Assembly (NCBI GenBank): GCA_030154025.1
Contig: JASKKT010000024.1
Span: 1 to 34,016, forward strand
Reading direction: 5' to 3'
Source of the DNA: Methanolobus sp.
GTDB lineage: Archaea > Halobacteriota > Methanosarcinia > Methanosarcinales > Methanosarcinaceae
DNA length: 34,016 bases
The notes under the pieces are model-generated. The model saw only the letters and a list, made by a program, of their open reading frames with translations, was not told the origin of the DNA and made no database searches. A program made the translations under genes and the position numbers. Below, one piece after another: positions 1 to 34,016 of the stretch (positions are counted from its first letter, which is position 1; each line of letters starts with the position of its first letter).

Positions 1-548
1 TTGGAGGCGTTTAATAAATCAAACATTAGCAGTTTTTTACCTCCAGGAGTCTCCACTATTTTCCAGAGATTTTTGTTTTTAGTAACGGCAGAAACATAAA
101 TGACCTGTGACCCATCAGGACTCCATGAAGCTTTCCAGTTTTCGGAACCCGGTAGGTAATTCTCAAGATGCGCACCTTCGGTCAATTGCCTCCTGTCCAT
201 ATTTTCAGTATCCATTACCCAAAGTTCATGGTTACCAGTCGCATTTGAAATATACAGCAGCAGGTTTCCATTTGGAGACAAAGGATTACTTGAGATAAAT
301 AGGGGTACACCAGTTTCATTGAGGAACTGTGTCTTGTTACTTCCGTCTGCATCCATTATCCAAAGCTGCATATCAAATTCCGTATCATAAGGAGTAATCG
401 AGACATATACAATATATTCTCCATCGAAAGACCAATATGGAAAGACAACAGTCTCTGTCCAGTCTGTAAGTTGCATGACTTCACTTGCAGATGCAGATGT
501 AAGCAAAAAAAGACAGATAAAGATTGCAAAGCAGATTTTAGTTTTCAT
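1..548 (-). CDS. Secreted TolB-like/WD40 (PD40) beta-propeller protein, partial
   Basis: The frame is open from an ATG at 548 to the window edge, so the C-terminus is missing (about 182 codons visible). The N-terminus MKTKICFAIFICLFLLTSAS is a clear signal peptide, so the protein is exported. It then has repeated blades of the PD40/TolB type: a Trp-Ser-x-Asp-Gly-x-Tyr-Ile-x-Tyr strand, a Leu-Trp-Ile-Met-Asp-Ala-Asp-Gly turn, a second Leu-Trp-Val-Met-Asp turn, and Ser-Trp-Ser-Pro-Asp-Gly-Ser. This is typical of extracellular archaeal propellers that bind proteins or polymers; the ligand is unknown. An AAGGAG site lies 6 bases before the ATG. It starts 16 bases after the Ig-like gene stops, so the two are probably co-transcribed. 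Confidence 0.85.
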   Translation of the reverse strand, partial: MKTKICFAIFICLFLLTSASASEVMQLTDWTETVVFPYWSFDGEYIVYVSITPYDTEFDMQLWIMDADGSNKTQFLNETGVPLFISSNPLSPNGNLLLYISNATGNHELWVMDTENMDRRQLTEGAHLENYLPGSENWKASWSPDGSQVIYVSAVTKNKNLWKIVETPGGKKLLMFDLLNAS

Positions 549-564
549 GTTGAACTCCTTGTTT

Positions 565-1272
565 TTATGGATTCCCTAGATAACAGGAGCATGATTCTTC
601 TTCCATTAAGAACAATACTGTATAGTAAGCAAAACACTTGACAAATAAATGGATTGTGATAACACAGTTTCTACTTTCAACCTCAAGAGTATTAGAACCA
701 GATCCTGAACATGAGTCAATTTCTTGAACTTGTTCCGGCGGATAGGGCGATGGTTGCCCAGGTATGGCAATGTAATCCCAACTGACTCTTGTAGTCACAG
801 TCATTTTACATCTTTTATATGGATAAGATTCCTGCCTGAAAGTTTCACACCCATGTACAGACCAATCGACATTAACATAGTATGTTCCATTCGGTCTTCT
901 AAAAAGAATTGCGTTTTTAATTTTTATGTAGAGATTTCCACTACCACTCATATAAGAATTTGAGCAACTGCTAACTATTTCACCGACATTCCAAATCCAG
1001 GAATTAGATACTAACACGCCATCCTTTTCTGCTTCAATTTCTAATTCATGAATTCCAAATGAAGCGGTTGTGGTGTAGGATAACTCAGTATTTGCTGGCA
1101 AATCCATATATTCTTGTGGGATATGTTCTTGAACTAAAACGCCATCAAGCTTCCACCTCACAATAGGGTCATCCATATTAACACTTGCTTTGAAAGTTCT
1201 TGATTCACCTGAAAAGTTAGAGACTGGTGACCCTGGGCTTATCAGTGTAATCAGCATAGTTCCACCTCCCAT
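565..1272 (-). CDS. Ig-like-domain protein of unknown function
   Basis: About 235 residues; I do not recognise a named family. The first ~100 residues look like one Ig/PKD-type beta domain of the kind found in archaeal surface proteins (Val-Arg-Trp-Lys-Leu-Asp-Gly, later Gly-Ile-His-Glu-Leu-Glu-Ile-Glu-Ala, ending Trp-Ile-Trp-Asn-Val-Gly). The second half is Cys- and Tyr-rich and has no clear membrane segment. No signal peptide is obvious, which is odd for such a domain. Three starts compete: GTG at 1278 (overlapping the upstream stop), ATG at 1272 and ATG at 1257. The two ATGs each have their own GGAGGTG 5-6 bases upstream, so two N-termini may be made. It follows the P-loop NTPase gene with overlap, suggesting coupled translation. 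Confidence 0.6.
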   Translation of the reverse strand: MGGGTMLITLISPGSPVSNFSGESRTFKASVNMDDPIVRWKLDGVLVQEHIPQEYMDLPANTELSYTTTASFGIHELEIEAEKDGVLVSNSWIWNVGEIVSSCSNSYMSGSGNLYIKIKNAILFRRPNGTYYVNVDWSVHGCETFRQESYPYKRCKMTVTTRVSWDYIAIPGQPSPYPPEQVQEIDSCSGSGSNTLEVESRNCVITIHLFVKCFAYYTVLFLMEEESCSCYLGNP

Positions 1273-1274
1273 AA

Positions 1275-2333
1275 TCACACCTCCAAGTATCCTTCACGAA
1301 TCAAGTATTGGGGTAAAACCCAACCATTGCAAAAGGTTATGTTCCCTTCCTTTGTGAGTACATTCATTCCGGGATCTTTCCAGCCTTTCCACCACATATC
1401 ATTCATAGGAACCCAATATTGATTATTAAATGCTTCATAGTTGCACCCCTTTTCCCCAATGGGAGTGCCAACTATTTCTCCTTTTATTTTTTGATATACA
1501 CTGCTTATGTCACTTTTCACAGATGAGCGAACACGTAAACATTCGGAAGAGTTGGTTGGCATTCCCCTGTAACACAGTGGATTGTAGCATACCACAGGAG
1601 CTTCTGTTGGCTTATACAGTAATTTTAAACTTTTATCAAGACTTGATCCAATTATTGCAAGATCGTAGTGTTCTTTCCTGTAGTCTTGCATGAAGTTAAG
1701 ATAATCATAGCCATACCACTTAAGCTGTGGAAAGATATCCCAGAATTCACCTGGAAATGTGCCGACTGCGATAACATTCTTATCGCTTTTGGGGAGTGAC
1801 ATTTTCGGGTTTATTGTATCAAAGACGAGCTCTTCAGGGTGATGAAGATTGAAAGATGTATCTACACAGGGAGAATCAATTTTAGAAGGAACTTTTGTAA
1901 CAATCCTCTGGATATTCCTGTCATTAACCTGATCCCAGAAGGTTACTGAGGCAGGCTCAGCATTCCGGACAAATTGCTCCCAGTTATCTTTTACTTCATA
2001 AGAAACAACTTCGTTGATATTATCAAACAGGTCAACATATGCTGCACCAATCGGATTATACGGGAATGTCACTTCAAGGATATACATGTCATACCCTTGA
2101 GGAATCCACTGTTCGAGCACTTTTTTACTTTTAGCGGCCTCTAACGGGACGGTATAATGATAGCAATCATTTTGTAAATAGGTTCCAACATCATATTGTC
2201 CTTTCATAGTTTGCAGGCATGCTACTTTCAGACCTTGAGATTTAAAATGTTTTTCCAACAGCTGTGCCGTTGTAGTTTTGCCCTGATTGCAAGGAGCTGC
2301 AAGGACATAAATTTGCCTTTCATTTTTACCCAT
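1275..2333 (-). CDS. P-loop NTPase of the dethiobiotin-synthetase/MinD-like type
   Basis: About 352 residues. A phosphate-binding loop sits at residues ~12-21 (AAPCNQGKTTTA), with the usual first Gly replaced by Ala, followed by a helix. A hydrophobic strand ending Ile-Leu-Glu-Val-Thr at ~90 could be the Walker B strand. This resembles SIMIBI-class amide ligase/synthetase NTPases. The C-terminal ~170 residues match nothing I know and contain Trp-rich stretches and five or more Cys. An upstream ATG at 2369 exists, but ATG 2333 has an AAGGG 8 bases upstream and lies downstream of a TATA box near 2379-2386, so it is preferred. It heads a small operon with the Ig-like gene (overlapping stop/start) and the propeller gene. 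The substrate is unknown. Confidence 0.6.
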   Translation of the reverse strand: MGKNERQIYVLAAPCNQGKTTTAQLLEKHFKSQGLKVACLQTMKGQYDVGTYLQNDCYHYTVPLEAAKSKKVLEQWIPQGYDMYILEVTFPYNPIGAAYVDLFDNINEVVSYEVKDNWEQFVRNAEPASVTFWDQVNDRNIQRIVTKVPSKIDSPCVDTSFNLHHPEELVFDTINPKMSLPKSDKNVIAVGTFPGEFWDIFPQLKWYGYDYLNFMQDYRKEHYDLAIIGSSLDKSLKLLYKPTEAPVVCYNPLCYRGMPTNSSECLRVRSSVKSDISSVYQKIKGEIVGTPIGEKGCNYEAFNNQYWVPMNDMWWKGWKDPGMNVLTKEGNITFCNGWVLPQYLIREGYLEV

Positions 2334-2378
2334 AAGATATCCCTTTAAAAGCATTTTGAACTTAAGCAAGTAAAGCGG

Positions 2379-2386
2379 GTATAAAA
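2379..2386 (-). promoter_or_regulatory. TATA box for the P-loop NTPase operon
   Basis: On the minus strand this reads TTTTATAC within a TTTATTTTATACCC stretch. It predicts a transcription start about 25 bases downstream, near 2356, just ahead of the preferred ATG at 2333. The rest of 2387-2563 is AT-rich with no gene; it also contains a spaced 7-base inverted repeat (AAAAGTT...AACTTTT) that may help end the long upstream operon. Confidence 0.4.
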
Positions 2387-2563
2387 TAAATATGTTTTGG
2401 TAATATATGAATTATTTATGATTTTGTCTTAAAAATTAAGAGGACACATGTTTTTTAAAAATATTCCAATAGTGATGATTTTTTGAAATTTAATGTAAAA
2501 GTTAATATTTCCTTCATCATCAATAGCACCACTATCCAACTTTTATGTAGGGAGCATATACAA

Positions 2564-3289
2564 TCACACTGTAGCCTTCCTGAACACATACACACTCACA
2601 GCAAGCACAATGGCCGCGCCTGCTGTCAGTCCCAGGAAAGTATCGGCTGGGAAAACGCCTGCCTGCAGCTCCCGGATGCCGTCAATGGCGTAGCTCACCG
2701 GGTTCAGCATGGCGATAGCTGCGAGCCATCCAGGCATCTGGTCATATGGCATCAGTGCACTGCTTGTGAAGAACAGGGGCATGGAAACAATTGAGTTGAA
2801 GGCTGCATATGAGTCATGGTCCTCGAGTGTAAGGGCAACAGTGGTCATTACTGAGGACAGCAGTATCCCGAAGATGAAGAGGACCATATATGTCTGAATG
2901 AGGAGCAGTGGATTTAGGAGGTGCGCTCCGAGGATCAGGGCAAGGACAAGGATCACCGTGGACTGGACCAATCCCCTCATGGTGATGAACAGGATTTTCC
3001 CGTAAAGAATGCTCTCGCGGGGCGCAGGCATGGCAAGGAACTTAGGAAGAAATCCCAGTACCTTATCGAACATCAGTAGCGAGCCTCCCTGGAGAGAGGC
3101 ACCCAGCATGGTAAGCACGAGGATACCCGGTGTGATGAAATCCAGGTAGTTGTCTGTGAACCTGATGGGTAGTGCAAGCCCCACAAATATAAGCCAGGCA
3201 GCCGGCATCACAAGTGCAGAAACAACATTAATCCTGCCGCGCACCCATCGGCGGAAGTCCCTTTCAAGGTAATGGAAAGTGGATATCAT
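2564..3289 (-). CDS. ABC-2 type export permease
   Basis: 241 residues with about six hydrophobic segments in the layout of DrrB/NodJ-type ABC-2 permeases: a short cytoplasmic N-terminus (FHYLERDFRRWVRGR), then membrane helices, including a conserved region with Asn-Pro-Val-Ser-Tyr-Ala-Ile-Asp-Gly-Ile-Arg near residue 200. That region is the ABC-2 signature area. Length is typical of the family. Its start overlaps the stop of the ATPase gene by four bases (ATGA), so the two are translationally coupled and form one exporter. It is the last gene of the seven-gene operon that begins at 11450. The exported compound is unknown; the context suggests a tetrapyrrole, metal chelate or a toxic by-product, which is inference. 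Confidence 0.9.
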   Translation of the reverse strand: MISTFHYLERDFRRWVRGRINVVSALVMPAAWLIFVGLALPIRFTDNYLDFITPGILVLTMLGASLQGGSLLMFDKVLGFLPKFLAMPAPRESILYGKILFITMRGLVQSTVILVLALILGAHLLNPLLLIQTYMVLFIFGILLSSVMTTVALTLEDHDSYAAFNSIVSMPLFFTSSALMPYDQMPGWLAAIAMLNPVSYAIDGIRELQAGVFPADTFLGLTAGAAIVLAVSVYVFRKATV

Positions 3290-4242
3290 GCGCGCCTCCT
3301 GAGCATTGTCCTGAAACGCTGGTAGTCAAAGGCAGCAGTTTCTTCCTGCTCTGCAACCAGGGAGAGAAAAACATCATCAAGTGTTGGCTGCCTCACAGCA
3401 AAGGATTTTACTTTCATGCCAGCCCCAGCAAGCGCACCGGCAAGGGCAAAACCCATCTCCCCTGCACATCCTGCCTCAAATCTCAGCTCATCCCCGTTTT
3501 GCCCGATGAGCCTGACACCTTCGATATCAGTGCCGCGATATTCTCCTTCGGCACGGATGACAATTATATCGTTGCAGCAGCGCGCCTTGAGCGCTTCGGG
3601 AGAGTCATTTGCGACCAGCACACCGTGATCTATGATACCCACCCTGTCGCAGGCGTAATCCGCCTCATCCATATAATGCGTTGTAACGAATACGGTCATT
3701 CCATTATTCTTCAGGTCAATGATATGTTCCCATATCTTCTTCCTGCCTGCGACGTCAAGCCCGATGGTGGGTTCGTCAAGGAAAAGCACCTCCGGGTCAT
3801 GCACCAGCGCCTGTGCAAGCTCGAGCCTTCTGCGCATCCCGCCCGAATATGTCCTGGCAAGGTCATCGGCACGGTCGCCGAGTTCCATCCTGGCAAGAGC
3901 CTCATCCGCTTTATCCCGGGGGTTTCTGACCCCATAGAGCTTTGCAAAGAAAACAACATTCTCCCTCCCAGTGAGCTTGGCATCCACGGCCATGTCCTGC
4001 GGAACATAACTTATCCTGTCCCTGACCCTGCGCGGCTCCGTCAGCACGGAGTGACCGCAAACGGATGCATCGCCCGAAGTGGGACGAAGTATCGTGGTCA
4101 GCATCCTGACAGTGGTAGTTTTCCCCGAGCCATTGGGCCCCAGAAGGCCGAATATCTCGTGATCTATGGAAAGGTGCATCTCTTCAACAGCCTTAAGGGT
4201 GCCAAAACTTTTTGTCAGGCCGTTTATCTCAATTGCAGTCAT
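3286..4242 (-). CDS. ABC exporter ATP-binding subunit, DrrA-like
   Basis: 318 residues. Walker A (GLLGPNGSGKTTT) is at ~32-44, the signature TYSGGMRRRLELAQAL at ~135-150, Walker B (VLFLDEPTIGLD) at ~155-166 and the switch His in VTTHYMDEAD at ~190. The C-terminal ~90-residue extension ending in a 'QPTLDDVFLSL' motif is diagnostic of the DrrA (daunorubicin-resistance-like) exporter ATPases. It energises the ABC-2 permease encoded immediately downstream. It begins only 10 bases after the CobN-like gene ends, so export is tied transcriptionally to the chelatase and the importer upstream. Confidence 0.93.
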   Translation of the reverse strand: MTAIEINGLTKSFGTLKAVEEMHLSIDHEIFGLLGPNGSGKTTTVRMLTTILRPTSGDASVCGHSVLTEPRRVRDRISYVPQDMAVDAKLTGRENVVFFAKLYGVRNPRDKADEALARMELGDRADDLARTYSGGMRRRLELAQALVHDPEVLFLDEPTIGLDVAGRKKIWEHIIDLKNNGMTVFVTTHYMDEADYACDRVGIIDHGVLVANDSPEALKARCCNDIIVIRAEGEYRGTDIEGVRLIGQNGDELRFEAGCAGEMGFALAGALAGAGMKVKSFAVRQPTLDDVFLSLVAEQEETAAFDYQRFRTMLRRRA

Positions 4243-4251
4243 GGATTTCTC

Positions 4252-7200
4252 TCATTTTCCATTGTTTATCTTTTTTGCGCGGACCTCGCCTACAGTCATT
4301 ATAGTGATGCCGCCGCCCTGTACGGGACCGTCCGCACCGTCTAGCCTGTCCTCAAGCCATCCCTCCGCCTCCAGATATGCTTCCCGAAGACCTTCGGAAA
4401 CCTCGGGATCCGGGTTCCAGAGACCACGGCTCTGTGCCTCCAGGAGCCTCCTTCCAATCTCTTCCAGAGCATATGGGTTTTCCTTTTCAAAGAAAGAGCG
4501 GTTCTCCGGGTCAAGAACAAACGTTTTGGCGATTTCATCAAATATCCTGTCATCCACCTCGCCGGTGGAAGCCTCCCACCCATAGACCGTTCCGACCCTC
4601 TTTGCTATATCTCCTGCTCCCTTGTAGCCATGGCGTTTCATGCCTTCTATCCAGGCGGGATTGAGGAGTTTTGTGGTGACCACCCTGCGAAGTTCGGCAG
4701 CCAGGGTACGCACCTCCACTTTTGAAGGAGTTCTTGTGTCTCCATAGTAAGATTCGACCTTTTTGCCTGAAAGTGTACGTGCGGCTGCGGTCATTCCACC
4801 ATGTGTCCCAAAATAGCAGCAACATCCGCACAGGTCGTATTCATCGGTTGCTGTCTTGTTGAAAGTCATGTCCACCTTAGAGAGAAGTCCGGAAAAAACA
4901 GCGCGGTTCTCGGTACCTGCGTCCCCGTCACCATAGGAGAAACTGTTCCACTCCAGGAAAACTTCTGCAAGATCCTTTTCTTCCTTCCATGCCGATGCAT
5001 AGACTGCAAGATTCACGCCGTTCCCGTAGGTTCCCGGGCGACACGAGAATATTCTCTTGGAAGTCCCGGTTTCTCTGGTGTGCATCCTCACCGGGTTCAT
5101 CCCGTCGCTTTCCTCAAGTGCGGAAACGGCAGCTATGGCCCTGTCAAGCATCTCGATGGCACAGAAGAAACTGTCACGCAGTATGCCGCTTACGCGGACA
5201 GTGACATCCACGCGCGGCCTGTCCAGTTCCTGCAAAGGGATCACGCGGAAAGAAGACACCTTCCCGCCCTTCCAGACCGGTTCCACCCCTATGAGCATGA
5301 GCATCTGGGCTAACTGCTCCCCGTCCGCCCACATCACATCCGAAGCCATCCAGTACATTGCAACGGATTCCGGATATTTGCCATGTTCCTTCAAATATGT
5401 GTCCAGTAATGCATCTGCAAGACGCCGGCCTACCATCCATGCCGCCCTTGTGGGCACCGTTGCAGGGTCCAGGGAATAGAAGTTCCTTCCTGTAGGGAGT
5501 ATATCCGGTCTTCCACGAGTGATGAGTCCTGAAGGGCCCGGCTTTATGAAGCCACCTGAAAATCCATGCAGAAGACTTTCAATTTCTTCCGAATCCTCAA
5601 TACCGGTATTCAGGGTCTGTATGAGAGATGAAACTTCTTTCAGCGATTCCTCCGTGCCGGGCAGGTGAGGACGACCGCAGGCACTGAAAGCTGCCTCGTC
5701 CCAGTTCTTCCCTGCAAGGACCTCCTTTACGAAAACGAGTTCTGCCTGCTCCTGCTCCCTCATAGATGCTGTGTCATCGGGGCATGCTTCCAGGCCATAG
5801 AGGGCATCACTTATTGCATTATCGAATCTTGCCGCGCTGTGGATGAAGAGCACACGGTCCTCATCGGAGGGCTGTTCCCCGAATATATGCATTCCGTTGG
5901 GTATCCGTGAACTTGCAATCTGTGTCAGCGAACTGTGTACTGACTCAACGAAAGCCGGGAAATCGATCTTTTTACTATTGAGGTCTGCAAGACCCGTGTC
6001 CTCCGCAAGACCACCGTCAATGACGGAATCCTTTATGAGATGCTCAAGGGTATGGGCGCGTGCAGGATCACTGTACTTTGCCCGATCATATTCTTCCAGC
6101 AGGCTTTCGATCTCTTTCAGTTCCCCATAAAGCCCCGATGCCTGCATCACCGTCTGCATGTGGTCCACAAGGGTAGCGCATGCCCTCCTTTTTGCGACGG
6201 TTCCCTCCGGAGGATTATCCGAGTTGTAGATGTAGATGTGCGGTATCGTTCCAATGGTGATGTCCGGGAAGCAGCGGTCCGAGGGTGTTGCTGATTTACC
6301 CGGAAGGAACTCCAGTGTGCCATGGGTCCCTACGTGGACTATGACATCGGCACCAAAGACTCTCTCCAGCCAGCGGTAGGTTGCCAGGTATTGGTGTGTA
6401 GGCGGAAGGTGTGGATCATGCAGGATCTTGCATGCCTCTGCGTCACAACGCGCCCCTGCACAGCCTCTTTTGGGCTGGACGCAGACAACAGCATTCCCAT
6501 AGCAAACCCCTGTGACAACTATCCTGCCCTGATGCACCATGGCAGCAGGTACGCCATCCTTCATTTCTCCTGGCGGTTTCCCCCATGAGTCTTCCATGGA
6601 GGACTGCACCGCAGGGTCAAGTTCCCGGAACCACTCGCCGTACTCATCTTCATCAATAAGAGCGAGTGCACCTCCTGACCTTACAATTGACCCGACAGAA
6701 GTCCATCTGAAGTCACTTATGGCACGGCGCTCCATGATCAGGTCGATCAGCTCTTTCCCGCTGGATGGCGGATTCACCGAGTAGCCCTCATCCCTCATGA
6801 CATTAAGGATGCGTACAGTACTCTCCAGTGTATCCAGGTGGGCTCCCGCGCCGACTGTAGCTTCCACCGAGGAGCATGGCTTATTATGAAGGATGAAAGC
6901 AACTTTCCTTTCAGCTGGCTTCTTTGATTTCAGGCGCAGCCAGGCTTCAGTCCGCTTGGCAATGCGTTCAACCCTTTCGTCAATGGGCTCATGCATGCCG
7001 ACTCCTGCGGTATCGTTCTCTTCACTTCCCACCGGAAGCATTTCGATCATGCCCTGCATCTCAGGCATTGCAATGCTCCAGCCAATCTCCACGGGAGACG
7101 GGCCCAGCGGGGATTCCAGCCATTCCTGGCGGGTCTTGTGGTAAAGGAGCACAGGGTGTAGAACAGGCACGTCGAAACCACTGAATACATCCTTATCCTG

Positions 7201-7917
7201 TACCCTGAATACTGGCTGTAGATTAAGGATTATTCCTGCTTCTCCCATTAACCATTCCTTTGCAACTTCGTATCCCGGCCTTGCACCCAGTTCCGTATCC
7301 CCGTGCGAGAGGCAGAATATTGCGGTCACGTCGGCAAATGCCTCTATATGCCGTATCAGGGCATCCACCGGCTTGCGGTCGCCATTCGCCCAGTAGGTGC
7401 GTGAGAATATTATCCCTGCCAGATCGTTGTGCCTGCGGGGACGCCATGAACGGTATGAGTCCAGATCACTGAAAGGCTCCCCGCTTTCGGGATGATAGAT
7501 ACCTTCCCATGGATGGGGCACCAGCGGCTCAGGCTCTTCGTAGCGCCCCCGGATGACAGATATAAGATAGCGGACCATCCGCCTGATATTCTCCTGCCCT
7601 CCATTGATCATGTATGCGGATACTGCTGCAACAACTTTCGTGGGTACGCTGGAAAGAGCCCAGAAGTCCTGATTGTACCCGAAGGAGATGACAGGTATAT
7701 CGCGCCTTAGCTGCGGTATTATCTCATCCCAGACTGCGTCCGTGGAAGGGTGGAGAAGGATGAGATCAGCATCTTTCTGTGATTCAAGGAATCTTGCCTG
7801 AGCCGTTAATTCCTTCAATTCATGGGTGCCTGTAACCGAGAGGCTTAACCCTTCCATTGCTGCGGCCTCGATCAGTAGCGAGCAATCAGAACCCCATACT
7901 ACCGCTGCTACTTTCAT
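4252..7917 (-). CDS. cobN: CobN-like cobaltochelatase / magnesium-chelatase H superfamily protein
   Basis: 1221 residues, the usual size of CobN-type large chelatase subunits, which bind the tetrapyrrole and the metal and insert the metal using an AAA+ partner. Recognisable family blocks include an N-terminal flavodoxin-like half, a centre with His-Val-Gly-Thr-His-Gly-Thr-Leu-Glu-Phe-Leu-Pro-Gly-Lys (~510-525), the Tyr-Asn-Ser-Asp-Asn-Pro-Pro-Glu-Gly motif after it, and a C-terminal Met-Lys-Arg-His-Gly-Tyr-Lys-Gly-Ala (~1110). It overlaps the upstream ABC ATPase gene by four bases. No ChlI/ChlD partner is in the window. Methanogens carry several CobN-like proteins whose exact metals are not settled, so cobalt for cobamide is the default guess, not proven. 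The downstream exporter follows after 10 bases. Confidence 0.9.
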   Translation of the reverse strand: MKVAAVVWGSDCSLLIEAAAMEGLSLSVTGTHELKELTAQARFLESQKDADLILLHPSTDAVWDEIIPQLRRDIPVISFGYNQDFWALSSVPTKVVAAVSAYMINGGQENIRRMVRYLISVIRGRYEEPEPLVPHPWEGIYHPESGEPFSDLDSYRSWRPRRHNDLAGIIFSRTYWANGDRKPVDALIRHIEAFADVTAIFCLSHGDTELGARPGYEVAKEWLMGEAGIILNLQPVFRVQDKDVFSGFDVPVLHPVLLYHKTRQEWLESPLGPSPVEIGWSIAMPEMQGMIEMLPVGSEENDTAGVGMHEPIDERVERIAKRTEAWLRLKSKKPAERKVAFILHNKPCSSVEATVGAGAHLDTLESTVRILNVMRDEGYSVNPPSSGKELIDLIMERRAISDFRWTSVGSIVRSGGALALIDEDEYGEWFRELDPAVQSSMEDSWGKPPGEMKDGVPAAMVHQGRIVVTGVCYGNAVVCVQPKRGCAGARCDAEACKILHDPHLPPTHQYLATYRWLERVFGADVIVHVGTHGTLEFLPGKSATPSDRCFPDITIGTIPHIYIYNSDNPPEGTVAKRRACATLVDHMQTVMQASGLYGELKEIESLLEEYDRAKYSDPARAHTLEHLIKDSVIDGGLAEDTGLADLNSKKIDFPAFVESVHSSLTQIASSRIPNGMHIFGEQPSDEDRVLFIHSAARFDNAISDALYGLEACPDDTASMREQEQAELVFVKEVLAGKNWDEAAFSACGRPHLPGTEESLKEVSSLIQTLNTGIEDSEEIESLLHGFSGGFIKPGPSGLITRGRPDILPTGRNFYSLDPATVPTRAAWMVGRRLADALLDTYLKEHGKYPESVAMYWMASDVMWADGEQLAQMLMLIGVEPVWKGGKVSSFRVIPLQELDRPRVDVTVRVSGILRDSFFCAIEMLDRAIAAVSALEESDGMNPVRMHTRETGTSKRIFSCRPGTYGNGVNLAVYASAWKEEKDLAEVFLEWNSFSYGDGDAGTENRAVFSGLLSKVDMTFNKTATDEYDLCGCCCYFGTHGGMTAAARTLSGKKVESYYGDTRTPSKVEVRTLAAELRRVVTTKLLNPAWIEGMKRHGYKGAGDIAKRVGTVYGWEASTGEVDDRIFDEIAKTFVLDPENRSFFEKENPYALEEIGRRLLEAQSRGLWNPDPEVSEGLREAYLEAEGWLEDRLDGADGPVQGGGITIMTVGEVRAKKINNGK

Positions 7918-8699
7918 GCTGTGGCCTCCGATATGGCCCGCAGGGGAGTGACTATGAGCCCGGCTTCCTGATCCCTGAATATCTTTGATTCCACTCCGTA
8001 CACTTCCCGTATCCGCTCTGTAGTTATCAGCTCATCGGGAGTCCCGAAGGCAACAAGCTGTCCTTTCCTGAGCATCATGAGCCTGTCCGCATAACGTGCA
8101 GCGACGGTCAGATCGTGGACTGCCATTATTACTGTAATCCCTGTTTCCCTGGAAAGCCTGTGGATGATTGAGAGGGCTTCCAGCTGGTGGCGTATGTCAA
8201 GACTGTTGGTAGGTTCGTCAAGAAGAAGCACTTTAGGCTCCTGTGCCACTGCGCGGGCAATGAGAACTTTCTGCTGCTGGCCTCCTGACAGTTCGTTATA
8301 CTCAAGATCCGCAAGATTTTCAACACCAAGGAATAGCATTGCTTTTTCTGCGATTGCCAGGTCTTCGTCTGACGCTCTCCATCCCATGTGCGGGGTGCGC
8401 CCCATCATAACTACTTCAAAGACACTTGCTGCAGCAATCTTGGCACCTGTCTGTGGGACATAGCCGATATTCAGGGCAATCTCGCTCCTGCGCATGTCGC
8501 GGATAGCCGTCCCATCCAGGAACACGGATCCTTCAGGATCAAGGATACGGTCTATGCACCGAATAAGGGTGGTTTTCCCTGAACCGTTGGGACCGACAAG
8601 ACCAAGTATCGTCCCTTCATCAACATGGAAGGTCACGTCTTTGAGGACAGGATTGCTGCGATAAGAGAATCTTACATTGTCAACATATATTTTTACCAA
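7914..8699 (-). CDS. ABC importer ATPase for cobamide/iron chelate (BtuD/FecE-like)
   Basis: 261 residues with all ABC motifs: Walker A GLVGPNGSGKTTL at ~33-45, Q-loop in YVPQTG, signature NELSGGQQQKVLIARA at ~135-150, Walker B VLLLDEPTNSLD at ~157-168, and switch His in MAVHDLTVAARYAD. The pattern is that of the FecE/BtuD family that powers uptake of cobalamin, heme or ferric siderophores through FecCD permeases. The start is TTG at 8699, supported by a strong GGAGG eight bases upstream on the minus strand; the gene overlaps the permease stop by seven bases and overlaps the CobN-like gene by four. Substrate is inferred from context only. Confidence 0.93.
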   Translation of the reverse strand: MVKIYVDNVRFSYRSNPVLKDVTFHVDEGTILGLVGPNGSGKTTLIRCIDRILDPEGSVFLDGTAIRDMRRSEIALNIGYVPQTGAKIAAASVFEVVMMGRTPHMGWRASDEDLAIAEKAMLFLGVENLADLEYNELSGGQQQKVLIARAVAQEPKVLLLDEPTNSLDIRHQLEALSIIHRLSRETGITVIMAVHDLTVAARYADRLMMLRKGQLVAFGTPDELITTERIREVYGVESKIFRDQEAGLIVTPLRAISEATA

Positions 8700-9838
8700 T
8701 AGTCACGCCTCCTTCTTAAGAAGAGGTATATAAAGAAAGGTACACCCAGGAATGCGGTCATTATTCCCACAGGAAGAATCTGGGGAGCCATGATGGTCCG
8801 CCCTATGCTGTCTGCCCCGAGGAGGAGAAGTGCACCTGTAAAAGCCGTCCCGGGAAGGAGGAAACGATGGTCTCCGCCTATAATCATCCGCGTGATATGC
8901 GGAGCTACAAGACCTATGAATCCAATAGTGCCGGTGAAGCAAATGACAGCTGCTGTCAGAAGGGAAGCACCTGCCATTCCTATTATTCGGACCATTTCTA
9001 CCGGAACCCCGAGGCTTGTGGCTGTTTCGTCCCCGGCGGCGAGGGTATTGAGGCTTCGGGCCAGATACATGAACACCGGAAACGTGATGCAAAGAACAAT
9101 TGCAGATTTGGCTACAGTGTCCCATGTTGACCTACCGAGGCTGCCGAGCATCCAGAAGACTACCGCATGGACATCCTCAGAACTTCCTATGTACTGGAGG
9201 AAACTGGTCATCGCCGAGAAGAGATACATGATGGCAATGCCTGCCATTATCATGGTTTCGGGGCTTATTCCGCGGTATCTTGCAAGACCATAGACTGCTG
9301 CTGAAGCAATTAAGGTAAAGAGAAAGGCGTTGCCCACTACCAGGGATCCGCTGCTCGCAAAGCCTGCTCCCAGGACTATGGCAAGGGATGCTCCAAAACT
9401 TGCTGCTGAGGCAATACCCAGAGTGAAGGGGCTTGCGAGAGGATTTCTCAGGATACCCTGCATTACGGCACCGGCAAGCCCGAGAGACGCTCCCGCGATG
9501 ATGGCCATCAGAACCCTGGGGAGACGGTAATCCCATATAATAGTGACAAGCCCTGAATCGGGGGGTGCGACTCCAGCTAAATTCTGCTGTAAGTACAAAA
9601 ACCCGGTGTATGGCAGGTATTTGTACATTCCGAGCAATACCAGCCCGAGAGTCATCCTGAATTCAAAAATCGCCTTCTCCAGTATTGTCATATATACTTC
9701 CGGAAGGCCGATGCGGTAAGAACCAAGGGTCACCGCTACTCCGGAGAGGAGAATGATGGTGCAGGCCAGCGCACCCAGGACAGTGAGCCTCTGCACGGTC
9801 TTGCGGACGTATCCCTTCCGGGCCGATCTTTCCTTCAT
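8693..9838 (-). CDS. FecCD/BtuC-family ABC importer permease
   Basis: About 381 residues with roughly ten membrane helices, as expected for BtuC/FecCD permeases. Family marks include YRLPRVLMAIIAGASLGLAG (~100), GxxxQGILRNPLASPFTLGI (~125), and the C-terminal GTIGFIGLVAPHITRMIIGG (~300). That last block carries the coupling helix to the ATPase. An upstream ATG at 9880 would lengthen it by 14 residues, but GAGGT directly abuts that codon; the ATG at 9838 overlaps the stop of the binding-protein gene as ATGA and is preferred. Together with the adjacent ATPase and binding protein it forms one importer. Confidence 0.93.
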   Translation of the reverse strand: MKERSARKGYVRKTVQRLTVLGALACTIILLSGVAVTLGSYRIGLPEVYMTILEKAIFEFRMTLGLVLLGMYKYLPYTGFLYLQQNLAGVAPPDSGLVTIIWDYRLPRVLMAIIAGASLGLAGAVMQGILRNPLASPFTLGIASAASFGASLAIVLGAGFASSGSLVVGNAFLFTLIASAAVYGLARYRGISPETMIMAGIAIMYLFSAMTSFLQYIGSSEDVHAVVFWMLGSLGRSTWDTVAKSAIVLCITFPVFMYLARSLNTLAAGDETATSLGVPVEMVRIIGMAGASLLTAAVICFTGTIGFIGLVAPHITRMIIGGDHRFLLPGTAFTGALLLLGADSIGRTIMAPQILPVGIMTAFLGVPFFIYLFLRRRRDYW

Positions 9839-11016
9839 CACTGCCTGCCGTCCGGGTAATAGAAGGTTCCTGTATCCCATACCTCTTCGCTGGTCTGGGT
9901 GTAATTCTCAAGGTATTCCCTGTGCAATGCCACAGGGTCTATATCCCCAAAGCGATCCGGGTAGAGCCAGGCAGCTACCTGGACAAGTGATGCGGGAAAT
10001 GAGGAACCATAGGCAAATGAGGAGCTTATGACATAGACCCGCTTGTTACTGACCGCGGGGAGGGTGCCGAAACCGCGGATGCCGGTAAAGCCATCATACA
10101 CAGCAATCACCTGATCACGTTCGTCGGTCTTGTATCCTCCCTTGCCTGACCAGATAAGGACGACCTCGGGTTTCTTGTAGAAAACCCATTCGTTCTCAAC
10201 GTCTGCATAGCCTGTGACATAGCCTGTTGCCATGTTCACACCGCCGGCCGCCACAAGGAGGTCATCCAGACCTGTCCCTTCCGAGTACACCCTGCGACCG
10301 AAAGACTGGCCCTGGCCTGCTTCGGCATAAACCTGCACACGCTCTTCCTGCGGGATGTCCTGTATCCTTTCGTTTACAAGAGTAACATAAGTATCATACC
10401 ATTCCAGATATTTGCTCGCATTCTCTTCCTTGTTAAAGAGGCGTCCGGCGGTTTCCATCTCTTCGCGGTAGGACTGGACTTTGTAGAACTCCATCCTCAC
10501 AACAGGGATCCTGCCCGGAAGGTGGCTTTCGAGTTTTGCGGATTCGGGCCACTTTACATAAGTGATGACGAGGTCAGGGTTCAGTGCAAGGATGGCTTCT
10601 ATGTCGGGCTCCATCCATTTACCCACGCTTGGCAGGGTGCTGGTCACAGGGAACTGGTTTGTGTTCTCTGTCATGGATTCCGCAATGCCGACTATCACGC
10701 CGTCTGCTCCTATGGCAGTCATGGCGTCAGCCGCATTGTTGTTAAGCACGACCACACGCTGCACCGGCTGGTAAAATACAAAGCTGTTGCCTGCGGAATC
10801 TTTTATGCTGCGAGGATATTCGGGATAGAGAGAGGCTGCCTGGCGCAGCTCACCCAGCCCCGGCGCTCCCTGGCTTTCACCCTGAAGATAACTTAGGATG
10901 CCCTGTGCCATCAGTGAGCGCGCTTCGCTGTCATTCCCATCATTGGCAGAAGCATGGGATACCATCATCAGCGGGACAAGAAGGAGGCAGAGGATGAGGA
11001 TAGCATTCTTCCTCAT
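9838..11016 (-). CDS. Substrate-binding protein of a cobamide/iron-chelate ABC importer
   Basis: 392 residues. The N-terminus MRKNAILILCLLLVPLMMVS is a signal peptide, so the protein acts outside the cytoplasmic membrane. From ~70 onwards it follows the BtuF/FepB/TroA-like fold: VQRVVVLNNNAADAMTAIGA, then PSVGKWMEPDIEAILALNPDLVI, then GLDDLLVAAGGVNMATG, typical of periplasmic-binding proteins for cobalamin and ferric siderophores. No lipobox Cys is seen; how it is held at the surface is unclear, possibly through the PGF-CTERM protein encoded just upstream (inference). Its start overlaps that gene's stop by four bases. Confidence 0.92.
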   Translation of the reverse strand: MRKNAILILCLLLVPLMMVSHASANDGNDSEARSLMAQGILSYLQGESQGAPGLGELRQAASLYPEYPRSIKDSAGNSFVFYQPVQRVVVLNNNAADAMTAIGADGVIVGIAESMTENTNQFPVTSTLPSVGKWMEPDIEAILALNPDLVITYVKWPESAKLESHLPGRIPVVRMEFYKVQSYREEMETAGRLFNKEENASKYLEWYDTYVTLVNERIQDIPQEERVQVYAEAGQGQSFGRRVYSEGTGLDDLLVAAGGVNMATGYVTGYADVENEWVFYKKPEVVLIWSGKGGYKTDERDQVIAVYDGFTGIRGFGTLPAVSNKRVYVISSSFAYGSSFPASLVQVAAWLYPDRFGDIDPVALHREYLENYTQTSEEVWDTGTFYYPDGRQ

Positions 11017-11450
11017 AGTTCCCGCCTCCCTGTGAACACTGCAAATACAAGGGCAATGATGCCGGCAAGGAAACCGAATCCGGGTGCTGCACGTGTCTCT
11101 ACGGCCGATTCATCGCCTTCGGAAGCAAGGTCAATCCAGGTGCCTGTGATTTCCGGCTTCCCTGCCCCTTTAAGCGAATATACTATTTCCTCTTCGCCTA
11201 TGACCGCAAAGTGAAGCTTATTTCCTTCCACAAGTGTCTGCTCCGCTGGGTGTCCTGTCCCTGCGAACTCATATCCTTCCGGTATTTCCTCGGTCACTCC
11301 CCCGATGGTTCCTTCGGGAAATGACAGCCTGACCTTAATGACACCGTCCGCATCCGCCTCCGTGAAAGTCCTCTCCGCAAGTGCGGCGGCAGGAAAAGCA
11401 CAAAGAACGACAGCAAAGATAACAAGAATTAACCTACGTGTTCCGAACAT
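11013..11450 (-). CDS. PGF-CTERM archaeosortase-anchored surface protein
   Basis: 145 residues: a signal peptide (residues 1-24, ending AAALA), an ~85-residue beta-type domain rich in Gly and Glu (FPEGTIGGVTEEIPEGYEF is characteristic), a short acidic linker, and a C-terminal Pro-Gly-Phe-Gly followed by a hydrophobic helix and a final Arg-Arg. That ending is the PGF-CTERM sorting signal, which archaeosortase A removes while attaching the protein to lipid. It is the first gene of the seven-gene operon, overlapping the binding-protein gene by four bases, so it may serve as surface partner or anchor for uptake. The ligand of the beta domain is unknown. Confidence 0.8.
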   Translation of the reverse strand: MFGTRRLILVIFAVVLCAFPAAALAERTFTEADADGVIKVRLSFPEGTIGGVTEEIPEGYEFAGTGHPAEQTLVEGNKLHFAVIGEEEIVYSLKGAGKPEITGTWIDLASEGDESAVETRAAPGFGFLAGIIALVFAVFTGRREL

Positions 11451-11513
11451 GGCAGAATACGGGAGATTATACTATTTAGTTTTTTCTTGTCACTAAATCA
11501 TACATAATTTTGC

Positions 11514-11521
11514 AGTATATA
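11514..11521 (-). promoter_or_regulatory. TATA box for the seven-gene importer-chelatase-exporter operon
   Basis: The minus strand reads TTATATAC here, close to the archaeal consensus. A start about 25 bases downstream (near 11493) gives a leader of roughly 43 bases to the ATG at 11450. Confidence 0.45.
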
Positions 11522-11690
11522 AGATTAGTAACAATATCATATACTATAGTAGCAATATATTGTTAATTATGTCTTCAAAATCATAAAAAATGAATGTATA
11601 TTCTCTATTATGGCTACTAAAATTCCTCGAAAAATGAGTGATACATACTTTAGTAATACTATTTCATTTTTTAGTCACTTTGCGTAATAA

Positions 11691-11698
11691 TTATATAC
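11691..11698 (+). promoter_or_regulatory. TATA box for the pilus operon
   Basis: TTATATAC lies about 75 bases before the first pilin ATG (11768), predicting a start near 11720 and a leader of ~45 bases. The octamer is identical to the one proposed for the divergent operon. Confidence 0.45.
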
Positions 11699-11767
11699 AA
11701 AAAAGTATTACTGCTCAGACAAGCCGAGAAAAAACCCTAAAAAACTCGACTATAGGTGGATACGAAT

Positions 11768-12427
11768 ATGAAAAAAATGCAATACAATAATGAAGATGCG
11801 GTCTCGCCGGTCATCGGTGTCATGCTGATGCTTGTTGTCACAGTGATCCTGGCGGCTGCAGTTTCGTCCTACGCCGGTGGCATGGGCGGCAATATGCAGA
11901 AAGCACCGCAACTCACGATGGATGTGTCAATACAGAACACAGGAGACTGGAAAGGCAGCCAGATCACTTTTAACGTGATGAGTGTCAGTGAACCCATCCC
12001 GACCAAAGACCTGAAGATCATTACTTCCTGGACCAACAGCACTGGCGTGCTCAAGGGAGCCACAATGACTGCTTGGGATGGAACGAGCTATAATACAAAT
12101 TACACTTATAGTACTACAAACTACCTGTATCAGTCACCAATCGGATATGGAAGGGGTGTCAACTCCGCTAGTATGAACACATCGGGAGGCTATCCGCAAG
12201 CACAGTTCTTCGGGGAGTACACATTAATTCCCGGAACCACCATGAAGAATTCTCCAGAATCAACCTATAAAAACTTTGCATATAGCAGCAGCACCGGTAC
12301 GGATGGCATAGAAGCAATCTTGGGTGTGGGCTGGGAGGAATTACGCACAGGAGACATTGTGAACGTTAAGATAATACACACCCCGAGTGGCAAGGTTATC
12401 TATGAGAGCGACGTGGGGGTGGATTAA
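11768..12427 (+). CDS. Type IV pilin (major pilin candidate 1)
   Basis: About 219 residues. A short charged leader (MKKMQYNNEDA) is followed by VSPVIGVMLMLVVTVILAAA, the conserved N-terminal helix of euryarchaeal type IV pilins (DUF1628/pilin_N type). The prepilin peptidase is expected to cut just before this helix, which then drives assembly of the filament core. The rest is a Ser/Thr/Asn/Tyr-rich beta head with several Asn-x-Ser/Thr sequons, consistent with surface display and glycosylation. The GTG at 11756 is possible, but AGGTG lies nine bases before ATG 11768. It is the first gene of the pilus operon and is followed two bases later by a sister pilin. Confidence 0.9.
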   Translation: MKKMQYNNEDAVSPVIGVMLMLVVTVILAAAVSSYAGGMGGNMQKAPQLTMDVSIQNTGDWKGSQITFNVMSVSEPIPTKDLKIITSWTNSTGVLKGATMTAWDGTSYNTNYTYSTTNYLYQSPIGYGRGVNSASMNTSGGYPQAQFFGEYTLIPGTTMKNSPESTYKNFAYSSSTGTDGIEAILGVGWEELRTGDIVNVKIIHTPSGKVIYESDVGVD

Positions 12428-12429
12428 AC

Positions 12430-13017
12430 ATGGTCATGAGAATGAACGATAAAGCGGTTTCACCGGTCATCGGCGTTATGCTGATGCTTGTTGTCACTGT
12501 TATCCTTGCGGCGGCAGTTTCCAGTTATTCAGGCGGAATGGCAGGAGATAATCAAAAAGCATCACAGATGGCTATCAAGGCTGATTTCAGCCAGTCCAGA
12601 GGCATGACAATAACCCACATGGGTGGCGATACGATAAACACGCTGGACACTAAAATCGTTGTATCTCCTACCAAAGATTTTGGAAGCTATGATCAGATGA
12701 TGTGGGAAGTAAACCTCACAAAAGTAATGGTCAATAAGGCTGGTGGTTCCAAGGCATGGTACAATTCAACAGCTTATTCCAGCAATCTGGCAAGGACTTT
12801 CCAGCCAGGAGAGATGGCATACATAAGTGCAACGGATCTTAATGAGGTTCAACCGGAAACATACTTCTATAACCATGCATCAAATCCGGAAACTGATGCA
12901 TTACACCCGAATTACGGTTTCATGACCACAACAGCTGTTGGCCAGAGAATGGTCCTGACACTTGTTGACAGCAGCGGAAAGACCATAGCAAAGACAGAAG
13001 TTGTCATCCAGCCGTAA
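12430..13017 (+). CDS. Type IV pilin (major pilin candidate 2)
   Basis: 195 residues. The leader MVMRMNDKA precedes VSPVIGVMLMLVVTVILAAA, identical over this stretch to the preceding pilin, while the head domains are unrelated at a glance. This pattern, a shared core with divergent heads, is normal for subunits that enter one filament. A GGTG sits about eight bases before ATG 12430. ATGs at 12436 and 12442 are alternatives. After its stop comes a ~150-base gap with an AT-rich stretch before the ATPase gene, so a second promoter or processing site there is possible. Confidence 0.9.
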   Translation: MVMRMNDKAVSPVIGVMLMLVVTVILAAAVSSYSGGMAGDNQKASQMAIKADFSQSRGMTITHMGGDTINTLDTKIVVSPTKDFGSYDQMMWEVNLTKVMVNKAGGSKAWYNSTAYSSNLARTFQPGEMAYISATDLNEVQPETYFYNHASNPETDALHPNYGFMTTTAVGQRMVLTLVDSSGKTIAKTEVVIQP

Positions 13018-13167
13018 GGCTGATGACACTTTTTTCTATAATTATGCTGAATGACAATCATATTAGATAAAAAGATATAGATGTACTTTCATTTCTGATA
13101 ATAAATCTTCTTATCAGCCTTACTATAATTAACAAATGTATAAGAGAGCTAAACTAAATGGTATGGA

Positions 13168-14967
13168 ATGCTGAACATGGGATCCAGGTTTTTACAAAAA
13201 AAGGAATTGACAGAACCATCTGAAGACCGGGAGCATAAGGATATATTAAGGGATCTCAGGACCAGAATATCAAGGATCAGTCTGAAAAGAGAAGCATCTG
13301 AAGACAAGGAACATGAAAATGCTTTAAAGTACCATAAGACCGGAATATCAAGAATCAACCTGAAAATCACAAATCTCGACTCCATTGTCTCTAAGTTCAG
13401 AAAAAAGGATTTACAATCCTCCGGTTCAGAAATGGAGGAGATCCATCAGAACCTGCTCACATACACTCCGCCCGAAGGTTGGGTTGAGGTGGAGAGGTAT
13501 TGGACTGACAAGCCATACTCCTTCGTATCAATACTTGAAAATCCGGATGATAGGCGTAACGCATACAGGATCATAGAGCCGACCCTGACGAACTTCGAGT
13601 TTGTGCTCCTGGAAGAAGTTAAGATGTATCTTGAGGACATACTCACACTCAAGAACATCAGCGACCTGGAGAATCTGACGGTCGAGGGAAAAACAGATCT
13701 TCTGCGCGATAATACCTACAGGATACTTTCGGATTTCTCCCAGGATGACCCTTACACCCGCGAGAAGATATTTTACTTTGTAAAGCGCGATTTTATCGAG
13801 CATGGTAAAATCAGCCCAATAATGCGGGACCACAATATCGAGGATATCTGGTGTAATGGGGTGGGCCTGCCTGTTCACGTATTCCATACAGGCTACAGGA
13901 ATCTGGAAACAAACGTTATATTTGAATCACATGAAGAACTGGATGCCTTTGTAATGCGCATTGCCCAGCAGGCCGGCAGGCACCTGTCAAGCGCCACCCC
14001 GATACTTGATACCGTGATGATCGACGGGTCCAGAATAAACATAACATACAGCACGGAAGTAAGCCCCAACGGCACCTCTTTCAGCATAAGAAGGATCAAG
14101 AAAGTACCCATCACCCCTCTGGACCTGATAGCATGGAAGACCTTTTCCCCCGAGCTCATGGCCTATTTCTGGATGTGTGCGGAAAATCACACAAACATGA
14201 TATTCTGCGGAGGAACAGCCACCGGAAAAACCTCCGCGATGAATGCCATATGCATGTTCATCCCAAGCCAGGTGAGAATAGTCACGCTGGAAGATACAAA
14301 AGAGATCCAGCTCCCGCACAGCAACTGGATATCCACGATAACCAGAGAGAACATGCCCGGCATGGCTGTCTACCAGATCGACCTGGAGGGTCTCCTGAGG
14401 GCTGCACTTAGGCAGCGTCCCGAATACATCCTTGTGGGTGAGGTAAGGGGAAGGGAAGCCCAGATCCTTTTCCAGGCCATGAACGCAGGACACGCCACAT
14501 GCTCCACGTTCCACGCAGGAAACGTAAAAGAGGTCATCAACAGGTTTACGCATCAGCCCATCAACGTTCCCGTACCCATGTTCTCCGCACTTGATGTCAT
14601 GTGCATCCTGACAATAGTCTACAAGGATGGCGGTCAGAAAAGAAGAGTGCTTGAAGTTGCAGAAGTGAAAGATGTGACTGAAGTGATCCAGACACATCTG
14701 TCATATCATTGGAAGGAACCGGAGGACAGGTTCGAATTCTCTTACTCATATGTCCTTGAACATATCAGGAACAAAAGAGGCTACTCGCAGGAAGAGCTTG
14801 CAAACGAACTGGCCAGAAGAGCACGGTTCCTTGAAATGCTTATTGAGAAGGGGGTCAGGGACTACCAGGACGTAGTAAGATGGATCCATGAATACAACAT
14901 ACGTGGTCCCAATGCACTGGAAAAGCTGATGCTTGAAAAAGATGCCTGTCCGTTATACAGTGAATGA
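13168..14967 (+). CDS. Type II/IV secretion system ATPase for pilus assembly (GspE/TadA/FlaI-like)
   Basis: 599 residues. Residues 18-69 are two imperfect 26-residue tandem copies. Then comes the archaeal N-terminal region (~100-200) and the ATPase core: Walker A GGTATGKTSA at ~347-356, the Asp box VTLEDTKEIQLP, Walker B-region YILVGEVRGREAQI at ~418-430, and the His box HAGHATCSTFHAGN pattern around 440-452. The C-terminus (~535-599) contains a helical segment like that of FlaI. It hydrolyses ATP in the cytoplasm to add or remove pilins. ATG 13177 is an alternative start. The platform gene follows directly. Confidence 0.93.
   Translation: MLNMGSRFLQKKELTEPSEDREHKDILRDLRTRISRISLKREASEDKEHENALKYHKTGISRINLKITNLDSIVSKFRKKDLQSSGSEMEEIHQNLLTYTPPEGWVEVERYWTDKPYSFVSILENPDDRRNAYRIIEPTLTNFEFVLLEEVKMYLEDILTLKNISDLENLTVEGKTDLLRDNTYRILSDFSQDDPYTREKIFYFVKRDFIEHGKISPIMRDHNIEDIWCNGVGLPVHVFHTGYRNLETNVIFESHEELDAFVMRIAQQAGRHLSSATPILDTVMIDGSRINITYSTEVSPNGTSFSIRRIKKVPITPLDLIAWKTFSPELMAYFWMCAENHTNMIFCGGTATGKTSAMNAICMFIPSQVRIVTLEDTKEIQLPHSNWISTITRENMPGMAVYQIDLEGLLRAALRQRPEYILVGEVRGREAQILFQAMNAGHATCSTFHAGNVKEVINRFTHQPINVPVPMFSALDVMCILTIVYKDGGQKRRVLEVAEVKDVTEVIQTHLSYHWKEPEDRFEFSYSYVLEHIRNKRGYSQEELANELARRARFLEMLIEKGVRDYQDVVRWIHEYNIRGPNALEKLMLEKDACPLYSE
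13219..13374 (+). repeat. Two imperfect 78-bp in-frame tandem repeats in the ATPase gene
   Basis: Copy one is 13219-13296 and copy two 13297-13374. At protein level both contain Ser-Glu-Asp-(Arg/Lys)-Glu-His at the start and Ile-Ser-Arg-Ile-x-Leu-Lys near the end, with 13 of the first 23 positions identical. The period is exactly 26 codons, so the reading frame is kept. Confidence 0.85.
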
Positions 14968-14983
14968 GATTCCGAGGGTAAAA

Positions 14984-16801
14984 ATGGATTTCATGTTGAA
15001 GCGAGTGAAAAAGGAACCTTCCGGATACAAGGACTTAAGGAAGAGTCTAAAATCAGCAAGAATGGACGTAACCTACATAGAGTACATCAAGAATGCTATA
15101 ATCAACAGTATAGGCATTGCACTCCTCCTGTCAATGGCAGTTTTCCTTCTTACAAAAGCAGCTACACTCCCCTTCATTTCCGGGATCGGCCCCATAATTG
15201 CCCTCAGTGAGAACGTAAACAGATACTGGTTTGCAGAATATCTGTTTATCGCGGTTTACCCCATTGCAGCCCTGATCTCTTTCAAAGCTTACATGCTGTA
15301 CCCTTCTTTTAATGCAATGACACGCAAGACAAAAATAGACATTATGTTGCCTCATGCGGTTTCATTCTGCTATGGGATGAGCAAGGGAGGCATACCAGTC
15401 TACGACATTTTCAAGGATCTCGCAATGAACAGGAACGTCTATGGTGAGGTCTCTACCGAGATCGCATATATCATCCGTGACGTTGAATTAATGGGCAAGG
15501 ACACCAGTACAGCGATCAGGAATGCAGCTTATACCAGCCCTTCGCCCACATTCCAGGACTTCCTGCTGAACCTCATTCCAATGTTCGAAAGCGGCAGCAC
15601 GGTAGACCAGTATTTCTCCGTGAAGATGAAACAGTACTTCGATCATGCTAGGAAAACTCAGGAGATGTTCCTTAAGACCCTTGAGATGATCGCTGAGGTC
15701 TATGTGGTGGCTTTTGTAGCTACCCCCATCTTCCTGATGATAATGCTTGTAAGCGCAGGCATGGCCAATGTCAGTCAAAGCGGGTCTTTGTACCTCGCAT
15801 TGTATTTCGGGATACCCATAGGATCAATAGCCTTTATAATACTGCTTGATTCGATCTCCCCTAAGGAAGACCTCGGGATTAAATTCGTAAAAAGGATACT
15901 TCTCAGGACTCCTAATGTCAACGAATTGGTAGAAGAAAGCAATTATGAGAAAAAGATCAGTTCATTCAACCAGAAAAAGAAAAAGATGAAGATTGCGGAT
16001 CTCCTGAAAAATCCCCTCCGTCCTCTGTATCAGGAGCCTATAAGAGCTTCGCCCATAAGTATGATCCTTTTACCCCTTCCGTTCTTATTGACCGACTATA
16101 CTCTTGATAAACAGATATTCCTCGGGACAATGGCTGCGCTTGCTCCGGTTTCCCTTGCTTACGAATATAAAGCCAGGAAAATGTCCAAACTAGACAAGGA
16201 CATTCCGGAGTTCCTGAGGAACATCGCAGAAATGAATGAGATAGGCCTTAGCCTTAAAGGTGCCATTGGTATGCTCCTGAAATCAAATGTCGGCCTGTTA
16301 TCCGGAGAGATAAAACGCGTCTGGGTAGACATGGAATGGGGAAGCCAGATGAAGGATGCCCTCTACAAGTTCGAGAATCGTGTGGGAACCCCTGCATTAA
16401 GAAGAGCTGTCACCCTTATTGTTAAGGCAAGCGAGGTGAATGATAACACTAAAGACGTGCTTATGATAGCGGCAAATGACGCCGAGAACGTCCTTTCTTT
16501 AAGGAAGGACAGGTTCCAGAGCGGTTTTGTATATCTCTCCACCGTGTATATCGCTTTCGGGACATTCCTGTATGTGTGTTATTCCCTCAGCGTGCAGTTC
16601 TTAGGTTCCATGGGCCAGAACGCCGGGATCAGCATGGAAAATATCACCCCAATGATGTTCTTTACATGCGGAATGCTGGGATTCTTTTCAGGGATTATCA
16701 CGGGGCAGATGGCTGAAGGGAAGATTGTCTACGGCCTAAAGCATTCCGTAATCTTCCTTGCCCTGACATATGCGATATTTACGACAGCAATAGGATATTG
16801 A
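14984..16801 (+). CDS. Pilus assembly platform membrane protein (TadC/FlaJ/GspF-like)
   Basis: About 605 residues with nine or so membrane helices arranged in two similar halves, each with a cytoplasmic helical domain, as in archaeal FlaJ/PilC-type platforms (first half helices near 40-60, 90-110, 240-265 and 270-290; second half near 360-400 and 510-600). It anchors the ATPase and moves pilins from membrane to filament. The frame is open from TTG 14933, but GAGGGT just upstream of ATG 14984 supports that start, leaving a 16-base gap after the ATPase gene; ATG 14942 or 14993 are alternatives. Operon position next to its ATPase is the standard arrangement. Confidence 0.9.
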   Translation: MDFMLKRVKKEPSGYKDLRKSLKSARMDVTYIEYIKNAIINSIGIALLLSMAVFLLTKAATLPFISGIGPIIALSENVNRYWFAEYLFIAVYPIAALISFKAYMLYPSFNAMTRKTKIDIMLPHAVSFCYGMSKGGIPVYDIFKDLAMNRNVYGEVSTEIAYIIRDVELMGKDTSTAIRNAAYTSPSPTFQDFLLNLIPMFESGSTVDQYFSVKMKQYFDHARKTQEMFLKTLEMIAEVYVVAFVATPIFLMIMLVSAGMANVSQSGSLYLALYFGIPIGSIAFIILLDSISPKEDLGIKFVKRILLRTPNVNELVEESNYEKKISSFNQKKKKMKIADLLKNPLRPLYQEPIRASPISMILLPLPFLLTDYTLDKQIFLGTMAALAPVSLAYEYKARKMSKLDKDIPEFLRNIAEMNEIGLSLKGAIGMLLKSNVGLLSGEIKRVWVDMEWGSQMKDALYKFENRVGTPALRRAVTLIVKASEVNDNTKDVLMIAANDAENVLSLRKDRFQSGFVYLSTVYIAFGTFLYVCYSLSVQFLGSMGQNAGISMENITPMMFFTCGMLGFFSGIITGQMAEGKIVYGLKHSVIFLALTYAIFTTAIGY

Positions 16802-16811
16802 GGTATTTATT

Positions 16812-17189
16812 ATGGTCTCGGAAATCATCGGTGAAATGTTAAAACTCTCCATTGTGGTGATGCTGGTATCAGTCCTTGCGGTCTCTGTTTACGCCTACCT
16901 GCCGGATGAAAGGATACCGTATGCAGAGATCATGTATCAAAGTACGGATGGCAACATTACCCTGATACACGCCGGAGGGGACACGCTCTTGAGTAGCGAT
17001 GTTACTATAGTTATTCTTAATGAAACAGGTTATGCGTACCCCACCTATTCATTAAGTAAAAACTGGGCTTTCTCGGAACCGGCCCCTGTCGTTGTGCCTC
17101 TTCCAAATGAGACGAATGTCTCGGAAATAATGGTAGTTCACCGGCGGGCGGTCCTATACAAAGGTGAGCCGGGGTGGCAGAATGCCTAG
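16812..17189 (+). CDS. Small pilin-like protein
   Basis: 125 residues. The N-terminus MVSEIIGEMLKLSIVVMLVSV resembles a pilin helix with almost no leader (Ser-Glu-Ile-Ile-Gly in place of Ser-Pro-Val-Ile-Gly), followed by a short beta head with three Asn-x-Ser/Thr sequons. Such small proteins act as minor pilins or initiation subunits. The Glu two residues after Ser corresponds to the conserved Glu5-like region of bacterial pilins only loosely. It ends with TAG and overlaps the next gene by eight bases. Function is inferred from sequence type and from lying between the platform gene and another pilin-like gene. Confidence 0.75.
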   Translation: MVSEIIGEMLKLSIVVMLVSVLAVSVYAYLPDERIPYAEIMYQSTDGNITLIHAGGDTLLSSDVTIVILNETGYAYPTYSLSKNWAFSEPAPVVVPLPNETNVSEIMVVHRRAVLYKGEPGWQNA

Positions 17190-18099
17190 CATCTTTAAGG
17201 GAGACAGAGCCATTTCCACAATTATTGCAGCCATGCTGCTCCTTGTAATAATCACGACATTCATGGCAGCCATCAACGCATACTACATTCCCTCGCTTGG
17301 CGCCAGGTCCGAAATAGAGCACATGCAGCAAGTTCGCCAGAGTTTCAACGAACTGGATTCAAGGATCAGCCTGTACTCATACCTGGCCTACCAGGCATCC
17401 CTTGATGATAATATACTACCCCCGCCTGACATGAAGATACCGATATCTCTTGGCAGCAAGGGGATACAATACTTCTCCATAACCCCATCCAGTGGAGCTC
17501 TTGTTGCCAATCCGAATGAGATGAATCTCACAAATCAGACTCCTGGAACGAAAATGAACGTCACGATCAATTACAGAGAAACAATAAACGGCACTGAGAT
17601 AATAAACGTCACAGCCCCTCCAATAAATAGTACAGGCAGCCTGACCTACAGAGGTTTCAATCATTTCTGGATAAGCCAGGACTTTATATTAGAACACGGA
17701 GCTCTTATTTTGAGCCAGCCCCAATATCACAGGTCAATGATAATATCTGCTCCTCTTGGCGATCCCTGTGAGCTGAAGGGGAGGGACAATGTCACTTTGA
17801 ACCTGAACATGTATAATGTAACCAATCGGAAATCGGTCAGCGGGAACGCAGATTACATGCTTCTGCTAAATGTGAAACATGCTGAAAATCACAGTTATAC
17901 GGACGTGAATAATGTTACGATCAATGTAACTTCAGGGTATCATCAGGCATGGTACGATTACTTTGAGAGTTTCATGAACCTTACACGCATGGATGAACCG
18001 GAACATGACGCAGATAATCAGTCAGTCGGGGTCACATTCTACAATTACACCAGCGTGAACATAATACTATCTGATGTCGCGGTATCGTACTCGATTTAA
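17182..18099 (+). CDS. Large pilin-like surface protein
   Basis: About 305 residues. The leader MPSIFKGDRA precedes ISTIIAAMLLLVIITTFMAA, a class III pilin-type helix, then a region with a coiled-coil-like stretch (EIEHMQQVRQSFNELDSRIS, ~42-62) and a long Asn-rich beta region with more than ten Asn-x-Ser/Thr sequons. It resembles the archaeal pilin-like proteins with large heads that cap or decorate filaments. The ORF can start at GTG 17164, but GGTG five bases before ATG 17182 supports the shorter form, which overlaps the previous stop by eight bases. Exact role is unknown. Confidence 0.75.
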   Translation: MPSIFKGDRAISTIIAAMLLLVIITTFMAAINAYYIPSLGARSEIEHMQQVRQSFNELDSRISLYSYLAYQASLDDNILPPPDMKIPISLGSKGIQYFSITPSSGALVANPNEMNLTNQTPGTKMNVTINYRETINGTEIINVTAPPINSTGSLTYRGFNHFWISQDFILEHGALILSQPQYHRSMIISAPLGDPCELKGRDNVTLNLNMYNVTNRKSVSGNADYMLLLNVKHAENHSYTDVNNVTINVTSGYHQAWYDYFESFMNLTRMDEPEHDADNQSVGVTFYNYTSVNIILSDVAVSYSI

Positions 18100-18122
18100 A
18101 ACATAACGAAGGAATGACAAGA

Positions 18123-19634
18123 ATGCTAAGGAATGTCCCGTCAGTATTAATGCTCTTACTTATAGTGTTCTCTTTCATTTCAGTCTCCTCCGCAGCTGCG
18201 GAATATGAGTGGGTTTCGGCGGTTGATTCAAGGGTTCTCTATTGGGGAGATTCCGTAACATACAATGAATATGTCATAAAGGCAGATGATTTCAATGAAG
18301 ATGGCTATGTTCATATTGTTATCTACAAGAATGGACAAATCGAAAACCATGCACCACTTCATGTCGGCGGATCGGTGGAAGTGGAAAATGAGATACGTGT
18401 TTTTGTTGAAAAGCTAGAGTATGGAAAAAAGGAGGGAGTCAGAGGATGGGTCTATCCCGTAGAGCCTCGTGTGACAGTTAAGATATACAAAGCGGAGAAA
18501 AAAGTTCCTGACATCGAAATAACAATTAGTACCGACAAAGATACCTATGACCCGAAAAAAGTAAGCGAGTCAGCATTTATTTCAAATATAACTGTCCGTA
18601 ACAAAGGCAAAGAAGATCTTGTGAATGTTGCCGTATCATTAAATACAGACTCAATGAACATGACTCAAGGAAAACTTGTTCACAGATTCTCTGAAATTTC
18701 TAAAGATTCGGAGGAATCTATTAAAATCAAGCTGGAAACTCCCCTTATCTGGAAAAGCGATGAATTCACTATTTCAGCTAATGTCACGGGTGTGGATCCG
18801 GAAGGAAACCACTACCTCTTTACAAATGAAAAAACAATCAATGTGGAGCAGATGTGGGAGTTGAAGCTTACTAAATCGGTCAGCGAGATACTCTATCTCA
18901 ACCAGAAGGCATACTGTGCTTTAATAATAAGGAATTCCGGTCTCGTACCCTTGGATGCGATCCAGGTTTTTGATTCTACATTTGAGATAATTGAAAATAA
19001 CACAAGTGGTACGCCATTTAATACAACACTATCCTTAAAGCCAGGAGAAAAGATTAAAATTACAGAATATTCCATGCTACCGGATAAGCCAGGAAACTTC
19101 CTTATACCGGAGGCAATTGCTGTCTATACTTCCCCTGATGGAAAAAGACATGAGATATCTTCAGGTAAGCAGGAATGTGAAGTTGTCGGTCCTTATATTG
19201 TCATGACAAAATCAGTTGACACTGATAGAGTCATTGCATTCGAAGAGGTTACCATTCGCTTAAATATAAGCAACATTGGGAATGTAGATACTCATGTCAC
19301 TGTTGAAGATAAGCTGCCGGATAACAGTATCCTCCTAAATGGAGGGCCTTCTTTCAAAGGAGTCATTAAGAAGGGATCCTCTGCAAGCTTATCGTATACA
19401 ATTGTTATTAATCAGGAAGGTGAGATTCAGTTACCTGCTGCAGAAGCCAGCGCTGTGGATATGAAAGGATATAAGCATGCTTTTGAATCAAATATAACCC
19501 GGATAACATCTTACGGAAGTGAGTATGAACCCGATGAAAAGAGTGAAATTATGGCCTCGCTTTCAATCATTTCTGTATATATAGTTCTTATCATAGCATC
19601 CCTGAAGATCATGTTAAGGATGGCCAGAAAGTGA
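18123..19634 (+). CDS. Membrane-anchored surface protein with CARDB/DUF11-like repeats
   Basis: About 503 residues: signal peptide (LMLLLIVFSFISVSSAAA), then a ~100-residue N-domain, then three or so Ig-like modules of the CARDB/DUF11 kind with the typical phrases 'VRNKGKEDLVNVAV', 'IRNSGLVPLDAIQVFD' and 'ISNIGNVDTHVTVEDKLP'. One C-terminal membrane helix (~480-497) with a short basic tail holds it in the cell membrane. Many sequons suggest glycosylation. ATG 18114 is possible, but GGA lies nine bases before ATG 18123. It closes the pilus operon, 14-23 bases after the previous gene; a filament-basal or cell-wall-spanning role is inference. Confidence 0.82.
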   Translation: MLRNVPSVLMLLLIVFSFISVSSAAAEYEWVSAVDSRVLYWGDSVTYNEYVIKADDFNEDGYVHIVIYKNGQIENHAPLHVGGSVEVENEIRVFVEKLEYGKKEGVRGWVYPVEPRVTVKIYKAEKKVPDIEITISTDKDTYDPKKVSESAFISNITVRNKGKEDLVNVAVSLNTDSMNMTQGKLVHRFSEISKDSEESIKIKLETPLIWKSDEFTISANVTGVDPEGNHYLFTNEKTINVEQMWELKLTKSVSEILYLNQKAYCALIIRNSGLVPLDAIQVFDSTFEIIENNTSGTPFNTTLSLKPGEKIKITEYSMLPDKPGNFLIPEAIAVYTSPDGKRHEISSGKQECEVVGPYIVMTKSVDTDRVIAFEEVTIRLNISNIGNVDTHVTVEDKLPDNSILLNGGPSFKGVIKKGSSASLSYTIVINQEGEIQLPAAEASAVDMKGYKHAFESNITRITSYGSEYEPDEKSEIMASLSIISVYIVLIIASLKIMLRMARK

Positions 19635-19778
19635 ATTCCACGAAGTAAACATGCAACAGAATATGATTTTTGTTTAGCTGGACAATCTGGATAGATAACT
19701 GAAAAGTTAACATAAAACAGGTAATGATATCAGGTAAAGATAAAATAAGTTATGTAAAACTCTGCAACACAAAAGCGA

Positions 19779-19788
19779 TAAATATAAT
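19779..19788 (+). promoter_or_regulatory. TATA box, probably giving a leaderless regulator mRNA
   Basis: TAAATATAAT is centred about 30 bases before the ATG at 19814, which places the transcription start at or next to the start codon. No ribosome-binding site is seen, in keeping with a leaderless transcript. The gap 19635-19778 shows nothing else. Confidence 0.45.
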
Positions 19789-19813
19789 AAGTATAAGCAG
19801 TCTCTAATACAAC

Positions 19814-20380
19814 ATGAGCACTAATGCTAATGATAGTTTCTCAAAAGTAGAACATGATCAGAAACTTATGATATTAAATGCTCTTGGCAGCGATACGCGA
19901 ATAAAGATCATGCAGATACTCTGCGAGAATGAGACACATATTTCCAGAATAGCAAGGGACTTGGATCTTTCTGTACCTGTCACATCAAGGCATGTGAACG
20001 TACTGGAGGAAGCAGGGCTTATAACCCGCAAAATATTCGGAAAAAGCCATGTGCTCTGCGTGAACAACAGGAATATCTATACTGCACTGGATCTGTTCAC
20101 TCCAAAAAAAAGAGTACAGGTCAAAAAAGGGACATGCCTGCTCGAAGTACTTGAGCAGATAGCTGTTGTTGAAGTAAAGAGTATTAGAGGGCTGGAAAGC
20201 GTAGTTTCAACTAACGGCGAAGAGGGTTTTTTTGTTTATGAGGTCGATGGGGAATTCTCCAATAAGAATGTAAGGGACTTCAGGCTGGAGAAAGATGCCA
20301 CCATCTCATGGAAAAAACTGGAGCCTATAACCAGGATAGAGCTTGATGTAACTATTGACGGCGAGCCAGAAACGCCATAA
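19814..20380 (+). CDS. ArsR-type winged-helix regulator with a DUF4430-like C-terminal domain
   Basis: 188 residues. Residues ~18-90 are an ArsR/HTH_5-type winged helix (LGSDTRIKIMQILCENETHI, then ISRIARDLDLSVPVTSRHV as recognition helix and VLEEAGLITRK as the lead into the wing). Residues ~105-185 form a small domain with GFFVYEVDGEFSNKNVRDF and ISWKKLEP, which resembles DUF4430, a domain usually found in extracellular proteins. The helix-turn-helix marks it as a cytoplasmic DNA-binding protein; the second domain may bind a ligand or allow dimerisation. It lies just downstream of the pilus operon on the same strand with its own promoter, so it may regulate that operon (inference). Confidence 0.8.
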   Translation: MSTNANDSFSKVEHDQKLMILNALGSDTRIKIMQILCENETHISRIARDLDLSVPVTSRHVNVLEEAGLITRKIFGKSHVLCVNNRNIYTALDLFTPKKRVQVKKGTCLLEVLEQIAVVEVKSIRGLESVVSTNGEEGFFVYEVDGEFSNKNVRDFRLEKDATISWKKLEPITRIELDVTIDGEPETP

Positions 20381-20386
20381 AAAGCG

Positions 20387-20414
20387 TTTTTTATCGTTTT
20401 AAGCTACGTTTTTT
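20387..20414. terminator. T-tract terminator between convergent genes
   Basis: Three T-runs (20387-20392, 20397-20400, 20409-20414) follow directly on the regulator stop. Euryarchaeal transcription ends at such oligo-T tracts. On the other strand, an A-rich mirror and TTTTT near 20378-20383 could serve the convergent DUF5658 gene. Confidence 0.5.
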
Positions 20415-20418
20415 GATT

Positions 20419-20805
20419 TCACAGGTACATTAGCCTTATAATCTGGATCAGGCTCTGGCTACCACAAATGACCAAGGCATTGTTCAAGACAAGGAAAAAT
20501 CCGAAAAGAGCAATTCCTTTCTTCGATGCAGACCAGACGAGTTGTATCAATTTAGAATCAGCCGACCTGAGGCTCAGATAATTATAGTAAACAAGCCCCA
20601 TGAATAGCATCTTAAGGAGGAGCAGGGACCATATGCCATACTGTTCCATCACAAAAGCAAGAAAACCGTTCTCTTCGAACCCATACTGAAGAGCGTGCAT
20701 TGTTGTGATAAAATCCCCGATGACATAAAAAAGGATTATGTACTTGGCTTCGTGCAGGAAAGAGGAGAATTGCCTTATATCCATTAATGAGAACAAGTAA
20801 TTCAT
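20419..20805 (-). CDS. DUF5658-family small membrane protein
   Basis: 128 residues with four predicted membrane helices (about 22-38, 55-75, 90-110 region and near the C-terminus). The phrase YVIGDFITTMHALQYGFEEN (helix one into Glu-Glu-Asn-Gly) is typical of DUF5658, a family of small archaeal and bacterial membrane proteins of unknown function. No strong ribosome-binding site precedes the ATG; a TATA-like AATTATATATTT at 20829-20840 lies about 29 bases upstream, so a leaderless or very short-leader transcript is likely. ATG at residue 8 is a possible alternative start. It converges on the regulator gene. Confidence 0.75.
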   Translation of the reverse strand: MNYLFSLMDIRQFSSFLHEAKYIILFYVIGDFITTMHALQYGFEENGFLAFVMEQYGIWSLLLLKMLFMGLVYYNYLSLRSADSKLIQLVWSASKKGIALFGFFLVLNNALVICGSQSLIQIIRLMYL

Positions 20806-20828
20806 ATCAACTAATTATATATTAATCA

Positions 20829-20840
20829 AATATATAATTA
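20829..20840 (-). promoter_or_regulatory. TATA box for the DUF5658 gene
   Basis: The minus strand reads AATTATATATTT, centred about 29 bases before the ATG at 20805. A second AT-only run at 20815-20822 is too close to the ATG to act. Confidence 0.35.
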
Positions 20841-20975
20841 TTGTTTTTTTCGATATAATATATGGGATCAAAACATCACATCAAAATAGAAAGAAGCGGG
20901 CATTGATAAAATGAAGGCAGCTAGGTGAGAGAGCATGCCGGATGAATGATTATGGAGGAAATTAAAAGAGAAGAA

Positions 20976-21212
20976 TCACTGGGTGCATTCCTGCACCATG
21001 ATCTTTGAGGCCATGCCCTTACCAAGAGCATAGTTGCAGCCGTTAAGATCCACAATAAGGGCACCCATATTATCTTTCTTGACCTTGAGGAATGAATTCT
21101 CTATAAACCCCATGGATTTAAGTCGATTCACAAGGGAACGACCTGCATTGATCGATATTATCTTACTGACCTTGCCTTCAGGCATCATTGCCAGCGGCAT
21201 GATTGGAGCCAT
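20976..21212 (-). CDS. feoA: FeoA-domain protein
   Basis: 78 residues, the size of stand-alone FeoA, an SH3-like protein that works with the FeoB ferrous-iron transporter in the cytoplasm. Family marks are PEGKVSKIISINAGRSLVNRL (N-terminal strand and helix), Leu-Lys-Ser-Met-Gly-Phe, and the C-terminal ALGKGMASKIMVQ. FeoB is not in the window. GAGAGGT lies five bases before the ATG. A DtxR-like palindrome lies 42-63 bases upstream of the start, which fits iron- or manganese-dependent control. Confidence 0.9.
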   Translation of the reverse strand: MAPIMPLAMMPEGKVSKIISINAGRSLVNRLKSMGFIENSFLKVKKDNMGALIVDLNGCNYALGKGMASKIMVQECTQ

Positions 21213-21253
21213 ATTCTACCTCTCTTAGTCCTTGATGTCTGTTTTGTCAAGTT

Positions 21254-21275
21254 GGTAAGCCTCAGTAGGCATACC
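21254..21275. promoter_or_regulatory. Candidate DtxR-family metal-regulator operator
   Basis: Half-sites GGTAAGCCT (21254-21262) and AGGCATACC (21267-21275) are inverted repeats matching at 8 of 9 positions around a 4-base centre. With the flanking TAA, the minus strand begins TTAGGTATGCCTA, which resembles the known DtxR/IdeR operator half TTAGGTTAGCCTA. It lies between feoA and its TATA box. Confidence 0.5.
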
Positions 21276-21287
21276 TAATATTAATCG

Positions 21288-21304
21288 ACACTACGATATA
21301 GTGT
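21288..21304. repeat. Perfect 6-bp inverted repeat in the feoA-U32 control region
   Basis: ACACTA (21288-21293) and TAGTGT (21299-21304) are perfect inverted repeats with a 5-base spacer. They sit between the shared TATA box and the DtxR-like palindrome, around the predicted feoA transcription start, so they may be a second operator. Confidence 0.4.
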
Positions 21305-21311
21305 TCAATGG

Positions 21312-21320
21312 TATATATAA
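21312..21320. promoter_or_regulatory. TATA box usable in both directions (feoA / U32)
   Basis: TATATATAA on the plus strand is TTATATATA on the minus strand. Plus-strand use predicts a start near 21343, just before the leader ORF at 21350; minus-strand use predicts one near 21288 for feoA. Confidence 0.45.
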
Positions 21321-21339
21321 GTTGTCTGCGGCTAAGATA

Positions 21340-21402
21340 ACTTGACAAGATGACAAATCCACTTGAGCAGATGACAAATCCACTTGAGCAGATGACAAAT
21401 GA
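21340..21402 (+). repeat. Three tandem 21-bp repeats
   Basis: Copies at 21340-21360, 21361-21381 and 21382-21402 share the unit ACTTGAGCAGATGACAAATC plus one base; the first copy differs at three positions near its left part and the third at its last two. Because 21 is a multiple of three, the array keeps a reading frame through the leader ORF. Confidence 0.9.
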
Positions 21403-21424
21403 TTTAAGCCATGCCCCCGCTTAA
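21350..21424 (+). CDS. 24-residue leader ORF made of a heptapeptide repeat
   Basis: ATG at 21350 opens a frame reading MTNPLEQMTNPLEQMTND and six further residues before TAA at 21422-21424. It lies six bases ahead of the U32 start codon and in the same frame. The predicted transcription start is only about seven bases before its ATG, so it would be the first ORF on the mRNA, nearly leaderless. The U32 gene itself has no ribosome-binding site (only CAAACC before its ATG), so coupling through this leader is plausible. No homologue is recognised; it could be regulatory rather than a functional peptide. Confidence 0.45.
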   Translation: MTNPLEQMTNPLEQMTNDLSHAPA

Positions 21425-21430
21425 CAAACC

Positions 21431-22654
21431 ATGCCTGAGACCAATGGAGAAGTAAGCACCCCGGAACTTGTAATGGGAGTCCGTAACCCGGCATCCCTTG
21501 GAGCCTGCAAGGAACATGCCGATGCAGTCTATTTTTCCCTGGACAGGTTCAGTCTCAGATCAAGAGCAAGGGAGATCACACCAGAAAACCTTGCAGGTTT
21601 TGTGGAACAGGTACATGAGTGTGGCCTGAAGGGTTACCTTGCGGTCAATTCCGTCATTTATCCCCGGGACCTGCAGGAGCTTAACAAGGTGATGGAAGCT
21701 GCGGCATCTGCAGGTGTCGATGCTGTCATAGCCTGGGACCCCGCTGCCATTATGCAGGCGATACAGAACGATCTGGATCTGCACATCTCCACACAGGCGA
21801 ATGTATCCAGTCATCAGAGCGCAGAATTCTACAGATCCCTGGGAGCGAGCAGGGTCGTGCTTGCAAGAGAGTTGAGCCTGGAGCAGATAAAAGAGATCAG
21901 GGCTAATACGGACATGGAACTGGAGATCTTCGTTCACGGGGCCATGTGCCAGTCAATATCCGGCAGGTGCTACCTATCGGCACACCTGCTGGGCAGATCC
22001 GGGAACTGCGGGGAATGCAGTCAGCCCTGCAGATGGGAATGGTCACTGTATTCAGACAGGAATGAGAAAGTGAGCCTTGAAGGAAAGTACCTTCTCAGTG
22101 CAAAGGACCTCTGCATGATAGAACACATACCTGAACTGATCGAAGCTGGTCTCGATGCCTTCAAGGTGGAGGGACGGCTGCGTGATCCCGGATATACCTC
22201 CGTGGTCTCAAAGTGCTACAGGAAAGCCATTGATGCTTATACAAGCGGTACTTATACGCCCGAGGCTGCCGGTCTGCTGAAAAGGGAGATGGGACTGCAG
22301 TATAATCGTGGTTTTTCAACCGGTTTCTATTTTGGCGATCCCGGTTCGGAGGGATTGGCCCTGGACCAGGCCATGAATGCCTCCCCTGTAAAAAAGCAGG
22401 CAGTGGGTTTTGTGACAAATTTCTTCCCGAAGAGTAATGCCGCATCTATTAAACTCATGGAGGGAGGACTGGATCTGGGGGACACGATCATTATAGAAGG
22501 CGGTACGACATATATTGAGCAGAGCGTATCATCTCTGGTCATTCAAGGAGAGAGTGTCCTCTCTGCAGAAAAAGGCCAGGAGGCAGGACTTGCAGTTACA
22601 GGCAAAGTCCGCAAGAATGACCGTGTGTTCAGAATAGGCAGGATGCTTTCCTAA
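21431..22654 (+). CDS. Peptidase U32 family protein (tRNA/rRNA hydroxylation type)
   Basis: 407 residues. The U32 signature lies at ~165-201: ELEIFVHGAMCQSISGRCYL, then GRSGNCGECSQPCR, with Cys173, 180, 193, 196 and 200 available for an iron-sulfur cluster. The N-terminal ~160 residues fit the family's TIM-barrel (NSVIYPRDL, HISTQANVSSHQSAEFY). Characterised members (TrhP/RlhA) hydroxylate tRNA U34 or 23S rRNA C2501 rather than act as proteases, and the same may hold here. The C-terminal ~80 residues form a small beta domain, also usual. It is divergent from feoA and preceded by an in-frame leader ORF. Confidence 0.92.
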   Translation: MPETNGEVSTPELVMGVRNPASLGACKEHADAVYFSLDRFSLRSRAREITPENLAGFVEQVHECGLKGYLAVNSVIYPRDLQELNKVMEAAASAGVDAVIAWDPAAIMQAIQNDLDLHISTQANVSSHQSAEFYRSLGASRVVLARELSLEQIKEIRANTDMELEIFVHGAMCQSISGRCYLSAHLLGRSGNCGECSQPCRWEWSLYSDRNEKVSLEGKYLLSAKDLCMIEHIPELIEAGLDAFKVEGRLRDPGYTSVVSKCYRKAIDAYTSGTYTPEAAGLLKREMGLQYNRGFSTGFYFGDPGSEGLALDQAMNASPVKKQAVGFVTNFFPKSNAASIKLMEGGLDLGDTIIIEGGTTYIEQSVSSLVIQGESVLSAEKGQEAGLAVTGKVRKNDRVFRIGRMLS

Positions 22655-22783
22655 GCTCATCCGGTCATCTGCTTTCTTCCGGGATTTGATCAGCAGGAAA
22701 TTACAAATCGATTTAATTTAAAAAATATATAATATAAGAATGCACAATATGATTAGCAATTCATATCAGCGGAGGAAAGAACA

Positions 22784-23215
22784 TTGGACAAGTTCATGCA
22801 GTATGCTATTGAAGAAGCAAAGAAAGGGCTTGCAGAGGGAGGTATCCCCATCGGCTCTGTGCTTGTGAGGAACGGAGAGATCGTTGGCAGGGGTCACAAC
22901 ATGAGGGTGCAGGAGGGCGACCCCATGGCACACGCGGAGATATCCTGCCTGAAGAATGCAGGGAGGATTGGCAGTTACAAAGACACGGTCCTTTATTCCA
23001 CGTTGATGCCCTGTTACCTTTGTGCAGGTGCAGCCGTGCAGTTTGGCATCAGGAAGGTAATAGTGGGGGAATCGGCGAACTTCCAGGGAGCCCCCGAGTT
23101 TATGAGAGAGCATGGGATAGAAGTTGTAGATATGGATATTGCGGAATGTAAGGAGATGATGAGTAAATTCATACAAGACAGGCCGGATCTATGGTATGAG
23201 GACATCGGTAAGTAA
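22784..23215 (+). CDS. Cytosine deaminase of the fungal FCY1 type
   Basis: 143 residues. Zinc and proton-shuttle residues of the CDA fold are present: His50-Ala-Glu52 and Pro-Cys77-x-x-Cys80. Compared with yeast cytosine deaminase from memory, many short blocks match: GRGHNMR, HAEIS (HGEIS in yeast), GIRKVIVGE, and a C-terminus DRPDLWYEDIGK that parallels ERPQDWFEDIGE; the Trp and Asp there (137 and 140) are the cytosine-recognition positions in the yeast enzyme. The likely reaction is cytosine to uracil in pyrimidine salvage. The start is TTG at 22784 with GGAGG seven bases upstream. A TATA-like run lies near 22725-22735. Confidence 0.85.
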   Translation: MDKFMQYAIEEAKKGLAEGGIPIGSVLVRNGEIVGRGHNMRVQEGDPMAHAEISCLKNAGRIGSYKDTVLYSTLMPCYLCAGAAVQFGIRKVIVGESANFQGAPEFMREHGIEVVDMDIAECKEMMSKFIQDRPDLWYEDIGK

Positions 23216-23222
23216 AAAATTC

Positions 23223-24707
23223 TCATTCGCCTTTTTTGAAAGTGGCCCAGAATACGCTGCCTATACCGGCAGGACCATCCTCGATGCCTACCCTGCCCCC
23301 GTGGAGGTCAACCACTCTCCTGGCTATTGCAAGGCCAAGGCCGGCACCTTTAATCCCCTTCCTTTTTTGTGTAAGTCGTTTAAAGCGATCAAACACAAGC
23401 TCTTTATCAGTATCGGATATGCCGTCACCGAAGTCCTGGACATTCACTTTCCACTCAGTGCCGAGATCACCAATTTCGATAATAATGCTGCTATTAGCAG
23501 GTCCATATTTGATGGCATTGGAAATGTAATTGGTGAAAACCCCTTCCACCAGGGGATTCACTCTTGCCGGATAGTGGCCATTGAGCCTTATATCCATCGT
23601 TATGTTCTTTTCAGCCATCAGGGTCGTGAAACTGTCTGCTGCATCCCTTATTATGGGGCCAAGATCAAGGACCCTGAACTCAAGATTGTCAGTATCCTCG
23701 AGCCTTGCAAAGTGGGCGGTAGACTCGATCATATTAATGAGCCGTGAAATATTATCATCTATGATCCTGAGCTTGCGGATCTTGTCATTATTGTCCTCGG
23801 CATGTAAAAGCATGCCTGCAAACCCTTTAGCAATCCCTGCAGGGTTCATGAGGTCGTGCGCCATTATGTCGATGAAGAGGTCTTTCAGGTCATTAGAGTA
23901 CTTAAGGTTCTGAGCATATTGCTTCAATTGCTTTTCAGCTTCCTTCTTAAGTGTGATATCCTCGCCTGAGCTGAGAACACCCAGGGAGTTACCCTCCTTG
24001 TCTTGGATGGACTTGCTGCACCACGAAACTATTCGTTCTTCCCCATTCTTGGTCATCAGGGGACCTTCATAATATAATTCAGCCCCGTTCTCAAGACCCA
24101 TTGCTTTGATATAGTGTTGTCTGGCCTCATTTCCTGAGGGCTGCGGTACAAAGGTATTAAACCAGCTGCGCTCCATAATATCCGACTCCTCGCAGCCGAG
24201 TATGTCCATAGCCCTCCTGTTGACAAGAGTGACCCGCTGGTCCCGGTCAAGCACGAGCATCATGACCCCGGCAATATCCAGGTAGTTCTGTGCCTGGTCC
24301 CTTTCATAGATCACTTTGTCGTGCAATGACTTGATCCTTAGCAGGGATGTAACCCTCATCCTCAGTTCCAGCCTGTCCACCGGCTTGGTAAGAAAATCGT
24401 CTGCATGGCATTCAATACCTTTAAGGCGATCCTCTCTTGAGGAAAGCGCGGTCACCAGGACTACCGGGATGAAGTGGGTCTCAGAGGACTTCTTGATCTG
24501 CTCACATACCTTGTACCCGTTAAGCCCAGGCATCATCACATCCAGCAGAACAAGGTCCGGCCTTTCCTTCACAACCAGCTGCAGGGCTTCAGAACCGCAA
24601 TATGCGGGAATAATGTCATACTCGGCAGTAAGATAAGCCTGGAGCAGTTCTACATTCATTGGCTCATCGTCCACTATAAGTATCCGGGGTCTGGGAGATG
24701 GGGACAT
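23223..24707 (-). CDS. Response-regulator/PAS/histidine-kinase hybrid
   Basis: About 494 residues, cytoplasmic. Residues ~8-120 are a receiver domain (ILIVDDEP; phospho-acceptor Asp in LVLLDVMMPG; Thr in LVTALS; Lys in FLTKPV). A PAS domain follows (~145-265). The kinase has an H-box IMAHDLMNPAG (~285), N-box NYISNAIKYGP, and G boxes DFGDGISD and GAGLGLAIARR at the C-terminus. With a receiver first and no output domain, it is likely to relay phosphate to another protein. TTG at 24764 would add 19 residues but lies upstream of the predicted transcription start, so ATG 24707 is preferred. No partner regulator lies next to it. Confidence 0.9.
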   Translation of the reverse strand: MSPSPRPRILIVDDEPMNVELLQAYLTAEYDIIPAYCGSEALQLVVKERPDLVLLDVMMPGLNGYKVCEQIKKSSETHFIPVVLVTALSSREDRLKGIECHADDFLTKPVDRLELRMRVTSLLRIKSLHDKVIYERDQAQNYLDIAGVMMLVLDRDQRVTLVNRRAMDILGCEESDIMERSWFNTFVPQPSGNEARQHYIKAMGLENGAELYYEGPLMTKNGEERIVSWCSKSIQDKEGNSLGVLSSGEDITLKKEAEKQLKQYAQNLKYSNDLKDLFIDIMAHDLMNPAGIAKGFAGMLLHAEDNNDKIRKLRIIDDNISRLINMIESTAHFARLEDTDNLEFRVLDLGPIIRDAADSFTTLMAEKNITMDIRLNGHYPARVNPLVEGVFTNYISNAIKYGPANSSIIIEIGDLGTEWKVNVQDFGDGISDTDKELVFDRFKRLTQKRKGIKGAGLGLAIARRVVDLHGGRVGIEDGPAGIGSVFWATFKKGE

Positions 24708-24775
24708 CTCTTCTTTTTTTAAGGCGCCTTCCGTTCTAAAGAACACCCTGTCTCGTGAAATCAAACTGTATGGAA

Positions 24776-24782
24776 CTTTATA
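24776..24782 (-). promoter_or_regulatory. TATA box for the hybrid kinase gene
   Basis: TATAAAG on the minus strand predicts a start near 24752, between the possible TTG (24764) and the preferred ATG (24707). Confidence 0.4.
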
Positions 24783-25108
24783 GTAATTATAGATATCTCA
24801 AAAAATAAAGTCCTTTATTAAATTATGATAGAATATATAAAAAATGATGAGACAAGTTTTTCAACAGGAAGGACTTGAAGAGGGTGATACTGGCCGGGAG
24901 ATGCAAGCTCACTCATCATCATCACAATAAGCATATCGCAAAGCACAGGCACTTTTATATATCCAGGAGAGAATGCATTAATTCGGCCATGGTGTGGCAG
25001 CAATGTCGTACCTCTGTCTCCGGACAGAAGCCTTCTGAAGGCACGGCAAGAAGATCTAACGGAGTATGAGCGGACCCGGGGGTCCATGTTATTATTCGAA
25101 GAAACAGT
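24783..25108. other. Gene-free region with a structured leader for the C39-like gene
   Basis: A TATA box (TTTTATATAT, 24953-24962) would give a leader of about 120 bases. That leader holds TCTGTC/GACAGA (25013-25018 with 25023-25028), CAGAAGCCTTCTG (25025-25037), GCCTTCTGAAGGC (25030-25042) and GGACCC/GGGTCC (25072-25085). The first three overlap, so they cannot all fold at once. A 28-codon frame at 24844 has no supporting signals. Confidence 0.4.
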
Positions 25109-26245
25109 GTGTCATTGGTAGCGAAAGCTGTCTTTATCCTGTTGCTGGTGTCGTTCAATGTGGCATCAACAGACTATGCCAGCGTACCTGCCACATATAC
25201 GAATGACAGTGCAGGGGTGCATGGGGTCATCCTGCCTGTGCCTTACCATAACCAGGGGGATACAAGCTGGTGCCTCTACTATTGCCTTGCCATGATGGCA
25301 GATTATAACAACAGGCATATCGAGCCGTGGATGATAGCATCGCATTTCAGCTCCGGTAATAACGAAACTTTTTCAGGCCAATACAATCCCTTCGACCATT
25401 CGCTTGAGGATCACATGAAAGAGAACTATTCCATAGTTACCAGGAAAAGAGTATGGGGTAGCAGTCTCAGACCTGTGGATGCTGAAAGTCTTAACTCGGT
25501 GATAAAGAGTAATATTGACCGGGGTCAGCCTGTCCTCATGGCCTTCCAGTACAATACCCCGGAAGGCACAAAGAAGGGACATGCAGTTCTTGCAGTGGGT
25601 TATGACGAGAGCTTCATCTATATAAGCGACCCCAGCGGAGCCCTGACCGTGGATCTCTTTGGAAAGGATGGGAAATACATTGCCGTACCCATAAGCTGGG
25701 AAGAGTTCAATCAACAGCTGGCGGGAAATGTAAAACCCTCCAACATGGCATTCACCATAGAGGTACTTGATAGCGCACCAGCCAGTACGCCTGGAGGGTC
25801 GGTGTATCTGGCAGATTACAGTGATCACGGATACAGCTACCTCCGTTTTGTGAACAGGACGGACAGCATGGATATCGGCCTGCTGCGTCTTGACGGCAGC
25901 AGGAGAGGATACTATATTGCCCGTGCATCGGATGTGTCCAGTTACCGGGAACCTACTTTAAACGACAGCATGTGGGTCTTCTTTACTGTAGCTAACCCGT
26001 TTCCGGAAGAAAAGACTTATGTTGTTGTGAACGAGCTGATCCGGAAGGATACAGGGGACAGCATGAATACCTTCCGCTACCTTCTGGAAATGGAGGCCCC
26101 TGCATATGGCATGACTTCAAAGGGAGTGAACTATTCTAACCAGCTCGGCTCTGTCAGCCCGGGAGCTTATTCTGTCGTGGTTACCCTTCTTGACAGTGAG
26201 ATGCAGGAGATCACCTCAACAGCCGTTGATATTAACATTTCCTGA
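25109..26245 (+). CDS. Exported C39-like (papain-fold) cysteine peptidase-like protein
   Basis: 378 residues. A hydrophobic N-terminus (VAKAVFILLLVSFNVAS) acts as signal peptide. Residues ~40-220 fit the C39-like/papain fold: VPYHNQGDTSWCLYYC (Gln49, Cys55), GHAVLAVGYD (His158) and YISDPSG (Asp174) give the catalytic triad. The C-terminal ~140 residues form a beta-rich domain ending in a DSEMQEITSTAVDINIS strand, probably for binding outside the cell. The start is GTG at 25109; an in-frame stop at 25067 and the lack of an upstream ATG support it, although no ribosome-binding site is evident. The substrate is unknown; a cell-surface or cell-wall protein is possible. Confidence 0.78.
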   Translation: MSLVAKAVFILLLVSFNVASTDYASVPATYTNDSAGVHGVILPVPYHNQGDTSWCLYYCLAMMADYNNRHIEPWMIASHFSSGNNETFSGQYNPFDHSLEDHMKENYSIVTRKRVWGSSLRPVDAESLNSVIKSNIDRGQPVLMAFQYNTPEGTKKGHAVLAVGYDESFIYISDPSGALTVDLFGKDGKYIAVPISWEEFNQQLAGNVKPSNMAFTIEVLDSAPASTPGGSVYLADYSDHGYSYLRFVNRTDSMDIGLLRLDGSRRGYYIARASDVSSYREPTLNDSMWVFFTVANPFPEEKTYVVVNELIRKDTGDSMNTFRYLLEMEAPAYGMTSKGVNYSNQLGSVSPGAYSVVVTLLDSEMQEITSTAVDINIS

Positions 26246-26300
26246 AAGAACTTCCGATTTTGAAGGTGTCAAGCCGAGTGAGACGGACTGCCCTACACGC

Positions 26301-26320
26301 TTATGGGAGCCCACCCATAA
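26301..26320. terminator. Hairpin after the C39-like gene
   Basis: TTATGGG (26301-26307) pairs with CCCATAA (26314-26320) around a 6-base loop. It lies 55 bases after the stop and is followed by a T-rich stretch, so it may end the upstream transcript. Confidence 0.35.
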
Positions 26321-26385
26321 CCTTTAATCTTCAAAGCTGATATGCAGCCGGAAAGCAACAGAATCACGCCGAACTGGATATTATG

Positions 26386-26675
26386 ATGGGTTACATCGCA
26401 GGTACACTTGCCACCATAGCTTTTGCTCCTCAGCTCATCAAAGCCCTTAAGACCAAATCCACAAAGGAGATCTCCTTAATAAATCCACAAAGGAGATCTC
26501 CTTAATGATGCTGTTATGTTCTACAACAGGCATGACTTTCTGGCTGGTCCACGGACTCGTCATTAATGATTACGCGCTGATAGTTGCAAACAGCATTTCA
26601 GTTGCGCTGGCATCTGCTTTGCTTTTCTATAAGATCAAAAAGGACTACTTCAGAAGGCAAACAGAGATAATATGA
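26386..26675 (+). pseudogene. SemiSWEET (PQ-loop) transporter gene broken by a 26-bp tandem duplication
   Basis: Reading from ATG 26386 (or 26383) gives MGYIAGTLATIAFAPQLIKA, with the PQ-loop Ala-Pro-Gln-Leu, then KTKSTKEISL, after which the frame runs into a stop. Removing one copy of the repeat at 26455-26506 restores an 87-residue protein with three helices (WLVHGLVINDYALIVANSIS, then a final ALASALLFYKIKKDYF), ending at TGA 26673-26675. That is the normal length of a SemiSWEET half-transporter, which dimerises to move sugars or similar small solutes across the membrane. The present form would make only ~37 residues. The lesion looks recent because both copies are identical and the rest of the frame is intact. 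Confidence 0.85.
26455..26506 (+). repeat. Perfect 26-bp tandem duplication containing a palindrome
   Basis: Copies 26455-26480 and 26481-26506 are identical. Each contains the perfect 14-base palindrome AAGGAGATCTCCTT. A 26-base insertion is not a multiple of three and shifts the reading frame of the SemiSWEET gene. Confidence 0.97.
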
Positions 26676-26747
26676 TAATTTAGGAGTAAAGGAAACAATT
26701 TCCGGGGAACTCCCGGCTGCAACTTAGTATATGGCGGAGGGAATAAT

Positions 26748-26978
26748 TTAACTGTCATTCCCTATCGCGTCTACCGGGCAGCTTGCCATAGCCTCATCAC
26801 TGGCAGTTTTCTCATCATAATTTTCCGGTTGCTTGTGAACATAGGCATGTGTTCCGTCATCGGTCATTTTGAAATTGGAAGGCGATGTATCAACACACAC
26901 TTCGCATGCAATGCATTCTTCATCCACATAATACGGACCCGGTATATTTTCAGGTACTTTAATACTCTTATCGGCCAT
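26748..26978 (-). CDS. Single-cluster [4Fe-4S] ferredoxin
   Basis: 76 residues, like the monocluster ferredoxins of Desulfovibrio or Pyrococcus. Cys22, Cys25 and Cys28 (ECIACEVC) with Cys67 in ASCPVDAI bind one [4Fe-4S] cluster; the second-cluster ligands are absent. YYVDEECIACEVCVDTSPSNF is the family's N-terminal block. It carries electrons in the cytoplasm, for example between hydrogenase- or CO-dehydrogenase-type enzymes and reductive pathways in methanogens. The frame extends upstream to 27083, but GGGGAG five to eight bases before ATG 26978 and the domain boundary fix this start. Confidence 0.93.
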   Translation of the reverse strand: MADKSIKVPENIPGPYYVDEECIACEVCVDTSPSNFKMTDDGTHAYVHKQPENYDEKTASDEAMASCPVDAIGNDS

Positions 26979-27251
26979 TATTCCACTCCCCAAGTAATTG
27001 TCATGGAATAGTACCATCCCTAAAAGATAAGTCCTTTTCGACAACAATGTTTTGCCCAAAATGCACAATGCAGAAGGAGGCATCTTGTAATCCGGTATGT
27101 CCGAAGCCTGTAGAGTAAAACCGGGGAAGTTGCACGAATATATTTAGCTTTTTGTCACACTTATCCGAAATAATGATACCAAAATTTGTAACTTATGAAT
27201 AAAAAGACTTATAACTTACAATCACCATACACCTATGGTAAAGGGGTATTA
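26979..27251. other. Gene-free stretch
   Basis: No gene or clear promoter motif apart from AT-rich runs near 27140-27220. The minus-strand extension of the ferredoxin frame over 26979-27083 does not look like coding sequence. Confidence 0.4.
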
Positions 27252-27331
27252 ATGCGAAGAGCATTAAAATATGTGCAATACTGATGGGTATATTTTCCAT
27301 CGGGTGCACGGATAGGGTGGCAACGATGTAA
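27252..27331 (+). pseudogene. Remnant of a lipoprotein gene (third copy)
   Basis: AGGGG six bases before ATG 27252 is a good ribosome-binding site. The frame reads MRRALKYVQY and stops at 27282. In the frame one base over, ATG 27284 continues MGIFSIGCTDRVATM to TAA 27329-27331. Joined, these give a basic start, a hydrophobic stretch and the lipobox Ser-Ile-Gly-Cys-Thr-Asp, matching the N-termini of the genes at 27504 and 27760. One missing base explains the break. Nothing of a mature domain remains. Confidence 0.6.
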
Positions 27332-27503
27332 ATGAAGACTACATGTGGGAGTAGAGGCAAATAAGGCAGTCATGTGAGATATCTTTGAACAGATCTGATT
27401 GCTCACAATTACTACTTTCACTAAACAGAAGCCTATCCAGTTCATCTGTGACAGGAGATCAGATGACAGGCGACATTACACATAATAAACCGGGGGTTGA
27501 TTT

Positions 27504-27685
27504 ATGCGAAGAGGTATAGTAATCTCACTCGCTCTCCTTTTGGCTGTGTTTTTCGCGATAGGCTGCACAGATACAGGGAGTGAAGGGAAGTAAACGATAC
27601 AGAGGTTGTACCTGTCATAGAAGACGAGGAATCAATTGATACTCAGGCAGTCAATGAGGACGATACAGCCAGTGAAGAAGGATAA
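27504..27685 (+). pseudogene. Frameshifted short copy of the 27760 lipoprotein
   Basis: ATG 27504 gives MRRGIVISLALLLAVFFAIG, then CTDTGSEGK and a stop at 27591. The alternative frame continues NDTEVVPVIEDEESIDTQAV to TAA 27683-27685. Together they parallel the start of the gene at 27760 (signal, lipobox Cys, acidic Asn-Asp-Thr...Val-Val-Pro linker), including a shared GGGGGTT...ATTT segment before the ATG. A single missing base around the GGG at 27585-27590 explains the shift. Even when repaired, the copy lacks the cupredoxin domain. Confidence 0.75.
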
Positions 27686-27759
27686 TTGATATAGAACAAT
27701 CTTTTTTCATCGTGAATCAGGGTAATAAGATCTCATATTAAATAAATGGGGGTTAATTT

Positions 27760-28374
27760 ATGCGAAAAGGAATAGTAATATCACTTGCTGTGCTACTGGT
27801 TGTGTTTTTCGCGATCGGCTGTACAGATACAGGAACTGACGATGGGACAAATGACACGGTTGTTGTACCTCCTACTGACAACGAAACAACGGATCAGCAG
27901 GAGCCTGTGACGGATGATCAGGCCCAGGTGGATCAGGACGTAGTCGATACCACTGAAGTGACTGTTAACGAGGATGGTTTCAGTCCGGAAACTATCAGGG
28001 TCATGACAGGAGACACTGTGACCTGGACAAATACAGGCCAGGAAAATGTCACGGTTACATCCGATGATGACTTCTTCGACTCAGGCATACTCGGTCCGGG
28101 AGAGACATTCACTTACACATTCGATGAAGCCGGAACCTTTGACTACAGTTCAGAAGAAGACTTCCTGATGTCAGGCACCGTGATCGTGGAGCCGGGGGAG
28201 GAAGGCACAATGACTGATAATCAGACAGTTACCACTGTTCCGACAGACAATGGAAGTAATATAACTGCTGAGGACAGGGGGTTTAACACCACTGCCGAAG
28301 GAGATATAATAGTAGAGAGCGAACAGCCAACTACTAATACAACCATTACATCGGACGAGAACGATACCCTCTGA
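27760..28374 (+). CDS. Lipoprotein with a cupredoxin-fold domain lacking copper ligands
   Basis: 204 residues. The signal ends in the lipobox AIGC with lipidated Cys21. Residues ~22-65 are an acidic linker, ~66-145 a cupredoxin (plastocyanin/amicyanin-like) domain, and ~146-204 a Thr/Asn/Glu-rich tail with sequons. The domain has the family phrases FSPETIRVMTGDTVTWTN, FDSGILGPGETFTYTFDEAG and SGTVIV. However, by alignment to amicyanin-type proteins the ligand His, Cys and His positions are Val97, Ser131 and Asp134; only Met137 is kept. It is therefore unlikely to bind copper in the usual way and may be a surface binding or structural protein. GGGGGTT precedes the ATG. Confidence 0.85.
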   Translation: MRKGIVISLAVLLVVFFAIGCTDTGTDDGTNDTVVVPPTDNETTDQQEPVTDDQAQVDQDVVDTTEVTVNEDGFSPETIRVMTGDTVTWTNTGQENVTVTSDDDFFDSGILGPGETFTYTFDEAGTFDYSSEEDFLMSGTVIVEPGEEGTMTDNQTVTTVPTDNGSNITAEDRGFNTTAEGDIIVESEQPTTNTTITSDENDTL

Positions 28375-28392
28375 ATCTGAAAAGTATAAAAG

Positions 28393-28418
28393 AGGAGGCT
28401 CTGATGCCTCCTACGATC
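28393..28418 (+). terminator. Hairpin and T-run after the cupredoxin-like gene
   Basis: AGGAGGC (28393-28399) pairs with GCCTCCT (28406-28412) around a 6-base loop, followed by ACGATCTTTTC. It lies 19 bases after the stop. Confidence 0.55.
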
Positions 28419-28501
28419 TTTTCTGACATCCTGCTTTAAGCAGATACAATCCATAAAAAGAGTTGTTTTTATATCTCGTTCTGTTTTTCTGTAGCTATAT
28501 C

Positions 28502-29693
28502 TCACCCGGAAGACCTTATTTTGGCTGCAGGCTCCCTTCCCAGACTGGCAATGTTGGCAAAGTCCTCGTCCGAGGCAGGGCCGTTTATCTCTATCGCGCC
28601 CACCACTTCTATCTTTGTTGGCTTGAGCATTTCCGATAGCTGCCTGACAGCACCTCCTCCCAAGCCGTAGGAACTGAGCGCTGCCCCTACCGGAGAGGCG
28701 GCTTGAGGATCTTAACAAGATGAGTGGCATAGACTGCAAGCGGACGCAGCTCTCCAAGGACCGTGGGAGTTCCAGGCACGATCGCCCTGGAGTCCACAAG
28801 TTGCCTGGTAATATCACCGATGCCGGAGTTGAGAAGGTTGAAGTAGCTTACCTGTATCCCTTCGGACATCAGTGTTTCAGCCATGGCCTTGACCATCTTT
28901 TCAGTGGCACCCCACATGCTTGCATGCACCAGTATGGCTTTCTCCCGGGTTTCCCCTGCAGTCCATATGCGATACATATCCAGTATCCTTTCAGGATTCC
29001 TGTATATAGGGCCATGGCTTGGGGCAATCATGCCGATATCCAGGCCGCTTATCCTTTCAAGGGCCTGCGCACCCTTTCTCTTGAATGGCATCATGATCTC
29101 CCCGAAGTACTTTTCAGCTACATGGATAAGGTTTTCTACTTCATCATCATAAAAACCGGCTGCAGTGTGTGCACCAAAGTAGTCGCATGGGAACAGTACC
29201 TTATTCTCCTCCACGTAGGTGAACATGGTTTCGGGCCAGTGCAGCCATGGGGCTTCTATGAAACGCAATGTCCTGTCACCAAGCTCCAGCGTATCGCCAT
29301 CTTTTACAATTGCCAGCCGTTGCTCCGGTATCTTGTAGAACACCTGTGCCATTCTGGCCCCTTTCCGGGTTGTTACGAGCTTTGCTTCGCTGGAGACATC
29401 CATCACTGCCTTTATGGCATTGGCATGATCTGGTTCTGCATGGTTCATTATTACATAATCCAGTACTTCCGTGTCAGTGAGGCTGTGCAGCTTGTCCAGG
29501 AGCTCCCCCTCGAATCCCGGGTTCACGCTGTCTACAAGCGCAGTCCCCTGCTTCCCTTTATAAGATAGGCATTATAGCTCGTGCCATCTGGCAGCGGAAT
29601 TAAAGCGTCGAACACGCGCCGGTTCCAGTCTTTTGAACCGACCCAGAAGATGCTATCGGATATTTCCGGTGTATAATACTCTATAATATTCAC
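28502..29693 (-). pseudogene. fprA: A-type flavodiiron protein (F420H2 oxidase/FprA-like), two frameshifts
   Basis: Three reading frames must be joined. From GTG 29693: [20 protein letters not shown] and onward to a stop at 29532. From ~29545 to 28687: [16 protein letters not shown], the metal motif HAEPDHA, WLHWPET, PCDYFGAH and PSHGPIYR (all iron ligands intact), then the flavodoxin start ILVHASMWGATEKM. From ~28686 to TGA 28502-28504: ALSSYGLGGGAVRQLSEMLK and the rest of the flavodoxin domain. Each break needs one extra base, and both fall at CCCC runs (29545-29548 and 28684-28687). Intact enzymes reduce O2 to water with F420H2. The middle part alone (28687-29526) would lack both ends. Confidence 0.85.
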
Positions 29694-29952
29694 CCCCTTA
29701 CTGCAAAACAGACAAGGTTATAGTGAGATATCATTTTGTAAGCAAAAATTAAAAGAGCTCATTAAATTAAGCAAAGGTATAATTAAATAAGATGGTTTGA
29801 TAGTATTGCATATAGGTCACGGCGCGGGGGAGCTTGATCTATATTATATCATAAACCATTATCTACGGATAGATGGGTATGAACGAGCAATTCCGGATAC
29901 ATAGGATGTTGCTCCTGTGTTATTGAAACAAACTTGAAAGAGGGGATTAACT
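29694..29952. other. Gap before the 48-residue gene
   Basis: 259 bases without a gene. It contains a GC-rich patch (CACGGCGCGGGGGAG, 29819-29833) in an AT-rich setting and a TATA-like ATATTATATC near 29841-29850. Confidence 0.3.
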
Positions 29953-30099
29953 ATGTGTTTTTGGGTTCGGTTCTGGGAAGATGAAAACAAGAAGGTGCTG
30001 AGAGAAGTACCAGTGCACGCACAAACAACAACAGAAGCTAAGGATATATTCCAGCATGATTTTCCTGGCGTAAGCCATTTCGAGCTAAGAATGTCTTAG
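29953..30099 (+). CDS. Small 48-residue protein of unknown function
   Basis: ATG 29953 with GAGGGG nine bases upstream; reads MCFWVRFWEDENKKVLREVP, then VHAQTTTEAKDIFQHDFPGV and ends in HFELRMS before TAG. It has a mixed strand-helix look (hydrophobic start, charged middle, predicted helix at TEAKDIFQ), no membrane helix and no signal peptide. I recognise no family. The good ribosome-binding site and protein-like composition support it as real; its neighbours (broken flavodiiron gene, GerW-like gene) give no clear hint. Confidence 0.55.
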   Translation: MCFWVRFWEDENKKVLREVPVHAQTTTEAKDIFQHDFPGVSHFELRMS

Positions 30100-30436
30100 A
30101 TAAAGACGGAGAACAATTGTGATCCCCCTTTTATTTTATACTTCCTGTTGTATCAATTTCCTGCCAATTAATATGTTGAATGTGGCTGTGTAATCGTTTG
30201 CCTTTATATTTCCTTTTGCATCCAAACGATATCAGAAAATGTTCCCTTCTTTTTCCTGCGTTCCTGAACCTTCCGCATTCCTGCGACACTCATGCTATCT
30301 GTACTTTATCCGGCAAATGTCGTTTTCTTGCAAGAGATACATCCATAATCAAATTGTACAATTCAGATTTACTTTTAACCTAGAAGCCACATATATCACG
30401 TATACACAAAAAGTGTAACGCAAAGGGGAGTATGAG
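30100..30436. other. Pyrimidine-rich gene-free region before gerW-like gene
   Basis: 337 bases with no gene. It contains an 8-base inverted repeat ATCGTTTG (30193-30200) / CAAACGAT (30223-30230) around a 22-base spacer, a TTTTATTTTATA T-rich run at 30129-30140 that could end the 48-residue gene, and a TATA-like ATATATC (30391-30397) placed to start transcription near 30420. Confidence 0.4.
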
Positions 30437-30880
30437 ATGGGATTAGAAGACCTCATGAAAGTGATCACCAAAGAAACTGAAAGTATCGTAGACACGAAAA
30501 CACTTATAGGTGACCCAGTTACCTCCGCCGGGAAAACCGTGATGCCTATTATCAGAGTTTCTGCCGGTTTCGGAAGTGCCGGAGGGGAACGTGACGGGCA
30601 GGCAGGCCAGATGGGATTCGCAGCCGGAGGCTACGCGGGAGTTAACATGGAACCTATTGGCTTTGTTGTCATATCCAAGGACGATGTCCGCCTGCTGACA
30701 GTATCCGGAAGACACACCTTCAGCCGGATAGTCGACATGGTGCCTGAAGTCGTGAGCAGGGTAAAGGAAGGCACTGAGGTATCCGAAAGAATGTCCGAGG
30801 GCGAGAGAGCAGGCAGAAGTGAACGGTCCGAAGGAAGAAGAGAGGGTTTTGACGAAAGCCACCAGGAGTTCAGTAGCTGA
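30437..30880 (+). CDS. GerW/YtfJ-family protein
   Basis: 147 residues, matching the GerW (sporulation protein YtfJ) family, which is also found in non-spore-forming archaea, where its role is unknown. Family marks: EDLMKVITKETESIVDTKTL at the N-terminus, the GDPVTSAGKTVMPIIRVSAG strand, a Gly-rich loop (FGSAGGERDGQAGQMGFAAG) and the GFVVISKDDVRLLTV strand (~75-90). The last ~40 residues are Glu/Arg/Ser-rich and probably disordered. GGGGAG lies six bases before the ATG. It is a soluble, probably cytoplasmic protein. Confidence 0.88.
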   Translation: MGLEDLMKVITKETESIVDTKTLIGDPVTSAGKTVMPIIRVSAGFGSAGGERDGQAGQMGFAAGGYAGVNMEPIGFVVISKDDVRLLTVSGRHTFSRIVDMVPEVVSRVKEGTEVSERMSEGERAGRSERSEGRREGFDESHQEFSS

Positions 30881-31194
30881 TCCATACCTGAAGGCGGAGC
30901 AGGCGGCGGCAGCCAGGCCACGGCTGGCAGGGCCGGAGCCGAGAGCAGCCGGTCCAGAAGAAGGGGCTCTTCCCGGGAAGAAGAATGCTGATCCTGTGAT
31001 ACCTGTTGATATGGCCAGTTCTGCTACTGGTCCATACAAATATCAGCATCTTTCAACAGGTCTCACACAATATACAGAGAACACTTCATGCAACTTTAAC
31101 ACTTTAGTCACTTCACTACTTCAGTGCATGCACCGGGAGGAGGAAGCATAAATTGCCTGACACTTTTGATATGTTTGTATTCTGAGCCGTGGTT
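30881..31194. other. GC-rich gap after the GerW-like gene
   Basis: 314 bases. The first ~110 are GC-rich and remain open in two frames (Ala/Pro/Arg-rich if translated), but no start signal supports a gene there. The end is ordinary. No terminator is obvious. Confidence 0.3.
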
Positions 31195-32214
31195 ATGGCC
31201 CGTTTCTTTTTACCGCTTGCTATTCCGCGGTATCCTCTTCCAGGTGTAGTGGCAGCCCTGATCCTGGATGGAGTTGATCAGACTATATTCCAGCTATTTA
31301 CCAGCCTGCCTCTCGAAGGGTACCAGAGTTATGACAAGGCACTTGATATCTACTATCTGACCATCACATATCTTTCAACGATGCGCAACTGGACCAACGG
31401 CTATGCTTTCGGGGTGAGCCATTTCCTTTTTTACTACCGTCTCGTGGGAGTGGTGGCCTTCGAACTAACGCAGGTACGGGCATTGCTGCTTGTTTTTCCC
31501 AACACTTTTGAGTATTTCTTCATATTTTACGAAGCCGTACGCCTTAAGTGGGATCCGGCATCCCTGACACGGAGACAGGTAATTGTTGCCACAGCCCTTA
31601 TATGGGTAGTCATCAAGCTGCCCCAGGAATACTGGATACACGTAGCGCAACTGGACACTACCGACCTGATAAGGGCATACCCGCCAGCCGCACTCATACT
31701 TGCTGTCTGGGTAGCGCTCCTGGTTGTGATCGCACTCCAGATCATCAGAGGTTTCCCTCCTGCGAAAGACGGGTTTGCTATAGCTGCCGAGGCCGTTCCT
31801 GCAAATCCCCGTCTGAAAGGACCCGGGACCCCGCAGGAAAGTTTCGTTAACAGCGCCATGCGGGAAAAGATCGTATTTGTATCCCTTCTGGGCATCATCT
31901 TTGCAAATATGCTGCCTGGTGTAAGGGTCACCAGTCTCCAGATAGCCGTAGCCACAGCATTCATTATAATTGTAAATACCGCGCTTAGCCAGTGGCTGGC
32001 GCGGAGTGGGACTCACTGGAAATCCATCATATGGGAATTCATGTTCATGACATTTGCTAATTTCCTGACGGTGCTGGCCTATTTCTTCCTGCTGAGCAGG
32101 TATGAGGGCTCTCTCAATCTTGTCAACACACTTTTCTTCATACTGCTGCTGACACTTAATGTGACCCTCTATGACCGGTACCGGCAGGTGTACAGAGAGA
32201 GGCATCGGGCATGA
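31195..32214 (+). CDS. Polytopic membrane protein of unknown function
   Basis: About 339 residues. I recognise no family. Hydrophobic segments suggest seven or more membrane helices, near residues 8-30, 75-95, 100-118, 130-150, 165-185, 230-250, 255-275, 290-305 and 310-330. A cytoplasmic-looking loop (~187-225) is rich in Pro, Ala and Lys. Notable motifs are NWTNGYAFGVSHFLFYYR near residue 68 and RYEGSLNLVNTLFF near the end; the C-terminus is basic (RYRQVYRERHRA). GTG 31189 is an alternative start; neither start has a good ribosome-binding site. Codon use appears normal and the frame is intact. Confidence 0.75.
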   Translation: MARFFLPLAIPRYPLPGVVAALILDGVDQTIFQLFTSLPLEGYQSYDKALDIYYLTITYLSTMRNWTNGYAFGVSHFLFYYRLVGVVAFELTQVRALLLVFPNTFEYFFIFYEAVRLKWDPASLTRRQVIVATALIWVVIKLPQEYWIHVAQLDTTDLIRAYPPAALILAVWVALLVVIALQIIRGFPPAKDGFAIAAEAVPANPRLKGPGTPQESFVNSAMREKIVFVSLLGIIFANMLPGVRVTSLQIAVATAFIIIVNTALSQWLARSGTHWKSIIWEFMFMTFANFLTVLAYFFLLSRYEGSLNLVNTLFFILLLTLNVTLYDRYRQVYRERHRA

Positions 32215-32290
32215 CTCTTGCAGTTTTGGGATAATATCGTTATCAAGAGGAATGAATAGAGATAAATAGCAGTGTACTTAAACCTGTTAA

Positions 32291-32445
32291 GGGGAAGTGG
32301 ACGGGCTCACAGGTGGGCAGACAGCCATCGCTGGATGCGCAGTCATATCATTCAGGCAACTCTGGATACTTGAGAACAGTTGTCTCGTAGCCCACGATAA
32401 GGACACGTACGAACTGACAACCATCGCAGGCTGATCGCTGACAAA
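32291..32445 (+). pseudogene. Detached winged-helix part of the FilR1-like regulator
   Basis: In the frame starting at 32291 (no start codon), the sequence ends RQLWILENSCLVAHDKDTYE plus LTTIAG before TGA 32432. This fits the end of the winged-helix domain and the link that precedes the FilR1 middle domain in methanogen regulators. Adding one base near 32430 would join it to LIADKM and the ORF starting at ATG 32446. Further upstream (32215-32290) the expected first helices cannot be recognised. Confidence 0.6.
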
Positions 32446-33006
32446 ATGATACCTCTGTTAGGCACTATTAAAGTGCTGGATACTGATATCGATCACTGGG
32501 GCAGGCATAATCTCTACTTTATCCCTCCACATCTGATGAAACGACTGCAGGAACTTGGGGAATGCAGTGTGGTTGTGCCTTCATTGCAGGAGATGCATGA
32601 GTTTAACAGGGAGGTGCACAACAGGTCACTGGAGTCGGGGTCCTTTTTTGAATTATCCTCATCCTTCAAGTCAGACTTCAGGATGCTGTTTTCAGATCTG
32701 GCACAAAGGGGTGTCAGGATGTCATTCATTGTCTCCCCGGAGCTCATGAATCATCTTAATATAGAACGTTATGAAGAGTTCAAGCAATATCTGGAAACGG
32801 GTGGAGTTGAATTCTACCTGTACCCTCAAAAAATGCCTTTTATATCTTTTGTCCGGAACGATTTCTGTCTCTTGTTCGAAATGCTGACAACAGAGGGAAC
32901 CTATGATAATACGCAACTTGTCTGCGGTGACCCGTTTGCTCTTAAATGGGGAAAGGAGCTGTTCGAGTACTACAGTCAGAACTCCACACTGATAAGCGGG
33001 ATATGA
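32446..33006 (+). CDS. FilR1-type (DUF1724) methanogen regulator lacking its DNA-binding domain
   Basis: 186 residues that match the middle and C-terminal domains of FilR1-type regulators of methanogens: PLLGTIKVLDTDIDHWGRHN at the start, IPPHLMKRLQELGECSVV, then VCGDPFALKWGKELFEYY at the end. Full-length members are ~260 residues with an N-terminal winged helix; here that part lies upstream in another frame (see 32291-32445). The ORF's ATG corresponds to an internal Met of the full protein (ADKM-I-P-L-L). As it stands the product cannot bind DNA; it may be a decayed gene, a ligand-binding remnant, or intact if a base is missing from the sequence. Confidence 0.8.
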   Translation: MIPLLGTIKVLDTDIDHWGRHNLYFIPPHLMKRLQELGECSVVVPSLQEMHEFNREVHNRSLESGSFFELSSSFKSDFRMLFSDLAQRGVRMSFIVSPELMNHLNIERYEEFKQYLETGGVEFYLYPQKMPFISFVRNDFCLLFEMLTTEGTYDNTQLVCGDPFALKWGKELFEYYSQNSTLISGI

Positions 33007-33179
33007 TCCCAACTGTATCTGTAAGGCATGACCAGATCAATAATTGTGATCCGCTGACGGAATCCGCTGATGGGATCTCCTGTCGGTCGCAATTTGTAAT
33101 AGTCCATTTTTTAAGATAATTAAGATTATATATTATAGTGCCTATTTATTTTTGTACTTAAAAACGTCTGGGTGGTAGC

Positions 33180-33812
33180 TTGAAAAGATGGCTTAAGACC
33201 ACATACACCAAAGCTTTTTGCATTCTCTTGTTTACTCTGACAGTTATACTTCTGGCAGGTCTTGTATATTCCGAGGAATTCAGTGAGAGTGAACAGGCTA
33301 AGAACAAGCCAAAACTGAATGCTTATAAGGTTTCCGGCTCGCCTGTCATACTCGTAGACAATCCCTCCGCGCGGAATCCCACGTGGGAAGAGCTGATGGA
33401 GTTCCTGAAAGAAGATGATACCGATCGCATCCTGTATCAGCTCGATAGTTTCAATTGCATCGATTTTGCAGAAAGGCTGCATAATAATGCCGAGCGCAGG
33501 GGCTTCAGGGCTGCTTATGTCTCTGTCAGTTTTCATGACAGGCAGAAAGGACATGCTATAAATGCCTTTGAAACAGTCGATAAGGGTTTTGTCTTCATCG
33601 ACTGTACAGGAGCTGAGAACCCGCTGGGGGAACTGGATAGTAACGACAAGGTTGCTTACATATTGCCGGATCGGGAATATGGATCTGTATCAATATATTA
33701 TACTGACACTCCCGAGTATGAGTTCTACGAACTGAGAAAGGATAAGCGTTTAAAGGGTTTTTTTAAAAGTATCGGTACGGTCAAAGGTACAAGGATATTC
33801 TGGGAAATGTGA
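33180..33812 (+). CDS. Exported transglutaminase-like protein
   Basis: 210 residues. A basic start and hydrophobic helix (residues ~11-30) make a signal peptide or membrane anchor. Residues ~60-150 fit a transglutaminase-like cysteine-hydrolase fold: FNCIDFAERLHNNAERRGFR with Cys93, GHAINAF with His125 and FIDCTG with Asp141 form a Cys-His-Asp triad. The family includes archaeal surface proteins of unknown substrate. The last 60 residues are charged. The start is TTG 33180; GGTGG lies six bases upstream. It is the second exported Cys-His-Asp protein in the window after the C39-like one. Confidence 0.75.
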   Translation: MKRWLKTTYTKAFCILLFTLTVILLAGLVYSEEFSESEQAKNKPKLNAYKVSGSPVILVDNPSARNPTWEELMEFLKEDDTDRILYQLDSFNCIDFAERLHNNAERRGFRAAYVSVSFHDRQKGHAINAFETVDKGFVFIDCTGAENPLGELDSNDKVAYILPDREYGSVSIYYTDTPEYEFYELRKDKRLKGFFKSIGTVKGTRIFWEM

Positions 33813-34016
33813 TTTTTGAGATAATATCTCTTCAGATAAGGGTACATATGAAGTTACTCCACTCCAACCTTTATGCTTTTTTTATATTCATATGCGATAG
33901 CATATAATAACACTCTTATTTGGCTCTGTAGAAATCCTCATTTTGACAACAAAAATAATCTTGACATACCTGTCAAGGTTATGCACTAATAGTTTGAATT
34001 TAACTTCCTTTAGTTG
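33813..34016. other. Right-edge gap with inverted repeats, possible insertion-sequence end
   Basis: No gene. Inverted repeats: ATATGC/GCATAT (33890-33905) and CTTGACA/TGTCAAG with a 4-base spacer (33960-33977). GGCTCTGTAGAAATCC at 33922-33937 resembles the outer end of some archaeal insertion sequences, but no transposase is within the window. Confidence 0.25.

Follow-up and report, generated by a model that had tools for sequence, protein, structure and literature searches.

Features of the SemiSWEET locus

The window, i.e., the whole 34,016-nt stretch of Methanolobus sp. DNA that was analysed, contains a SemiSWEET transporter gene interrupted by a tandem duplication. The features of the locus and of two broken genes in its neighbourhood are as follows.

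26383..26675, + strand: SemiSWEET gene, frame-shifted, a pseudogene in the best reading (orthologue DNA/protein alignment; Pfam PQ-loop and MtN3_slv on both pieces)
26386..26505, + strand: ORF1, 39 aa; helix 1, loop and an 8-residue foreign tail, INPQRRSP
26445..26450, + strand: CCTTAA, possible priming homology, repeated at 26474-26479 and 26500-26505
26455..26480, + strand: copy 1 of the 26-bp tandem duplication (sequence comparison)
26464..26477, no strand assigned: perfect 14-nt palindrome AAGGAGATCTCCTT in copy 1, 5' arm of a predicted RNA hairpin
26481..26506, + strand: copy 2 of the duplication, sharing the frame of the C-terminal part
26490..26503, no strand assigned: the same palindrome AAGGAGATCTCCTT in copy 2, 3' arm of the predicted RNA hairpin
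26490..26495, + strand: AAGGAG, putative Shine-Dalgarno-like motif 9 nt before the ORF2 ATG
26505..26675, + strand: ORF2, 56 aa; helices 2 and 3; its ATG overlaps the ORF1 stop as TAATG
28505-29684, - strand: FprA-like pseudogene, with two one-base deletions (frameshifts) and the start codon lost
32356-33006, + strand: FilR1-like regulator, front part lost, with an 871-bp deletion relative to the nearest relative (G002) and a one-base deletion

The two 26-nt copies are adjacent and identical at 26 of 26 positions, and a chance origin of the repeat is excluded (probability of 26 matches at a fixed offset about 2.5e-16 per site); the unit has no other occurrence in the window genome. The original prediction had described an exact 26-bp duplication with a 14-base perfect palindrome in each copy, and both are present. 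The palindrome in itself is unremarkable, 59 perfect 14-nt palindromes being observed in 694,375 bases of the window genome against about 43 expected; the after-the-fact probability of one falling inside the 26-bp unit is about 0.001 (13 x 59/694,375). Between the two palindromes, a hairpin with a 14-bp stem and a 12-nt loop is predicted (-23 kcal/mol, z -5.3), and its stability was reached by none of 200 shuffled sequences.

Since 26 is not a multiple of three, the frame is shifted: the frame opened by the ATG at 26383 or 26386 stops at TAA 26503-26505, copy 2 stays open in another frame as far as TGA 26673-26675, and a single continuous SemiSWEET frame is absent from the window genome. When one copy is left out, an open frame extends to 26672, with 88 residues from 26383 and 87 from 26386. 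The gene had been predicted to be switched off and to regain 87 residues upon deletion of one copy; as one frame it is indeed off, ending after 39 residues when read from 26386, and the deletion does restore 87 residues from this codon, but the conserved start is the ATG at 26383, which gives 88.

The predicted SemiSWEET identity is supported by profile and structure searches. The intact chain of the nearest orthologue (L002) scores 100.8 bits against NCBIfam NF037968 SemiSWEET_2 (cut-off 80), and among the solved SemiSWEET chains that it also matches the best is PDB 9kax (E 1.1e-18); the window gene, read with one copy, matches PQ-loop with 41.2 bits (cut-off 22) and MtN3_slv with 37.7 (cut-off 23.7). 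The predicted model of orthologue L013 (pLDDT 89) contains helices at residues 2-24, 32-51 and 55-79, a three-helix fold with PQ in helix 1 and the conserved Trp and Asn; P16, Q17, W45 and N61 are invariant in all eight aligned sequences, and all are present in the window pieces. A role of the conserved Trp and Asn in SemiSWEETs is described in PMC5972207. A literature search brought up no report of a SemiSWEET with a shifted frame in a methanogen. Searches with PF03083 and PF04193 returned this gene as the sole match in the window genome, and a redundant second SemiSWEET was rejected on this ground.

Occurrence in relatives and age of the duplication

Matches to the query protein were found in 10 of the 27 genomes of the genus, and these comprise the window genome (two pieces), a remnant in G013 and eight intact single-copy genes; the TAG flagged in one of the latter (G008) is the terminal stop. 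The remaining 17 genomes, one of them just 70% complete, gave no match to the query. The profile PF03083 found nine of the 27 and missed G013, where the independent remnant (L011, G013:C2:38351-38542) contains four stop codons. Across the family, 37 of 111 genomes matched; beyond G000 and G013, stops were flagged in G084, G095, G096 and G008, that of G095 being terminal as well. Intact single-copy orthologues, for which a search had been suggested, thus exist in eight other genomes of the genus, including the nearest relative, and at two Methanosarcina loci. An exact tandem run longer than 10 nt, with periods of 10-79, was found at none of 22 orthologue loci, which are best matches only and a subset of the matching genomes. 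As far as these sequences indicate, the duplication is lineage-specific.

The nearest relative, G002, has its intact single-copy gene at the same place, between a C39-peptidase gene and a ferredoxin gene, in a stretch aligning with window positions 20960 to 33891, for the most part at 87-91% DNA identity; the same order is found at lower identity in G006, G009, G012 and G018. The window therefore holds a disabled frame where intact orthologues stand in conserved gene order, as is characteristic of pseudogenes.

Comparison of the SemiSWEET gene of the window with that of G002 over 78 codons gave a dS of 0.22, a dN of 0.036 and a dN/dS of 0.16, a ratio dominated by the time before the duplication. 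Copies as old as the split from G002 should differ from each other at about 5.7 positions (52 sites x 0.11); no difference was observed, so the duplication is younger than this split and, as a rough bound, less than half its age. Two bases of the palindrome differ from G002, and both differences are shared by both window copies, so they most likely predate the duplication. The original prediction of a recent event is thus borne out relative to the nearest-species split.

Decay of the gene and of its neighbourhood

Three amino-acid changes in SemiSWEET were polarised to the window branch (I2M, T10A and D29E) and none to the G002 branch, with two unpolarised, although these numbers are small; I2 and T10 are invariant in the eight-sequence alignment and identical in 10 intact orthologues, and both are changed in the window. 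This pattern is suggestive of relaxed selection on the window gene.

Two further broken genes, FprA-like and FilR1-like, lie within 7 kb of SemiSWEET. In the FprA-like gene, 17 polarised amino-acid changes fall on the window branch against two on the other, whereas the intact controls show window:G002 changes of 4:6 (U32 peptidase), 2:5 (kinase), 5:6 (C39 peptidase), 5:4 (cupredoxin) and 13:16 (the gene at 31189); relaxed selection on the FprA-like gene is clearly indicated by these counts. The FprA-like product combines an ODP metallo-beta-lactamase fold with a flavodoxin domain, the nearest NCBIfam family being flavorubredoxin, below the cut-off; a distant intact paralogue (37% identity) is located on contig 75 of the window genome. 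Among the G002 frames of at least 120 aa with an orthologue in the sampled window-genome DNA, 4 of 49 were flagged as broken, three of them in the window; one flagged frame (31153-32205) has a stop near the front end only, with an intact frame from 31189. The YtfJ-like gene, 274 aa long in G002 (L044:13455-14279), has a shorter counterpart at 30437-30940 in the window, which lacks 270 bp. With its broken FprA-like and FilR1-like genes, the neighbourhood is stronger evidence of real decay than the changes in SemiSWEET itself.

Possible origin of the duplication

Replication slippage or template switching at the site is the probable source of the duplication; the nascent strand may have been misplaced at the CCTTAA repeats flanking the duplication, or at the palindrome, and it is possible that the palindrome promoted the slippage. 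The CCTTAA repeats are spaced 29 and 26 apart, and plain microhomology was rejected, since slipping cleanly from the first to the second would have duplicated 29 bases, not 26; no base is shared between the ends of the unit and the flanks, and a clean slip would not leave such a junction. The G002 counterpart of the palindrome contains one mismatched pair, AAGGACATATCCTT; quasi-palindrome correction was also rejected, because the window has other bases on both sides of this pair, more than one templated correction would produce. Where the window departs from G002 at or in the unit, all three differences are transversions, and the other 14 counted over the first 78 codons are transitions; an error-prone event read from such clustered mutations was rejected, as 6% of the 27-base stretches of the same alignment hold at least three transversions and the SemiSWEET tail shows more of them than the unit does.

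Interpretation

The repeat and the shifted frame are observed, as are the orthologues with one copy, the conserved order of genes and the loss or decay of the gene elsewhere; the best explanation, with a probability of roughly 0.74, is that a genuine lineage-specific 26-bp duplication frame-shifted and inactivated the only SemiSWEET gene of this genome, an ordinary loss of a dispensable gene; the gene would have been lost recently, at a place where neighbouring genes also decay. We infer that SemiSWEET function is absent, and a counterpoint to inactivation is that both halves keep open frames and plausible starts. Perhaps ORF1 and ORF2 are translated by coupling and assemble into a functional two-piece SemiSWEET: the TAATG stop-start overlap created by the duplication would couple the 39- and 56-residue peptides, and a ribosome finishing ORF1 would open the 14-bp hairpin hiding the ORF2 start. 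ORF1 provides native residues 1-32 and ORF2 residues 33-88, with none missing; in the predicted L013 model, the break falls where the loop joining helices 1 and 2 ends, with L32 as the last native residue of ORF1 and M33, at the start of helix 2, as the first of ORF2, and ORF2 has no stop or polarised change. However, single-copy relatives already have the internal Met codons, which makes the second start a positional accident, of consequence only if selection acted on it; AAGGAG is buried in the stable predicted hairpin (-23 kcal/mol, z -5.3), the split form occurs in no relative and invariant residues are changed in the first piece, all of which makes such a two-piece transporter very improbable. 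If it were true, a membrane transporter gene would have been turned into a two-gene operon by one mutational step.

The on/off switch proposed in the original prediction, where gain or loss of one 26-bp copy would turn the transporter off and on, fares no better. The copies are identical and adjacent, the loss of one restores the frame and the array is able to form the predicted 14-bp stem, but no array is present at any of the 22 orthologue loci, the unit is found nowhere else in the window genome and the single copy in G002 is without the perfect palindrome; moreover, many relatives lack the gene or keep a decayed form of it, its neighbours in the window are decaying and otherwise invariant residues are changed in the window gene, so a reversible switch is highly unlikely. 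An assembly or sequencing error, with the second copy nonexistent in the organism, is also unlikely, though it deserves somewhat more weight: the draft assembly consists of 86 contigs, none of the 22 loci tested in relatives has the repeat, and with a k-mer of 27 an overlap left unmerged would measure 26 bp. Against this, assemblers tend to collapse repeats and seldom add copies, the 52-bp array is short enough for one short read and genuine gene decay is visible nearby. A repeat census of 694,375 bases of the window genome (41 stretches, window included) revealed exact tandem repeats with a period of at least 20 at just three places, i.e., the 26-bp repeat, one of 21 bp at 21348 and one of 24 bp where contig 26 ends (L073); a systematic assembly overlap of one repeat length was rejected, no other exact 26-bp tandem repeat being present in these bases. 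No systematic artefact was seen in the 694,375 bases, and a single error may still have occurred. The 21-bp repeat (21348-21400, + strand) lies upstream of the U32 peptidase gene and has 2.5 exact copies, one more than in G002; the 24-bp repeat (L073:1-110) was listed as two runs. In G002, no exact tandem repeat with a period of at least 20 was found in 219,658 bases.

Read as the loss of a dispensable gene, the locus matters little, being another small transporter gene lost in a methanogen; it is also a reminder that a frame-breaking repeat without evidence of variation is not a switch.

Comparison with known systems

The combined sequence of both pieces resembles the SemiSWEET transporters (NF037968; MtN3_slv/PQ-loop; PDB 9kax, 4rng, 4qnc, 5uhq and 4x5m), including the PQ motif, the W45 and N61 columns and the three-helix model of the orthologue, but the window frame is broken between helices 1 and 2. 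Phase-variable contingency loci switch by changes in repeat number, and the likeness to them consists in a frame-changing tandem repeat within a coding region; the window differs in that a single genome carries two copies of its 26-bp unit, and no sign of conservation or variation of the repeat was seen among relatives (0 of 22 loci). With pseudogenes formed by a short frame-shifting duplication, the locus shares intact single-copy relatives, a duplication whose length is not a multiple of three and recurrent loss in the family, and it differs from them in that both halves retain start codons and open frames.
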